A stretch of 64,000 nt of DNA from Synechococcus sp. WH 5701. GTDB taxonomy: Bacteria > Cyanobacteriota > Cyanobacteriia > PCC-6307 > Cyanobiaceae. Shown here piece by piece: positions 1 through 64,000 of the stretch (within the stretch, counting starts at the first letter, position 1; the number at the start of each line of letters is the position of its first letter). The translations under genes were made by a program, and so were the position numbers. The stretch covers positions 475,259-539,258 of the forward strand of contig NZ_CH724159.1 in assembly GCF_000153045.1 (NCBI RefSeq), written 5' to 3'. The notes under the pieces are model-generated. The model made no database searches, had not been told where the DNA came from, and saw nothing but the letters and a program-made list of their open reading frames with translations.

Positions 1-466
1 CAACGACATCCTCATGCCGCTCGTCGCCCAGCGCCAGGGTCTCGAGCAACGGGCGGATCAGTTGGAGCGGCCGGAGTGGATCGTCGATGCGGGCCTGGCC
101 CCCTGGGGTGAGGGCCTGCTGCTGGGGCAGAGCAGCCTGATCAGGCCGGGCACCAGCTGTGGCGCCCCACCCCAGACCGCTGCTCTGGAGCTGGAGCTGC
201 GGCGGGCCTTGGGGCGGATTGATCCCCGCCTTGAGCAGGTGCCGGCCTGCTTTGAGCAGGTGCCCGTGAGCTTCTGCAGCAGTGGCCCACCTCTGGTGGG
301 TCCAGTGGCTGGGGCGCCTGGCCTCTGGCTGTTCGCCGGGCTGAGCAGCCCATTCGCCCTGGCGCCTGCCCTGGCCGAGCTATTGGCAGAAGCACTCAGC
401 GGCGAGCCGCGGGCCCTGGAGAGGCTGCCGGGGGCCACAACAGAGGCCAGTCCTGGCTGGGGTTGA
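1..466 (+). CDS. FAD-dependent oxidoreductase (DAO family), C-terminal part
   Basis: The gene enters from the left edge and is open from position 2 to the TGA at 464-466, so only about 154 residues are seen. The segment 'PLVGPVAGAPGLWLFAGL' near residues 100-120 matches the C-terminal FAD-contacting strand and helix of D-amino-acid-oxidase/glycine-oxidase-like flavoproteins, in which a Gly-rich stretch is followed by a helix ending 'LAELLAEAL'. The substrate cannot be told. The N-terminal Rossmann GxGxxG motif lies outside the window. The first ATG in view, at 14, is internal and not a real start. The neighbouring LCP gene converges on it. Confidence 0.6.
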   Translation, partial: NDILMPLVAQRQGLEQRADQLERPEWIVDAGLAPWGEGLLLGQSSLIRPGTSCGAPPQTAALELELRRALGRIDPRLEQVPACFEQVPVSFCSSGPPLVGPVAGAPGLWLFAGLSSPFALAPALAELLAEALSGEPRALERLPGATTEASPGWG

Positions 467-473
467 GCCTCAC

Positions 474-1388
474 TCAGAAGAGGAAGCGCTGGCGGTTGTC
501 GCCATCGATCGTCGTGGCATTGATGGCTTCCACGTCACGGGGGGGCCAGTCGGCCTCCCAGTAGCTGATGCCGTTGAGATCGAAGGGCCGGCCGCTCAGG
601 CGCTCTGCATCAAAGCGGGTGGTGGCCATGGCCGTGATCAGGCCGCCGATTTCCATCGGCCCCAGATCCGTTTTCAGGTCCTGGCCGGCCGCTCCGATCA
701 GGCTGGGCAGCCGCACCAGGTTCTCAGGGCGCGTCAGTTTGCTGAACAGGGCGGTCAGGACCAGTTTCTGACGGTCGATCCGGCCGATGTCACCCTCCTC
801 ATCATGGCGCCAGCGCAGGAATCCCTCCAGATCGCGGCCCTTGAGGGTCTGCAGGCCCGGCTGCAGGTCGATGTAGAGGCCCTGGCTGTTGTCGACGTAA
901 TACATGCGCTTGGGCACGTTCACCTCGACACCGCCAAGCACATCGCCCATGCGGCGGATCGCCCCCAGATTCACGAGCAGGTGGTGGTCGATCGGACGGC
1001 CCAGCCGCTCCGAGAGCTCCTGCTTGACCGCATCGGCTCCGCCATAGGCATAGAGGGCGTTGGCCTTGATGCCCCCGTAGCGGGCCGAGTCGATGTAGGT
1101 GTCTCTGGGCACCTGGGTGACATGGGTGACGCCGTTCTCGATGCGGATCGAAAACATCACATCAGTGTTGCCCCCACCCACGTCGGTGCCGAGCACCAGC
1201 ACATCGCGGCCATTGGCCCCCCAGGCGGCGAAGGGATTGCTGAGTTGGCCGGTGAGCTTGGCGGTCTGGGAGGCCCAGTCCTGGGGCAGCAACGAAGCCA
1301 GGGGACCGGAGAGGGCCAGACCTCCTCCCAGACCCATCAGCATCGCCAGAAAAATGGGAAGGGGGCGGGATCCTTGGCTGGAGGTCAT
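474..1388 (-). CDS. LytR-CpsA-Psr (LCP) family protein
   Basis: LCP enzymes sit in the cytoplasmic membrane with an outward domain and transfer polyprenyl-linked glycopolymers to the cell wall. Here a single membrane segment ('LPIFLAMLMGLGGGLALSG', about residues 9-30) is followed by the LCP core. The core shows 'VLVLGTDVGGGNTDVMF', 'VTQVPRDTYID', 'GGADAVKQEL', the Gly-Gly-Val/Asn strand and 'GFLRWRHDEEGDIGRIDRQ'; the Asp and Arg residues of these blocks bind Mg and pyrophosphate in the family. The reading frame extends to 1532, but the ATG at 1388 directly precedes the membrane anchor and gives the usual layout, so I chose it. Length is 304 aa. The exact acceptor polymer in a cyanobacterium is unknown. 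Confidence 0.85.
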   Translation of the reverse strand: MTSSQGSRPLPIFLAMLMGLGGGLALSGPLASLLPQDWASQTAKLTGQLSNPFAAWGANGRDVLVLGTDVGGGNTDVMFSIRIENGVTHVTQVPRDTYIDSARYGGIKANALYAYGGADAVKQELSERLGRPIDHHLLVNLGAIRRMGDVLGGVEVNVPKRMYYVDNSQGLYIDLQPGLQTLKGRDLEGFLRWRHDEEGDIGRIDRQKLVLTALFSKLTRPENLVRLPSLIGAAGQDLKTDLGPMEIGGLITAMATTRFDAERLSGRPFDLNGISYWEADWPPRDVEAINATTIDGDNRQRFLF

Positions 1389-1608
1389 CGGAACCTGGGG
1401 AGGTTGGCTCTTCAAGACCACAGCGCCGCAACTGTCGTGAAGACGACGGGAAGCCGGGTGGGGTCGTGGCCTGAAGAGCTGGGCATGAGCTTTTGTGACA
1501 GGGGGAGGGGTTTGGCCCTTTGTCACCTTCATTAACCTTATTTCATCCGGACCAATCGGCTCTCCTCCACCCAGGGGCAGTTTGTTCCAGTTCCCTGGCT
1601 GGACCCAC

Positions 1609-2250
1609 TCAGCTGGCGGGCGGTCCTCCCAGGCCCACCTGGCCGCGCACCAGCCGGCGGGCCTCGGGCAGGGCGGGGCTGAGGTCCATGGAGCCGAAGG
1701 CGGGCAGATTCTGGTGACGCAACCAGCTGCCCCAGTGGAACTCCAGGAAAGGCACCTGCGGCTGGGCGCGGATCAGACCCTCCTGCTTCAGTTTCCAGAC
1801 CAGGCTGCGGAAGGGGTCATCCTCCAGACCACCCAGGTCCATCGGCAGCCGCTCGGGCGGGAGGGGGCCCCGGCCTTCGCCATCACGCAGGTAGAGCCAA
1901 CCGCGGCGGTTCAGTTCCTCCAGGCAGTGGGCGCGGCTGGCTCCCACCAGTTCCAGCACCACCGAGCAGAAGGCCGTGGCGCTGGAATCCACCTCCATCA
2001 GGGCCCGCAACCGGTGGTGACGGTCGATCATCCAGTGCTCCCCGGCACTGCTCACCGCCACCGGTACCGGCCGGGTGCGCAGGTAGCGGCGACGCTCGGC
2101 CGCCGTTTCCCTGGCGAAATCACTGGCCCTGGAGCGCACCTCCGCCAGTCCCAGGCAGAGCTGGGTGGGCTGCAGCCTGCTGATGGGCAGCTCCAGCAGC
2201 TCCTGCCGGGCCAGGGGCGGCAGCTCAAAGGGACCGGATGTCTGGGCCAT
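1609..2250 (-). CDS. ParB/Srx-like fold protein
   Basis: The 213-aa protein contains 'WMIDRHHRLRALMEV' (about residues 73-87). This is the conserved GxHR-type strand-helix of the ParB/sulfiredoxin superfamily, preceded by a 'LPISRLQPTQ' segment like the ParB N-terminal strand. No helix-turn-helix is apparent, so it is not a typical chromosome-partitioning ParB; it resembles the ParB-like putative nuclease group. It is followed 60 bp downstream on the same strand by nothing coding until the LCP gene, and sits just after an ABC exporter gene. Substrate and function are unknown. Confidence 0.6.
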   Translation of the reverse strand: MAQTSGPFELPPLARQELLELPISRLQPTQLCLGLAEVRSRASDFARETAAERRRYLRTRPVPVAVSSAGEHWMIDRHHRLRALMEVDSSATAFCSVVLELVGASRAHCLEELNRRGWLYLRDGEGRGPLPPERLPMDLGGLEDDPFRSLVWKLKQEGLIRAQPQVPFLEFHWGSWLRHQNLPAFGSMDLSPALPEARRLVRGQVGLGGPPAS

Positions 2251-2310
2251 GGGCGAGGGGCCGCCGCCGCTGGGGACCTGGTGGAATCACATGACCCCAT
2301 GCTGGTGCAT

Positions 2311-4107
2311 TCAGGCCAGGAGCGCCTCGTCCTCGCGCAGGCCGGCCTGAACCCGCCAGAGCCGGGCGTAGGCGCCGCCGCGGCGCAACAGTTCGTCATG
2401 GCAGCCCTGCTCGACGATCCGGCCCTGTTCCATCACCACGATCCGATCGGCGTGACGCACGGTGCTGAGCCGGTGGGCGATCACCAGGGTGGTGCGCTCG
2501 GCGGTGATCAGCTCCAGTGAGCGCTGGATCGCTGCCTCCGTTTCATTGTCGACAGCGGCCGTGGCTTCATCGAGGATCAGCACTGGTGGATTCTTGAGAA
2601 TCGCCCGGGCCAGGGCAATACGTTGGCGTTGGCCACCTGAGAGCCGCTGCCCCCGTTCCCCTACCACGGTGTCGTATCCCTGGGGAAGCGCTTCGATGAA
2701 GCCACTGGCTTCGGCCAGGGATGCGGCTCGTGCAATCGCGGCCGGGCTGGCGGCAAAACTTCCGTAGGCGATGTTCTCGCCCACGCTTCCGTGAAAGAGG
2801 TACACGTCCTGGCTCACCAGGCCGATGGCATGGCGCAGGTCGCCCAGCTGCAGCTCCTGGATCGGCTGGTCATCCAGCAGGATCTCGCCCTGTTGCACGG
2901 CGTAGAGCCGCAGCAGCAGCTTCACCAGGGTGCTTTTGCCGGAGCCGGTGGCACCCACGATGCCCAGTGTGTGACCGGCTGGGACTGCCAGGGAGAAGTC
3001 GACCAGCAGGGGCTCCCGGCCGGCGTAGCCGAAACTCACCGAGCGAAACTCGATGGCGCCGCGCACGCCCGCCAGGGGCAGGGGACGCTCACCGCCAGGG
3101 ATCGCGATCGGTGTATCCAGCAGATCCAGCACCCGGTTGCTCGAGGCCATGGCCCGCTGGTAGTCGTCGAGGGTGCGCCCGAGGGTGGTGAGCGGCCACA
3201 GCAGACGCTGAGTGATGAACACCAGGAAGCTGTAGGAGCCCACGGCGATCGTGCCTCGCCAGGCCTGCAGTCCGCCGATGACCAGGATCGCCAGGAAGGC
3301 GAAGAGGATGGCGAATCGGATCAGGGGAATGAAAGCAGCTGACAGACGAATGGCCCGCTGGTTGGTGAGTCTGTAGGCCTCACTCTGGCCGCGGATTCGC
3401 TCCAGTTCCCAGGACTCGGCGGTATAACTCTTGATCGTGAGCATCCCAGCGAGATTGTTGGAGAGGCTGCTGTTGAGATCTCCAGCCCGTTCACGCACAT
3501 CGCGGTAGCGAGGAGCCAGCCGCTTCTGGAACAGAATCGAGCCCCAGAGAATCACTGGGATGGGCAGAAAGGCCACGCCGGCCACACCCGGAGAGATGGC
3601 CGCCATCACACCACCGACGGCCAGCACGGTGGTGGTCAGCTGCAGCAGTTCGTTGGCGCCATGGTCGAGAAAACGCTCGAGTTGATTGATGTCGTCGTTG
3701 AGGATGGCCATCAGCCGGCCGCTGCTTCCGGCCTCGAAGAACGCCATCTCCAGCTCCTGCAGGTGGCCATAGGCCTCCAGCCTGAGCTCGTGCTGCATGG
3801 TCTGGGCCAGGTTGCGCCAGAGCACCCCATAGAGGTATTCGAACAGTGATTCGGCGCTCCAGATCACAAAGGAAGCCACCGCCAGGGCCGTGAGCTGGGA
3901 GGGGACGGTCCTGAGCCCCAACTCCGCCAGCCAGGAGGTCTGCTGACGCACCACCACATCCACGGCGAGGCCGATCAGCACCGGTGGGGCCAGGTCGAAC
4001 AGTTTGTTCAGAACCGAGCAGCTCGAGGCCAGCCAGACGAGCCGGCGGTGAGGTCTCAGGGCTTCCAGCAGACGGCTGATCGGGGTGCGCGCTCGCGGGT
4101 GGGCCAT
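2311..4107 (-). CDS. ABC exporter, fused permease-ATPase (MsbA/MDR-like half transporter)
   Basis: At 598 aa it has the normal size of a half-transporter that works as a homodimer. Residues 1-330 form a type I exporter membrane domain with several hydrophobic helices. The ATPase domain carries Walker A 'GATGSGKST', a Q-loop in 'IGLVSQDVYLF', the signature 'LSGGQRQRIALARAIL', Walker B 'VLILDEATAAVD' and the H-loop 'TLVIAHRLSTVRHAD'. All catalytic residues look intact. Lipid, peptide or drug export are all possible, and the sequence does not decide between them. It begins just downstream of a decayed RNA-binding protein gene. Confidence 0.9.
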   Translation of the reverse strand: MAHPRARTPISRLLEALRPHRRLVWLASSCSVLNKLFDLAPPVLIGLAVDVVVRQQTSWLAELGLRTVPSQLTALAVASFVIWSAESLFEYLYGVLWRNLAQTMQHELRLEAYGHLQELEMAFFEAGSSGRLMAILNDDINQLERFLDHGANELLQLTTTVLAVGGVMAAISPGVAGVAFLPIPVILWGSILFQKRLAPRYRDVRERAGDLNSSLSNNLAGMLTIKSYTAESWELERIRGQSEAYRLTNQRAIRLSAAFIPLIRFAILFAFLAILVIGGLQAWRGTIAVGSYSFLVFITQRLLWPLTTLGRTLDDYQRAMASSNRVLDLLDTPIAIPGGERPLPLAGVRGAIEFRSVSFGYAGREPLLVDFSLAVPAGHTLGIVGATGSGKSTLVKLLLRLYAVQQGEILLDDQPIQELQLGDLRHAIGLVSQDVYLFHGSVGENIAYGSFAASPAAIARAASLAEASGFIEALPQGYDTVVGERGQRLSGGQRQRIALARAILKNPPVLILDEATAAVDNETEAAIQRSLELITAERTTLVIAHRLSTVRHADRIVVMEQGRIVEQGCHDELLRRGGAYARLWRVQAGLREDEALLA

Positions 4108-4111
4108 GACA

Positions 4112-4444
4112 TCAGGCGGCTGGGCATCGGCCGGGAGGGCCAGAGGCCATTAAAGAGGGTGTGGAGCCAGTGCCGGCCTGTTCACCGGTGGCCCGCCGCC
4201 ACCAAGCTCGCGAGGGCTGGCATTGTTGACATCGAATCATGTGACCCATCCACTCCGCATCCTGGAGATCGTGGATCGCTTTTTGCTCTGAGGCGTCGTC
4301 GGTCAGTTCAACGAAAGCGGAGCCGCTGTTGCGGCCGGTTTTGCGATCGAGCGGCAGGCTGCACTGACCGACTTTCACCGTATTGGCAGAAATATTGGCA
4401 GAAATATTGGCCGGTAAGAAGGACTGTATGTTTTGAATCGCTGC
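4112..4444 (-). pseudogene. RRM-type RNA-binding protein remnant
   Basis: The frame carries 'CSLPLDRKTGRNSGSAFVEL', which corresponds to the RNP-1 half of the cyanobacterial RRM (Rbp) family, followed by 'DDASEQKAIHDLQDAEWMGHMIR', the expected second helix and last strand. The N-terminal RNP-2 strand ('IYVGNLSF' type) is absent. In its place upstream are low-complexity codons made by a 12-bp tandem repeat, then a stop at 4445-4447. After 'MIR' the sequence no longer resembles an RRM. Only a GTG at 4376-4378 could start it. I read this as a broken rbp gene of the cold-inducible Gly-rich RNA-binding type, not a functional protein. Confidence 0.6.
4381..4411. repeat. 12-bp tandem repeat
   Basis: The unit 'ggcagaaatatt' occurs twice in full and begins a third time ('ggc'), preceded by a partial 'tatt'. 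It lies where the 5' half of the RRM gene should be and encodes a repeated Ala-Asn-Ile-Ser on the minus strand. It is AT-rich against GC-rich surroundings. Confidence 0.75.
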
Positions 4445-4636
4445 TCATGATACAGGGCGTGAGGCGGGGAAACGGTGTCCGAACTTCTCCGCTGCGTTCT
4501 GAGACACCGTTGAGCGCTTGCGTTGCAGCTTCTTTGGTCTGACCGACAGGCTCTTCAGAGCTTGATGGCGAAGCGTGAAGCGGAGTGGAAGCAAATCCAA
4601 GGAACGGAGCCTGCCGGGGAGGGATGACCCAATGTC

Positions 4637-4867
4637 ATGAAACCAAGACGCATTGATCCCGAAGCAATGGTTGCCCCTGTTCCCTGGAGCCTCGACTGGT
4701 GTGAGGACGGCGAGCTCGCCCCTCAGGATCGCTTCGATCTCCTGCAGACCCTGGTGCTCTGCGAGACACCGGAGGTTCAAGTCAGCCTGATCACCGCCAT
4801 CGAGACTCTTTCCTTCCGGCAGGTGAGTGTGCTTCACACCGACGATGTCACCGGGGTGTGTTCCTGA
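4637..4867 (+). CDS. small hypothetical protein with 'W-x-EDGEL' motif
   Basis: This 76-aa frame starts at ATG 4637. The segment 'PWSLDWCEDGELAPQDRFDLL' resembles 'TTDLHWQENGELHPDDVARL' in the small protein at 20571-20762: a hydrophobic-x-Trp, then acidic-Gly-Glu-Leu, then an acidic stretch and a helix. The shared pattern suggests a small family in this genome. No membrane segment, signal peptide or known domain is seen. Function is unknown. The opposite strand also has a long frame here, but it has no recognisable protein pattern. Confidence 0.45.
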   Translation: MKPRRIDPEAMVAPVPWSLDWCEDGELAPQDRFDLLQTLVLCETPEVQVSLITAIETLSFRQVSVLHTDDVTGVCS

Positions 4868-4899
4868 GCCAAGTCTGAGCCAAGCGCCCAGCTCAGAGC

Positions 4900-5259
4900 T
4901 CAGAGGCTGTAGCGGGCCATGGTGCGCTGGCGGCAGGTGCTCTGAGCCACATCAAGACCAGCGCCCTGGTTCACCTGATCCACGAAACAGGAGCAGGCGA
5001 AGGAGCCGAGCCCTGGCGGGGGAACCTTTCGTGCCGCCTGGAAGGCAGCACTCACGGTGGCTAGACAGAATTTGCTGACCTGCTCATCCTTCTGAGCAGT
5101 GCTGGCGGAGGCCTTGAGCAGAGTCTCGGCCTCCACGCCCCCCGCCAGGGTCAGATCAGTCAGGCCCGCCAGGGCAACGGTGGCCAGACGCAGGATCACT
5201 CCGGTGGAGGTGGAGGGAGTGCGCTGGCCTTTGGCCTTGGTGCTGGAGATCAGGGACAT
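4900..5259 (-). CDS. hypothetical protein, possibly exported, Cys-rich C-terminus
   Basis: The 119-aa product has a moderately hydrophobic stretch ('VILRLATVALAGLTDLTLAGGVEA', about residues 21-44) that could be a signal or membrane segment. The C-terminal part has four Cys in 'KFCLAT', 'FACSCFVDQV' and 'QSTCRQR', which could form disulphides outside the cytoplasm. It lies 41 bp downstream of the RNA helicase gene on the same strand. I do not recognise a family. Confidence 0.5.
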   Translation of the reverse strand: MSLISSTKAKGQRTPSTSTGVILRLATVALAGLTDLTLAGGVEAETLLKASASTAQKDEQVSKFCLATVSAAFQAARKVPPPGLGSFACSCFVDQVNQGAGLDVAQSTCRQRTMARYSL

Positions 5260-5300
5260 GGAGGGGCAAAGAGAACGCCGGATCGGCGTGCTGGGCTGAC

Positions 5301-7346
<2,046 letters not shown>

Positions 7347-7412
7347 AGGGTGAGCAATTATCGTAACACCCAGCCCTGAAGCTCCCCATACGGCTGCAGA
7401 ACAACCGGATGG

Positions 7413-7778
7413 TCAACCCAGGCGTCCGTAGTCGTCGGCGAAGCGCTCGATGTCGTCGTCGTTGAGGTCGTCGCCCCGTTGCACTTCCACGATCATCAGC
7501 CCCTGCTCGCCGGCGCTGGCCCGGTGAACTGCCCTCTTGGGGATGGTCAGGGTGACGCCCGGAGATGCGCTCAGCTGCCCGCCCTCACACTCCAGGACGC
7601 CATCGCCTTCGACGACCACCCAGTGTTCGCTGCGGTGGTGATGGCGTTGAAGGCTGATGCGGCTGGAAGGATGCAGCCACAGCCGCTTGATCAGGTAGCC
7701 CTTGGCACTGATGAGGATTTCGAACCAGCCCCAGGGGCGTTCGCTGCGGCGCTCGACTTCCCCGCCGGATTCCGCCAT
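7413..7778 (-). CDS. cupin, mannose-6-phosphate isomerase type II C-terminal domain
   Basis: The 121-aa protein is a stand-alone copy of the isomerase cupin found at the C-terminus of bifunctional mannose-1-P guanylyltransferase/isomerases. It shows 'RPWGWFEIL', then 'KRLWLHPSSRISLQRHHHRSEHW', where His and Glu are the predicted metal ligands, 'VVVEGDGVLE' and 'IPKRAVHRASAGEQGL'. It probably interconverts sugar phosphates or nucleotide-sugar precursors in the cytoplasm. No nucleotidyltransferase domain is attached. The small gene at 7785-8006 lies immediately upstream on the same strand. Confidence 0.8.
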   Translation of the reverse strand: MAESGGEVERRSERPWGWFEILISAKGYLIKRLWLHPSSRISLQRHHHRSEHWVVVEGDGVLECEGGQLSASPGVTLTIPKRAVHRASAGEQGLMIVEVQRGDDLNDDDIERFADDYGRLG

Positions 7779-7784
7779 CGCAGA

Positions 7785-8006
7785 TCAGTCGAAGGCGGCT
7801 GGTTTCCAGGCCTGGGCTCTGACCTGGCTGATTTCAGCGATCTTGTCGTGGGCGTGGAGACGTCGCTGAATCTGATTGCTGCAGCCCTGCCAGGTGGGGG
7901 GTGTGGTGCTGGCGTCGAAGCAGGCTTCGCTTCGGTCATCCAGCATCCGGCCCAGAGTCGGCTCCCCTCCCTGGGGTCCCGGCAGCAGGAGGTAATAGCG
8001 GATCAT
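7785..8006 (-). CDS. small hypothetical protein
   Basis: The reading frame runs to 8204, but its first 66 codons lie in the presumed 5' region of glnN on the other strand. The ATG at 8006 ('[16 protein letters not shown]') gives a compact 73-aa protein. It contains two Cys ('EACFDAS', 'WQGCSNQIQ') and a Lys/His-rich end. Six bp separate its stop from the downstream cupin start, which suggests co-transcription. I do not recognise a family. Confidence 0.45.
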
Positions 8007-8175
8007 GGGGACCGGGCTGGGGACAACTCCAGTCTGTCTCATCGCGGCATGGGCGTCAGCGCCCAAGTGCCCTGCTTTCAGCTCCAGAGCCATGGGCGCC
8101 CGGTGCCTCTGTAGCAACGGCTTCATCTCAGGGGTTGCCTGCCGACTTGGATGTCTTCCAGACACATGGTCTGAG

Positions 8176-10344
8176 ATGCCCAGCACCAATCGCCTTGCCG
8201 CCATTCAGCGCACCCAGGAGCGCCCCGCGACGGTCACGGCACCCATCGCCTCCCTTGATGAGATCTGGGCCGCTGACGTCTTCAATCTCTCGAAGATGAA
8301 GTCGTCCTTGCCCAAGGAGATCTTCAAGTCGGTTCAGAAGACCATCAAGGAGGGAGGCAAGCTCGATGTCAGCGTCGCCAACGTGGTGGCCCAGGCGATG
8401 AAGGACTGGGCCGTGAGCCGCGGTGCCCTCTACTACGCCCACGTCTTCTATCCGCTCACCAACTCCACCGCCGAGAAGCACGACGGTTTCATCTCCACCC
8501 AGAGCGACGGCTCCGCCATCTGTGAATTCACCGGCAAGGTGCTGGTGCAGGGCGAACCGGACGGCTCCTCCTTCCCCAACGGCGGCATTCGCTCCACCTT
8601 CGAGGCCCGTGGCTACACCGCCTGGGACATCACCAGCCCGGCCTTCCTGATGTCGACGCCCAATGGCGTCACCCTCTGCATCCCCACAGTCTTCGTGTCG
8701 TGGACCGGGGAGGCCCTCGACAAGAAAACGCCGCTGCTGCGCTCCAACGCGGCCATGAACAAGCAGGCCCAGCGTCTGCTGAAGCTCCTGGGAAACACCG
8801 ACGTGGCCCCGGTGAACTCCAGCTGTGGCGCTGAGCAGGAGTATTTCCTGGTGGACAGCGCCTTCGTGAGCCTCCGCCCCGACCTGCTGCTCTCGGGCCG
8901 CACCCTCTTCGGCAGCCCGTCCCCCAAGGGACAGCAATTCGACGATCACTATTTCGGTGCGATCCCCCAGCGGGTCCAGGTCTTCATGCAGGACGTGGAG
9001 TACCAGATGTACCGGCTGGGCATTCCCGCCAAGACTCGCCATAACGAAGTGGCGCCTGGTCAGTTCGAGCTGGCCCCCTTCTTTGAGGCGGCCAACGTGG
9101 CCACCGACCACCAGCAGCTGACCATGACGTTGCTGAAGAACACGGCGCGCAAGCACGGCATGAACTGCCTGCTGCACGAGAAGCCCTTCGAGGGTATCAA
9201 CGGCTCCGGCAAGCACGTGAACTGGTCGGTGGGTAACGCCACCCAGGGCAACCTGCTCGATCCCGGCAGCAGCCCCGAGGAGAACATGCAGTTCCTGCTG
9301 TTCTGTGGAGCAGTGATCCGTGGCGTTCATCTCTACGGACCACTGCTGCGTGCCGTGGTGGCCACGGCGGGCAATGATCACCGCCTGGGTGCCAACGAAG
9401 CCCCTCCGGCGATCATCTCCGTGTACCTCGGCAGCCAGCTGGAGGAGGTCTACACGATGATCAAGAACGGCAACATCGGCAGCACCGATCACGGTGGCCT
9501 GATGCAGCTGGGTGTCGACACCCTGCCGGAGTTCCCCAAGGATCCCGGCGATCGCAACCGCACCTCCCCCTTCGCCTTCACCGGCAACCGCTTCGAATTC
9601 AGGGCCGTGGGCTCGAACCAGTCGGTGGCTGGCCCGCTCGTGGCCATGAACACGATGCTGGCCGATTCGCTCCAATACATCTGCAATGAGATGGAGGCCA
9701 AGATGGCCGCCGGAGCCAGCCTGGAGGACGCCGCCTCGTCCGTGCTCAAGACGATCATGGAAGAGCATGGCAACGTCGTTTTCGGCGGCGACGGCTACTC
9801 CAGCGAGTGGCACCAGATGGCGGTTAACGAGCGGGGTCTTGAGAACCTGCCCACCACTGCCGATGCCCTGCTCGTGCTTGAGCGCGACTCCATCAAGGAC
9901 CTGTTCTCGCGCATGGGGGTACTCACCCCGGTGGAGCTGCAGAGCCGCTTCGAGGTCTATGCCGAGCAGTACGTGCTGGCGGTGGAAGTGGAGGCCAAGC
10001 TGGCCCTGCAGATCGCCCGCACCCAGGTCTATCCCGCGGTGATGGAGTATCTCGGCAGTCTGGCCAATTCCCTGCGCTACCAGGAAGATCTGGGCCTTCC
10101 CCCCGATCGTGCCATGGCCGGCCGTATCGCCAGCCTCAACCAGGAGCTCCTGGCCAACTGCACGGCACTGGAGTCGGCCCTGCCGAATCCCCCCCACGGC
10201 CCAGTCGCCCACATGCGCCACTGTGCCGACACCCTGCTGCCGCTGATGCACAAGATCCGCGAGGCCGTCGACGGCCTCGAGACCCTGGTGGATGACAACA
10301 CCTGGCCGCTGCCCACCTACCAGGAGATGCTGTTCGTCCGCTGA
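8176..10344 (+). CDS. glnN: glutamine synthetase type III
   Basis: Glutamine synthetase makes glutamine from glutamate, ammonium and ATP. The 722-aa length is that of the large GSIII class, not the ~470-aa GlnA. GSIII marks include '[18 protein letters not shown]', '[10 protein letters not shown]', '[17 protein letters not shown]', '[16 protein letters not shown]' and '[23 protein letters not shown]', covering the glutamate-, metal- and ATP-binding parts of the family. The frame is open to 8005, but the ATG at 8176 ('[14 protein letters not shown]') gives the family length. In several cyanobacteria glnN is induced by nitrogen starvation; I see no convincing NtcA site here. A hairpin follows the stop. 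Confidence 0.95.
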
Positions 10345-10352
10345 ACCTGTCC

Positions 10353-10374
10353 GGCTGCCCTCAGGCGGGCAGCC
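10353..10374. terminator. hairpin between convergent glnN and recD
   Basis: A perfect 7-bp stem ('ggctgcc' / 'ggcagcc') with an 8-nt loop lies just after the glnN stop and covers the recD stop codon. It could terminate transcription from both sides. There is no clear T-tract on either strand, so support is structural only. Confidence 0.35.
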
Positions 10375-12070
10375 ACCCCTGGCCTTCGGGGGTGATCAGC
10401 ACCGCCTGCTGCCTGGCCCGCGTCAGCGCGGTGTAGAGCAGGCGCCGGTCCCAGCGCCCCTCCCCCTCCGGCATCAGGACCAGCACCTGCTGGTACTGAC
10501 TGCCTTGCGACTTGTGGATCGTGATCGCGAAGGCCACCTCTGCGGCGGCCATCCGGCTGGGATGAACCAGCCGCGACCCCCCTCCGGTGGCGCTGGTGCC
10601 CTCATTTCTGCCGTCACCGGGATCCTGGCTTCCCCAGAACAGCAGCTGACGCTGGCCCTCCACGTCAACCACCACCCCCACATCGCCATTGGCGAGCCCC
10701 TGCTCCGGCAGGTTGCGCTGGCACAGCACCGGCGTGCCGGGGGGCCAGCTCGCTGGTCCCCGGCTCCAGTCGTCGCCCAGCAGCCGCTGGTTCAGCGACT
10801 CAACCCCCCAGCGCCCGCGCCGGGTGGGGGCCAGCACCACGCAGCGCTCCACCTCGTCGAGCAGCTCCTGGGTCAAGCCATCAGGATTCTCACTCCAGCG
10901 GGCGGCCAGCTGAGCCAGCTGCGCCTGATGGGCCCTGAGCCGCTCGAGTAACTCGGCGGGCAACCGGCCGGCTGGGCAAGGCCACCAGCTGAGGTTGTCC
11001 GAGGCCTTGAGCAGGCTCAGGTCCTGCAGAAACCCATGGGCGTCACCGCGCCGTAGCCGGCCGGCCGCCAGGGCCAGGGCCCCATCGTTGCGGTAGGTGG
11101 TGCTCAGTTCGATCGCCGAATCGCCCATGGCCTGGCGCCTGGCGGGGGCCTGCAGTTCCTGCAGCACCGCCCCGGGCCCCACCGGGGCCAGCTGATCGGG
11201 ATCCCCCACCAGCACCAGCTGAGCCTGGTCGGGCATGGCCTCCAGCAGGGCGGCCATCAGGGGGAGATCCAACATCGACACCTCATCCACCACCAGCAGA
11301 TCCAGGGCCAGGGGGTGCTCCCGGTTGCGTCCGAACCGCTCACCGCGGCTCTCCAGCAGGCGATGCAGGGTGGTGCAGGGGCTGGCCGCCAGCTGGGCGC
11401 CCAGGGGCGGCGGCAGGGTGGATCCTCCGGCGGCGATGGCCTGGCGCAGGCGGGCGGCGGCCTTGCCGGTGGGTGCCGCCAGCTGCAGCCTCCAGCCGGG
11501 GCGTTCCTCCAGCACCGCTGCCAGCATTTGCACGATCGTGCTGGTCTTGCCGGTGCCGGGGCCGCCCCCGAGCAACACCAGCCCCTGGCTGAGCAGGGCC
11601 GCCACCGCCGCCTGCTGACGGGGATCCAGCGCGCCCCGCCGCTGGGCCCGCTGGGCGGCGGTCTGCCGGCAAGCGGGACTCAGGGGCGGCTGCACGCTGG
11701 CTGTGGCCCGCCGCTCCAGTTCGGCCATCGTGCCCTCCAGCTGCAAAAGCCAGCGACGCCAGCCCACACCCCGTCCACTGAGCATCAGCGGGGACGGGGA
11801 GTCGTCGCCAGGCGCCCCAGGCTGGTCTGGGCCCTGGATCCAACCGCAGCGCACCAGGACCTGGCGGTGACCCTCAGGCCAGTGCTCCACGCTGACGATG
11901 CCCTCGGGGGCTGGCCCGTCCAGGGGCAGGTGCAACTCACCACGAACCAGGGCCGCACTCAGGGCCCCAATCAGCTCGGCCAGCAACGGATCGCTCTTGA
12001 TCCCGTAAAGCCTGGGAAGGGCTTCGGCCAGGGCGGGCCCCAGGGGGGTGAGGGGGGCTTTTGGTGTCAT
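10361..12070 (-). CDS. recD: exodeoxyribonuclease V alpha subunit, RecD helicase
   Basis: RecD is the 5'-3' helicase subunit of RecBCD, which processes double-strand ends for recombination and degrades foreign linear DNA. The 569-aa protein has Walker A 'GGPGTGKTSTIVQ', the Walker B region 'DLLVVDEVSMLDLPLM', motif III 'LVLVGDPDQLAPVGPG', the motif-V 'AFAITIHKSQGSQYQQVLV' and the C-terminal 'LLYTALTRARQQAVLI' motif VI. Its start overlaps the end of recB by 4 bp, so translation is probably coupled. The protein is of usual size and all helicase motifs look intact. Confidence 0.93.
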   Translation of the reverse strand: MTPKAPLTPLGPALAEALPRLYGIKSDPLLAELIGALSAALVRGELHLPLDGPAPEGIVSVEHWPEGHRQVLVRCGWIQGPDQPGAPGDDSPSPLMLSGRGVGWRRWLLQLEGTMAELERRATASVQPPLSPACRQTAAQRAQRRGALDPRQQAAVAALLSQGLVLLGGGPGTGKTSTIVQMLAAVLEERPGWRLQLAAPTGKAAARLRQAIAAGGSTLPPPLGAQLAASPCTTLHRLLESRGERFGRNREHPLALDLLVVDEVSMLDLPLMAALLEAMPDQAQLVLVGDPDQLAPVGPGAVLQELQAPARRQAMGDSAIELSTTYRNDGALALAAGRLRRGDAHGFLQDLSLLKASDNLSWWPCPAGRLPAELLERLRAHQAQLAQLAARWSENPDGLTQELLDEVERCVVLAPTRRGRWGVESLNQRLLGDDWSRGPASWPPGTPVLCQRNLPEQGLANGDVGVVVDVEGQRQLLFWGSQDPGDGRNEGTSATGGGSRLVHPSRMAAAEVAFAITIHKSQGSQYQQVLVLMPEGEGRWDRRLLYTALTRARQQAVLITPEGQGWLPA

Positions 12071-15000
12071 CGCTGGCCCTCCCGCAGCAGGGCATCGAGG
12101 GCTTCGAGCCGCCCCAGCGGGGCCGGCTCCACGAACATCCCGGGCACCGACAACTCCGCCATCGTCAGGTCCGGTGGCGGGCTGATGGCACCGGGGACGC
12201 CCCTCAGAAAGATGTACACAGAGCCGCCGAGATCGCGCTGGGGGTTGTAGCCCGGCAGGCGCCAGCCCAGGTAGCGGTGCAGGGCCACCAGATAGAGGTG
12301 AGCCTGCAGCGGGTAATGGTGGCTCTCCATCACAGCTGCCATCTCGTCCCGTCCGTAGTCGAGGGGCCCGCAGGCGACCGGCTGGCCCTGGGGGTCACGC
12401 TGCCCCAGCCAGTTGCTTTTCCAGTCGGCCACCCACCAGCGCTCCTGCCCGTCCCCCCCGGGCGCGGTGAAGACCAGATCGATCGAGCCGGTGAGGAATC
12501 CGCGGCTGGCCACGTTCAACTCCGCCAGCCGCTGGGGGTAGGTTCCGCTGACGCTCCCCTCGGGGTGCCGGCTGAACACCTCGGCCAACCCCTGGGCCCG
12601 CACCAGGGCTCGCCCTGCTGAGGCGTCTGCGCCCAGGGCCAGGGGCAGATCGAAGGGCATCTCGCGCAGCTGCCGCCGAGGATCCAGCTGGGCCAGGCAC
12701 ACCTCTCCCAGCGCTCCTCCCATCGGCGTGTGACGCAGCTGCTCGAGGAACTGCAGGGTGGCCGGAGCGTGCTCCAGATCCAGTCCAGCCCGCTCCAGCT
12801 CCCTCTCCACCAGCTCCCGGTGGAGAGGGTCGTCACCAGGCTGGCGGTGATCGACCCGCTCCAGGATGCGGTGCAGGCAATCACCGGCGGCGGCGCCGCG
12901 GGGAAACATCGCCAGAGGGCCGTTGCGGCCCCCCCAGGTCTCTGGCCCCTGCTTCGGGCTGACGGGATCTGTGGCCTGAGGGCCTGGGCCATCCGCATCA
13001 CTGGCGGTGCGATCGAAGCCATCGGTTTCGCGGCCCTCCTCGATCGCCTCCGGTGCCAGCGGTTCCCCATGGGCCCCCTGGGTCCAGCTGGAGTAGCTGC
13101 TGCGCCCCCAGCCCGAGAGCAGTGACCAGCGGGGGACCGGGCCGGTGCGCAGATCTCCGGCCTCCGCCGGCACCTGCCAGCGCCGCGCGGCCGGCTGCTC
13201 GGGATCGCCGCTGATCAGGGTGATCGGCAGGGCGCGCCGCTCGATCTCTCCCTCGAGATGCTCGAGCCACTCCTGATCGGAGCGACCGGCATCAATGTCG
13301 TCGTCGGCCTCCAGGGCTGGCAGGGGTTGGTCGCTGAACAGCCAGGGGATCAGGGGGTTGCTGCCCTGGCCCCGGGCCGGCCCGAAGCCGAGCACCAGCA
13401 GCTCCCTGGCGCGGGTGAGGGCCACGTAGGCCAGCCGTTCCCGCTCCGCCGTCAGGGCGGCCTGCTCCTGCTCCGCTGCCTCCTGGCCAGGCCCCCAGCG
13501 CTGATCGAGATGCACATCGAGCTGGGGCCCGCTGGCCTGCGGCGGGGTCCAACGGCGCCCGATGCCCCGGCCCCCCCGGCGGTTGGTGCTCCCTACCCCC
13601 TGCCAGAAGTAGGGACAGATCACCACGGGGAATTCCAGTCCCTTGCTGCGGTGCACTGTCACCACCCCCACCGCGGAGGCGACCGCATCGCTGTGGGGCT
13701 GCTGGTTCTCCGGCGCGGTCTCGGGCGGGTGCAGCCGCCGCCGCCGCAACCAGTCGGCGCTGGCGGCCGCCCCGAGCCGCTGCTGGTGCAGCCGCTCCTG
13801 CACCAGCTCCGCGCACTGCTGCAGGTCGGCCAGCCAGCGACCCTGCAGGGAGAGCCGGGCCAGCTCCTCACTGCGCAGTAGTCGCCCCAGGGTGGCCAGC
13901 AGTCCGTCGTCGGGCAGGCGCTCAGCCAGGCGGGCCAGCTGGCCGGAGAGGCGATCCCACTCCTGGCTGCCGGCGGCCGCCAGCTGCTGTGGACTCCAGC
14001 CCAGCAGGGGGGAGGCGGCCAGCAGCCGCAGGCGTGGGCCGCTACCAGGCTCCGCCAGGGCATCGAGCAACCGCTGCAGCAGGGCGGCCCCCTCACCGGC
14101 GAACACATCCCCCTGGCTGAGCAGGCGGCTGGGGAGCCCACGGCGCTCCAGGGCCTCGCGCAGGTCTTCGGCCTGCTGGTGCCGGTCCACCAGCAGGCAG
14201 AGGTCGGAGGGTTGCAGAGGCCGGCTCCCCTCCCCTTCACCCATCCGCCATCCCCTCAGCAGCAGATCCAGCACCAGGGCCGCCACCCGATCACCCACCC
14301 GGTTCTCCAGCTCGCCTCGGCTGGGGAGCGCCTCTGCGGCGGCGCGATCGCTCCCCAGCCAGAGCAGCTGAAGGGGATGTTGTCCCGCCGGCAGGATCAA
14401 GGGCTCTCCCCCCTCAGGGCGGGCGGCCTGAAGGGGCGGCACAGGCAGCTGCGAGCGCGGCAGGCCCGGGGCCATCAGACGGTTGAGCGCCTCCAGCAGG
14501 GGCGGCGAGGAGCGGAAGTTGCGCGCGAGCCGGTGACTGGTCGCGGCTGTGCTGCTGGCCGTTCGGTAGGTGTCGAGATCGCCTCCTCGGAAACGGTAGA
14601 TGGCTTGCTTGGGATCTCCCACCAGCACCAGCAGGTGCCGGGGCTGGGCAGCAGCGGCTGCGAAGGCCCGGTGCAGGATCCGCCACTGCAGGGGATCGGT
14701 GTCCTGGAACTCATCGATCAGCGCTGCCCCGTAGCGCTGGGAGAGGGCCTCGATCAGGCCAGGCCGCTGGCTGCCGTCGCCACCGGGATCGAGGCCAACG
14801 AGCAAGTCGCCGTAGCTCATGCGCCCTCCCCGTTGCCGCCGCCGCGCCAGCTCCGCCCGGGCCCAGTGGCAGAAATGGCCGAGCACCGCCTCGGCAGGGC
14901 CGTCCACCAGGGCCGCCGCCGCTTCCAGCAAGCGGGGTTGGGGCAGCTTCGGCCGCGGACCCTCCAGCGCTGCCGCTGCCTGGCTAATCGGCCCCGGGTG

Positions 15001-15924
15001 GAAGTAGTCGGGAATCCAGCTGGTTTTCTCCTCCAGCAGCTCGGTGTAGGAGCCCGGGCACGGCTGATGCTGCAGCCAGGCGCTCAGCAGCTGGGCGCGT
15101 TTGTGCCGGGGTTTGGCGCTGTAGGGCCCCTTGCTCTTGAGGCCGGCCTGCTTGCGTTCCGCCGCCGCCGCGCAGAGAGCCTGCTCCAGCGCCTCCCCCT
15201 GCTGCTCCCAGAGGGCCTGAAAGCGCTGCCAGTCGGCCTTCCACTGGGCGAGCCACTGGTCGGGCAGGGGGCGCTCGGGGTCCCAGCGCGGCGGCAGCTC
15301 CGGGCTGGCCAGGGTCGGATCCCCTTCCAGGGTGGCCAGCAGGCTCTGCAGCGCCTGGATCTGGACCCCCTTGCTGATCAGTCCCCGCAGGGCGTGGGCG
15401 GGCAGGGGCAGCACCTGCTGCTGCCAGTAGTCGTGCACCACCTGCTCCTGCAGCAGTGCCCCGTCGTTGTCCAGCTCCACCTCAGGGGCCAGGCCCGCCT
15501 CCAGGGCCTGACGCTGCAGGCTGCGGTGGCAGAACCCGTGGATCGTGGTGATGTCGGCGGCGTCGAGTTCCTCGAGGGCCAGCAGCAGCTGGGCGCGCAG
15601 CCGCTCGTAGTTCTGCGGGGGGATGTTCCCCAGCCACTCCTTCAGCTCCTGATCAAGACCCTCGTGGCCTGCCGGATCAGGGGTCTGCAGCAGCTGCTGG
15701 GCCTGCTGCAGCCGCCGGCCGATCCGGTCCCTGAGCTCGGCGGCGGCGGCCTTGGTGAAGGTGACCACCAGCAGGGCACGCAGCGACAGCTGCCGCTCAC
15801 CCACCAACCGCAGCACCAGGTGGGCGAGGGTGAAGGTCTTGCCGGTGCCGGCACTGGCCTCGATCAGGTGCACCCCTGGATCCAGGGGCAGGCCATTGGC
15901 TGCCTGGGCTCCGGCGCCGCTCAT
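12067..15924 (-). CDS. recB: exodeoxyribonuclease V beta subunit, RecB helicase-nuclease
   Basis: At 1285 aa this is a full-length RecB. The N-terminal UvrD-type helicase shows Walker A 'IEASAGTGKTFTLAHLVLRL', 'ALLVVTFTKAAAAELRDRI', 'HGFCHRSL', 'LIDEFQDTDPLQWRIL', 'LVLVGDPKQAIYRFRGGDL' and 'VTVHRSKGLEFPVVICPY'. The C-terminal nuclease keeps the RecB signature 'GSIDLVFTA...VADWKSNWLG', with its two Asp and Lys metal/catalytic residues. It overlaps recC by 4 bp upstream and recD by 4 bp downstream, giving a tight recC-recB-recD operon. Confidence 0.94.
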   Translation of the reverse strand: MSGAGAQAANGLPLDPGVHLIEASAGTGKTFTLAHLVLRLVGERQLSLRALLVVTFTKAAAAELRDRIGRRLQQAQQLLQTPDPAGHEGLDQELKEWLGNIPPQNYERLRAQLLLALEELDAADITTIHGFCHRSLQRQALEAGLAPEVELDNDGALLQEQVVHDYWQQQVLPLPAHALRGLISKGVQIQALQSLLATLEGDPTLASPELPPRWDPERPLPDQWLAQWKADWQRFQALWEQQGEALEQALCAAAAERKQAGLKSKGPYSAKPRHKRAQLLSAWLQHQPCPGSYTELLEEKTSWIPDYFHPGPISQAAAALEGPRPKLPQPRLLEAAAALVDGPAEAVLGHFCHWARAELARRRQRGGRMSYGDLLVGLDPGGDGSQRPGLIEALSQRYGAALIDEFQDTDPLQWRILHRAFAAAAAQPRHLLVLVGDPKQAIYRFRGGDLDTYRTASSTAATSHRLARNFRSSPPLLEALNRLMAPGLPRSQLPVPPLQAARPEGGEPLILPAGQHPLQLLWLGSDRAAAEALPSRGELENRVGDRVAALVLDLLLRGWRMGEGEGSRPLQPSDLCLLVDRHQQAEDLREALERRGLPSRLLSQGDVFAGEGAALLQRLLDALAEPGSGPRLRLLAASPLLGWSPQQLAAAGSQEWDRLSGQLARLAERLPDDGLLATLGRLLRSEELARLSLQGRWLADLQQCAELVQERLHQQRLGAAASADWLRRRRLHPPETAPENQQPHSDAVASAVGVVTVHRSKGLEFPVVICPYFWQGVGSTNRRGGRGIGRRWTPPQASGPQLDVHLDQRWGPGQEAAEQEQAALTAERERLAYVALTRARELLVLGFGPARGQGSNPLIPWLFSDQPLPALEADDDIDAGRSDQEWLEHLEGEIERRALPITLISGDPEQPAARRWQVPAEAGDLRTGPVPRWSLLSGWGRSSYSSWTQGAHGEPLAPEAIEEGRETDGFDRTASDADGPGPQATDPVSPKQGPETWGGRNGPLAMFPRGAAAGDCLHRILERVDHRQPGDDPLHRELVERELERAGLDLEHAPATLQFLEQLRHTPMGGALGEVCLAQLDPRRQLREMPFDLPLALGADASAGRALVRAQGLAEVFSRHPEGSVSGTYPQRLAELNVASRGFLTGSIDLVFTAPGGDGQERWWVADWKSNWLGQRDPQGQPVACGPLDYGRDEMAAVMESHHYPLQAHLYLVALHRYLGWRLPGYNPQRDLGGSVYIFLRGVPGAISPPPDLTMAELSVPGMFVEPAPLGRLEALDALLREGQR

Positions 15925-18900
15925 GGCTTCAGCTGCTGCTCCAGCAGCGGTTCATGCAGGGCCATGGCCAGGGAGGAGAACGCTCCGAAATCGCCTCGGA
16001 GGAGGGAGTCAGCCGGACACTCTCGGCCGAAGCAGAGGGCCATCGCCTCCTGTTGCCGTTCGCCGTCGGTCCAGGGGGGAGCCCCCTCCCAGCTCTGCAA
16101 CGCCTTGGCGGAGCCATCGCCGGGGCGGCTGTGCTCAGCCTGGGCATAGGCCCAGCCGGTTTCCGGGGGCACCGGCCAGCAGTGGTGGCGATGGCTCTGC
16201 CGCCAGCTGAGCAACTGCTGCAGCTGTTCGGCCGCGGCCTCCGCTCCGACGGCCTGCAACCGCTGCGCCACCACGAAACGATCCTTGTCGCGAGCGATCA
16301 GGAGAGCCTGCCGCGGGGCCTGGCCGCTGGCACCCGCCAGCAACAGCCGCAGCCAGAGATCGAGCCGGTGGGGGGTGCGGGCCCGGGCGGTGTGCACCAG
16401 CACCAGCAGATCGTCGCGCCAGTCAAGATCCGCCTCCAGGACCCTGCTCAGTGGTGCCCCCTGCCGCTCCGGCCACCGCTGCCGCTGGCGGCGGGGTTCC
16501 CCCAGCCGAACCAGGAGTTCCTGCAGCGATGACCAGCGCTGGCTGAGGGCGTCGCCTTCCAGCTCCCCCGCCGTCAGGGGAGGGGCCAGGCCGCGGCCGC
16601 GCCACAGCCGCAGCCAGTCGGGCGGGTCAGGGTCATGGCTGCCGCGGGCCAGTTGATCGCGCAGCAGCTGGGAGCGCCGCAGCTCATCGAGGCTGAGGGC
16701 TTCAAGGTCTTCCACCGGGTCGGCCCATTCCCGCGGCCGCAGGCCCAGCTGCTGCAGCCAGCTGTCCTGGGGCGCCATCAGCCAGCGGCGCAGGTCTTCA
16801 AAGGGATCAGTGGTGGGATCCCCCTCAGGCGCGCTGGTGCCGTTTGCAGCGACTGGCTCGGGTGGCTGACGCCGGGCCAGGGGTTGAAGTGGTTGAACCG
16901 CCAGCGCCGGATCCTCGAGGCGCTGGCGGGCCTGGCGCAGGCGCTGGTCGCAGCTGGGTGGCGGCCGGTGACCTGCCGGCAGGAAATTGCGGCGATCGAG
17001 CGGGTTGACGGCGTGGTCCACCACCAGACCCTCGAAGCCCTCGGCACCGAGGTCGGCCCGCAGCTGATCCAGCCACTGGCGCACCGGGGCCGGCGGTGGG
17101 AGGGGATCGCCCTTGCGCTCGTCCCGGCTGCTCCAGCTGACCAGCAGGTGATCGCGGGCCGAGAGCAGCGCCTCCAGCAGCACATAGCGGTCCTGGTCGG
17201 CCGGATCGGGGTCCCCCAGCAGGCGCTGATGCTCCATGGGATGGAAGCTGGGCCGCTGTCGGCGGCGTGGGAACACTTCCGCATCGAGGCCCATCAGCAC
17301 GATCACCCGGTAGGGGATGGCCCGCATCGGCTCGAGGGCGCTGATCGTCAGGGCGCCGCTGCGGTGGCCGAAGCGGCCGCTGTCGGCGGCCAGCCGCTCC
17401 TGCAGCACCGCCGCCACCACCGTTGGCGGGATCGTCAGGGTGCAGCCGGCGGCCCCGGCCGTCCACTCGGCGATGGCCTGGTGGATCGTTGTCAGCTCCC
17501 AGGCCCTCTCGCCGCCGTCGCCGAAGAGGTCCTCGAGCAGGCCCCTGAGACAGGGGCCCCACTCCTCGGCGCGGCGGCTGTGGCGCAGCTCCGCCAACGC
17601 CCGCCTGAGGCGAGTGAGCAGCAGGATCCAGCGCCCCTGGCTCTCAGGCGTGCCGGCCAGGGGGTGGGGCGCGCAGTCGCCGATGGCCAGCCCGGGCTGG
17701 TCGGGGAGCACCAGGCCCAGCAACAGTCGATCGATCGCCCAGCTCAGGCTGTGCTGCTCGGCGCCGCCGCGCTCGCTCCCGTCCAGCCCCCAGCGGAAGC
17801 CACTGGCCTGCAGTGCCCTGGTGATGGCGGCAGCCTCGTGGGGCTCCAGCTGATGGTGCTCCTGCAGGGCAGTGCTCTCGAGCAGGCCTTCCAGGCCCGA
17901 GGCCGTCAGGCGCTCTCCCGCCAGCCGCAGCACCTGCAGCAACGACTGGGCGATGCCGGCGTCATCGAGCTGGCTGCGGTCGGTGAGCCGCCAGGGCAGC
18001 TCAACTCCCGTGGCGTCGCTGTCGGAGAAGACCGACGCCAGCAGGGGCGCCAGCTGGTCCACCTGGGGAGTCATCACCAGGATGTGGCGCGGCTCGAGGC
18101 TGGGGTCCGAGGCCAGCAGCTGCAGCAGGCGATCCCGCACGATCTGCACCTGCCGCAGCCTCCCCGGACAGGGGTGGAACTCCAGGGAGTGGTCCTCCCC
18201 AGAGCGCTTCAGGGGAGAGGCTGCCGCCCGCTGGGCGAGTTGCTCCTGCAGCTGCTCCAGCAGGCTGGGGTTGCGCTGGGCGGCGGCCGCCGCCGTGGCC
18301 GGCAACAGGAACAGATCCCGCTCCTGTGCACTGCCCAGCTCCGACTCGCCGGTGCCCTCCAGCAACTGCTGGAATTCCCCCCCCAGGCGGCCGAAGCGGG
18401 CCTCGAGACCCGGGGTCTGCAGCAACCAGTCGAGGCCGAAGGGCTGCTCCAGGGCCAGGGCGTCCTGGAGTTCGCGGCGGCGCTCAATGCAGCGCTGCCA
18501 GAGGTCGGCGCAGGGGGTGAGCAGGTAGAGGTCCACGGGCACCACCAGGGCCAGGGCCTGGAGCAGCTGCACCTGCACCGGCGGGGCGCTGCTGAGGCCG
18601 AACAGGCGCAAGGGGGAGGCGATCGCTTCGCCGCTGATCTGTCCTTGGCGCAAGCGCTCGATCAGGTCCAGGGCCTTGAGCCCGAAGGGCTTCTGACCCA
18701 GGCGGTCCCGCAAGTGCTGAACCAGCAGGGGCTGCCAGGCCAGCGACTCCGGCAGGGCATTCCCGCGGCTGTCACCACTGCCGCCCTGCCACCACGCCAG
18801 GGCCATCGCTGGCCTGTAGAGGCTGAGGTCATCGAGGCCATCGGCGATGGCGCGGGCCAGTTGCCAGAGGGGGGCATCCAGCTCGCCCCCGTCGTCGCGG

Positions 18901-19253
18901 TGCTCCAGCCAGCGCCGCAGCGGCGCGGCTTCCGGCGCCTCCACCAGCTGCGGCAGCAGCTCCAGCACCGGCCAGACCAGGTCGCCCGCCCGCCAGGGGT
19001 CGCTTCCCTCGGTGCTCTCGCCAAGGAGCTGCTCGACGATGGCGCGCAGCTGGCTGCCTGGAAAGGGGAAGCGGATGTTGGCGGCGATGCCCCCCAGCTC
19101 CAGGGCCAGCTGCTCCCCCAGCCAGCGGCTGGTGGGCCAGGTGTTCACCACCACCGATACCGTCTCGAAGGGGTCGGGGGGGGCGAGAAGCAGGTGTTGT
19201 CCCAGCAGCTGGGCGAGCAGGTCGGCCCGGTTGCTGCGATACACCGTCAGCAT
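15921..19253 (-). CDS. recC: exodeoxyribonuclease V gamma subunit, RecC
   Basis: RecC holds the complex together and, in studied species, reads the Chi sequence. The 1110-aa protein begins 'MLTVYRSNRADLLAQLLG' and continues with 'VVVNTWPTSRWLGEQLALELGG', the standard RecC N-terminal pattern of an inactive helicase fold. Other RecC-like parts are 'HILVMTPQVDQLAPLLASVF' and 'VIVLMGLDAEVFPRRRQRPSFHPM'. It is the first gene of the operon. Which Chi-like octamer this RecC would recognise cannot be predicted from the window. Confidence 0.92.
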   Translation of the reverse strand: MLTVYRSNRADLLAQLLGQHLLLAPPDPFETVSVVVNTWPTSRWLGEQLALELGGIAANIRFPFPGSQLRAIVEQLLGESTEGSDPWRAGDLVWPVLELLPQLVEAPEAAPLRRWLEHRDDGGELDAPLWQLARAIADGLDDLSLYRPAMALAWWQGGSGDSRGNALPESLAWQPLLVQHLRDRLGQKPFGLKALDLIERLRQGQISGEAIASPLRLFGLSSAPPVQVQLLQALALVVPVDLYLLTPCADLWQRCIERRRELQDALALEQPFGLDWLLQTPGLEARFGRLGGEFQQLLEGTGESELGSAQERDLFLLPATAAAAAQRNPSLLEQLQEQLAQRAAASPLKRSGEDHSLEFHPCPGRLRQVQIVRDRLLQLLASDPSLEPRHILVMTPQVDQLAPLLASVFSDSDATGVELPWRLTDRSQLDDAGIAQSLLQVLRLAGERLTASGLEGLLESTALQEHHQLEPHEAAAITRALQASGFRWGLDGSERGGAEQHSLSWAIDRLLLGLVLPDQPGLAIGDCAPHPLAGTPESQGRWILLLTRLRRALAELRHSRRAEEWGPCLRGLLEDLFGDGGERAWELTTIHQAIAEWTAGAAGCTLTIPPTVVAAVLQERLAADSGRFGHRSGALTISALEPMRAIPYRVIVLMGLDAEVFPRRRQRPSFHPMEHQRLLGDPDPADQDRYVLLEALLSARDHLLVSWSSRDERKGDPLPPPAPVRQWLDQLRADLGAEGFEGLVVDHAVNPLDRRNFLPAGHRPPPSCDQRLRQARQRLEDPALAVQPLQPLARRQPPEPVAANGTSAPEGDPTTDPFEDLRRWLMAPQDSWLQQLGLRPREWADPVEDLEALSLDELRRSQLLRDQLARGSHDPDPPDWLRLWRGRGLAPPLTAGELEGDALSQRWSSLQELLVRLGEPRRQRQRWPERQGAPLSRVLEADLDWRDDLLVLVHTARARTPHRLDLWLRLLLAGASGQAPRQALLIARDKDRFVVAQRLQAVGAEAAAEQLQQLLSWRQSHRHHCWPVPPETGWAYAQAEHSRPGDGSAKALQSWEGAPPWTDGERQQEAMALCFGRECPADSLLRGDFGAFSSLAMALHEPLLEQQLKP

Positions 19254-19297
19254 TGGACAGCCATCAGCATGGGATCGCCGTCAGCATGGGATCGCCG

Positions 19298-19978
19298 TCA
19301 GCGGGAGCCGGCCACCACCTTGGATGAACGCCGCTGGCCCGGGGCCGGTAGCTGTGCCTCGATGCTGCGCAGGCCAGGCACGCTGCACAGTTCGCCGGTT
19401 TCCGGACAGTAGGCGCTCAGCCGTCCGCCGTAGCAGGCGCCGGTGTCGATCTTGACGATGCCGTTGGCACTGCGCTCCACCCGGGCCACGGGGGTGTGGC
19501 CAATGATCACGTCCCCGAAGCGGCCGTCGTATCGGCTCCAGAAGGGATGACGGATGGAGAGGTCGGGCAACCAGCTGCTGGGATCAAAGCCAGCATGGGT
19601 GGCCACCCAGCCCTTGCCCCAATAGGCCAGGGGAAGGCTCTCCAGCCGCTCGCGCCAGAGGCGGCATTGACGGCTGCCCAGCTGCCGGTAGGTGTCGGAC
19701 CCCGCCAGGGCCGGATCACTGGTCCCCCGTTGCCTGCTGAGGGCCTTGAGCAGGCTCTGCTCGTGGTTTCCCCGCAACCAGACGGCCCGCCCCTGCTCCA
19801 CCAGCGCCCAGGCCAGGAGCATGGTGCGCTCAATCTGGGGCCCTCGATTGATCAGATCACCGCAGAAGATCAAACGTTCGCTGCCGGGCAGTCGGCTGAT
19901 CAGATCCTGGAGAGCGGTGGCGCAGCCATGGACGTCACCGATCACCCAGTGACGGGGGGACTGCGTTGGGGACGCCAT
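19298..19978 (-). CDS. PPP-family metallophosphoesterase (ApaH/PrpE-like)
   Basis: The three metal-site signatures are present in order: 'GDVHGCATAL', 'IFCGDLINRGPQIERTM' and 'WLRGNHEQSLLKAL', followed by downstream 'THAGFDP' and 'IIGHTPVA' His motifs. These define PPP-type phosphatases, which act on phosphoproteins or dinucleoside polyphosphates. The ATG at 19978 places GDVHG near the N-terminus and gives 226 aa. The frame extends further upstream to 20035 but is less likely used. It lies 45 bp downstream of recC on the same strand and may be a separate unit, since recC precedes recB, not this gene. Confidence 0.85.
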   Translation of the reverse strand: MASPTQSPRHWVIGDVHGCATALQDLISRLPGSERLIFCGDLINRGPQIERTMLLAWALVEQGRAVWLRGNHEQSLLKALSRQRGTSDPALAGSDTYRQLGSRQCRLWRERLESLPLAYWGKGWVATHAGFDPSSWLPDLSIRHPFWSRYDGRFGDVIIGHTPVARVERSANGIVKIDTGACYGGRLSAYCPETGELCSVPGLRSIEAQLPAPGQRRSSKVVAGSR

Positions 19979-20125
19979 GCAATGGATGCGCCGAAGGGGA
20001 ACTGCGCTGTATCCAGTGTGGCCTCTGATCTCCACTTCTGTCAGCCCGATGGCGATCAGCGCTGGCCCAGATCCTTCGCCGGCCCTCTGAAGCTGGTACG
20101 GTCCGAATCATGCCGCTGGGGTCCG

Positions 20126-20467
20126 ATGAATCCTGCTTCCTTGCCGGTGTCCCAGAGAGTGCAGGCCCTGGTGAAGGCCCTGAACGGGGCGAAACGCACC
20201 AATGAGGCGCTGGCCCGCTGCCGTGACGGCGACGCGATGATCGAGGTGCTGGTGGACGCCTCCCGCAAGCTCGGTCTGGGGCTCAGCCGCGAGGATCTGC
20301 TGGCGACACCGCCGATCCGCGACTGGATCTGGTGGAAGAACAAGGAAGCGCTGCTCACCATCGGCGACAACCTTCCCCGTTACCAGCAGGACGGGGGCCA
20401 GGGGCGAGCGCCCAAGGCAGCCGGGGGGGAGCAGGAACCTCGGCGTCGCTTCCTCGGGCTGTTCTGA
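20126..20467 (+). CDS. Nif11-like helical domain protein
   Basis: The 113-aa protein starts at ATG 20126. It has the pattern 'VKALNGAKRTNEALARCRDGDAMIEVLVDASRKLGLGLSREDL', cut here into a helix, a turn and an 'a-x-x-x-G-h-x-h-S-x-E-D/E-L' motif. This resembles the Nif11/leader-peptide helical domain that is common in cyanobacteria. A Trp-rich 'RDWIWWKNKE' segment and a basic tail ('EQEPRRRFLGLF') follow. There is no Gly-Gly cleavage site or core peptide, so it is not an obvious RiPP precursor. The function is unknown. Confidence 0.5.
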   Translation: MNPASLPVSQRVQALVKALNGAKRTNEALARCRDGDAMIEVLVDASRKLGLGLSREDLLATPPIRDWIWWKNKEALLTIGDNLPRYQQDGGQGRAPKAAGGEQEPRRRFLGLF

Positions 20468-20570
20468 GCGGCCGATAATCAGGGCAACATGCGTGATCTG
20501 AGACATCCAGCGGATCTCTCAAGAAAATCCTTGGATTTCATGCCGCTCAGGCCACCTTCAGGCTGAGAGC

Positions 20571-20762
20571 ATGAACCAACCCAGACGTCAGCACGTCAAC
20601 ACCTTGATCACCACGGATCTCCACTGGCAAGAAAATGGAGAGCTCCATCCAGACGATGTCGCACGTCTGAGGGAGCGGCTCCTCGCTGATGCCGCCCTTA
20701 ACCCAATCCAGCTTCAGCTGCTGGATGGCTGGATGGTCACCAAGCAGAAGCAGCCGGCCTGA
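20571..20762 (+). CDS. small hypothetical protein, 'W-x-ENGEL' motif
   Basis: A 63-aa product starting at ATG 20571, with 'TTDLHWQENGELHPDDVARL' followed by a helical segment and 'QLLDGWMVTKQKQPA'. It shares its central motif with the protein at 4637-4867. No known domain. It ends 6 bp before the end of the convergent ycf54 gene. Confidence 0.5.
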   Translation: MNQPRRQHVNTLITTDLHWQENGELHPDDVARLRERLLADAALNPIQLQLLDGWMVTKQKQPA

Positions 20763-20767
20763 GCCGC

Positions 20768-21106
20768 TCAGACGGCCTGCTGGGCCAGGGGATCCTCAAT
20801 TGAGGCGCTGGGGGCTTCAAAGCTGCCTTTGGCCACGAATTCCAGCCGCAGCTTGAGGAAATCGATGAATTTGGGATCGGTGGAGACCACGGCCGCTGCA
20901 GGGCTTGGCACCTTGGTGGCCAGTGCCGAAAGCTCAGGGGCGCTCAGAAAGGCTGGACGCTTGAGCAGCCAGAAATCGATCGCCTTGCCCACTTCGCCGT
21001 AGTTGCGCACCCGCTCGCGCAGCACCTCCTCCAGGGGTTCCTCCACCGTCAGGAATTGCTCACTGGCGGCGATGAAGTGATAGGTGGTGGTTGGGGAGGC
21101 GCTCAT
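20768..21106 (-). CDS. ycf54: Ycf54, Mg-protoporphyrin monomethyl ester cyclase factor
   Basis: Ycf54 is needed for the aerobic cyclase that makes protochlorophyllide in chlorophyll synthesis. The 112-aa protein has the family pattern almost end to end: '[20 protein letters not shown]', '[20 protein letters not shown]', '[11 protein letters not shown]', '[20 protein letters not shown]' and '[15 protein letters not shown]'. It overlaps the upstream pdxJ stop by 4 bp, so the two are probably translated together. This is one of the strongest marks of an oxygenic phototroph in the window. Confidence 0.93.
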
Positions 21107-21852
21107 GGGGTGTTGCTGCTGAACAGGGGGTCGCGGCGTGGATTCTGAATCAGGGAGCGCATCTCCCTCACAGCGCTCTGCAACCCCACGGCCAGGGCCC
21201 TGGCCACGATCGTGTGGCCGATGTTCAGCTCCTCGATCCCCTCGATCGCGGCGATCGGCTCCACGTTCTGGTACGTGAGCCCGTGGCCAGCATTGACCCG
21301 CAGCCCCAGGGAACGGGCCACGAAGCTGCCCTCTTCGAGCCGCGCCAGTTCCCGCGGCTGCTCAGCCCAGTCGGCCTCGGCGTAGGCGCCTGTATGCAGC
21401 TCCACCCAGCGGGCACCGCTGGCACGGCTGGCTTCCAGCTGAGTGACCTCCGGATCCACGAACAGGCTGACCGGGATGCCTGAGCCCTGCAGGCGGCCCA
21501 CCAGTGCCTGGAGCGTGCCGAGCTGGCTCACCACGTCGAGTCCGCCTTCGGTGGTGACCTCCTGGCGATGTTCCGGCACCAGGGTCACCATGTCCGGGCG
21601 GATCCGCAGGGCGATCGCCTCCATCTCAGGGGTGGCAGCCATCTCCAGGTTGAGGCGGCTGCGCACGGTGGCCCGCAGCAGCTCGACGTCGCGCTCCTGG
21701 ATGTGGCGCCGGTCTTCGCGCAGATGCACGGTGATCCCATCGGCGCCCCCCAGCTCCGCCAGCAGCGCCAGGGTGACCGGATCTGGTTCCAGGGCCCGGC
21801 GGGCCTGACGCACGTTGGCGATGTGATCGATGTTCACGCCAAGGCTGGCCAT
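21103..21852 (-). CDS. pdxJ: pyridoxine 5'-phosphate synthase
   Basis: PdxJ condenses 1-deoxy-D-xylulose-5-phosphate with 3-amino-2-oxopropyl phosphate to form vitamin B6 phosphate. The 249-aa TIM barrel shows '[20 protein letters not shown]', '[20 protein letters not shown]', '[10 protein letters not shown]', '[18 protein letters not shown]', 'SLFVDPE', 'VELHTGAYA' and '[11 protein letters not shown]', including His/Glu/Arg active-site positions known for the family. Length is typical. The gene runs into ycf54 with a 4-bp overlap. Confidence 0.95.
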
Positions 21853-22014
21853 GGCTAGCGGATGTGCTCGATGAAGCTTTGATCCTATGGATCAGGCCCG
21901 GTCTCTCCGAGGCCGTTGCGGGGTCGCGCTCAACCGCAGAGGCAACTGCCCGTGCCCTGAAACGAAGCACTGCGGCGCCCTCTAACTTGCAGCGATTGGG
22001 GGATACGGCTTCTG

Positions 22015-22770
22015 GTGACGGCCAAGACGACGGAAGTGATCGAGGGACCACTGAGGACCGAGCCGAAGCATCTCTCCAGCCTGGTGGCCCGGGAGAGCAG
22101 CGTCTGTCGGGGCATCAGTCCCGTGCTGTCCCCATTGGCGATGCTGGTGACCCAGGACCTGGCCCTTCCGGGGTTCTTCAGCTCGATCGAGGTGCTGGGA
22201 TCCGAGCACCTGCCTCTGGAGGGTCCGGTGCTGCTGGCTCCCACCCACCGGGCCCGCTGGGACGCCCTGCTCCTGCCCTACGCCGCCGGCCGTCGGATCA
22301 GTGGCCGCGATTGCCGCTTCATGGTCACCGTCACGGAGATGAGGGGGATCCAGGGCTGGTTTCTCGACCGTCTGGGTTGCTTCCCGATCGACCAGGGACG
22401 GCCGGGCACCAGCTCCCTTCGTTATGCCGTCGACCTGCTGGCCGCTTCGGAGCAGCTGGTGGTGTTTCCCGAGGGCCAGATCCGCCGTCAGGATGAACCG
22501 ATTCGGGTGCACCAGGGTCTGGGACGGTTGGCGCTTCTGGCCGCCAGCCAGGGGGTGGATGTGCGGGTGGTTCCGGTCGGGATCGGCTACGGCAAGGCCC
22601 CTCCGAGCTTCAGGAGCCGGGCCGCCCTGGCCTTTGCTCCTGCCCTGGCGGTGGAGGGCGATGGCGGCCGCGCCGCGGTCCGCGCCCTCAACGACCGGCT
22701 GGCGGTGGCGATGCAATCAGCTGAGGAAGCGGCCCGCATCGCTGTGGGTCGTCCCTTCGCTTCCCCGTAG
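22015..22770 (+). CDS. 1-acylglycerol-3-phosphate acyltransferase (PlsC family)
   Basis: This 251-aa protein carries a variant acyltransferase motif I 'APTHRARWDALLLPY' (H-x4-D) and motif III 'VVFPEGQIRRQDEPI' (FPEG). Between them 'LDRLGCFPIDQGRPGTSSLRY' matches block II. It probably transfers an acyl chain to lysophosphatidate at the membrane. The first codon is GTG at 22015. Alternative later starts would cut into a plausible leader, so the start is uncertain. Divergent from pdxJ, with 162 bp between them. Confidence 0.8.
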   Translation: MTAKTTEVIEGPLRTEPKHLSSLVARESSVCRGISPVLSPLAMLVTQDLALPGFFSSIEVLGSEHLPLEGPVLLAPTHRARWDALLLPYAAGRRISGRDCRFMVTVTEMRGIQGWFLDRLGCFPIDQGRPGTSSLRYAVDLLAASEQLVVFPEGQIRRQDEPIRVHQGLGRLALLAASQGVDVRVVPVGIGYGKAPPSFRSRAALAFAPALAVEGDGGRAAVRALNDRLAVAMQSAEEAARIAVGRPFASP

Positions 22771-22787
22771 AGTCCGACGAACTTTCG

Positions 22788-23336
22788 GTGTTGTTCTCCG
22801 TGCGCCGGCCCTACGTTGCCCTCGGGCTTGCCCTGGCGGCAACCCTGCTCCCCTTCGCCCCGATTCTGCCCCTTCAGGCCCAGGGTGAGCCCCCGAAGGT
22901 GCTTGAGGGTTCGGCTGGAACCTTCAACCTGCAGGCCGTCAAGGACCTCCTCAGCCGTGGTGATGCAGCCGTGGCCCGTGGTGATCTGGCTTCCGCCCGC
23001 AAGGACTACGACCAGGCCAGGGATGCCAGCTTGAAGCTGCTCGGCTTCTACCGAGATCTGAGCGGTTCCTTCCGTGGTCTCGATGCGCGCATTCCCCGCG
23101 AGATGGACCAGAAGGGCCGTGAGTCGCTGGAGCTGCTGGCTCAGTCCAACCTGCGTCTGGCCGCCCTGCTGCGCCGACAGAACCAGCCTGAGGTGGCCGT
23201 GCCCCTTCTGGTGGAGGTGGTGAAGGTGATGACCCCGACCCGCGAGGAGGGGCGTCGCGCTTACCAGACCCTGGTGGAACTCGGCTTCGCCACCATTCCC
23301 TACACCGCCGTGAGCGACTCCCCGGCAACGCCGTAA
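22788..23336 (+). CDS. secreted helical-repeat (TPR-like) hypothetical protein
   Basis: Starting at GTG 22788, the N-terminus has a clear signal peptide ('YVALGLALAATLLPFAPILPLQAQG', here overlapping residues 9-33) with likely cleavage after the Ala-Gln-Ala-type region. The remainder is helical, with 'GDAAVARGDLASARKDYDQA' like a TPR pair. It lies 17 bp after plsC and may be co-transcribed. It is probably periplasmic or in the thylakoid lumen. No specific family is recognised. Confidence 0.6.
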   Translation: MLFSVRRPYVALGLALAATLLPFAPILPLQAQGEPPKVLEGSAGTFNLQAVKDLLSRGDAAVARGDLASARKDYDQARDASLKLLGFYRDLSGSFRGLDARIPREMDQKGRESLELLAQSNLRLAALLRRQNQPEVAVPLLVEVVKVMTPTREEGRRAYQTLVELGFATIPYTAVSDSPATP

Positions 23337-23391
23337 GGCAGCTGGGCGCTCCGGCTTCTAGATTCCACCTCAAGTGGATGGATTCCCTGTC

Positions 23392-23634
23392 ATGGTGCAA
23401 TCGGAGCAGGTGAAAGAAGCGATCTGCGCCAGCCTCCCTGATGCCGAGGTGGAGGTGGAGGATCTCACCGGGGGTGGCGACCATCTCCAGGTGAAAGTGG
23501 TGTCCTCCGCCTTTGCCGGCCTCTCGAGGATCAAACAGCACCAGCTGGTTTACGCAGCCCTGCGCCGGGAGCTGGCCAGCGAGGCCATCCATGCCCTGGC
23601 CCTGCAGACCACAACGCCCGTTGGCGTGGGCTGA
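23392..23634 (+). CDS. bolA: BolA family protein
   Basis: An 80-aa BolA-fold protein: '[21 protein letters not shown]', '[22 protein letters not shown]' and '[20 protein letters not shown]' match the KH-like alpha/beta domain, including the H near 'GGGDHLQ' and the conserved 'RIKQHQLVY'. BolA proteins bind monothiol glutaredoxins around a [2Fe-2S] cluster, and grxD follows 47 bp downstream, which strongly supports that partnership. I chose the ATG at 23392; the GTG at 23374 would add six residues. Confidence 0.9.
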
Positions 23635-23681
23635 TCCTTCCGCTCCTCCTTACTCCCCCAACTCTTTTACCCCTGGCATCC

Positions 23682-24005
23682 ATGGACAGCGCCGTCAAGC
23701 AACGCATCGACAGCCTTCTGAGCAGCAGCCCGATCGTGGTGTTCATGAAGGGCTCAAAGCTGATGCCGCAATGTGGTTTTTCCAACAATGTGGTCCAGAT
23801 CCTCAACTCCCTGGGTCTGCCCTTCGAAACCTTCGATGTGCTCTCCGATCAGGAGATTCGCCAGGGCATCAAGGAGTATTCGGAATGGCCCACCATTCCC
23901 CAGGTCTATGTGAACGGCGAGTTCATTGGCGGCTCCGACATCCTCATCGAGATGTACAACTCCGGCGAACTGCGTGAAACCCTCACGGTGGCACTGGCCA
24001 GCTAG
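23682..24005 (+). CDS. grxD: monothiol glutaredoxin (CGFS type)
   Basis: A 107-aa Grx4/Grx5-type protein with 'VVFMKGSKLMPQCGFSNNVV', the CGFS active site, 'TFDVLSDQEIRQGIKEYSEW', 'PTIPQVYVNGEFIGGSDI' (cis-Pro and glutathione-binding GG) and 'LIEMYNSGEL'. Such proteins carry and deliver [2Fe-2S] clusters. Just downstream of bolA, its likely partner. Confidence 0.95.
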   Translation: MDSAVKQRIDSLLSSSPIVVFMKGSKLMPQCGFSNNVVQILNSLGLPFETFDVLSDQEIRQGIKEYSEWPTIPQVYVNGEFIGGSDILIEMYNSGELRETLTVALAS

Positions 24006-24069
24006 GGATTCTCCTCACGAAACATCATCGAGCCGGCCGGCCTCCAGGGCGCTGAACAGTCGCCACTGA

Positions 24070-24336
24070 TCAGTTGCGACTGTTCTCGAACAGGGTGCTG
24101 AGGTTGCCGTCGGGGCCGATGAAGCTGGAGGGGTCCATGATCCAACGCTCGATCAGGTCTTCCAGGCGGCGCTGATCCAGAGGTTGCAGCACGGAACCGC
24201 GGCGCAGGGCATGCAGATAGCCATCGGCGTAGAGCCTGAGTTCGGAGGGGCTGTGGTAGCGGCTGGCCAGGTCCTGGCAGGCGTCACAGATCGACTGGAA
24301 GTGACGGATGGCGTCTGGATTCTGCAGCGCGGTCAT
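24070..24336 (-). CDS. conserved small cyanobacterial protein
   Basis: An 88-aa helical protein with 'DAIRHFQSICDACQDLASRY', 'ELRLYADGYLHALRR' and 'DQRRLEDLIERWIMDPSSF', a pattern I associate with a small cyanobacteria-restricted family of unknown function. No membrane segment. It is divergent from the regulator gene at 24431, with a short gap between them. Confidence 0.6.
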   Translation of the reverse strand: MTALQNPDAIRHFQSICDACQDLASRYHSPSELRLYADGYLHALRRGSVLQPLDQRRLEDLIERWIMDPSSFIGPDGNLSTLFENSRN

Positions 24337-24430
24337 AGGGGCACAGGCTGTCTGGGCGGGGGTGGCATCGATCGATACCGACTGCTCCCGGGGTGTATCG
24401 GGTAGCCTAGGGACTCACCCGTGGCCGCGT

Positions 24431-25249
24431 GTGGAGCTCACACCAAAGCCTGATTCCAGTGATCCCACGTCCATCAAGCTGACGCTGGAGCCACGTTCCG
24501 GTGGTTCAGCGATGTTGAAGCGTGTTCTGGTTGTCGACCCTCATCCAACCCTACGCACGGTCCTGGCCCAGAGACTGCGTCAGGATGGATACCTGGCCGC
24601 TGCTGTGGCAACGGCGTCTGAAGCCCTTCAGCTCTGCGACGACCAGACCCCCGATCTGCTGGTGAGCGCCGAACTGCTCGAAGAGAGCACAGCCCTGCGC
24701 CTGGCGGCCCATCTGCGCACCCCGGTGATGGTGCTCACGGCCCGCAGCGGCGCTGATCCGGTGGTGGCTCTGCTCGATGCCGGTGCCGACGACGTGCTGC
24801 GGAAGCCCTTCGGGCTTGAGGAGCTGGCGGCCCGCTGCCGCAGCCTGCTGCGCCGCAGCGGCACCGGTCTGCAGGAGCGCGTCTGTGTCGGTCCGCTGGA
24901 GGTGCATCTGCTCCTGCGCCAGGTGACCCTGCGCGATCAACCCGTGGAGCTCAGCCCAAGGGAATTCGCCCTGCTCTGTGCCCTGCTGATGCCCCCCGGC
25001 ATGGTGCGCAGCCGCCAGGAGTTGCTGCGCATGGCCTGGCCCCCGTTCAGCGGCGGTCCCCGCTCCGTCGACACCCAGGTGCTCACCCTGCGCCGCAAGC
25101 TTGAGCTGGCCGGTCTTGGCGAAGGAGGTGGCATCGAAACCGTGCGCCAGCAGGGCTATCGCTTCAGCCTTGAAACCCTCCCTGAAGCCCCTGAGCCCTC
25201 CCTCAGCCCGGCCGGTGGTGTGCGTTCCCAGGCCGCCGGCGCCAGCTGA
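24431..25249 (+). CDS. OmpR-type response regulator with degenerate receiver
   Basis: An N-terminal receiver-like domain ('MLKRVLVVDPHPTLRTVLAQ') is followed by an OmpR/PhoB winged helix ('VELSPREFALLCALLM', 'MVRSRQELLRMAWPP', 'VDTQVLTLRRKLE', 'IETVRQQGYRF'). Counted from the ATG at 24512, the acidic pocket is reduced to one Asp (D9), and the phospho-acceptor position after 'PDLL' is Ala53 instead of Asp. The switch Thr ('VLTARS') and Lys ('RKPF') remain. It probably works without phosphorylation, as reported for some atypical cyanobacterial regulators such as NblR-like ones. The GTG at 24431 would add 27 residues; either start is possible. Confidence 0.85.
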   Translation: MELTPKPDSSDPTSIKLTLEPRSGGSAMLKRVLVVDPHPTLRTVLAQRLRQDGYLAAAVATASEALQLCDDQTPDLLVSAELLEESTALRLAAHLRTPVMVLTARSGADPVVALLDAGADDVLRKPFGLEELAARCRSLLRRSGTGLQERVCVGPLEVHLLLRQVTLRDQPVELSPREFALLCALLMPPGMVRSRQELLRMAWPPFSGGPRSVDTQVLTLRRKLELAGLGEGGGIETVRQQGYRFSLETLPEAPEPSLSPAGGVRSQAAGAS

Positions 25250-25251
25250 CG

Positions 25252-25277
25252 CCGAGCTTGGCTCAGCCCAGGCTCGG
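25252..25277. terminator. hairpin between convergent genes
   Basis: Ten paired bases (25252-25261 with 25268-25277, including one G-T pair) around a 6-nt loop lie between the regulator stop (25249) and extend over the stop of the convergent membrane protein gene (25263). It is a likely bidirectional terminator; no strong T-run is seen. Confidence 0.45.
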
Positions 25278-25832
25278 AACTTTGTCCATGGGCCAGGTGG
25301 TGATCGCCACCAGCTCCCCCAGCAGCATGGTCAGCGAGAGACCAGCCAGGGCCCAGTAGGTCCACGCAGGCGATATCCTGCCCACGCCCGAGAGATCCAG
25401 GCCGCTGGTGCGCTGCACCTGCAGCAAGAAGGCGGGGAAGCGGGCCACCCGCTGGGGCAGCAGCAGGCGGCGGCCATCCCGGGAGCGCAGGTAATAGACC
25501 CGTCCGCCCTGGCTGGTGCCGACGCTGGTGAGAGCCTCAAGCTGCTGCCAGGGCAGCTGCCAGCCCCGGCGCAGCAGCCAGGCGCACCAGCGGGGATGGC
25601 CCACCGTGATGCCCTCCTGATCCAGCCTCACCCGCTCGCTGAGCAGGCCGGCCACCAAAACGAAGCCCAACGGCAGGGCGGCTGTGAGTGACGGCCGCAA
25701 TGGGGGCGTGGCCAGAAGCGGCAGGGGCAGCACCAGGGCGAGGTAAAGCCCCAGCAGGGTGAAGCGAATCAGCGGAGCCACCGGGTACGTCTGGGGCTGA
25801 TCCGGTACATCTCCTGGCGGATTGGAGGCCAT
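25263..25832 (-). CDS. membrane protein with PH-like core
   Basis: The 189-aa protein has two N-terminal hydrophobic segments ('FTLLGLYLALVLPLPLLA', 'LTAALPLGFVLVAGLLSE'), a soluble part with 'VRLDQEGITVGHPRWCAW...WQLPWQQLEAL', and a C-terminal membrane segment ('YWALAGLSLTMLLGELVAI'). The soluble pattern resembles bacterial PH-like membrane proteins. It is preceded by a small gene 5 bp upstream on the same strand. The function is unknown. Confidence 0.6.
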   Translation of the reverse strand: MASNPPGDVPDQPQTYPVAPLIRFTLLGLYLALVLPLPLLATPPLRPSLTAALPLGFVLVAGLLSERVRLDQEGITVGHPRWCAWLLRRGWQLPWQQLEALTSVGTSQGGRVYYLRSRDGRRLLLPQRVARFPAFLLQVQRTSGLDLSGVGRISPAWTYWALAGLSLTMLLGELVAITTWPMDKVPSLG

Positions 25833-25837
25833 GGGGC

Positions 25838-26071
25838 TCAGCTGTGACCGAACAGTTCGGCTTCGCGACCGCGCCAGAAGGTGCCCAGACGCATCAGGTC
25901 GTTGTGGGCGTCCTGCACCCTGCGCAGGTATTCATCGGCCCCGAGGGACTCCTTCTCTTCCTTGAGCCGGCTCAGACGCAACTGCAGCAGCATCCAGGGC
26001 TTGCTGAGGGCGTCGTTCTGCTCCAGATAGCGGGCGAGATCCTCGTGGTTGGGGGTGGGGACAGGACCCAT
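25838..26071 (-). CDS. small helical hypothetical protein
   Basis: The ATG at 26071 gives 77 aa; a GTG at 26096-26098 would add nine residues. The protein contains 'NHEDLARYLEQNDALSKPWM', 'LRLSRLKEEKESLGADEYLR' and 'DLMRLGTFWRGREAELFG', two amphipathic helices with possible coiled coil. Stop and next start are 5 bp apart, suggesting an operon with the membrane protein. No known domain is recognised. Confidence 0.55.
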   Translation of the reverse strand: MGPVPTPNHEDLARYLEQNDALSKPWMLLQLRLSRLKEEKESLGADEYLRRVQDAHNDLMRLGTFWRGREAELFGHS

Positions 26072-26179
26072 GGAGGCATGACCATCAATGGCGCTCACCC
26101 TATGGAGCGTGAGTGATGGATGCGAGCGTGCCTGGGTCGGGTTTCCGGCTTGGTGCCCGCGCTGGGCCTTGATGGCGGT

Positions 26180-27781
26180 TCAGTCGGGCAGGGCCCAGGG
26201 GTTGAGGCCCAGATCGGCGCCCACCCGGTGGGCGCAGGCGAAGCCGCTGAAGGCCACCGCGTTCAGCCCCTGGCCGGGAAAGCAGGAATCACCCACCAGA
26301 TACAGCCCGGGAATGCCGCTGCGGTTGAAGGGCATAGGCAGCAGCCCCGGCAGGCGCAGGGCCGGCACCGGTCCATAGCTGCCCTGGTGACGCCCGAGGA
26401 AGCGCCGGTGGCTGCGGGGGGTGCCCACTTCCCGGTGGCTGATCGCCGCGCCCAGGCCGGGCAGGATCTGCTCCAGCCGGAGGATCAGGCGATCGGCCGC
26501 CGCTTCTTTTTCGGCGCGGTAGTCGCTGGGGGAGAGCCCCTGCCAGGCCTCCAGGCTCGAGGGAGTGAAGGCATGGACGATGTGCCTTCCCTCCGGTGCC
26601 AGCGCCGGATCGAGCAGGGTGGGAATCGAGACGAAGATCGTCCCCTGCTCCGCCTCCATCGCGCTCCAGTCCTCCAGCAGCAGGTGATGGCAGTGGCTGC
26701 CTGCGGGAATCACTTCAGCCTTCACTCCCAGATGCAGGGACAGGAAGGAGGGCGAGGCCTTGTAGCGACGCCGCCAGGTGTGCTCCGCGGCCGGCACCTT
26801 GGCCTCCTCCACCAGCCCGCCGAAGGTGTCCCAGCGGGTGGCGTTGGAGATCACCCGGCCGACCCGGATCGTTTCACCCCCCGCCAGCTCCACCCCCACG
26901 GCTTTGCCGTCTTCAATCAGCACCCGGGTGACCCGGGAGCTGTAGCGGATCGAGCCGCCGTGGCGCTCCAGACCCCTCACCAGGTGGCGCGCAATCGAGC
27001 CCACGCCGCCGCGCGGATAGTTGATCCCGCCGGCATGACGGTCGGAGAAGACCATGCCGGCGTTGATCATCGGCGTGCGATCCGCTGGCATCACCGACCA
27101 GCAGAAGCACTCCATGTCGATGAACTTCAGCAGCGCCGGATCCTTGATGTGCCGGCGGGCCACATCGCCCACATTCACGGGCAGCCAGCGGGCCAGGCCG
27201 AGGCAGGCCAGCGGTGCCCGCACAAACACCTTCGCCAGGTAGGCCGGATCCTCGAGTGAGAGCAGCGGCATCGCGTCGAGACAACGGAACACGCTCCAGC
27301 AGGTGTCGTAGAAGCGGCGGATGCCGACGGCCTCATGGGGGAAGCTGGCCGAAAGCCGCTCGATGAAGGTGTCGTAGTCGCGATCCACCGCCACGGTCAG
27401 ACCGCCGGGGAGGTGATACTCGAGCTGGGCCGGATCGGGGATGGTGTCCTGCCGTTCGCCAACGTCGGCCAGGGCGCGGGTGAGCAGGTTGGTGTGACCC
27501 TTCTCCCCGAAGCCGAAGATCATCGAGGCGCCCACGTCGAAGGTGTAGCCCTGGCGCTCGAAACTGCCGCCGCTGCCGCCGGGGATCAAGTAGCGCTCCA
27601 GCACCAGCACCCGCGCCCCTTTGGCGGCCAGCTGGGTGGCCGTCACCAGGCCGCCGATGCCGGAGCCGATCACGAGCGCGTCCCAGCCCTGGGGGTTGGC
27701 TGTGCTGGCGGTGGCCGAGCTGTCAGGGCTGGAGAGGACGCTCACGGGGGTGGGCCGGCTGGCAGGCTTGACCCTAGGCAA
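26180..27781 (-). CDS. crtH: carotenoid (prolycopene) isomerase
   Basis: CRTISO converts poly-cis lycopene to all-trans lycopene. The 533-aa flavoprotein has the dinucleotide-binding '[21 protein letters not shown]', '[31 protein letters not shown]', split here as seen, '[22 protein letters not shown]', '[19 protein letters not shown]', and a C-terminal FAD-binding '[20 protein letters not shown]'. These fit the plant/cyanobacterial isomerase better than bacterial CrtI desaturases. The first ~30 residues are Ser/Pro/Thr-rich, so a slightly later start is possible. It overlaps the end of trmFO by 8 bp. Confidence 0.88.
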
Positions 27782-29135
27782 AGGTCAGCGCAGCACTGCG
27801 GGCTTCGGGCTTGAACGGTGCCAGATCGGCCAGGGAGCGATCGCGGTAGGCGCCGTAGCGGGCCCGCTTCTCCCGCACCCGCACGCTCAGTTCGGGCATC
27901 AGGCCGAAGTTGGGGGGCATCGGCTGGAACTTCGCGCTGGGGGCTTCGGCGATGAAGTGGGTGAGGGCGCCGATCATGGTGGTGGGCGGCAGGGCGATCG
28001 GGCTTCGGCCATGGGCGAGGCGGGCGGCGTTGGTGCCCGCCAGCCAGCCGCCGGCCACCGCGGCGGCATAACCCTCGGTGCCGGTGATCTGCCCCGCTGC
28101 CAGCAGGGTGGGCCGCTGCCGGAACTGCAGGGTGGGATCAAGCAGCTGCGGAGCTTCAAGGAAGGTGTTGCGGTGCATCACCCCGAAGCGCACGAACTCG
28201 GCGTTCTCCAGGCCTGGGATCAGGCGCAGCACGCGTTTTTGCTCCCCCCATTTCAGGTTGGTCTGGAAGCCCACCAGGTTCCACAGGCGACCGTCGCGGT
28301 CTTCCTGGCGCAGCTGCACCACGGCATAGGCCCGTTTGGCGCGGCGCACGTCGCGGTCGTGAAGGTCGCCCCAGCGGGGATCCCAGAGGCCGATGGGTTT
28401 GAGCGGGCCGTAGCGCATGGTGTCGTCGCCGCGACGGGCCAGCTCCTCGATCGGCAGACAGCCCTCGAAGTAGCTGGCGCTCTCCTGCTCGAAATCCTTG
28501 AGTTCGGCCTGCTCAGCCGCCAGCAGGGCCTGCCGGAACCGCTCGTACTGCTCCCGGTTCATGGGGCAGTTGATGTAGTCGGCGTCGCCCTTGTCGTAGC
28601 GGCTGGCGCGGAAGGCCACCCCCAGATCGATGCTCTCGCCCGCCACGATCGGGCTGGCCGCGTCGAAGAAATGGCAGTCGTCGCGGCCGGTGAAACGGCG
28701 CAGATCCTCGGCCAGGGAGTCACTGGTGAGGGGGCCGGTGGCCAGAACGGTGATCTCCTCGGGCTCGGGCAGCCGCAGCTGCTCGACACGCTCCACCTGG
28801 ATCAGGGGATGGGTTTCAAGGATGCGGGTGAGATCAGCGCTGAACCGGCCGCGATCCACAGCCAAGGCACCGCCGGCCGGCACCGAGTGGCCGTCAGCTG
28901 TGCTGATGACCAGTGACCCCAGCTGGCGGAGTTCCTCCTGAAGCAGCCCGGCGGCCCGATCACTGGAGAGGGCTCCAAAGCTGTTGCTGCAGACAAGTTC
29001 AGCGAATTCGGCGCTGTGGTGGGCGGGAGAGCGCCGTACGGGCCGCATCTCCACCAGCCGCACCGGCAGCCCTGCCTGGGCGATCTGCCAGGCCGCTTCA
29101 GTGCCGGCCAGGCCGGCACCGATCACCAGAACCAT
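27774..29135 (-). CDS. trmFO: tRNA m5U54 methyltransferase, folate/FAD dependent
   Basis: TrmFO makes ribothymidine at position 54 of tRNA from methylene-tetrahydrofolate and FADH2. The 453-aa protein begins '[20 protein letters not shown]' (FAD-binding) and shows '[20 protein letters not shown]', '[10 protein letters not shown]', '[15 protein letters not shown]', '[14 protein letters not shown]', '[12 protein letters not shown]' and '[16 protein letters not shown]'. It starts at ATG 29135, which overlaps the psbY stop as TGATG. Confidence 0.94.
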
Positions 29136-29257
29136 CAGGCGCGAGAACGCTTGAGCATCAGCTGCAACTGACCGATGGCCGCACGGCCGATGTTGAACAC
29201 GGCCCAGGCCACGGCGAGCAGGATCGGGGCGGTAACCAGCAGCAGCCGAGCGTCCAT
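29135..29257 (-). CDS. psbY: photosystem II protein Y
   Basis: A 40-aa single-helix protein read from ATG 29257. '[20 protein letters not shown]' followed by '[20 protein letters not shown]' matches the PsbY pattern: M-D-x-R, hydrophobic helix with 'AWAVFNIG', then a basic tail. PsbY binds PSII at the periphery near cytochrome b559. Its TGA overlaps the ATG of trmFO, so translation may be coupled, although the two functions are unrelated. It is too short to be found by length alone. Confidence 0.88.
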
Positions 29258-29343
29258 CGAGGGAGAATCATCGTGGGGCGATCTTACGGACAACCGCTGC
29301 CGCCTCAGAAGGGCTCCTGAGCGGTTGATCCAAATCGCAGCAT

Positions 29344-29847
29344 TCAGGTCCCGCGGCCGGCATGGGCAGCGGCCAGCTGGCTGTAACGCAGGGCGTGCTG
29401 GAGCTGCTCGGCGGCTTCGAGCTCGCTGAGGCTGCGCTTGGCCTTTGCTGGGATTCCCGCCACCAGGGTGCGGGCGGGAACGTCTCTGGTCACCACCGCC
29501 CCTGCGGCCACCAGTGCTCCCTCCCCCACCTGCACCCCATTGAGAACGATGGCGCCGATGCCGATCAGGCAGCCATCCCCCAGGGTGGCTCCATGGACAA
29601 CGGCACGGTGGCCGATGGTGACCCCCGCGCCGATCAGCACCGGCTGGCCTGGATCCCCATGCAGCACGGCTCCGTCCTGGACGTTGCTGTTGGCCCCGAT
29701 CTGAATGCTGCAGAGGTCGCCCCGGGCCACGGCCATCGGCCAGAGGCTCGCTCCTGGGCCGAGGCTCACATCCCCGATCAGCACCGCTGAGGGGGCCACC
29801 CAGGCTTCAGGGTGAACGCTGGGCTCGGGCCAGACAAAGGAAGACAT
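29344..29847 (-). CDS. gamma-class carbonic anhydrase-like hexapeptide-repeat protein
   Basis: The 167-aa left-handed beta-helix protein shows '[20 protein letters not shown]', '[20 protein letters not shown]', '[20 protein letters not shown]' with His and then '[17 protein letters not shown]'. The three His residues in H-G-D, G-H-R-A and V-H-G are the expected zinc ligands. This is the YrdA/PaaY/CcmM-N-like group. True anhydrase activity is plausible but not proven, since many relatives are inactive. No CcmM SSU-like repeats follow. Confidence 0.85.
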
Positions 29848-29965
29848 GGCGTCACGGGGGCAACGGGGGATCAGGGCCCCCTGATGACCCGACCATGCTC
29901 CCTTGGAGGAGGTGCCCCCTGGGTGATACGTTCCAGGGGTGCCCGCGAGGGCAGCCCACCAGGGC

Positions 29966-30037
29966 GGGTCGCTAGCTCAGCGGTAGAGCACTCGGCTTTT
30001 AACCGATTGGTCCTGAGTTCGAATCTCAGGCGACCCA
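29966..30037 (+). tRNA. tRNA-Lys (UUU)
   Basis: A 72-nt cloverleaf without encoded CCA. Acceptor 'gggtcgc' pairs with 'gcgaccc' and A30037 is the discriminator. The D-arm has 'agctcagcggtagagc', the anticodon loop reads 'cttttaa' with anticodon TTT, and the T-arm is 'cctgag ttcgaat ctcagg'. A degenerate copy of its 3' half lies at 37450-37486, consistent with use as an integration site. Confidence 0.95.
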
Positions 30038-30138
30038 TCTTTGGCAACGACTGGGATCTCAGTCAAAAACCAAGTACTCAGCAGGTTTTCTAGGTTCTGA
30101 ATCGGCTCAGTTCTTGTGCCTGAGACAGTCACACGGTG

Positions 30139-31129
30139 TCAGGCGGATCCAGCATGAGGCTGTTTTCTGTCCTTAGGCACCAACCACTGCCCGGTTGTGT
30201 TCGCCGTCAGCCCGAACACCGCCACGTCGAGGCGTGACTTGTAATCCGTACCAGCGAAGCCGGTGTTGGCGGGGAATGACCCAGCTGTTCTTCAGCGTCC
30301 CCGCCAGCGGCATGGTGCCGAGCGCCAAATCTCCGATCTGGGAGGACGCTTTCTTCATCTGGCCGAGGATCATCGGATTCACGTTCTCCGGCTTCCACTG
30401 CTTGCCCAGCTGAATGCCGAGATAGTTGAACGACTGCAGCAGCGCGTTGATCTGGCTGGCCGGCAGCGGGTTCTCATTCATGGCTGCCGAAAAGATCGAC
30501 CAGAACTGCAGAGGGTCGTCGAACTCCATGTGGCTGGTGGCTACCTCCGGCTTCAACTTCGAGACTTCGTAGCCGTAGGCGATGGGCTTCGGCGCAGCGC
30601 CATCCTTGTATTGCGAGAGCTGCCGGATACTCTCCCTTCCAGCTTGGTCCTACAAGGGCAAACTTGCCGTCCTTGTGTAGCCGGAGGCTCCGCCAGCCGG
30701 ATAGGCGAAAGCGTTGGTCCACATGTCGACAATTTCGATCATGCAGGAGCGACTGCCGGAGTCGGGCGCGGTGAGGATGACGGGTTCGGCCCCAAGATCA
30801 GCAAAGCCAAAGCCATCGATCACATCGAAGTTCGGTGATACGTAGCCCGATTCAGTGGCCAATTGTGGCGTGGAGGTGTCCTCCATGCGCCAGATGCTGT
30901 TGGGTGCCGCCTTGGGCTTAGGGCCAACGGCCACGGTGGAGCGCAGGCTGTACATGGCGAAGAGCGGGGCGCCGTAGGTCGCGGCCTGAACCGCCATGGG
31001 ATCAGTCCAGTCCTCGATGGCCTTCGCCTACTCTGGTGAGGCTTCCGGTTGTTTCGCCAGGACTGAGATTCTTGGCGCAGCCATCGCAAAGCCTAATGCC
31101 AAGGCCATCAAAGCCACGCTAAACTTCAT
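30139..31129 (-). pseudogene. DUF1254/DUF1214-type protein, multiply disrupted
   Basis: Pieces in three frames rebuild one exported protein. ATG 31129 starts a signal peptide ('MKFSVALMALALGFAMAAP'), then 'KQPEASPE', an in-frame TAG at 31028-31030, and in the same frame 'AKAIEDWTDPMAVQAATYGA', 'EPVILTAPDSGSR', 'IVDMWTNAFAYPAGGASGYT'. A frameshift near 30675 leads to 'KDGKFALVGPSWKGEYP', another near 30620 to 'LSQYKDGAAPKPIAYGYEV' and 'MEFDDPLQFWSIFSAAMNEN', and a third near 30280 to 'NTGFAGTDYKSRLDVAVFG' ending at 30139. With one nonsense and three frame breaks it cannot make a full product. Confidence 0.75.
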
Positions 31130-31318
31130 TGCACCTGCGCTGAATGTCAAGCCCATGGGGAATGCAATTGATGCAATCCCGTTTGGCATTTTTAGAGTTG
31201 CCTGGAATTTGCAATCATTGCCTTGGCGATTGTCAGGCTTTCCCAATGCGCCAAGAAGTTGATTGCACGAGTTCTGGTTTGCTGCAGGTGTGGTTCTCCT
31301 TGAAAACTGTCGGCCGAG

Positions 31319-32296
31319 ATGAAGCGTTTTCTCTTGCTGTTGTCCTTCGCACTGACACCTGCGGCAATCGCCAGTCCCAATCCTTCGAGCCAGTCCAAGG
31401 CCGCTGATCCATCGGGCATCCCTGCGCCCTTTCTTCAACTCCTGACACTCGATCAGACCGTGACGGTCGATCAGGACTCCACCCCTGCGTCGTTGGTCCA
31501 GGCTTCGCCAGAGAGCGAGCAACGTGCATCGGATTCGGGCGATGGCAAATCGACAGAGGAAGCAGCGGCAGCACTTGCCAAGGCAGCACAGAATCCGATC
31601 GCCAACCTGATCAGTCTGCCCTTTCAGAACAACACCATTTTCGGTTACGGACCGCTGGGAAAGCGAACCCAGAATGTTCTCAACATTCAACCGGTCATAC
31701 CGGTTCCACTCAGCAAGGATTTGCTGTTGGTCACCCGCACGATTGTTCCATTCATCTATCAACCCACTTCGGCATCAGGGAATACAGGTGAGTTTGGCCT
31801 TGGGGACATCAATCCCCAGTTTTATTTCAGCCCAAGAACCAACAGCAACATCACCTGGGGCCTCGGGCCTACATTTGTTCTTCCTACGGCCACACAGTCG
31901 CTCACCGGCCAGGGTAAATGGAGCGCAGGCCCAGCCGCTGTGGTGGTGGTCACCACCAAGCACATGGTCTTCGGCGCCGTCGGTAACAATGTCTGGTCGT
32001 TTGCCGGGGCCAGTGATCGCCAGTCGGTCAATCAGTTCCTGGTGCAGCCTTTCCTGAATTACAACCTGCCCAAGGGGTGGTACCTGGTGTCGGCTCCGAT
32101 CATCACCTCCAATTGGCAAGCCCCCGAGGGGGACGAAGAATGGACGGTTCCCATCGGCGGTGGTGTTGGCAGGGTGTTCGCAATCGGTGAGCAGAAAGTG
32201 AACGCCACTCTTCAGGCTTACTGGAATGTGGTCAAGCCCAGCGGAGCAGGGGATTGGACCCTGAGGGCACAATTCCAGTTTCTTTTTCCCCGCTGA
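31319..32296 (+). CDS. outer-membrane beta-barrel-like protein ('neuromedin U'/MetA-pathway type)
   Basis: The 325-aa protein starts with a signal peptide ('MKRFLLLLSFALTPAAIA'). After a Ser/Gln-rich linker it has 'LAKAAQNPIANLISLPFQNN', 'GKRTQNVLNIQPVIPVPLSK', 'LLLVTRTIVPFIYQP', 'GEFGLGDINPQFYFSP' and ends in 'TLRAQFQFLFPR', with the C-terminal aromatic-x pattern of outer-membrane strands. Such proteins are often annotated as neuromedin U or transporters and frequently occur beside DUF1254 genes, as here. It seems intact. The cargo is unknown. Stop at 32294-32296. Confidence 0.75.
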   Translation: MKRFLLLLSFALTPAAIASPNPSSQSKAADPSGIPAPFLQLLTLDQTVTVDQDSTPASLVQASPESEQRASDSGDGKSTEEAAAALAKAAQNPIANLISLPFQNNTIFGYGPLGKRTQNVLNIQPVIPVPLSKDLLLVTRTIVPFIYQPTSASGNTGEFGLGDINPQFYFSPRTNSNITWGLGPTFVLPTATQSLTGQGKWSAGPAAVVVVTTKHMVFGAVGNNVWSFAGASDRQSVNQFLVQPFLNYNLPKGWYLVSAPIITSNWQAPEGDEEWTVPIGGGVGRVFAIGEQKVNATLQAYWNVVKPSGAGDWTLRAQFQFLFPR

Positions 32297-32949
32297 TTAT
32301 GGTGCTCCCCCAGCTAAAAAACTCCTGATTCTGATTTAATGGAAGATATTAATCGCTCTAGTTATCACCCTGTTGGCGTTGATCAATCCGCCTCCTTCCA
32401 GCGTTGTTCTCGCGTTCATGGCTCTAACCCTGCTCGAGCAGCGGCCTGAAGGCATCCCATGGAATTGTCTCAGATAAGGTCGCTAACGAGGGCTTCTTCT
32501 GTTCAAGGCTGTGGATACGATACGCTTCTTCTCATGCCAGAATCCACGCTGTCCCATTCAGCTGTATTCAACTGAACCAATTCTATTGTGTCTTTAACAG
32601 GTTGCCAGGGTGTGGCGACAATTTTTCGAGGTGCTCTTAGATGATCTACGGAGACGAGTCTGCGCAAAGTCTAGAGCCGAACTAAGAGGCTAAGTAGCGG
32701 AATCGAGATATGAGCAGTCACAAGGAGTTCGGGTTGTATCCAGTGCTTCCTGAAGATCACAAGATCGCCTCCGGCGCAAGAGTTTTAACGGCTGGTCGCC
32801 ATGGGTATCGCAAGTTGTTGGTGATCAGTGAGCTGGTGAGGCACTAAAAGATCCTGCATCACTCAGACACCAGAAGCCTTCAGGATCGAATCGTCAGTTT
32901 GACTCAGCCTCACATCAGCCCACCGAGAGCCATGTGGCAGCTGTTTCGG
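32297..32949. other. 653-bp intergenic stretch in the tRNA-Lys island
   Basis: No convincing gene. One short plus-strand frame (32710-32847, 45 codons) begins with ATG but has no good ribosome site and no recognisable motif. Composition is lower in GC than the flanks, as in other parts of the island. Confidence 0.5.
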
Positions 32950-35502
32950 TTACGGATCCCCGGATCGCGCGGTAGCCAGCGGCTCCAGGAGCAGGGCCTG
33001 GCTGTCTTCCAGGGTGATCGGCGCTCCGAGCAGCTGGTCGCCCGAGATCTCCAGCCCCGGAGAGCCCAGCAGCAGATTCCAGCCGGCTGTCTGATCCGGG
33101 AACAACTCCGGCAGGCGGATGGCCATTGCCTCCCCGCCCATATGGGCGACCAGGGCCACCGCTGACCCGTCGCCGGAGGTGACCTGGCTGGCGGCAGGTT
33201 CCGCCTGCAGCGGTGCCCGCCGCAATCCATAAAAGATCGTGGTGGTGGGTGTGGTGAGCAGATCCAGGCGGTCGTCGCTGCCCGCCAGATTTTCGCCCAG
33301 CCAGGGCCGGGCCCGACGGAACTGGCGCAGGGCGAGGTTGAAGTTCGCCTGCACGGGCTCCACCCGATCTTCGTGCCGCCAGATGTTGCAGGCCGCGTGC
33401 ATGTCCTCCATGAAGCGGCGGGAAAAGGCTTTCAACCAGGCCACATCAAGCACCGTGGCATCGCCGTCGGCATCGGCCGGCGCGACGCTCTGGCACGCCG
33501 CCACCATGCGTTCAAGGTCGTAGTCGGTGGTCGCGATCGCCTCGCCGAGGGCGGCAAGGAACTGGCGCAGCGCATCGAACTCCGTGAACCCCAGCTGCTT
33601 GAGGGTCGGAAACAGGCTGGGATCGTGGAACTGCTCGGGGCTGATCTGCCAGTTGAGAAATCCTGGCCCCTCCTCCGCCACCACCTTCACGCCGTAGCGG
33701 TCGTCGGTGTTGCGGAAGAATCCCCAGGGCGCTCGCATCAGGCAGTGGATGAAGTCCATCGGCAAGCCCGGAGCGAATCCGTAGTTGAGCGCTCCGATCG
33801 CCGGGTTGTCGTAGGCATTGGCCAGCACGTCCGGCAGCGTGCTGCCCAGCCGAAGGTTGATCGCCTGCGTCGCTGCCACCTGGGTGCCGCGACGCAGGGT
33901 GTCGTGGTTGCCGCAGCCGGTGACCCAGCGCGAGCCGAACTTCGTCATTTCGCATACCCGCCGCCACTTATGCGCCCAGAACCCCTGCAACGCCGGGGTG
34001 TTGTGGGCAAAGATCAGCGGTCCCCACTGGTAGGCATCCGGGCGCAGGTCCACCAGATCGCGGTAGGTGGAGATTTCCTCCCAGCCCTCCGCCGGCCAGG
34101 GGCGGCCGTCCTCGTAGATCACGAAGGGTCGCCAGCGGGCAGGGCCGATCTCCTGCACCAGATCACCCATGGCCAGGAGATAGGGATCGTCGTACTCCAC
34201 CCGCTCGCTGAGCGGATTGAAGTACTTAAAGTCCTGGCCGCCGTCAATGCGGATTCCATCGGCACCGGTGTTGACCTTGCGGCGCTGCATCTCCAGCAGG
34301 ATCGCGCGCACGACCGGGTTCTGGTGGTTCATATCCTGGCCGTACATGTTCGGCCCCTTGAGGTAACGCCCATTCAGCAGATCCGCCGCCTGGTTGTCGG
34401 CGTGGCCGTACACCAGGTCGTAAATCAGTCGGATCGGGCCGGTGGGGAAGTTGTGCAACTCGGCGACGAAGTCCACCAGCTCATCGGGCCGCAGGGTCTC
34501 CAGCAGGGCGGGATTGGTGGCGGCGCTGCCGAAGATCAGCACGTCGTACCCCCAGTTCTGCAGCTCGGGGCGGCGCAGCCTCACCTTGACCCTCCCCGGG
34601 GTGCTCAGGATCCCCTCGGTCTCGGGATCCAGGCTGCTCTCGTCGTCGGGCCGCAGGCTGAAAGTATCGTCGTCGTCAGCCGTGCCGGCCCTCGGCTCCA
34701 CATTGGGCTCAATCGGCAGCAGCTGCACGGCGTCGTACCCCACCAGATTGGTCTCGGCGGGGGTGAGGGGCAAACCCGTGCGCACTTTGCCGGCCAGCTC
34801 CTGGAAGAGGGCGGTGAGACCAGAGATGTAGCTGTTCGGGGAGGCGGTGCGCACATGCAGCTGGAGGATGTTGCCGGGCGCAGGGATCTCAACCACCGAC
34901 GGACTGCTGCCATGCTCGTCCACTGGCTGGGTTGCCAGCTCGGCGGCCATCGCCTCGTAGTAGGCACGGTCGGCGCGGCGCCGCTGCAGCCCCTCGAGGT
35001 CGTAGACCTCGGCAGGGGCTTGGACCCCGAACGGATAGGACACTGCCAGGGGATCACCCACCACACGCACGTCGTTGCTGTCGGGGGAGAGGTAGCGCAG
35101 CCAATAGAGCGAGCCGATCGTGTCGGCGTCGCCGGCGCGCAGGCCGCTCACCACTCCCCAGCGGTAGTCCCCCTGCTTCTCCAGCTGCACCGCATCGCGC
35201 TGGAAGCGCACCGTCTGCTCAGGGCGCCTGGGATCCATCGACTCCAGCGGGGTGAATACCTCCAGCAGGATGTTGCGAGGCTGAATCAGGTCCCCGGCGA
35301 GCTCCGGAGTCCAGAAGCCGATCGTGGTGAGCCCGCCAGGCTGCCAGTGGGCGCCGAGGCGAGTGGCGAAATGACGGGCCTTCTCGAGGGTGGTGGCGTC
35401 GCTGCTCTCGATTGCCGCGGCCCAGGCCAGCAGCTCCGCCGTGGGCCCGGCCTCGAGCGCCACCGGAGCCGGGGAAACGGGAGAACGGGAGCCTTCGGAC
35501 AC
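32950..35502 (-). CDS. gghA: GH13-like glycosidase, probable glucosylglycerol hydrolase
   Basis: The 850-aa protein contains a GH13-type (beta/alpha)8 pattern: 'YDAVQLLPIEPN', 'GPIRLIYDLVYGHADNQA', 'GADGIRIDGGQDFKYF' (motif II, with the nucleophile-region Asp) and 'WVTGCGNHDTLRRGT' (motif IV-like NHD). The N-terminal ~200 residues resemble the cyanobacterial glucosylglycerol hydrolase (slr1670-type) region. That enzyme breaks down the osmolyte glucosylglycerol when salt stress ends. The family match is from memory and the assignment is an inference; sucrose- or trehalose-linked GH13 activity is the alternative. It is intact, inside a decayed island, and its GC is high like the core genome. 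Confidence 0.6.
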   Translation of the reverse strand: MSEGSRSPVSPAPVALEAGPTAELLAWAAAIESSDATTLEKARHFATRLGAHWQPGGLTTIGFWTPELAGDLIQPRNILLEVFTPLESMDPRRPEQTVRFQRDAVQLEKQGDYRWGVVSGLRAGDADTIGSLYWLRYLSPDSNDVRVVGDPLAVSYPFGVQAPAEVYDLEGLQRRRADRAYYEAMAAELATQPVDEHGSSPSVVEIPAPGNILQLHVRTASPNSYISGLTALFQELAGKVRTGLPLTPAETNLVGYDAVQLLPIEPNVEPRAGTADDDDTFSLRPDDESSLDPETEGILSTPGRVKVRLRRPELQNWGYDVLIFGSAATNPALLETLRPDELVDFVAELHNFPTGPIRLIYDLVYGHADNQAADLLNGRYLKGPNMYGQDMNHQNPVVRAILLEMQRRKVNTGADGIRIDGGQDFKYFNPLSERVEYDDPYLLAMGDLVQEIGPARWRPFVIYEDGRPWPAEGWEEISTYRDLVDLRPDAYQWGPLIFAHNTPALQGFWAHKWRRVCEMTKFGSRWVTGCGNHDTLRRGTQVAATQAINLRLGSTLPDVLANAYDNPAIGALNYGFAPGLPMDFIHCLMRAPWGFFRNTDDRYGVKVVAEEGPGFLNWQISPEQFHDPSLFPTLKQLGFTEFDALRQFLAALGEAIATTDYDLERMVAACQSVAPADADGDATVLDVAWLKAFSRRFMEDMHAACNIWRHEDRVEPVQANFNLALRQFRRARPWLGENLAGSDDRLDLLTTPTTTIFYGLRRAPLQAEPAASQVTSGDGSAVALVAHMGGEAMAIRLPELFPDQTAGWNLLLGSPGLEISGDQLLGAPITLEDSQALLLEPLATARSGDP

Positions 35503-36074
35503 GGTGTCTGCAGAGCGGGATCACAACACAGGCAGGCTGCCAGCCGCCCCAGCTGCAGCCACAGGGTGCCACGGCTCGGTTGCGGCGCTGCCGACCAGAA
35601 CTCAAAGGCGTATCTATCGCTCCCGTAGCGGGGGTCATGGCCCGTGCAAGTGTTCTGATCGAGACCTTTGCGGAGATTCAGAGGGCTTGATTTCATTTCT
35701 ACGAGGCGCGCTCGAGACTTTGATTGTTCGCTTTTGATACACGTGCGTGCACCTTGTTGTTCACGACATTGTCTCGACTGACTACTTTTTGATGGCAGGC
35801 TGCAGGCGATCACGTGTAGGCATGAGGCGACCAGTGCTTTAAGCGTAACTTGCTCTAGTTGTTTTTAGATATACTAATGAAAATGCGCTTGTCGTGGATA
35901 AGCTGTGTACCATAAAGCGGCGATCTGCTCCGGCTATCGCTGCCCCTGGGGGGCGGACAAGAAACTATTGCTATCGAAGCAGACTTGATCGCGGCCTGTC
36001 CACTCAAGGGGCTTGTTCAAAGGTGTCGCTTCTCCTCAGGCAACCTCTCCGAGCCTTCGCTTCGCCATCAACAC
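35503..36074. other. 572-bp intergenic stretch upstream of gghA
   Basis: No gene found. It must hold the gghA promoter (minus strand). The segment 35700-35900 is clearly AT-richer than its surroundings. Short open frames here have no family pattern. Confidence 0.5.
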
Positions 36075-36383
36075 TCAGGCTACCTCCGCTTCACTTCTCA
36101 CACTAGCGCTCAACTTCAGGCCCAAGGCCGACACGACCTTGAGGATGGTGTCAAAACTCGGACTGCGCTCTCCAGACAATGCCTTATAGAGACTTTCTCT
36201 GGATAACCCTGAATCCCTGGCCACCTTGGTCATACCTTGTGCCCGTGCGATGTCACCCAGTGCCTTAGCAATGAAGGCCACATCCCCATCCGCCTCCTCA
36301 ATACATGCCTCGAGATAAGCCGCCATCTCTTCCGGAGTTCGTAGATGCTCGGCAACGTCGTAGGGGCTGGTCATGATTTTCAT
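36075..36383 (-). CDS. HTH antitoxin of a HigBA/RelE-type addiction module
   Basis: A 102-aa protein starting at ATG 36383: 'YDVAEHLRTPEEMAAYLEAC', 'DVAFIAKALGDIARAQGMTK', 'VARDSGLSRESLYKALSGER' (helix-turn-helix) and 'SPSFDTILKVVSALGLKL'. It matches the small XRE-type antidote proteins encoded after their toxin. Its ATG overlaps the toxin stop by one base. The toxin gene upstream carries a nonsense codon, so this antitoxin is an orphan. It may still repress its own promoter. Confidence 0.8.
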   Translation of the reverse strand: MKIMTSPYDVAEHLRTPEEMAAYLEACIEEADGDVAFIAKALGDIARAQGMTKVARDSGLSRESLYKALSGERSPSFDTILKVVSALGLKLSASVRSEAEVA

Positions 36384-36700
36384 CAGATTTCCTCAGTCAG
36401 ATTGTCTGCCAGCAGAAGGGCCTCATCAATGTCCCTGACTTGTGAGGTCTTGCCTCCACCAGCCAGAAGGATGATCAATGCAGATCCCCTCTGCAGCTAG
36501 TAGACCCTGAGTCCTGGGCCATAGTTGATCCGCAACTCCGAAACGCCGGCCCCAGCGGGCTTTACGTCACCAGGATTGCCGCAGATGAGGCGTTCAATCC
36601 TGGCCTGAACCTTCGCCCTGGCCCTCAGATCACGTAAACCCTCAAGCCATTGGACGAAGCGCTCTGTCTGGCGGACTTCAACGATGAACCAACTGTAGCC
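36383..36700 (-). pseudogene. RelE/HigB-like toxin with internal TAG and no start codon
   Basis: One minus-strand frame reads 'FIVEVRQTERFVQWLEGLRD', 'RARAKVQARIERLICGNPGD', 'VKPAGAGVSELRINYGPGLR' then V-Y, TAG (36497-36499), 'LQRGSALIILLAGGGKTSQV' and 'RDIDEALLLADNLTEEI', stop 36383-36385. This is the standard addiction-module killer layout, in which an aromatic or similar residue should stand at the TAG before 'x-R-G'. No ATG, GTG or TTG precedes the conserved start in frame; a stop lies eight codons upstream of 'FIVEVR'. Two separate lesions indicate an inactive toxin. Confidence 0.8.
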
Positions 36701-36711
36701 GCTTGGCTACA
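36694..36711. repeat. short perfect inverted repeat
   Basis: 'tgtagcc' and 'ggctaca' separated by 'gctt', at the 5' edge of the broken toxin gene. It could be an operator or a chance hairpin of the former toxin-antitoxin promoter. Confidence 0.3.
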
Positions 36712-37449
36712 GCAACGCAACGCTGCCTTGCTGGCACCCATCATGGACGACACATTCTTCGAGCGCTGAATAGACGGATCCGCATAACATCCCCCTCCTC
36801 TTCCTCTAGCAGCATAAGGGCGCTGGGCCCTGAGGCCAGCACTGCCGAACCCCTATGATGGTATGGGTTCTTGGACAGGCGCATTGAGTCCCAGTATCTT
36901 ATTTGGGTCCGCATAAGATTGTTCAGTATGTTGCATAATCTCACCTTGGTGGATGATGCCTAAAAGGTCTTGGTCTGTGCGGCTTAGGCCTGCTTCAGTT
37001 TCATCCGTTTTGCTGAACATTTTCTCGAGGCTTTAACTGCCATCGTAGGGAAGTAGAAAAAGGGTGGGTTGAATACAGCCTCCCTATCCGACCTCCTTCT
37101 TCTTCCGTATGAGTCGACTGGCCAGGGACCTGCGCTGCCTGCAAGTTAGTCAGTCTGTGGGCGGCTACGCTCTGATCGTCAATGTCAAAGGCGAAGCTGC
37201 GAGGAGCTTCTACCTCCCTCTTGGAGGGCAGCCAGGCCAGTCTTGAGCCCATGTGTCGCGGAACCTGCGGAGGGTGAGGGGTTCCAGCAGTCCGAATGGG
37301 GAAGGAGGCTGTCCAGTCAGTAACGCTCACGCTGACTCCCGGAATGCTTTGGTCCACCAGTAAGACTGGAATGGGATAGCCAGGGTCCTGTCAGTTGGTC
37401 AATACAGACTGGTCATAGCAATGGATCTGCCTGTTTTACAATTTGGCAC
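36712..37449. other. 738-bp stretch without a supported gene
   Basis: Frames of 67 and 118 codons occur on the minus strand but lack family patterns and sit in mixed-composition DNA. The phrase 'tccgcataa' occurs twice (near 36779 and 36908). I see no transposase signature. This is probably island debris. Confidence 0.4.
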
Positions 37450-37486
37450 CACCGATTGGTCCGGAGTTCGAATCTCAGGTGGTCCA
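37450..37486 (+). repeat. degenerate 3' half of tRNA-Lys (candidate distal att site)
   Basis: 'accgattggtcc', one mismatch, then 'gagttcgaatctcagg' copy the anticodon-stem to T-arm part of tRNA-Lys at 29966-30037; the acceptor strand has diverged to 'tggtcca'. No 5' tRNA half lies upstream, so this is not a gene. Confidence 0.8.
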
Positions 37487-37546
37487 TTGCTCACTGATCC
37501 GAGCGGACGTTGTGGTGTGCCTGCTCAAGGCGGAGAGATCAGCTGC

Positions 37547-37978
37547 TCATGGATTGAGGTTTTCCAGCACGTCGAGCCCCTTGAGCAATAACTTCTCAGA
37601 CTGTTCCTTGAGTCGTTGCTGATCTGTTTTCTTGATACAACCCTGGGTCACGTAGTTGATGCTTCGCGTGGCTGGGTGGTAGCCAACTAAGCGCAATCTG
37701 CAGAGCTCGCGCCCTGGCTGGCCGGCTTCACGCCGGAGCACGTCTCCCTCCAGGCATCGATAGCTACTCGATCCATCACGCCGGCACAGGGCCAGGTTGC
37801 GGAAGACCACATCCTTGCCCTGAGCTTTCATGCGGCTGTTGGCAAAGCTGGTGAACGAAACGGGGTCATAGCTGAAGGGCGCGGCCATGGCCTGGGCACC
37901 CAGCAGCAGTCCGGCCAGTCCCAGCGACGAAGCCGCGATCCAGCGGAACCCTTGCCGCGCCATTGCTGAGCTCCCCAT
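37547..37978 (-). CDS. exported hypothetical protein with six Cys
   Basis: A 143-aa protein with a signal peptide ('WIAASSLGLAGLLLGAQAMA', about residues 13-32, cleavage after AMA). The mature part has 'FRNLALCRRDGSSSYRCLEG', 'GRELCRLRLVGYHPATRSIN' and 'TQGCIKKTDQQ', suggesting disulphides in the periplasm. A start at the second Met ('MARQGF') is also possible. No family is recognised. Confidence 0.6.
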   Translation of the reverse strand: MGSSAMARQGFRWIAASSLGLAGLLLGAQAMAAPFSYDPVSFTSFANSRMKAQGKDVVFRNLALCRRDGSSSYRCLEGDVLRREAGQPGRELCRLRLVGYHPATRSINYVTQGCIKKTDQQRLKEQSEKLLLKGLDVLENLNP

Positions 37979-38038
37979 GTCTGAGTTTTGGCTGGAAACT
38001 CAACGGTACAGTGGTCTGTTGGATCCATCCCATGGCGC

Positions 38039-38269
38039 ATGGCTGAACCTCTCGATCATTCAGCCTCGATGGATGACACCGCGCGGCAACCGCCAGAGTT
38101 CACCCACGAGGACTGGCGACGGATCTGTGATGCCCTGCGCTATCTGGGCAGGGATCTGCACCGGCGGTCCTACGCCGTCGATGCCCAGCGGCGCGAACTG
38201 CTCTGGGCCGAGATGGATGCCTGCCTGCTACTGGCGGAGCGGATTGGCAACTCCCTGCATGAACCATAA
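38039..38269 (+). CDS. small hypothetical protein
   Basis: 76 aa from ATG 38039, with 'FTHEDWRRICDALRYLGRDL', 'HRRSYAVDAQRRELLWAEMD' and 'ACLLLAERIGNSLHEP', a compact all-helical pattern. Codon use fits the core genome. Divergent from the exported protein gene at 37547-37978. Function is unknown. Confidence 0.5.
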   Translation: MAEPLDHSASMDDTARQPPEFTHEDWRRICDALRYLGRDLHRRSYAVDAQRRELLWAEMDACLLLAERIGNSLHEP

Positions 38270-38660
38270 TCCTGATCAGGCGATGGGCGAATCCGGGCAG
38301 CCTGCAGTTATTTATGGTGCTGAATGCCTACTTTGCGCCAGAACTGATCTGGGCTGATCTTCGTACTTTGATCCTATGTTTTGATGCCATGGCCAAGATG
38401 TGCGTTGGCCGTGGTTCAAGATAATGGAGAGCGATACTTTGTGCGTCTCTGTGGTGCCAGCGATTCCTGTGGGTTGAGCGCAGGAAAACCCATCATCCAG
38501 TTTCGGACAGTTGCAACGGGCTGAACTGCTTATCATTTGCTCTCTTAATGGCCCGAGCGAATTTTCCCATTGGGTGCTGGCTATCCTGCTTCTTTGATTC
38601 TTGCTTCGCTTGTTATTGCATGCTTTCTTTTGCTTCATTCGCTCGGCCAGGCAGGAGTAG
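38270..38660. other. 391-bp AT-richer gap
   Basis: No gene recognised. A 119-codon minus-strand frame spans it but has no family pattern. It directly precedes a SulP gene fragment. Confidence 0.4.
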
Positions 38661-38790
38661 CGCATCTTCAACTACATCGGTCGCCATAGGATCCGTGGTG
38701 ATTTCTTCGGTGGCCTAACCGCTGCCGTGATCGCCCTGCCGATGGCTCTGGCCTTCGGTGTCGCCATCGGCGCCAGTGCCCCGGCCTGCT
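38661..38790 (+). pseudogene. fragment of a SulP-family anion transporter N-terminus
   Basis: After a TAG at 38658-38660 the frame reads 'RIRGDFFGGLTAAVIALPMA', then 'LAFGVAIGAS', which is the first cytosolic turn and first membrane helix of SulP transporters (sulfate permeases and the BicA bicarbonate transporter). Homology stops after about 45 codons and the frame then runs into unrelated residues. No start codon is available. It is a short relic of a larger transporter gene. Confidence 0.6.
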
Positions 38791-38847
38791 GCCCGATGAT
38801 CACGCTGGACAGAGACTGCATCAGGCCCTGTCCCACGCTGTGGAGGC

Positions 38848-39759
38848 TCAGACGGAGCCGAAGGCCACCTGACAAGCGGCATTGAGCAGCTCCGCTTCGG
38901 CGGAGCTGCTCGGTTCGCGGCCATCCAGCAGGCCCCGGTTGCAATCAGCCGAGAGCTGGTAGGTGCTTCCATCGGCGGTCACGGCGAAGTTGACCCCTTG
39001 GGAGCCGGAGGGCTGAACCGAGCCGTAGAGCAACTGGTAATTGGTGTTGGGCACCACGATGTAGGTGGTGTTGCTGCTCACCGCGTTGTCGACAGCACTA
39101 TTGATGATGGCTGCCGTGGCCAGGGAGGCCACACCCCATGTTGCGGCTCTGGCCCCCCACCATCCCCAGGTGGGAGACGACCACCCGCCGTACCAACCGT
39201 GATTCCATGGCCGCGCCACGCCCCAGCCCGGGCGAGCCCAGCCGGCATTCACATTGACATTGTTGATGTTGACACGCCGATTCGCGTCCCAGTTCACGTT
39301 CCGGTTGACATTCCGATTGACATCGCGGTTGATATTCCGGTTGACGTTCCGGTTCACATCGCGATTGACGGATCTGTTGCCGTCGCGGTTGATGTTGCGG
39401 TTTCCGCTGGTATTGATGTTCCCACGGCCGATGTTGTTGCCGCCGGAGGGCCGTTGGATCGATGGCCGCGCCGAGGGGGACGACACCCTGTTGCTCCAGC
39501 CGCCGCTGGGACGGCTGTTGCCGCGGTTCAGGCTGGCACCACCGCCGCTGATGCCGGTGCGGGCACGGCTGCCACCACCACGGTTGCCGCCGCCACCGCC
39601 ACGACTTCCACCCCCTCCACGACCACCTCCACGGGCCACCAACTCAGGACTGATTGGTCCTTGGCTGCCACCAAGGGGTGTGTCCAGTGCCAGGGCTGCA
39701 CCTGTGGGGAAGGCAAGAACGCCAGTGAGCAAGAAGCTTAAACCCGCAAGTCCTTTCAT
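38848..39759 (-). CDS. exported Gly/Arg/Asn-rich repeat protein
   Basis: A 303-aa protein with a signal peptide ('GLSFLLTGVLAFPTGAALA'). It has a Gly/Arg-rich block (residues ~44-70), a Ser/Gly/Asn block, then a long run of 'N-h-N-R-D/N' units (about residues 110-165), then a Trp/Gly-rich segment ('WGVARPWNHGWYGGWSSPTW'), a membrane-like helix ('GVASLATAAIINSAVDNAV') and a C-terminal domain with 'TYIVVPNTNYQLLYGSVQPS'. The C-terminal layout resembles exported cyanobacterial proteins of unknown function. It may be surface-associated. Its start overlaps the end of the upstream secreted protein gene by 4 bp. Confidence 0.65.
   Translation of the reverse strand: MKGLAGLSFLLTGVLAFPTGAALALDTPLGGSQGPISPELVARGGGRGGGGSRGGGGGNRGGGSRARTGISGGGASLNRGNSRPSGGWSNRVSSPSARPSIQRPSGGNNIGRGNINTSGNRNINRDGNRSVNRDVNRNVNRNINRDVNRNVNRNVNWDANRRVNINNVNVNAGWARPGWGVARPWNHGWYGGWSSPTWGWWGARAATWGVASLATAAIINSAVDNAVSSNTTYIVVPNTNYQLLYGSVQPSGSQGVNFAVTADGSTYQLSADCNRGLLDGREPSSSAEAELLNAACQVAFGSV
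39255..39420. repeat. imperfect 12-bp tandem repeats coding Asn-Arg units
   Basis: Repeats of the type 'cggttgacattc' run through this part of the 38848-39759 gene, with drift mostly at third codon positions and Val/Ile or Asp/Asn swaps in the protein. Confidence 0.7.
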
Positions 39760-40262
39760 TTGCGCACCACATCGCAGCCGTCGTCGTAGCAGCTGGCATC
39801 GACACGTCCGTCGCTGCCGAAGTGGACCATCACATGGTTACGGTCTTTCATCAGGGCGGGGCGGTCCTGGACGACGCTGTTGAGATAATTGGGGTTGACG
39901 ACACACAGATCCTTACCGTTGAAGCAAACCGTGTTGGTGGAGAAGCGGGCTTCGGCTCGCTTCAGGCTTGTCCATGACTTGGAGTCATTCGACCAGAGAT
40001 CCATGCGTACGGGTTGATCACGCACCCGGACTGTCATCACTTCCCCGCCGATCTTGTGGCGGTAGAGGGTCGACTCGCCCTCATCGACCGCTTCAACAAT
40101 GCAGGCTTTGGCGGGCTCGCCCTTGAGGCTGCACTGGGTGGTGAGGGTGTAGAGAACCTCGCTTTTCCCCTCGCCGGCGCTCAGGATCACCGTGGTGGTG
40201 ACCGCCGCCATGGCGAGCCCGCCGCGCAACAGGCCGCGCAGCAGATGGTGACGTAATGACAT
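39756..40262 (-). CDS. exported hypothetical protein
   Basis: 168 aa with a twin-Arg-free signal ('LLRGGLAMAAVTTTVILSAG'). The mature part has 'LYTLTTQCSLKGEPAKACIV', 'FSTNTVCFNGKDLCVVNPNY' and 'DGRVDASCYDDGCDVVRK', with six Cys in three close groups, so disulphides are likely. Stop overlaps the start of the Asn-Arg repeat protein by 4 bp (ATGA), so the two probably form an operon and may act together outside the cell. Confidence 0.6.
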   Translation of the reverse strand: MSLRHHLLRGLLRGGLAMAAVTTTVILSAGEGKSEVLYTLTTQCSLKGEPAKACIVEAVDEGESTLYRHKIGGEVMTVRVRDQPVRMDLWSNDSKSWTSLKRAEARFSTNTVCFNGKDLCVVNPNYLNSVVQDRPALMKDRNHVMVHFGSDGRVDASCYDDGCDVVRK

Positions 40263-40401
40263 GGAGCTGGAGTGCCTTCTTTCTTCAACCTACCAGCGGG
40301 TTTCCCAGCGAGCCCCAAGGAATTCACACTCTTCTTCATAAGCTAATGCCAAAGGCAACTTGTGCCATTGGAAAGTGATGCCCTCCATCGATCATCGGCA
40401 T

Positions 40402-40563
40402 TCAGTTCAGGGGAGACCTGTTTGCTCCGCGGCTCGCCACCAGGTAACCGCTGAGGGCCAGCAACAGCACCTTCACCAGCTCCTCCTTGACCTGATCCAG
40501 GTCGCGGATGTCCAGCAGGGCGATGCCGATCAGGTCGAGGTCGATCCCGGAGACGACTCCCCC
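40402..40563 (-). pseudogene. remnant of a UPF0114 (YqhA-like) membrane protein
   Basis: The frame reads 'GVVSGIDLDLIGIALLDIRD' followed by 'LDQVKEELVKVLLLALSGYL'. This looks like two separated pieces of a UPF0114 membrane protein joined by deletion: the 'D-x-x-L-I-G-I-A-L-L' helix and the 'DLDxxKEKLVKVLL' helix. The rest of the protein is missing. The call is tentative. Confidence 0.35.
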
Positions 40564-40660
40564 CCAGCAGGTGCCCACGGCGGGATGGCAACGGTCAGGA
40601 GCAGAACCTGCGGGGAACATCTGCCTTGGTCTGTACTGCCAGTCCCCCTACGATTCGGCC

Positions 40661-40816
40661 ATGCCCAAATCTCAGCCCATCCCCGAGCTCAGCCATCTCC
40701 CTCAGGACTCCAGCCAACTGGGCAGCACACGGCCCAGCCGCCGCGAGGAGCCCGGGGCGTCGGGTCAACGCAAGCGCTATCTCGCCTCCCTGGAGGCGAC
40801 TGATCAAGCGAGCTGA
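40661..40816 (+). CDS. small hypothetical protein
   Basis: 51 aa from ATG 40661, polar and Pro/Ser/Arg-rich ('MPKSQPIPELSHLPQDSSQ'). It has no hydrophobic segment or known motif. Codon use is compatible with a real gene, but a short length makes this uncertain. Confidence 0.35.
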   Translation: MPKSQPIPELSHLPQDSSQLGSTRPSRREEPGASGQRKRYLASLEATDQAS

Positions 40817-40836
40817 GGGAGATCAGGCCCGGCTCG

Positions 40837-40998
40837 TCAGCCTCCCGGCAGCGGTGAGCTGAAGAAACCAAGCGAATTCAGCCATAACCCCAGTAGCAGC
40901 AGTGGCAGAAACACCGCACCGGCGATCTGAAGTTTCACGGTGGTGGCGGACCGTTCCTTGGGGGCCATGGCAGCGGCGAAGCCGTGGTGAGCAGCCAT
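40837..40998 (-). CDS. small single-helix membrane protein
   Basis: 53 aa from ATG 40998: a polar start ('MAAHHGFAAAMAPKERSATT'), then one membrane helix ('LQIAGAVFLPLLLLGLWLNSLGFF'). It is divergent from the sugar kinase at 41022. The frame could begin at 41028, adding ten residues. It has a layout common for small cyanobacterial membrane proteins. Function is unknown. Confidence 0.45.
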   Translation of the reverse strand: MAAHHGFAAAMAPKERSATTVKLQIAGAVFLPLLLLGLWLNSLGFFSSPLPGG

Positions 40999-41021
40999 CC
41001 TGGAGCACCCGCTGAGCCTGG

Positions 41022-41957
41022 ATGTCACTTGCCGCCCCAGCCGAGCAGCCGGGCCTGCCGCCCTTGCCGCCGCTGCCGTCGCTGCGTCTGGCGGTCGTCG
41101 GCCACGTGGAGTGGGTCAGCTTTGTGGTGGTGGAGCACCTGCCGTCGGCCGGTCAGATCCAGCACGCGCTCGAAACACTGGAGCAACCTGCCGGTGGCGG
41201 TGCTGTGGTGGCCGCCCAGTTCGCCAGGCTCACGAACCAACCGGTGGCCTTCTTCACGGCCCTGGGCCGCGATGCCCTTGGCGAGCGGGCTGCCGCTGAG
41301 CTGCGGGCCATGGGACTGGAGCTGCATGTGGCCTGGCGCGAGGCCCCAACCCGCCGGGCGATCACCTTTGTGGAGGCCAGCGGGGAGCGCACCATCACCG
41401 TGATCGGCGAGCGGCTCGCGCCCGCCGCCAGCGATCCCCTGCCCTGGGCGGAGCTGGCTGCCTGCGACGGTGTGTTCGTGACCGCCGCCGATCCGGCCGC
41501 CCTGCGGCTGGCACGCCGGGCGCGGCTGCTGGCGGCCACCCCCCGGGTGCGCCTGCCGGTGCTGCAGGCGGCTGCCGTGGAGCTCGACGCGCTGATCGGC
41601 AGTGCCCGGGATCCCGGCGAGCGCTATAGCGCCGGCGATCTCTGCCCCGCTCCTCACCTTTATGTAGGCACCGAAGCCGAGCAAGGGGGCTTCACCGTGC
41701 CTGGAGGTCGCTTCAGCGCGATCGAGCGTAGCCATCCCCCGGTGAATGCCTATGGTGCCGGCGACAGTTTTGCCGCGGGGCTCACGGCGGGGCTGGCAGC
41801 TGGCTGGGAGCGCTCAAGCGCCCTGGCGCTGGCCTGCCGCTGCGGAGCCGCCGCCCTCGATGGCCGCGGGGCCTATGCCTCCCAGTGGCGCGCGCCCCTC
41901 ACTGGATCACCACCAGATCGTGGGTGCCGCTCTGCTCCAGCAGCGCCGCAAGGCTGA
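41022..41957 (+). CDS. PfkB-family carbohydrate kinase
   Basis: The 311-aa protein has the ribokinase-fold layout: 'LAVVGHVEWVSFVVVEHLPS' at the start, 'GGAVVAAQFARLTNQPVAFF' and 'ALGRDALGERAAAELRAMGL', and the C-terminal PfkB signature 'VNAYGAGDSFAAGLTAGLAA' with the catalytic Asp in G-A-G-D. The substrate could be a sugar or a nucleoside; the sequence does not settle it. Its 3' end overlaps the convergent L,D-transpeptidase gene by 59 bp. Confidence 0.85.
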   Translation: MSLAAPAEQPGLPPLPPLPSLRLAVVGHVEWVSFVVVEHLPSAGQIQHALETLEQPAGGGAVVAAQFARLTNQPVAFFTALGRDALGERAAAELRAMGLELHVAWREAPTRRAITFVEASGERTITVIGERLAPAASDPLPWAELAACDGVFVTAADPAALRLARRARLLAATPRVRLPVLQAAAVELDALIGSARDPGERYSAGDLCPAPHLYVGTEAEQGGFTVPGGRFSAIERSHPPVNAYGAGDSFAAGLTAGLAAGWERSSALALACRCGAAALDGRGAYASQWRAPLTGSPPDRGCRSAPAAPQG

Positions 41958-42459
41958 GCAGGTCGCTGCCGCGGATCAGGCCGATGCAGCCATCGGTGCC
42001 ACTTTCGGGGCCCATGCCGGCACTGGGATCGTGATGGATGCCCAGGGCGCGGCGCGCCGTGGGGAACTGGGGCTCCAGCCCGATCCAGAGCACCCGCCCC
42101 AGTTCCACCGGATCTTCCGGTCTGATCTCACTGACCTCGGTGAGCCGGTAACGCCCCGCCGGCAGGGGTGCCTGGCTGCCCAGTCGGTGACGGTCGGCCT
42201 GCTGACGCGAGGCCCGACCCACCACGGCCTCGAAGCTGTAGGTCTTCTGGCCGGGAACCGTCAGCTGCAGCTGCCAGACGGGATCTCCGGTGGCGGGCAG
42301 GGTGCGTGAGCTGCGCCTGAGGCTCAGGACGCTGCCGGTCTGGGCGATGGCGCCCTCCACGGCCATCAACGTGATCGCCGCGGCGAAGGTACGGGCACAA
42401 GCCCGGGCCAAGGGCCCTGGGTGCCAAAGGCCTGTTTCAGCTCTGATTCGCCTCCCCAT
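41899..42459 (-). CDS. L,D-transpeptidase (YkuD fold), exported
   Basis: These enzymes cross-link or modify peptidoglycan with a catalytic Cys. The 186-aa protein has a signal peptide region ('TFAAAITLMAVEGAIAQTGS'), 'VWQLQLTVPGQKTYSFEAVV', 'APLPAGRYRLTEVSEI' and the active site 'LGIHHDPSAGMGPESGTDGC', followed by Ile-Gly-Leu. The His and Cys match the H-x(n)-S/T-x-G-C pattern. It overlaps the pfkB 3' end on the other strand. Confidence 0.8.
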   Translation of the reverse strand: MGRRIRAETGLWHPGPLARACARTFAAAITLMAVEGAIAQTGSVLSLRRSSRTLPATGDPVWQLQLTVPGQKTYSFEAVVGRASRQQADRHRLGSQAPLPAGRYRLTEVSEIRPEDPVELGRVLWIGLEPQFPTARRALGIHHDPSAGMGPESGTDGCIGLIRGSDLLSLAALLEQSGTHDLVVIQ

Positions 42460-42603
42460 CGTTCCCTTGCAGGGGGCTGGTCATAGCGGGCTTGCCAGCT
42501 CCTGCAATGGGGCCTGGACCGGAACTGACCCCAGGCCCTGCGCAGGCCGATGGAGATCTCGGCCAGGCTGGGTTCCGCCTGAGCCCCCACACGACACCAA
42601 CGC

Positions 42604-43143
42604 ATGGACCCGACACTCGCTGGCACTCCTGACGCGGCCGATCTGCTGAGGATGGAGGCGATCAGTCGCAGACAGGGAGGTGCCGTTGAGGCCGCCCAGC
42701 TGATCGGCAGCTGGCGCCTGCAGCGCACCTGGCCGAGGGGATCCCAGCGGCCGGCGGATCTGGCCAGCGGGCTCCTGCGGGCCTTCGGGGCAAGGCTGGT
42801 GATCGAAGCCCCCGGCCCCGGCGAGGAGCTGGCGATCCGCAACAGCGTTCAGCTGGGGGGCGTTGAGCTCACCTTTGCCGGCCAGGCTCGGCTGGAGGGC
42901 AAGCGGCCCCTGCTGCTGTTCCGCTTCGAGCGTCTGCGTCTGGCGCTGGGCCCCTGGCGGGCCCTCGATCGTGCTCTGCCCCAGCAGCTTCCATTTGATC
43001 AGCAACGGGCCTCTGGGCTGCCCTTCTTCGCCCTGATCGGCGGCGGTGTGAACCAGGGCTGGTTGGCGGCCCGGGGCCGTGGTGGCGGTCTGGCGCTCTG
43101 GACCCTCGATCCGGCTGATGACAGGGCCCATGCGTCTGCCTAA
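42604..43143 (+). CDS. conserved cyanobacterial hypothetical protein
   Basis: 179 aa from ATG 42604, with 'AQLIGSWRLQRTWPRGSQRP', 'LLRAFGARLVIEAPGPGEEL', 'VQLGGVELTFAGQARLEGKR' and 'LPFFALIGGGVNQGWLAARG'. The alternating beta pattern resembles a small lipocalin/fibrillin-like barrel, but I cannot assign it firmly. No signal peptide or membrane helix. It is followed by a small frame that may belong to the same transcript. Confidence 0.55.
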   Translation: MDPTLAGTPDAADLLRMEAISRRQGGAVEAAQLIGSWRLQRTWPRGSQRPADLASGLLRAFGARLVIEAPGPGEELAIRNSVQLGGVELTFAGQARLEGKRPLLLFRFERLRLALGPWRALDRALPQQLPFDQQRASGLPFFALIGGGVNQGWLAARGRGGGLALWTLDPADDRAHASA

Positions 43144-43208
43144 ATTCGAATCAGAGCCCGGCCTCCTCGACCCTGAAACCCTTCCTGCAGGTTCTGTTCC
43201 TCACCTGG

Positions 43209-43328
43209 GTGCTGTTCCGTTGCCTCGACTGGTACGGCCGCTGGCGTGCCGTTCTGGCGAGAGACCGGCTCTCCAGTGAATTCGCCAGGGAACTGCGGCG
43301 TCGAGGGCTGATCAGCACCTTGCGCTGA
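43209..43328 (+). CDS. small hypothetical protein, start uncertain
   Basis: From GTG 43209 there are 39 aa: 'MLFRCLDWYGRWRAVLARDR', then 'LSSEFARELRRRGLISTLR'. The same frame is open and protein-like further upstream ('TLKPFLQVLFLTWVLFRCLD') back to a stop near 43117, but it has no standard start codon there. The Trp/Arg/Leu pattern looks like a real membrane-associated small protein. Confidence 0.4.
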   Translation: MLFRCLDWYGRWRAVLARDRLSSEFARELRRRGLISTLR

Positions 43329-43428
43329 GGCCACGCCCGGCGCGGCGATCACTATCGGCAAAGCTCTGTCACAAGTGCTGGCGTTCAGAGGCAAGGCCCG
43401 TCAGCAGCGGCCACGCTGGAGGGAGCTG

Positions 43429-43620
43429 ATGGACCCCCTCATGCATACCCACGATCTTGAAAACCACGACAATCTCTATGCCCAGGAAATGCCGATCCAG
43501 GGCAGCGAACCTGTGATGGAAGCCCGCAGCCATGTCTCCTGGGCCGTCATCGCCATGGTGGTGATGGTGGCTGTCCTGGCTGGAGTGGCCGCCATGGGTC
43601 ATGGTGGGTCGCTGGGCTGA
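43429..43620 (+). CDS. small membrane protein, His/Met-rich
   Basis: 63 aa from ATG 43429, which has a strong ribosome site (ggaggg) about 7 bp upstream; this decides against the upstream TTG-type starts at 43375. It has an acidic/His N-terminus ('MDPLMHTHDLENHDNLYAQE') and one membrane helix ('SWAVIAMVVMVAVLAGVAAM'). It ends 2 bp before the MAPEG frame begins, so co-transcription is likely. Function unknown. Confidence 0.55.
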   Translation: MDPLMHTHDLENHDNLYAQEMPIQGSEPVMEARSHVSWAVIAMVVMVAVLAGVAAMGHGGSLG

Positions 43621-43631
43621 ATTTGAGCTCC

Positions 43632-44024
43632 ATGACCATTGCCCCCCTTCCCGGGCTCATCACCCTGCTGGCCGTGATCACCTTTCAGGCCACTGCCATG
43701 CAGGTGGGCCGTGCGCGGCTGCGCGATGGGGTGAAGCCGCCGCTGATGACCGGACCGCCGGCCTTTGAGCGGGCCGTGCGGGTGCAGCAGAACACCCTGG
43801 AGCAGCTGGTGGTGTTCCTGCCGGCTTTCTGGTTGGCGGTCCTGGTCTCCAACGCCACTGCGGCCTCGGTGCTGGGGGCGATCTGGGTGCTGGGTCGTGT
43901 GCTCTATGCCGTGGGCTATCTGCGGGCTCCGGAGCAGCGGGGGGCGGGATTCGCCATCAGCTTCCTCGCTTCGACAGTGCTGCTGGTGATGGCCCTGGTG
44001 GGCTGCGTGATGCGCCTGCTCTGA
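43632..44024 (+). CDS. MAPEG-family membrane protein
   Basis: About 130 aa with four hydrophobic segments. The family pattern is visible in 'ATAMQVGRARLRDGVKPPLM', 'FERAVRVQQNTLEQLVVFLP' (E-R-x-x-R-x-x-x-N-x-x-E) and 'LGRVLYAVGYLRAPEQRGAG' (R-x-x-Y). MAPEG proteins include glutathione transferases and peroxidases of membranes. The TTG at 43623 would add three residues. Confidence 0.85.
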   Translation: MTIAPLPGLITLLAVITFQATAMQVGRARLRDGVKPPLMTGPPAFERAVRVQQNTLEQLVVFLPAFWLAVLVSNATAASVLGAIWVLGRVLYAVGYLRAPEQRGAGFAISFLASTVLLVMALVGCVMRLL

Positions 44025-44058
44025 GCCCCTGGCCTACGCTCCGCTGCCAGGTTGCTGA

Positions 44059-45756
44059 ATCCTCCTGGCCCGTCCAACGTCTTCCCTGAGCACCCGCCTG
44101 CGGGGCCGCGATCTTCTCGCCGATCCCTGCCTGAACAAGGGGACGGCCTTCAGCCGCCAGGAACGCCGGGCGTTCGGGCTCGAAGGCCTGCTGCCCCACG
44201 CCGTGGAGAGCCTGGAGACCCAGGTGGAGAGGCACTGGCAGGCCTTCCTCAGCCTGAGGAACGACCTGGAGAGGTTCCGCTTCGCGGTGGCCCTGCGCCA
44301 GGCGAATCTCACCCTCTTCCATCGCTTCCTGGCGGATCACATCGAGGCGGTGATGCCGATCGTGTACACCCCCACCGTGGGGGCGGCGATCCAGCGCTTC
44401 AGCCTCGATTACCGCACGCCCTCCGGCGGTGTGTTTCTGGCGGCGCCCGATCTAGAGCGGATCGAGTCGGTCTTGAGCCAGGCGGCGACCGGGCCGGTGG
44501 ATCTGATTCTGATCACTGATTCGCAGGGAATTCTCGGCATCGGCGATCAGGGCATCGGCGGCATCGAGATCTGCCTGGGCAAGCTGGCGGTGTACACGCT
44601 CTGCGCCGGGCTGGATCCCGCCCGGGTGCTGCCCCTGGTGCTGGATGTGGGCACCGATCGTGTCGAGCTGCTGGAGAACCCCCTGTATCCCGGCTGGCGC
44701 CACCCGCGCCTGGATGGTCTCGACTACGACCGCTTCCTGGCCCGCAGCGTGGAGGCCCTGCAGCGCCAGTTCCCTGGTGCGCTGCTGCACTGGGAAGACT
44801 TCGGCACCGGCCATGCCCACCAGCTGCTGGAGCGGTACCGACTGCAATTGCCCAGCTTCAACGACGACATCCAGGGCACCCGCGGGGTGGCCTGCGCGGT
44901 GGTGAAAGCGGCCTCCCACGGCGCCGGCCTGCCTCTGGAGGACCACCGCATCGTGGTGTTCGGGGCTGGCACGGCCGGTTGTGGCATCGCCGAGGGGCTG
45001 GTGCGCCTGCTCACCAGGGCAGGATTGAGTGAGCCGGAGGCGCGCCGCCGCATCTGGGCGATCGACCGGGAGGGTCTGGTGCTGGCTGATCAGCCCGGCC
45101 TTTCCCCCATGGCCCTGGCGCTGGCCAGGGATCCCTCCGAGCGTTCGCTGTTCGAGCACGACACGCAGGGCCGGATCGGCCTGCTGGAGGTGGTGCGCGC
45201 GATTCAACCCACCGTGCTGATCGGCACCTCCACCGTGACCGGGGCCTTCAGCCGCGAGGTGGTGGACACGATGGCGGCGGCTGTGGAGCGGCCAATCATC
45301 CTGCCCCTCTCCAATCCCACACGCCTGGCGGAAGCGACCCCCGCTGATCTCTACGCCTGGACAGGAGGACGGGCCCTCGTGGCCAGTGGCAGCCCGTTCG
45401 AGCCGGTGAGCTGGCAGGGCAGCCTGCGCCGGATCGGGCAGTGCAACAACTGTTTCCTTTTCCCCGGCCTGGGCTTCGCCAGCGTGGCGGTGGGCGCCAC
45501 CCAGGTGAGTGAGGGAATGATCGATGCCGGGCTCGACGCCCTGGCCGACCGCATTCCGGCCTTCCGGGATCCGGAAGCCCCCTTGATGCCCGAACTCACC
45601 CAGGTGCAGGCGGTGTCGCGGGCCGTGGCGGAAGCCGTGGCACTGGCGGCGGTGCACGAAGGCCTCGCCAGCCGAGCCGCCAGCGCCGAGGAGGCGATCG
45701 AGCGGCTCGATCAGGCCACCTGGACGGCGGCCTACCGGGAGCTGGAGGCGATCTGA
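44059..45756 (+). CDS. NAD-type malic enzyme, start codon non-standard
   Basis: Malic enzyme converts malate to pyruvate, CO2 and NAD(P)H. Motifs include 'VMPIVYTPTVGAAIQRFSLD', 'LILITDSQGILGIGDQGIGG', 'LLHWEDFGTGHAHQLLERY', 'PSFNDDIQGTRGVACAVVKA', 'IVVFGAGTAGCGIAEGLV' (nucleotide site) and 'ILPLSNPTRLAEATPADLY'. The first ordinary start is GTG 44203, but the same frame upstream encodes the conserved 'GRDLLADPCLNKGTAFSRQE' region from about 44100 and stays open from 44059. No ATG, GTG or TTG lies between 44059 and 44202, so a rare start (ATC, CTG or ACG) or a sequence error is implied. The enzyme body is intact. Confidence 0.85.
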   Translation: MLLARPTSSLSTRLRGRDLLADPCLNKGTAFSRQERRAFGLEGLLPHAVESLETQVERHWQAFLSLRNDLERFRFAVALRQANLTLFHRFLADHIEAVMPIVYTPTVGAAIQRFSLDYRTPSGGVFLAAPDLERIESVLSQAATGPVDLILITDSQGILGIGDQGIGGIEICLGKLAVYTLCAGLDPARVLPLVLDVGTDRVELLENPLYPGWRHPRLDGLDYDRFLARSVEALQRQFPGALLHWEDFGTGHAHQLLERYRLQLPSFNDDIQGTRGVACAVVKAASHGAGLPLEDHRIVVFGAGTAGCGIAEGLVRLLTRAGLSEPEARRRIWAIDREGLVLADQPGLSPMALALARDPSERSLFEHDTQGRIGLLEVVRAIQPTVLIGTSTVTGAFSREVVDTMAAAVERPIILPLSNPTRLAEATPADLYAWTGGRALVASGSPFEPVSWQGSLRRIGQCNNCFLFPGLGFASVAVGATQVSEGMIDAGLDALADRIPAFRDPEAPLMPELTQVQAVSRAVAEAVALAAVHEGLASRAASAEEAIERLDQATWTAAYRELEAI

Positions 45757-45786
45757 AGGCCTGGGGGCCGTGCCTCCGCGCCGGCT

Positions 45787-46068
45787 TCAGAGGTCGTCTT
45801 CGACGTTGGGCTTGATCGTGCAGTCGGCGAGTGGGTAGCTGACGCAAAGCAGGGCGAAGCCTTCGCCGATCTGATCGTCGTCGAGGAAGCTCTGATCCGA
45901 CTGGTCAACGCTGCCGGAGAGGATCTTGCCGGCGCAGGTGCTGCAGGCCCCGGCGCGGCAGGAGTAGGGCAGGTCGATGCCCTGCTCCTCGGCGGCATCA
46001 AGGATGTACTGGTCGTCAGGGCAACTGAACGACTTGCCGTCTTCCAGGGTGATCGTGAAGGAGGCCAT
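45787..46068 (-). CDS. petF: plant-type [2Fe-2S] ferredoxin
   Basis: From ATG 46068 there are 93 aa, the usual size of photosynthetic ferredoxin, which carries electrons from photosystem I. '[20 protein letters not shown]' is followed by '[20 protein letters not shown]' with the C-x4-C-x2-C cluster motif, '[14 protein letters not shown]' and the fourth Cys in '[16 protein letters not shown]'. The longer frame to 46203 has no family support. It is convergent with malic enzyme and divergent from the pnt operon, an arrangement of NAD(P)H- and electron-linked genes. Confidence 0.93.
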
Positions 46069-46276
46069 GGCTGGGAACAGCTCAGAGTTGCCCACACTTG
46101 CTAGGCAACGCATGACCGCTTTGGGGTAGCCCTCGTGACAGTGGGCCGCCATCGCCGCGGCAGACAGGGCGGAACCAGTGCCTGTGTGGTGGCTTGAACA
46201 CAACGTTCACTGCTGACTTGCGTCCCTCCAGCGCCCTGACCATCAATAGAGAGAGTGAGAGCCGCTGGAGTCGTCT

Positions 46277-47436
<1,160 letters not shown>

Positions 47437-47440
<4 letters not shown>

Positions 47441-47733
47441 GCAGTCATCTCAGTGGCACCGCCGCCCTCTGGGTGCTCGTGCTCGGCAGCCTGCTGGGGC
47501 TGGAACTGATCGGCAAGGTGCCTCCCACCCTGCACACCCCGTTGATGTCAGGAGCCAATGCCATCAGCGGCATCACCTTGCTGGCGGCCCTGGCCCTGAT
47601 CGGTCAGGCCCCGACCCCAGCCCTGAAGCTGATCGGTGCCGTCGCCCTGGGGTTTGCCCTCTTCAACGTGGTGGGTGGATTTCTCGTGACGGATCGGATG
47701 CTGGCGATGTTCCGCCGCAGGGAGGCGAACTGA
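47437..47733 (+). CDS. pntAB: NAD(P) transhydrogenase subunit alpha part 2 (membrane)
   Basis: 98 aa with three to four membrane helices: 'ALWVLVLGSLLGLELIGKVP', 'PTLHTPLMSGANAISGITLL' and 'GAVALGFALFNVVGGFLVTD'. The 'H-T-P-L-M-S-x-x-N-A-I-S-G' motif is typical of domain II of the alpha chain. ATG 47437 overlaps the pntAA stop, and its TGA overlaps pntB as TGATG. The three products form the proton pump that balances NADH and NADPH. Confidence 0.93.
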
Positions 47734-49145
47734 TGGTTGAACTCTCGATCGAACTGGGCTCGGTGCTGCTGCTGGCCTTCGGGCTCAAGGGCCTGGCCAA
47801 GATCCGCACCGCCCGCAGTGCCAATGGCCTCGCCGCCCTGGCGCTCGGCCTGGCGGTGGTGGGCCTGCTTCTGCAGCAGGGACTGGGTGGCTGGCCCTGG
47901 ATGCTCCTGGGCCTGGGCATCGGTGGTGGCCTCGGGGCCGTGCTCGCCCTGCGGGTGGCCATGACGTCAATGCCCGAAACGGTGGCGCTCTTCAACGGCT
48001 GCGGCGGCATGTCGTCGCTGCTGGTGGCGATCGGTGCGGTGCAGCTGCCCACGCCGCTGAATCTCGTGGGCCAGGTGTCGGTGCTGGTTTCGGTGCTGGT
48101 GGGCGCGATCACCTTCAGCGGCTCGCTAGTGGCGATGGGCAAGTTGCAGGAGTGGCTGGGGACCCCCGCCTGGACCCTGCGGCCCCAGCGCCACGCCGTG
48201 AACATCATTCTGGCTCTGGCCTGCCTGGCCTGCTGCGTGCTGGTGATCAAGGGCATGGCCGTGGCGCTGGTTCCTCTCACCGTGCTGTCCCTCCTTCTGG
48301 GCGTGGGCCTGACCCTGCCTGTGGGTGGCGCCGACATGCCGGTGGTGATTTCGCTGCTGAATTCCTATTCGGGTGTGGCCGCGGCTGCCGCCGGTTTCGT
48401 GGTGGGCAGCGAGCTGCTGATCGTGGCGGGAGCCATGGTGGGCGCCGCCGGTCTGATCCTCACCCAGGTGATGTGCACGGCCATGAACCGCTCGCTCACC
48501 TCGGTGCTGTTCGGCGGCGCCCTGGGGGCTGCATCGAGCGAGGCCGGTGATGCCGGCGGCCGTGAGGAGTACACCAATGTCACGTCCTGCAGCCCTGAGG
48601 AATGTGCCCTCACCCTGGAGGCGGCCGAGCGGGTGATCTTCGTGCCGGGCTATGGCCTGGCCGTGGCCCAGGCCCAGCACAGTCTCAAGGAGCTCGCCCG
48701 CCTGCTGGAACAGCACGGCATCGAGGTGCGCTACGCCATCCACCCGGTGGCCGGCCGCATGCCCGGCCACATGAACGTGCTTCTCGCGGAGGCCGATGTG
48801 CCCTACGACCAGCTGGTGGAGATGGATGCGATCAACCCCGACTTCCCGCGCACCGATGTGGTGATCGTGCTGGGGGCCAATGACGTGGTCAATCCCCGCG
48901 CCAAGAACGATCCGGCCAGCCCCCTTTACGGCATGCCCGTACTTGAGGTGGATCAGGCGCGCACGGTGTTCGTGGTCAAGCGCAGCCTGGGCTCGGGCTA
49001 CGCCGGCATCCGCAACGATCTCTTCGAGCTGCCCCAGACCTCGATGGTGTTCGGCGATGCCAAGCAGGTGCTGCAGAGCCTCCTGCAGGAGCTGCGTTCC
49101 CTGGGCGTGGGCAAGGTGCCTGCTGGAGCAGGCAGCGCTCGCTGA
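47733..49145 (+). CDS. pntB: NAD(P) transhydrogenase subunit beta
   Basis: The 470-aa protein has many membrane helices (domain II), with 'SLLNSYSGVAAAAAGFVVGS', followed by the NADP(H)-binding domain III: 'VIFVPGYGLAVAQAQHSLKE', 'IHPVAGRMPGHMNVLLAEAD', 'VVIVLGANDVVNPRAKNDPA', 'SPLYGMPVLEVDQARTVFVV' and 'KRSLGSGYAGIRNDLF'. All signature blocks look complete. It is the last gene of the pnt operon. Confidence 0.95.
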   Translation: MVELSIELGSVLLLAFGLKGLAKIRTARSANGLAALALGLAVVGLLLQQGLGGWPWMLLGLGIGGGLGAVLALRVAMTSMPETVALFNGCGGMSSLLVAIGAVQLPTPLNLVGQVSVLVSVLVGAITFSGSLVAMGKLQEWLGTPAWTLRPQRHAVNIILALACLACCVLVIKGMAVALVPLTVLSLLLGVGLTLPVGGADMPVVISLLNSYSGVAAAAAGFVVGSELLIVAGAMVGAAGLILTQVMCTAMNRSLTSVLFGGALGAASSEAGDAGGREEYTNVTSCSPEECALTLEAAERVIFVPGYGLAVAQAQHSLKELARLLEQHGIEVRYAIHPVAGRMPGHMNVLLAEADVPYDQLVEMDAINPDFPRTDVVIVLGANDVVNPRAKNDPASPLYGMPVLEVDQARTVFVVKRSLGSGYAGIRNDLFELPQTSMVFGDAKQVLQSLLQELRSLGVGKVPAGAGSAR

Positions 49146-49169
49146 GCCAGAGGCAAGCAGCCTTGCCGC

Positions 49170-49676
49170 TCAGTGCTGGCCGGCCATGGGCGCCGGCCAA
49201 CCCCCTCTGATGGCCCCCTGGGCCCGTCCTTCTCGGCGGCTCCAGGGGGCTTTCTCACGCCAGATCGCCACCCATGGCCCGGCCAGCTCCTTGAGGGCCA
49301 TGGCCCCATCGATCAGCAACACCAGAGCCCACACCAGCAGCGGCAGCCAGCCTCCCTCGCAGGACGCTGCGTCGGCCTGGGGTTGCTGGATCGGTGCCTG
49401 TGGGGTCTGAGCGGGTGCACCTTGATCGGGTGCACCTTGATCAGTGGCGGCCTGAAACGCAGCGGGAACCTCAGATCTCTCTGCGAACGGCTCCGTGACA
49501 ACCAGGCTGGAGAGAGTGTCTGCAACCTCCTCAGCTTCCGCGAGCCCCTGCGGCTGAGCGATGCTCTCCTCCAGCAGCAGGGCCTGGCTGGCTTTCCAGG
49601 AGGTGGGTGGATGGCGGCGCCAGTAGGCCGCTTCAGCGCTGCCTGGACGACCACGGCTGGAGAGGGTGGGAATCAT
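49170..49676 (-). CDS. hypothetical protein with C-terminal membrane segment
   Basis: From ATG 49676 there are 168 aa; the frame is open to 49727. It begins 'MIPTLSSRGRPGSAEAAYWR', has a polar Glu/Gln/Pro-rich middle ('DQGAPDQGAPAQTPQAPIQQ'), then a hydrophobic segment 'WLPLLVWALVLLIDGAMAL'. It faces the pnt operon. No family recognised. Confidence 0.5.
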   Translation of the reverse strand: MIPTLSSRGRPGSAEAAYWRRHPPTSWKASQALLLEESIAQPQGLAEAEEVADTLSSLVVTEPFAERSEVPAAFQAATDQGAPDQGAPAQTPQAPIQQPQADAASCEGGWLPLLVWALVLLIDGAMALKELAGPWVAIWREKAPWSRREGRAQGAIRGGWPAPMAGQH

Positions 49677-49755
49677 CGCCGCATCAAGACATGGATCCCA
49701 GGGCCTGGCCGCTGTTCCCATCGTCACAGCCCCGTTCTCTTAGGGTAGGTGTCTT

Positions 49756-51165
<1,410 letters not shown>

Positions 51166-51233
51166 TCAAGGCGGGTACGGTGATGGCTGATTTCAAGCTA
51201 TCTACGGCCCACACACCATCCCTTCAGCTGTCC

Positions 51234-51460
51234 TCAGGGTGATGGATGCCCTGCACAGGTTTCTGGCCGCTCGGAGTGCTTGACGACGATCGTGCCGTTG
51301 AGGATCACGTAACGAATCGCTCGCTGTTGACGGCAGTGAGGCCTTTTCGGGTTTCCAATCGACATTGTCGATGACCTTGGCCGCATCGAAGATCGTGAGA
51401 TTGGCCACGGAGCCGACCTGAAGCCGCCCGCGCTTCTGCATGTCCGGCACCATGGGCACA
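51234..51460 (-). pseudogene. amidohydrolase C-terminal fragment, frameshifted
   Basis: 'VPDMQKRGRLQVGSVANLTI' and 'FDAAKVIDNVDW' match the last part of D-aminoacylase/dihydroorotase-type amidohydrolases ('G-x-x-A-D-h-x-x-F-D'). The frame must change near 51317 to continue with 'IRYVILNGTIVVKHSERPET', the last strands of the family. The metal-binding barrel is absent. Confidence 0.65.
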
Positions 51461-51637
51461 TGGGACCTGGTGCGGGAGATTCCGATCTAGGAACTTGACT
51501 CAATCAGTGGAAACAGGTAGAGCCCCTTTGAGTGGTGTAATTCAGGAGGTCCTGTGACCCTTTCTGGAGGGTGAACAGGAGCATTCAGAGGATGACTGCC
51601 TGGTCTAGTCTGGTCTGGTCGCCTGGATGGCTCCACC

Positions 51638-51904
51638 ATGCCCCGCCCCCCTTCCATCGGCCCGACTCCGGTGGTGAACATGCTGGAGGCCAAAACCCAT
51701 TTGTCCCGTCTGGTGGAATCCATCGAAACCGGTGAGCAAAGCGAGGTGGTGATCGCCCGCAATGGTCGCCCTGTGGCTCGCCTCACCACCCTGCGGCCAG
51801 CCATTCAGCAGCGCCGCCTCGGCGTTGCCAAGGGGAGCTTCCGTGTGCCGGCCTCAATCGACGACCACAATCCGCTGACCCTCGACCTGTTCGAGCAGCC
51901 CTGA
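51638..51904 (+). CDS. Phd/YefM-type antitoxin
   Basis: 88 aa with 'VVNMLEAKTHLSRLVESIET' followed by 'EQSEVVIARNGRPVARLTTL', the Phd/YefM DNA-binding fold. The second half ('RLGVAKGSFRVPASIDDHNP') would wrap the toxin. The Met at residue 15 (51680) is another possible start. Its TGA overlaps the ATG of the PIN toxin (ATGA-type junction), so the two form a toxin-antitoxin operon. Confidence 0.88.
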   Translation: MPRPPSIGPTPVVNMLEAKTHLSRLVESIETGEQSEVVIARNGRPVARLTTLRPAIQQRRLGVAKGSFRVPASIDDHNPLTLDLFEQP

Positions 51905-52296
51905 TGCGGATCCTGCTGGACACCCATGCCTTCCTCTGGGCCATTGCGGATGACCCACGGCTTGGCCCGATCAGCCGGGAGCTGATCGACAGCCGGGCAG
52001 AAGCGGTGCTGCTGAGCCTGGTATCGCTCTGGGAGATCGCGATCAAACACAGCCTCGGCCGGGGCGATATGCCGATTACCGCCGTCCAGGCTCTGGCCTG
52101 GACCGAAGAGTCCGGCTTCGATTGGCTCCCCCTCGCCCCTGGGCACATCCTCTGCTTGGAGGACCTACCACCGCACCACCGTGATCCCTTCGACCGCCTG
52201 CTCATCGCCCAGGCGATCAGCGAGGACCTCACCCTCCTCAGCGCCGATGCCGTCTTCAGCTCCTACGGAGCTCCGCTCCAAGCGGCTGGCTGTTGA
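51904..52296 (+). CDS. PIN-domain toxin (VapC-like ribonuclease)
   Basis: The 130-aa protein has the acidic PIN quartet: 'MRILLDTHAFLWAIADDPRL' (first Asp), 'LLSLVSLWEIAIKHSLGRGD' (Glu), 'HHRDPFDRLLIAQAISEDLT' (Asp) and 'LLSADAVFSSYGA' (last Asp). It should be a small Mg-dependent RNase neutralised by the adjacent Phd-type antitoxin. It appears intact and lies next to the left end of the 11-kb cassette. Confidence 0.9.
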   Translation: MRILLDTHAFLWAIADDPRLGPISRELIDSRAEAVLLSLVSLWEIAIKHSLGRGDMPITAVQALAWTEESGFDWLPLAPGHILCLEDLPPHHRDPFDRLLIAQAISEDLTLLSADAVFSSYGAPLQAAGC

Positions 52297-52454
52297 TTCC
52301 AACGCCTGGCTCCGGGCTCCAACGGCTGCCCACCAGCTGACACGGGTACCCGTGGCCGGGATCCTCGACCAGGGCCATGAACCCCCTGGTCCGGTATTTC
52401 AGGGGGACCAGCCCCGGCGGCGAAGCGCTCTGGATGGGGGCGCGACATGGGGCG

Positions 52455-52762
52455 ATCGCTAGGCTCAATGCGCAGGAACTGCGCCAGATCGTGGAGCAGC
52501 AGGTGAAGCGCCTGGCATGGCGCCTCGAAGACAAAAAGTTGGCTCTCCAGTCGATGGCGAAGCCCTCGACTGGCTCGCTTCGGTGGGTAACGACCCCGTG
52601 TACGGCGCCCGGCCGCTGAAGTGCGCCATCCAGCGCGAACTGGAAACGCCGATCGCCAAGGCGATCCAGGCCGGCACGTTCCCAGCCGGCTCCACCATCG
52701 CGGTGGAGGTGGAGGCCCAGGGTGTGTCCGACGACAATCTGGTTGAGGGGGCGTCAACCTGA
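52455..52762 (+). pseudogene. clpB 3'-terminal fragment, frameshifted
   Basis: '[20 protein letters not shown]' then '[10 protein letters not shown]' match the ClpB/Hsp104 C-terminal D2 small domain. The next expected part, '[20 protein letters not shown]' and '[20 protein letters not shown]', is in another frame from about 52551, a 1- or 2-base lesion. The ATPase domains are missing. The last ~35 bp of this fragment lie inside the left direct repeat of the cassette. Confidence 0.8.
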
Positions 52763-52775
52763 TTGACACGGGACA
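52727..52775. repeat. left direct repeat of the 11-kb cassette
   Basis: It begins 'tccgacgacaatctgg' and ends with 22 bases ('tcaacctgattgacac' + 'gggaca') that recur exactly at 63867-63888. The intervening 'ttgagggg' is also shared; a few bases differ in length between copies. It includes the 3' end of the clpB fragment. Confidence 0.85.
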
Positions 52776-52918
52776 GGGTGAGAGCTCACTCCTGCGGTTC
52801 CGGCAGGGGGAGGCCGCCCGGGTGCCGGCGCTGGTGTAACTGAGATACTTGGACCACCAAGGATATTCCAGCCTTGCTACATCCTTCGGGGGGTGGCAAT
52901 CAATGAATCTACAAAGGA

Positions 52919-52949
52919 ATTGCGCAATAGCGACATGCTATTGCGCAAT
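52919..52949. terminator. long perfect hairpin 3' of the STAND-lysozyme gene
   Basis: 'attgcgcaatagc' and its exact reverse complement are separated by 'gacat', giving a 13-bp stem and 5-nt loop. Each arm also holds the smaller palindrome 'attgcgcaat'. It lies 34 bp after the stop of the minus-strand gene. Termination is the simplest role; a protein-binding site is also possible because of the doubled palindrome. Confidence 0.55.
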
Positions 52950-52982
52950 CCGTGCCGCTACCTTGAGTCGAGTGATTGTCGC

Positions 52983-54956
52983 TTATGGTGCTTTATTCCA
53001 TAGTTCTATTTCGCTTTCTCTTTTCTTTTTAAGACCAAGGCTTGCTTTGTCGCCCACATTTGTCCATCGTCTCATTTGGTCTGGTACCTCATTATGCCGG
53101 CCTTCATTAAGGACTTTCAGCAATTCGGATTCTTTGAATGCTTCTAAGCCAATGCTAAAGATGAATTGAACAAGTGCTGTCTTCTGATTACTATTTAATT
53201 GGACCTTGACCAGTTCCTTCACAAGCTTACGAGAGGGTTCAAGGTCTTGATTGAGCAGATCTTCTGCCTGTATTTTTGTTATTCCGCCCTGAAAATTAAT
53301 TTCTTTACCCTTGATGCTGATCCTTTTTGTGGATACTTCTTTCTCAGTAAGGACATGGTTAAAACCGATGACCGTGTTCCCTAGGGAATCTATTCTTGGC
53401 TTCAGATCCAGCCCTTCATAGGATATTACAAGTTGCTCGTGTTCGCAGAGATCCAGAGCTTTTTGGTTAATCGTCTGGGTCGGGATCTGCTCACAAAGCC
53501 GCTGATTGACTGTCTTTTGTTCCTCGTATTTTTTGAGGTTGAGTTGAGCTTCTTTTAGATTATGGTCCGCCCTTTGCCACTCATTATATAGAATAGCGAG
53601 GAGGACTGCGCTAATCACCAAATATACACTGCTCAACCATAGAAGTTTCCTTGTCATATCCCGTTCCGCAGCCGCCAAAGCCTCCTTTGCCTGAGCCGCC
53701 TCCGCTTCCCGCGCGCGGCGATCGTCGCGACTGTCTTTCACCACCCTGGCCAGCACATCGTGGGTTAGTTCCAGGTGTCGCCGCCCCTGACGTTCTTCCG
53801 CTCGCAGCAGCCTGCGGGCGATCAGCAATTCCAGCTCCTCTGCAGTGACCCCGGGAAGCACGAGGGCGTCCTCCCAGTCGTGGCTGTCCCTGTAGCCCTG
53901 CTGGGTGATCAGCTCCTCCTCCACGAAGGTACGGACCCCTGGATCCAGCCCCTCCATGCCCCGTTCGTAGAACCCCTTGAGGATCTCGCGGTCGGCACCG
54001 GCCATCAGCTCGGCGGTGATCCGCTCCAGCGGTGGCTCCGCCTCAAGGCGCTTGGTGTTGAGCTCCCGGCACACCACACTGAGTAGGGCGGGGTCGATTT
54101 CCATCTGCGGGAATTCCGCCGGATCCGCCGGCGGATCAGGGGCGTTCTTCCAGGTCAGCTGCAGGAGGCGACGCGCCACCTCGTCGTCCACCAGTCGGCC
54201 ACCGGCTTCGGTGACCACCGCATAGGCCTGGGTTCCGTTCATCGGCAGCAGGCGGAGGCGGTTCACCATCAGCGAGGGCATCGCCGTCTTGAGCCGTTCG
54301 ATTTCGGCGAGGAAGTCTTCACGGAAACTGAGGACAAGCTTCGCCGTGGCACGACGGAACTCATAGCGGCCGGCGGCCTCGGGTTCCTGCTCGAGCTGCT
54401 GCTTCACTGAAGCTGGAGGCCGGTTTTCCACCAGATCGGCCAGTTCATCAAGGAAGAGTTCAGACCGCTGCCGCAGGCTCTCCTCCTGCTGGCCCAGGGT
54501 GAAGATCTCTTCGAACTGATCGAACACGATCACCGGTATGACCGGCCGGTTGAGTTCGCTCCAGAATTCCGCATCGCGGCGGTGCAGAAAGGTCCAGAGT
54601 TCCTCCTCCGGCCGGGGCCTTGAGCCCTGCACACCTTCCCGTTCCACAGCCGCCCCAAGGGCCTGCCACACCTGCTGGCGCAACGACGGCGCTTCGGCGG
54701 CGTGATCGAGGCGGATGTAGACGGGAAGGAAATCCTCCGCACGCAGTGCCGGGAACAGCCCGGCCTTCAGCAGCGAGGTCTTGCCCAGGCCCGAGCGGCC
54801 GAACAGCACCGTGAGCGCCTCTCGCCGAACCAGGCGAATCAGCTCGGCCGTCTCCGCGGCGCGGCCACGGAAGAACGGCTGATCCACCTCCTCGAACCAG
54901 GCGAGGCCCGGCCAGGGTTCTTCGCCGCTGAGATGGGCATGGGAGAGATCGCTCAT
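52983..54956 (-). CDS. STAND-like ATPase - membrane helix - GH24 lysozyme fusion
   Basis: The 657-aa protein has three parts. Residues ~15-410 form a STAND-type ATPase module: 'FFRGRAAETAELIRLV', P-loop 'FGRSGLGKTSLL' (52-63), Walker B 'PVIVFDQFEEIF' (141-152) and the winged-helix end 'RRHLELTHDVLARVV'. An Ala/Glu coiled segment leads to one membrane helix (about 438-457). Residues ~505-650 match T4-type lysozyme: 'ISYEGLDLKPRIDSLGNTVI', with E514 and D523 spaced as catalytic E11/D20 of T4, then 'QAEDLLNQDLEP', 'NQKTALVQFIFSIG' and 'LNEGRHNEVPDQMRRWTNVG'. The T26 position is Val529 with Thr528 next to it. DNA coding the helix and lysozyme is much AT-richer than the ATPase part. Predicted: cytosolic sensor, periplasmic cell-wall effector. 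Its ATG overlaps the SIR2-TIR stop by 4 bp. Confidence 0.82.
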   Translation of the reverse strand: MSDLSHAHLSGEEPWPGLAWFEEVDQPFFRGRAAETAELIRLVRREALTVLFGRSGLGKTSLLKAGLFPALRAEDFLPVYIRLDHAAEAPSLRQQVWQALGAAVEREGVQGSRPRPEEELWTFLHRRDAEFWSELNRPVIPVIVFDQFEEIFTLGQQEESLRQRSELFLDELADLVENRPPASVKQQLEQEPEAAGRYEFRRATAKLVLSFREDFLAEIERLKTAMPSLMVNRLRLLPMNGTQAYAVVTEAGGRLVDDEVARRLLQLTWKNAPDPPADPAEFPQMEIDPALLSVVCRELNTKRLEAEPPLERITAELMAGADREILKGFYERGMEGLDPGVRTFVEEELITQQGYRDSHDWEDALVLPGVTAEELELLIARRLLRAEERQGRRHLELTHDVLARVVKDSRDDRRAREAEAAQAKEALAAAERDMTRKLLWLSSVYLVISAVLLAILYNEWQRADHNLKEAQLNLKKYEEQKTVNQRLCEQIPTQTINQKALDLCEHEQLVISYEGLDLKPRIDSLGNTVIGFNHVLTEKEVSTKRISIKGKEINFQGGITKIQAEDLLNQDLEPSRKLVKELVKVQLNSNQKTALVQFIFSIGLEAFKESELLKVLNEGRHNEVPDQMRRWTNVGDKASLGLKKKRESEIELWNKAP

Positions 54957-56344
54957 CGCGAGGTATCCCTGAGCCGGCGGTGGAAGTTCCGCACGATCTC
55001 GGTGAGGCGCTGGGCCACCTCGGGGGTGAGTTCGCCCCCCGGCAGAGAAGGGCCTTGCTTGCGGCGGAAGCTCTCGGGGAGAAGGCTCTGATCAAGCCGC
55101 GTATCGTCCACCACCACGGGAACGATGAACTCCTCATCGGGAGCCATTCCACCTGCCCTGTTGCTGGCGGCGTTCCACTCGCGCCAGAAGTAGCGGCGCC
55201 GATTCTCCTCAGCCAACGAAGCGTGAGAGATCACGGGCAGAAACAGTGAGCAGCGCTCGATGCCGCGCTCGATTGAAAGGGCCCAGTCATCGGCGGGCCT
55301 GAGCTCGTGTTGATCGAACCACACGTCAAGGCGGGCCGCTCGCAAGCCTTCCGCAAGGCGCTGGGCGGCGTTGCGATCCTCGCTCGCATAGCTCACGAAC
55401 ACGGCACCCTCCCGCGGTCCCGTTTCACCCGCTGTCGCTTGCATCGCCCCAACCTCCGCCCCGGCTTCAACAGGATGCGCCGCATGCCACCGCTGCGACA
55501 ATTCCTCGACGAACGCACCCGCCGACATCTCCAGTACATGGGAATCGGCACTGAAACAGGAGAGAAACTCGGCCAGGGATGGCTCACTGGTTGCCCGCTC
55601 ATCGGCCATGACGACCCATCGCTTGCGCTTCTGTGACAGAGCCATTCCCCTTGCCGTCCGCAGGAAAAAACGTGCCAGCCAGTCGCCGAAGCCACAACCG
55701 AGGAACAGCAGGTGGTTGGCTCGAAGCGCATCGAAGAGCTTGACCGGGCGCCGCTGGCCATCCTGAAGCGCGTGCAGGAACTCCAGCAGATCCTCGTCGC
55801 AGATGGCGTAATCGGGCGTTGAAGATGCACGGCCGAGCAGCTGAACGATCACCTGCTCATCCAGATCCTCATAGGGTTCCGGCAGATCATGGACAGTATT
55901 GGTCGCGCAGGCGATCGTCCTGGGCTTCGCACCGTGACAAGCCTGGGCTAGGGCCAGCTCCAGTTGGCTATCGAAGGTGAGGGACACAAAGACTTTGAAT
56001 GTGGGAATACTGGCCAGGGCACGGAGGGCCGGGGAGAGTGTCGTGGGCGCCTTGCGGAGGATCTGGAGAAGCCTCGGATTGAGTTCATCCCGCTCGTCAC
56101 CGCGGCGGATGCTCTGAGCCACGACATCGTTGAGGTCAAACGGATCCGGAAGATCGGAGAAGGGCAAATCGATTCGTTCCGCCAGGCTTCGGGCGAGCCA
56201 GTGATACAAAGGAATCGAATTTCCACCCTCTTCAACAGCCACCAGCTCCGGGCCGATCACAGGAATCACCTTGCCCTCTTCCACGAAGAGCAGCAGGTCT
56301 TCCCAGAATCGCTCCAGTGATTCAGGCATTTCGCCAAGGCCCAA
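54953..56344 (-). CDS. SIR2-like / TIR two-domain protein
   Basis: The 463-aa protein has an N-terminal SIR2-like domain (about 10-290): 'KVIPVIGPELVAVEEGGNSI', 'FVSLTFDSQLELALAQACHG', 'DYAICDEDLLEFLHALQDGQ' and 'LLFLGCGFGDWLARFFLRTA'. The usual H-G before the 'x-x-D-Y' block is replaced by Leu170-Gly171, so NAD cleavage by this domain is doubtful. The C-terminal TIR domain (313-455) shows 'AVFVSYASEDRNAAQRLAEG', 'LDVWFDQHELRPADDWALSI' and 'YFWREWNAAS', with Glu389 in the place of the TIR NADase glutamate. It is first in a two-gene operon with the STAND-lysozyme gene. Confidence 0.82.
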   Translation of the reverse strand: MGLGEMPESLERFWEDLLLFVEEGKVIPVIGPELVAVEEGGNSIPLYHWLARSLAERIDLPFSDLPDPFDLNDVVAQSIRRGDERDELNPRLLQILRKAPTTLSPALRALASIPTFKVFVSLTFDSQLELALAQACHGAKPRTIACATNTVHDLPEPYEDLDEQVIVQLLGRASSTPDYAICDEDLLEFLHALQDGQRRPVKLFDALRANHLLFLGCGFGDWLARFFLRTARGMALSQKRKRWVVMADERATSEPSLAEFLSCFSADSHVLEMSAGAFVEELSQRWHAAHPVEAGAEVGAMQATAGETGPREGAVFVSYASEDRNAAQRLAEGLRAARLDVWFDQHELRPADDWALSIERGIERCSLFLPVISHASLAEENRRRYFWREWNAASNRAGGMAPDEEFIVPVVVDDTRLDQSLLPESFRRKQGPSLPGGELTPEVAQRLTEIVRNFHRRLRDTSR

Positions 56345-56597
56345 GAAGTTCAGAATGAAGATCTTCGGCTTGGGAGTGACGTCTACGAACTGAAGATAAC
56401 GGTCTCACATGCCATCACCATCTTGTTCCAACAGTAGGCAAGGCCTGCCTGAGCGTCAAGAGATTGGTTGGCCGTTAGCCGCTCCACCAACACGCAAAGC
56501 ATTCATGTCGATCCAGCGTTGTGTAATCCTTCAATCAAATCAGTCAGATCTTTGATTTTGGCTAGGGTTGGTTCAGTGCCTGAATGCGTAACTCCCC
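56345..56597. promoter_or_regulatory. divergent promoter region of the cassette
   Basis: This 253-bp gap separates the minus-strand SIR2-TIR operon from the plus-strand three-gene unit and must hold both promoters. It is AT-richer than the genes. I cannot pick out convincing -35/-10 boxes or a repressor site. No regulator gene is present in the cassette. Confidence 0.5.
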
Positions 56598-58595
56598 ATG
56601 CCAGTACTGCCGCATGCGTTCGTGGTCATGCCCTTCGGTCGCAAGCCTGGAGGCGATGGGGTGCCGATTGACTTCAATCACATCTACACCGACTTGATTC
56701 ATCCGGCCCTGACGAAGGCTGGTCTGGAACCGTTTCGCGCTGACAAGGAGCAGCGTGCCGGCAACATCCACAGCGACATGTTCCAGGAACTGCTGCTCGC
56801 CGATCTGGTGGTGGCCGATCTCACCATCGACAATCCCAATGTCTGGTATGAGCTCGGCGTTCGCCACGCCCTGCGCGCCCGAGGGGTGGTGCTGATCTGC
56901 GGTGGCAAGGTCCCCACGGCCTTTGATCTCCAACCAGACCGAAAACTCCGCTACGGCCTGCTTGATGGTGTTCCCGATCCCACCACCCTGCCGAGCGATA
57001 TCGAGAACCTGGCGGACATGGTGCGGGCCACCATGGAGAGCTGGCAGGGCCGGCGGATCAGCCCAGTGTATGCCCTGTTGCCCAATCTTCAGGAGCCCGA
57101 CTGGACGAGGTTGCGTGTTGGGGACGTACGCGAATTCTGGGAGCAGCATGATGCCTGGCTGGAGCGAATCGAGCGGGCCCGCCGAGCCGACCACATCGGT
57201 GACATGCTCGTGCTCGCCGATGAGGGCCCCGTGGCCGCGTTCCGTGCCGAGGCCTGGATTGCTGCCGGCACCGCTCTGCGCAAGGCAGAGCGATTCCGGC
57301 TCGCCCTGGAGCAGCTGGAGAAAGGCCTGGCCATCGAGCCCACCCAGATCAAGGCACTCCAGGAGAAGGGCATCTGTCTTCAGCGCCTGGCGATCACCGG
57401 GGAGCCGGGCCACAGCCTCGATCGGGCTCGTGACCATTACCAGAAGGTCCTCGAAGCGAACCCGAAGGACTCAGAAACCAGGGCCCTTGCCGCCCGGGTG
57501 GACAAGGACGCCTGGGTAGAAGGTTGGCACAGTCCCGATGGCACGCCGGAGCAGAATCGGGCGGAGGCCGCCGAAGCAATCGACTTGCTCACGATGGCGA
57601 TGGATCAGTACGCGGCGGCCTTTCGCACCAATCCGGCTCACTATTACTCCGGCATCAATGCTCTCACCCTGATGCATCTTGCCCGCCATCTCACCGGCGA
57701 GCGCAGCCGTGTGCACCAGATGGAGGTGATGGCGGGGGCGGTGCGCTTCGCCGCCGAGTCCGAGGCGGATCCCGCTCAGCAGTTCTGGGCCCTGGCCACC
57801 CTTGCTGATCTTGAGGTGCTGGTGGGGAACCCCGAGGGGGTACAGGTTGCCTATCGCAAGGCCATCGCCCGCAATGACAAGGATCGTTTTGCGCTCGAAT
57901 CCGTGCGCACCCAGTTGCTGCTCCTGCAGGATATTGAGTTCCGGCCTGAAACAGTGAGTGCGGCCATCACAGCCCTCGATCGTGCCATCGAGAAAACGAA
58001 GCCCGCCACGGTTCGCTGGCGGCCTCGCCAGGCCATCTTGTTCAGCGGCCACATGATGGATACACCCGATCGCCCCCAGCCCCGGTTCCCGGCCGCCATG
58101 GAGGCCGCAGCCACGGAGAGAATCGGCTCTGCCCTCGATGCCCTCGGCGCCGGTGGCGATGACATCGCCTACTGCCAGGCAGCCGCGGGCGGTGATCTGA
58201 TCTTCCTGGAGGCCGCCCTGCAGAGGCAGGTGCGATGCCAGGTGCTGCTGCCTTTTGATGAGGCCACGTTCCTGCAGCGCTCGGTGCTGCCTTCGGTGCA
58301 TGGAGACCAGTGGCGTGATCGCTACTACGCCATGAAGGAGAAACTGACGCTGCCCATCCGTCTGATGCCCGTGGAGCTCGGACCCACTCCGCCGCAGGTG
58401 AATGCCTTTGAACGCTGCAATCTCTGGGTACTGAATTCCGCTTTGGCCTGCGGCATTGATCGTGTGCGGTTCATCGCCCTCTGGAACGGTGCTGTAGGCG
58501 ATGGCCCTGGCGGCACGGCCCATCTCCATCAAGAAGTGCAACGCCGCACCGGGCGGGTGAGCTGGATCGACACACGCTCCCTACCTTCCACTTAG
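56598..58595 (+). CDS. deoxyribosyltransferase/TIR-like N-terminus with TPR and Rossmann-like C-terminus
   Basis: The 665-aa protein begins 'HAFVVMPFGRKPGGDGVPID', then 'IYTDLIHPALTKAGLEPFRA', 'GNIHSDMFQELLLADLVVAD' and 'LTIDNPNVWYELGVRHALRA'. This is the nucleoside 2-deoxyribosyltransferase/TIR-like domain used in prokaryotic conflict proteins. The middle is a TPR-like array ('LALEQLEKGLAIEPTQIKAL'; 'HYQKVLEANPKDSETRALAA'). The C-terminus ('RIGSALDALGAGGDDIAYCQ', 'FLEAALQRQVRCQVLLPFDE') resembles a Rossmann/SLOG-like fold seen after TRAFs-binding-type TPRs. It probably senses or makes a nucleotide signal for the downstream effectors; that is inference. Patatin follows after 31 bp. Confidence 0.7.
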   Translation: MPVLPHAFVVMPFGRKPGGDGVPIDFNHIYTDLIHPALTKAGLEPFRADKEQRAGNIHSDMFQELLLADLVVADLTIDNPNVWYELGVRHALRARGVVLICGGKVPTAFDLQPDRKLRYGLLDGVPDPTTLPSDIENLADMVRATMESWQGRRISPVYALLPNLQEPDWTRLRVGDVREFWEQHDAWLERIERARRADHIGDMLVLADEGPVAAFRAEAWIAAGTALRKAERFRLALEQLEKGLAIEPTQIKALQEKGICLQRLAITGEPGHSLDRARDHYQKVLEANPKDSETRALAARVDKDAWVEGWHSPDGTPEQNRAEAAEAIDLLTMAMDQYAAAFRTNPAHYYSGINALTLMHLARHLTGERSRVHQMEVMAGAVRFAAESEADPAQQFWALATLADLEVLVGNPEGVQVAYRKAIARNDKDRFALESVRTQLLLLQDIEFRPETVSAAITALDRAIEKTKPATVRWRPRQAILFSGHMMDTPDRPQPRFPAAMEAAATERIGSALDALGAGGDDIAYCQAAAGGDLIFLEAALQRQVRCQVLLPFDEATFLQRSVLPSVHGDQWRDRYYAMKEKLTLPIRLMPVELGPTPPQVNAFERCNLWVLNSALACGIDRVRFIALWNGAVGDGPGGTAHLHQEVQRRTGRVSWIDTRSLPST

Positions 58596-58626
58596 GCCCG
58601 TTGATTGCCCCGAGGATCACGACATC

Positions 58627-59904
58627 ATGACTGACGTCCCCGCGAATCACCCCATCCTGGCCCGGATGACTCAAGAAGGGCCCAAGAAGATCCTGGCGTG
58701 TGATGGGGGCGGCATCCGGGGGCTCATCAGTGTTGAGATCCTGGCCCGTTTGGAGCACGACCTGCAGCAGAGCCTGGGCCAGCCCGATCTGCTGCTGGGC
58801 GACTATTTTGACTTCATCTGCGGCACCAGCACGGGGGGCATCATCGCCGCATGCCTGTCATCCGGGATGTCGATGAGCCAGGTTCGCGACTTCTACGTGA
58901 ACAACGGCGCCAGCATGTTCGAGCGGGCCAAGTGGTACATGAAGCTACATCAGAATTATGAAGCTGAACCCCTAGCCCTGCTGCTGCAGCAGGCGCTGAC
59001 CTGTCAGCTCAACGGCCCCGGTTCCATCTTCAACGAAAGCGCACCCCCCGTTGAACTCGGTGATCCAAGGCTGCGGGGTCTGCTGATGCTTGTGCTGCGC
59101 AACCACAGCACCGATTCTCCCTGGCCGGTGTGCAACAATCCCCTGGCGAAATACAATCAACTCGATCGCAAAGATTGCAACCTCCATCTGCCGCTCTGGC
59201 AGCTGGTGAGGGCGAGCACGGCGGCGCCCACGTTCTTCCCTCCGGAAATGGTCAGCTTCGCGCCAGGGACCGACAGGGAGTATCAGTTCGTGTTCGTGGA
59301 CGGGGGCATCACCACCTACAACAACCCGGCTTACCTGGCCTTCCAGATGGCCACCGCCAAGCCCTACCACATCAACTGGAAGACAGGCGTCGATCAGCTG
59401 CTGATCGTGTCGGTTGGCACGGGCAATGCCCCTGCCGCCCGGCCGGACCTCCGCCCGGAGGAGCTCTGGCTGCTCGATCATGCCAAGACGATTCCCTCGG
59501 CGTTGATGAATGCCGCCATTGCGGGCTGGGACATGGTCTGCCGTGTGATGGGCGAATGCCGTTTCGGGGGCGAGGTGGACCGCGAGTTCGGCGCCATGAT
59601 CCAAGAGCCTCTTACGCCGGCGGATCAGAGCAACTGGACGGGGGCCAAGCAGTTCGCTTATGTGCGCTACGACCCCCTCACCAACGCGGAGGGATTGATT
59701 GAGATTGGTCTGGCTGATGTGAGCCTTAAAGAATTTGAAACGATGAGCATGGAGGAGAAGCAACGTATCAGGGATAGCCTCAAGCCGATGGTGGAGAAGC
59801 TGGCCAAAATGGATGACGTCTCCCTGATTCCCGAGCTCCAGCGGGTGGGAGCGGCCTATGCGCAGAAGAACGTGAGCCTCGATCATCTGGCCGGCTTCGT
59901 GTGA
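58627..59904 (+). CDS. patatin-like phospholipase (CapV-type effector)
   Basis: The 425-aa protein has all catalytic blocks: oxyanion 'ILACDGGGIRGLISVEIL', nucleophile 'FICGTSTGGIIAACLSSG' (G-T-S-T-G) and the dyad Asp in 'FVFVDGGITTYNNPAYLAFQ'. Patatins hydrolyse membrane phospholipids; in CBASS and related systems they are activated by nucleotide signals and destroy the membrane. No cGAS/DncV-like cyclase occurs here, so activation would have to come from the TIR/TPR or STAND partners. No signal peptide is seen. It lies between the TPR gene and the TIR-STAND gene in one operon. Confidence 0.88.
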   Translation: MTDVPANHPILARMTQEGPKKILACDGGGIRGLISVEILARLEHDLQQSLGQPDLLLGDYFDFICGTSTGGIIAACLSSGMSMSQVRDFYVNNGASMFERAKWYMKLHQNYEAEPLALLLQQALTCQLNGPGSIFNESAPPVELGDPRLRGLLMLVLRNHSTDSPWPVCNNPLAKYNQLDRKDCNLHLPLWQLVRASTAAPTFFPPEMVSFAPGTDREYQFVFVDGGITTYNNPAYLAFQMATAKPYHINWKTGVDQLLIVSVGTGNAPAARPDLRPEELWLLDHAKTIPSALMNAAIAGWDMVCRVMGECRFGGEVDREFGAMIQEPLTPADQSNWTGAKQFAYVRYDPLTNAEGLIEIGLADVSLKEFETMSMEEKQRIRDSLKPMVEKLAKMDDVSLIPELQRVGAAYAQKNVSLDHLAGFV

Positions 59905-59908
59905 CCCA

Positions 59909-62830
59909 TTGAGCGCGATCTTCATCAGCCACAGCAGCAAGGACAACGCCTGGGCAAAGCGGATCGCCACCTGGCTCGAGGAACAGGGCTACGGGTCGCT
60001 GTTCCTCGACTTCGACCCAGAGGCGGGCATTGTTGGCGGGCGCCAGTGGAGGACAACCCTCTACCAGAAGCTGCGCCTCAGCCGGGCGGTGATTGCCCTC
60101 TGCAGCCAAAACTTCGTGGCCTCCGAGTGGTGTCTGTCGGAGGTGGCGATCGCCACAGATCAGGGCAAGGCTCTCATCCCACTGCAGATTCACCCTGCGA
60201 GCGAGCTTCCCATTCCCAAGCTCCTCCAGCACATCCAGGCGATTGATTTCCGCACGAACCCTGAGCTGGGATTTCAGCGCCTGGCGCAGGGGCTCGCCAC
60301 CTGCCTCGAGTGGAAGGACAAGTTGCCCCTCGCCCCCGATCGACCTCCCTATCCCGGCCTTAAAGCCTTCCAGGAGATCGATGCGCCGTTGTTCTTCGGC
60401 AGGGATCGGGAAAGCGAGGAGGTGGTGGAGCGGCTGCGGAGCCTGCGCCGGCGGGGAGGCTCCCTGCTGCTGGTCCTGGGGGCGTCGGGCAGTGGCAAGT
60501 CGTCGCTGGTGCGGGCCGGGGTCGTTCCCCAGCTGCGGCAGGATCCCGCCACCTGGCTGGTGCTGGAGCCGTTCCGTCCTGGAGCTGAATCCTTCGAAGA
60601 GCTGGAAGACGTGCTCGCCGCTGCGTTCGAAAGACTTGGTGAGAGCCCACCTGAGGTGCCGAGGTCGGTGGAATCGTTCCGGCGACTCTTGCGACAGCTC
60701 CGCCGCCGAAGCGGTCGGCGGGAGGCCACCGTGGTGATCGTCATCGATCAGCTGGAAGAACTCCTGGCGGACAGAGGGGCATCCGAGGGTGGGCGCAATG
60801 CCGGCGACGCGGATCAGTTCCTGACGTTCCTGGGCGGCCTTCTCCGCCATGACGAAGGCCTGGTGCTGGTGATGGCCACCCTTCGCTCAGACTTCCTGGG
60901 TGCGTTTCAGCTCCATCCAGCCGATCTGAGCGGTCCGGCCGACCAGTATCTGCTTGGACCGATGCGGGAGAAGAACTTCCTCCAGGTGATCGAAGGCCCG
61001 GCCCGCAGGGTGGGCCTCGATCTGGAACCGGGCCTGAGCCAACGGATGGCAGCGGAGACGAACACCGGCGATGCCTTGCCGCTGCTGGCCTACACGCTGT
61101 GGGACCTATGGGAAAAGCACGGAAAAGAGGATGGCGATCTCACCGAGGCGGAGTATTTGACCCATGGGGGCCTGAAGCATGCCGTGCAACGGGCCGCCGA
61201 CCGTGTCCTCGCACCGGAACGGCGGACCGAGGAGGAGCTCGACGCCCTGCGAGCGGCCTTCCTGCAACTGGCTCGCCTCAATGACGAGGGTGGGGTCACC
61301 CGCCGCACGGCCCTCTGGAGTGAAGTGCCTCCGGCCTGCCACCCCGTTCTTCGGGAGTTCGTGCAGGATCGGCTGCTGGTCTCCGGCAAGCAGGAGGGCA
61401 CCATCGAAGTGGCCCATGAGGCCCTGCTGCGCACCTGGCCCCGGTTTCAGGAATGGCTGCAGGACAGCCGGATGGAGCTGGAGCAGCGGCGGCGGGTGAA
61501 GCGGCTCTGCGAAGACGTGGAAAGCCCGCAAACCCCAGTGAAGGTCCGTCTCGATGCTCTCCGGAGCCTGCAGAGCCTGGCCGAGGACGACCCCAGTGCT
61601 CTCCAGACAGCGGAGGAGACCCTGAGCGTGGTCCTATTCGATGCAGATCGACTCCCCCAGGAGCGCCGTATGGCAGCACGTCTGATGGGAACGTCTGGTG
61701 GCGCCATGGCGGAGCAGGCACTTAGGGGCCTGCTGAATGGCGAGCAGCTGAGGGAGCAGGCCGATCGTGAGCTGGCTGGGGAGAAACTGAAGATGCTCAC
61801 CACAGCCGCCACTGACCTCCTGCATCTCCAGCAGAGGCGGGGAACCTCCCACGGGCCACCAGATTGCACCCTGCTGGTTCCCAGCGCGACGCTGGAGGCT
61901 GATGGCCTGGCGGTGAGTACGCGGCTGGTGAGGTTGAAGCTGGGGCCGATCCCCAGGGAAGCCAGCTCCCCTCCACCTCTGCGACCTGAGGGAGCGCAGG
62001 GGGCCTGGTTTGAGGAGTTGACGCCAGGGGTGGCGCTCACGCTGGTGGAAATTCCGGCGGGGAACTTCCAGATGGGTTCAGCCGAGAACGAGTCGAAGCT
62101 CTACGACCATGAAGGCCCCTTGCACCTGGTGCGACTGGAGGGGTTCTTCATGAGCCAGACACCGATCACTCAGGCCCAGTGGCGGGCTGTTGCGCTCTGG
62201 CAACCCCGGGAGGGCGAGAGCTGGGGCCGGGAACTGAACCCCGATCCCTACCGCGATCCCTCCACGTTCCAGGGCGTGGAGAAGGAGACCCGCCTGCTGG
62301 AGGGAGAGTTGAACACCGACCAGCGCCCGGTGGAGCAGGTGAGCTGGCATGAGGTGATGGATTTCTGCTCCCGTCTGAGCCAGCGCACCGGCCGCACCTA
62401 CACGCTGCCGAGCGAGGCCCAGTGGGAATACGCATGCCGTGCGGGCACCACCACGCCGTTTCTTTTTGGCGAAACGATCACCATTGACCTGGCCAACTAT
62501 GACGGGCGTTTCGTCTATGGCGACGGGGGCCCCTGCCGGGAGCAGACCACGCCGGTGGGGAGCTTCCCGGCCAACGCCTGGGGCCTGCAGGACATGCACG
62601 GCAACGTGTGGGAGTGGTGTCTCGACCACTGGCACGACAGCTATGAGGGGGCGCCGGAGGATGGGAGCGCCTGGCTGAATCCGGAGGATGACACGAGGCT
62701 GCTGCGCGGCGGCTCCTGGGAGAACAAGCCCAGGGACTGCCGCTCGGCCTCCCGGTGCCGCGGCCGCCCGGGCGACCACGTCAACTGCGTCGGCTTCCGC
62801 GTCTGCTGCCTCCCCCCAGGGCATTCTTAG
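59909..62830 (+). CDS. TIR - STAND ATPase - FGE-sulfatase domain protein with variable C-terminus
   Basis: The 973-aa protein starts at TTG 59909, 4 bp after patatin. Residues 1-130 form a TIR domain: 'AIFISHSSKDNAWAKRIATW', and 'ASEWCLSEVAIATDQG' with Glu78 at the NADase position. A STAND ATPase module follows: 'PYPGLKAFQEIDAPLFFGRD', P-loop 'GASGSGKSS' (191-199), Walker B 'VVIVIDQLEELL' and 'EVAHEALLRTWPRFQEWLQD'. Residues ~709-970 are an FGE-sulfatase (C-type-lectin-like) domain: 'VEIPAGNFQMGSAENESKLY', 'TLPSEAQWEYACRAGTTTPF', 'GLQDMHGNVWEWCLDHWHDS'. The last ~36 residues, 'LLRGGSWENKPRDCRSASRC' to 'VGFRVCCLPPG', match the variable end of DGR targets. Probably a sensor whose FGE face binds the trigger and whose TIR domain consumes NAD. 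Confidence 0.88.
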   Translation: MSAIFISHSSKDNAWAKRIATWLEEQGYGSLFLDFDPEAGIVGGRQWRTTLYQKLRLSRAVIALCSQNFVASEWCLSEVAIATDQGKALIPLQIHPASELPIPKLLQHIQAIDFRTNPELGFQRLAQGLATCLEWKDKLPLAPDRPPYPGLKAFQEIDAPLFFGRDRESEEVVERLRSLRRRGGSLLLVLGASGSGKSSLVRAGVVPQLRQDPATWLVLEPFRPGAESFEELEDVLAAAFERLGESPPEVPRSVESFRRLLRQLRRRSGRREATVVIVIDQLEELLADRGASEGGRNAGDADQFLTFLGGLLRHDEGLVLVMATLRSDFLGAFQLHPADLSGPADQYLLGPMREKNFLQVIEGPARRVGLDLEPGLSQRMAAETNTGDALPLLAYTLWDLWEKHGKEDGDLTEAEYLTHGGLKHAVQRAADRVLAPERRTEEELDALRAAFLQLARLNDEGGVTRRTALWSEVPPACHPVLREFVQDRLLVSGKQEGTIEVAHEALLRTWPRFQEWLQDSRMELEQRRRVKRLCEDVESPQTPVKVRLDALRSLQSLAEDDPSALQTAEETLSVVLFDADRLPQERRMAARLMGTSGGAMAEQALRGLLNGEQLREQADRELAGEKLKMLTTAATDLLHLQQRRGTSHGPPDCTLLVPSATLEADGLAVSTRLVRLKLGPIPREASSPPPLRPEGAQGAWFEELTPGVALTLVEIPAGNFQMGSAENESKLYDHEGPLHLVRLEGFFMSQTPITQAQWRAVALWQPREGESWGRELNPDPYRDPSTFQGVEKETRLLEGELNTDQRPVEQVSWHEVMDFCSRLSQRTGRTYTLPSEAQWEYACRAGTTTPFLFGETITIDLANYDGRFVYGDGGPCREQTTPVGSFPANAWGLQDMHGNVWEWCLDHWHDSYEGAPEDGSAWLNPEDDTRLLRGGSWENKPRDCRSASRCRGRPGDHVNCVGFRVCCLPPGHS
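62708..62815 (+). other. candidate DGR variable region (VR)
   Basis: The 3' end of the TIR-STAND-FGE gene shows fixed codons (Gly-Gly-Ser-Trp, Cys-Arg-Ser-Ala, Gly-Phe-Arg-Val) around a series of N-N-C codons: GAC, TGC, then TGC CGC GGC CGC, then GAC CAC GTC AAC TGC GTC. This is what adenine-directed mutagenesis of AAC codons in a template would leave. No template repeat or reverse transcriptase is in the window. Confidence 0.55.
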
Positions 62831-63182
62831 GCCCTGATTCCCTCAAGCCCTTGGCCCTTGGGTCCTTTCTGCTCTCGGCTGTCGGCTGTTCCGTGTGGCG
62901 CCGCTGCTCGATTGCCCTCGGGATTTCACCCCCAGGTACCGGGTTCACCACAACCGAACGTCAGATCTGCCCCCGCCAGCCGCCTGAGGTGGTCACCGTT
63001 CCGCAAAGGTCCGCTTTGTACCGGTTCCGGACCTTTTCCCAGGAGGTGCTCAGCCTGATGGGTGAATGTCGCTGAGTGCTTCCTCACGGGGCATCGGCCC
63101 ACAGGTTCAGAGCACTGACGCCTGGCCGGCCAGGTTTCGCAACTAAGCTGCCCCACCAGACCCTTCCCTCCGCAGGGCCCCA
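62831..63182. other. 352-bp gap after the variable-region gene
   Basis: GC- and CT-rich just after the stop, as is common after DGR targets, but no second copy of the VR and no RT motif (YxDD) is found. No gene is recognised. Confidence 0.45.
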
Positions 63183-63755
63183 TGCTCACCCTGCCCCCAC
63201 GCTTCACCTCACGCCGTCGCAGTTCGCCGAGGTATGTGCCACCAATCCGGAGGCGGTGCTGGAACTCGAGGCGGACGGCACCCTGATCGAGATGACCGCC
63301 ACAGTCGGCTCCAGAGGGGCCCGCAACCAGATGCTCGGAGCCCTGCTCTGGCTTGCGGTGGAGCAGAGCCGTCTGCCGCTGAAGCTGTTCGACAGCTCCA
63401 CCGGCTTACTTCTGCCCGATGCTTCGATCCGCAGCCCCAATGCCAGCGCGGTGCGCCTGGATCGCTGGCAGGCGCTGAGCGAGGCCCAGCAGGAGGGCTT
63501 CCCGCCGCTGTGTCCGGATCTGGTGGTAGAGCTGGCCAGCCCGTCGGATCCGTGGGAGGCTTTGAGGCGGAAGATGGCTTCCTATCTCGCCAACGGCGCC
63601 CGGTTGGGCTGGCTGCTGTTGCGTCAGACCCGCTGTGTGGAGGTGCGTTCGGCGGGGGAGAGGGAGCCCCGGCTGCTCAGCGATCTCACCCTGCTGGAGG
63701 GGGCCCGGAGTTCCCGGGGCTGGCGATCGACCTTCGCCAGATCTGGGAGGTCTGA
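63183..63755 (+). pseudogene. Uma2-family (DUF820) endonuclease-fold protein, two frameshifts
   Basis: ATG 63183 gives 'MLTLPPRFT'; the frame must then change to reach 'LHLTPSQFAEVCATNPEAVL' and 'LELEADGTLIEMTATVGSRG', the Uma2 start. The core continues with 'LLLPDASIRSPNASAVRLDR', 'CPDLVVELASPSDPWEALRR' and 'KMASYLANGARLGWLLL', which hold the restriction-like Asp/Glu/Lys residues. A second shift near 63700 is needed to give the usual end 'PEFPGLAIDLRQIWEV'. It is probably inactive and lies between the conflict genes and the right repeat. Confidence 0.75.
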
Positions 63756-63832
63756 GGCCAGGCAGGGGGATGCCGGCTCGCTGCGGCAGGCAGGACAAGC
63801 CTCTGCCGGTACCCACGCCTGTCCACCGACTA

Positions 63833-63888
63833 TCCGACGACAATCTGGCTTGAGGGGCGCTTTGCATCAACCTGATTGACACGGGACA
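63833..63888. repeat. right direct repeat of the 11-kb cassette
   Basis: Second copy of the repeat at 52727-52775. It shares 'tccgacgacaatctgg', 'ttgagggg' and an exact 22-bp end, with an extra few bases ('cgctttgca') in the middle. Confidence 0.85.
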
Positions 63889-63897
63889 ACCGACACA

Positions 63898-64000
63898 TCA
63901 GGGTCTCATGGCCTTCGCGTCGTCCCCGTTGTCCTCCAATGGCTCATAGAGCTGCTCGAATTTCTCGCGGGAGATCGCGTAGGGGTCCTGGCCGTCGGGC
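63898..64000 (-). CDS. C-terminus of an unidentified protein (runs off the window)
   Basis: The minus-strand frame ends at TGA 63898-63900 and is open to the edge: 'PDGQDPYAISREKFEQLYEP', then 'LEDNGDDAKAMRP'. The pattern 'Y-x-h-x-x-x-x-F-E-x-x-Y-E-P' is like the end of small cyanobacterial proteins of the 'PGD...F...Y' type, but the piece is too short to name. It starts 10 bp beyond the right repeat, so it probably belongs to the chromosome outside the cassette. Confidence 0.5.
   Translation of the reverse strand, partial: PDGQDPYAISREKFEQLYEPLEDNGDDAKAMRP

Follow-up and report, generated by a model that had tools for sequence, protein, structure and literature searches.

A malic enzyme gene without a canonical start codon in Synechococcus sp. 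WH 5701 and nearly all of its congeners, with probable translation from a rare codon, for instance ATC

We analyzed a window of 64,000 nucleotides of DNA from Synechococcus sp. WH 5701, in which an open reading frame for an oxaloacetate-decarboxylating malate dehydrogenase (malic enzyme) occupies positions 44059..45756 on the forward strand, the strand of every feature described below. Counted from an ATC at 44059, the frame comprises 565 codons, with a stop codon that ends at 45756, and it is directly preceded by an in-frame TGA (44056..44058). Pfam, NCBIfam and solved-structure matches agree on the identity of the protein. Over its whole length it passes the curated cut-off of the large-subunit malic enzyme profile NF010052 (698.6 bits against a cut-off of 326, E = 5.9e-210, match from residue 8), the Pfam domains PF00390 (195.1 bits) and PF03949 (281.1 bits) both score above their cut-offs, and the best solved-structure match, 6ags_A (E = 3.2e-149), aligns from residue 12 (44092). 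The first ATG, GTG or TTG in this frame is a GTG at 44203..44205, 48 codons in and past the conserved N-terminus, as the malic enzyme family sequence LLADPCLNKGTAFSRQE is encoded upstream of it. An earlier note on this DNA had described a frame open only from 44059, with no ATG, GTG or TTG before 44203, a conserved N-terminus ahead of that codon, and CTG 44065, ACG 44077 and CTG 44086 in frame. We found these coordinates to be correct, and the profile and structure alignments, beginning at residues 8 and 12, bear out the conserved N-terminus. Further upstream lies a MAPEG-family gene (43623..44024) whose stop codon is 34 nt 5' of ATC 44059.

The genus sample consisted of nine genomes, including that of the window, and all nine were found to carry the malic enzyme gene with a MAPEG-family gene 5' of it. 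Aligning the start in close relatives, a check that the earlier note had proposed, revealed that the frame opens with TGA and ATC in all eight other genomes and that seven of these, like the window, have no ATG, GTG or TTG before 44095 and so none 5' of the conserved N-terminus. The sole exception is Synechococcus sp. BSA11S (L039, the same as L011), which has GTG at the codon matching 44086. A late first start codon is not rare by itself because open frames run into neighbouring sequence; a mechanical list of the 38 coding-like frames of the window holds five others whose first canonical start is more than 50 codons in. We consider the missing start of the malic enzyme to be real because homology, the conservation in all eight congeners and purifying selection in the frame upstream of 44203 all point the same way.

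This selection was measured across the nine species. In the malic enzyme frame, pN/pS was 0.28 for 44095-44148 and 0.46 for 44149-44202, while the two shifted frames over 44095-44202 gave values of 0.85 to 3.29; for 44302-44700 the malic enzyme frame gave 0.17. These values support translation from at least ~44095 and therefore a start within 44059-44098. Over the first 12 codons (44059-44094), pN/pS was 0.82 versus 0.71 and 0.83 in the shifted frames, which does not discriminate between them. The absence of a canonical start for the malic enzyme is conserved in the genus, and we are highly confident that no such start serves the full-length protein in Synechococcus sp. WH 5701; weak translation from a rare codon, ATC for example, is probable. 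A literature search brought up no publication on the start codon of the Synechococcus malic enzyme among the partial texts that it covered, which does not prove that none exists.

The sequence immediately around the ATC is strongly conserved. Across the nine species, 33 of the 37 columns in 44033-44069 are invariant, as are 22 of 23 in 44047-44069 and all 16 in 44047-44062. By comparison, 89 of the 206 fourfold sites of the malic enzyme gene are invariant (43%), and at this rate the binomial probability of 22 invariant columns in 23 is ~1e-7, a figure that assumes independent sites and ignores shared descent and linkage. Among the next 25 columns (44070-44094), 11 are invariant. Longer invariant runs, of 26 and of 20 columns, occur inside the coding part, and length alone does not set the 16 columns of the leader apart; what is distinctive about them is that third positions and non-coding bases are included. 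This frozen part contains a -10-like element, TACGCT (44035..44040), a possible Shine-Dalgarno sequence, AGG (44049..44051, or AGGT), a 7-nt spacer ending in the TGA, the ATC at 44059 and a CTG at 44065. TACGCT, the AGG and the TGA, the last of which lies inside the run 44047-44062, are each invariant in all nine species, and the AGG is, we presume, complementary to the 3' end of the 16S rRNA.

Other searches of the leader yielded little. A sigma-70 scan, which requires a -35 element, found no promoter and did not pick up TACGCT, so that a promoter is suggested here by likeness only, and a terminator scan found no terminator. A possible hairpin (GCCAGG/CCTGGC, 44046..44069), whose 12-nt loop would hold ATC 44059, was predicted in all nine species when folded from 44046. 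Its outer pair is lost in two of the nine, no compensatory change was seen, and its shuffle z-score was -2.09 for 44046-44078 and +0.48 for 44047-44090; we therefore treat the predicted hairpin as a weak feature that is not robust. An RNA-family search of 43900-44300 up to E = 1 returned one match, to a snoRNA family; at 12.4 bits it is far below the gathering score, and we take it to be due to chance. As a repeated regulatory motif, the leader found no second copy in its own genome, where a 22-base pattern with up to three mismatches and a 15-base core each occurred once. The looser pattern TACGCT-N6-CCAGG occurred twice, and the second place (L123) resembles coding sequence by eye.

We propose that this is a working gene whose full-length malic enzyme begins at a near-cognate codon, AUC 44059 being the likeliest, and that this holds its synthesis low, a reading to which we give an even chance. 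Transcription would start a few bases 3' of TACGCT, giving a very short leader, and the AGG would place the ribosome on the AUC (44059..44061) 7 nt downstream. The initiator tRNA would pair imperfectly with this codon and, because of that weak pairing, initiation would be inefficient and open to rejection by IF3, keeping malic enzyme synthesis low. The site of transcription initiation, the use of AUC, the low yield and any regulation of the enzyme are all inferred. An excerpt of PMC12350097 places AUC among the seven codons from which E. coli initiates most strongly, each at more than 100-fold over control, and part of PMC9845219 describes the incidence of AUC starts as varying across prokaryotes.

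Two near-cognate codons are conserved well enough to be compared, namely ATC 44059 in all nine species and ACG 44077 in eight. We favour the AUC over the ACG on two counts drawn from conservation, which fall short of proof: of the two codons only the AUC lies in frozen surroundings, and BSA11S, the most diverged congener, has kept the ATC while changing ACG 44077 and its neighbours. On these grounds we rate AUC 44059 as the codon actually used at roughly even probability. Several observations count against it. BSA11S could use its GTG at 44086, the AGG is short for a Shine-Dalgarno sequence, the leader would be only ~12 nt long, and 44059-44094 gives no clear coding sign, so that 44059-44076 is only putatively translated. 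Moreover, a promoter, an operator or a structure at the end of the mRNA would explain the frozen leader equally well, with the start lying further on.

The wider set of relatives was searched with a query whose residue 1 corresponds to window position 44095. Four hundred genomes were drawn from the larger family, and loci are given for the best matches among them; the enzyme is patchy in the family, with matches in 84 of the 400. Merging 22 duplicates and leaving out L082, L091, L098 and L100, whose matches start beyond query residue 60 or fail the E-value, removed 26 loci in all, and 75 distinct genes remained. None of the weak class-level matches (L015-L032) passed the filter. The tree took in 74 of the 75 proteins, L099 being too short, and its start labels are mechanical, an ATG within 45 codons being taken first, failing that a GTG, and a TTG last; L040, L079 and L107 are labelled GTG, and a TTG at -13 or -8 looks likelier for them. 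In ten of the 75 genes, eight from this genus and two from another, the open frame offers no canonical start up to residue 1. The second lineage consists of L110 and L050 (the same as L111, Cyanobium sp. Morenito 9A2), both of the genomes concerned, and in each the 78 bases ahead of residue 1 contain no ATG, GTG or TTG in any frame. Well supported branches force two separate changes on the tree to account for the ten start-less genes. L110 and L050 share the candidate codons CTG, ACG, and ATC three bases after CCCCAGG. In three other genes (L061, L072 and L099) a canonical start lies only more than 25 codons 5' of the conserved part, making them possible further cases, and in L112, L116 and L119 the open frame of the malic enzyme extends upstream through ~290-312 further codons that include many start codons, so that the enzyme may be fused to another protein.

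On this tree, our genus stands beside a group of two genera, with support of 94/89, which is below the starred level. In the first sister genus the counterpart of codon 44077 is ATG in all four genomes; in the second, all three genomes have TTG at two codons further upstream. Other genes occupy the position of the MAPEG gene in these sister genera, yet one of them has retained TACGCT, 58-63 nt from residue 1 in all four members compared to 60 nt here.

The serious rival to AUC 44059 is ACG 44077 (44077..44079), because the sister genus has ATG at exactly that codon (L041/L103, L042/L109, L080/L104 and L096/L108). Under this explanation the sister genus has kept an ancestral ATG that in our genus changed to ACG (to ATC in BSA11S) and still serves there as a weak near-cognate start; both codons, found in eight and one of the nine species, respectively, are one change from ATG. 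The spacing agrees as well, with TACGCT 36 nt from ACG 44077 here and 34-39 nt from the ATG of the sister genus. On the other hand, no purine-rich Shine-Dalgarno sequence precedes the ACG, the sequence just 5' of it (44070-44076) is variable, in contrast to the constant surroundings of ATC 44059, and the codon itself has changed in BSA11S. ACG is a weaker start codon than AUC in E. coli, which we also counted against it. Nor does ACG figure among the seven strongest start codons listed in the excerpt of PMC12350097. We regard a start at ACG 44077 as possible, though doubtful. An ATG that was lost as the start, and drifted to ACG after the start had shifted upstream to AUC, fits the data, and plain use of the ACG fits the data too.

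The rare-codon start suggested by the earlier note is therefore supported in kind, and its list of candidate codons has been narrowed. CTG 44086 (44086..44088) drops out as a shared start since it is CTG in five of the nine species, CAG in three and GTG in one. CTG 44065 (44065..44067) is invariant in all nine and lies 13 nt from the AGG; it is a weaker candidate, and we think it improbable that this or another codon is the start.

Readings in which the ribosome reaches the frame by other means (a frameshift, an internal start or some other route) are, even taken jointly, unlikely. Production of the malic enzyme only from an internal GTG (44203 or 44224), without the conserved first 48-55 residues, would agree with a Pfam malic domain that begins only at residue 82 of the frame and with the presence of GTG 44224 in all nine species. 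However, 44095-44202 is under purifying selection in the malic enzyme frame, solved malic enzymes align from residue 12, and GTG 44203, present in six of the nine species, is GTC or GTT in the other three, so that we hold this reading to be very unlikely. Slightly less credible still is a start at the out-of-frame TTG 44052 (44052..44054) followed by a +1 frameshift into the malic enzyme frame. This TTG is invariant in the nine species, and in eight of them 44027-44094 contains no other canonical start triplet, whatever the frame, but it abuts the AGG without a spacer. The frame that it would open is 23 to 155 codons long (23 in four species and 27 in another), and inspection by eye revealed neither a slippery site nor a stimulator. 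Fusion to, or a frameshift from, the MAPEG gene is also unlikely, as L038 (the same as L009) is one base short between the MAPEG stop codon and the ATC and the frame relation is consequently not kept. Finally, the other proposal of the earlier note was a sequence change near the start. Loss of an ATG or GTG through a private mutation, or through an error of sequencing or assembly, could be imagined for an assembly of 116 contigs with an estimated contamination of 5.11%, but it is refuted by the same TGA and ATC opening in all eight other congeners, including one assembled as a single contig of 3.2 Mb (G004), and its probability is negligible.

If AUC 44059 is the start, a more speculative extension, which we consider rather unlikely, is that the codon serves control: a hairpin at the 5' end of the mRNA would hold the AUC in its loop and the Shine-Dalgarno sequence in its stem, translation would be tied to the balance of initiation factors or the state of the cell, and the second lineage (L110 and L050) would have come to the same state separately. 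Were this true, the two lineages would mean repeated selection for replacing the normal start of the malic enzyme. More generally, few genes need a near-cognate start that is conserved over a genus, and the malic enzyme would add to them an enzyme of central carbon metabolism from a photosynthetic bacterium. Gene finders restricted to ATG, GTG and TTG would trim at least 48 residues from the protein in these species. The two start-less lineages, together with a sister genus that has ATG, also offer a ready comparison for the effect of a near-cognate start on expression in cyanobacteria.

Unusual as a near-cognate start for the malic enzyme would be, a few other bacterial genes already provide examples of this kind. 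In Staphylococcus aureus, infC (AUA), cvfC1 (AUU) and ccpN (AUA) are described in part of PMC13009471 as having conserved near-cognate starts with reduced yield, and the output of ccpN as varying with the growth medium. A strong or extended Shine-Dalgarno sequence is reported there for the S. aureus cases and is absent before ATC 44059, which has only AGG(T); we have not treated this feature as defining. One close parallel in kind is infC, which encodes IF3 and has a conserved AUN start with weak initiation (AUA in S. aureus, PMC13009471; AUU in E. coli, as cited in the excerpts of that paper and of PMC9845219). The infC start serves autoregulation by IF3; the malic enzyme, by contrast, does not belong to the translation factors, and a feedback loop is not known here. 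For pcnB of E. coli, a weak AUU start limits expression (a reference cited in the excerpt of PMC13009471), but gene, codon and phylum differ, and the effect is experimental for pcnB and inferred for the malic enzyme. The ccpN gene shares a conserved near-cognate start and a tie to central carbon metabolism (PMC13009471, in part), although it has an extended Shine-Dalgarno sequence where the malic enzyme has only AGG(T) and encodes a regulator rather than an enzyme. Closer in descent are the sister picocyanobacteria (L041, L042, L080 and L096), which have the same enzyme at 69-73% identity and TACGCT at a similar distance, but ATG at the 44077 codon and different upstream genes. If the inference holds, the malic enzyme of this genus would work like infC, pcnB or ccpN, as a gene with a conserved near-cognate start of a known kind.
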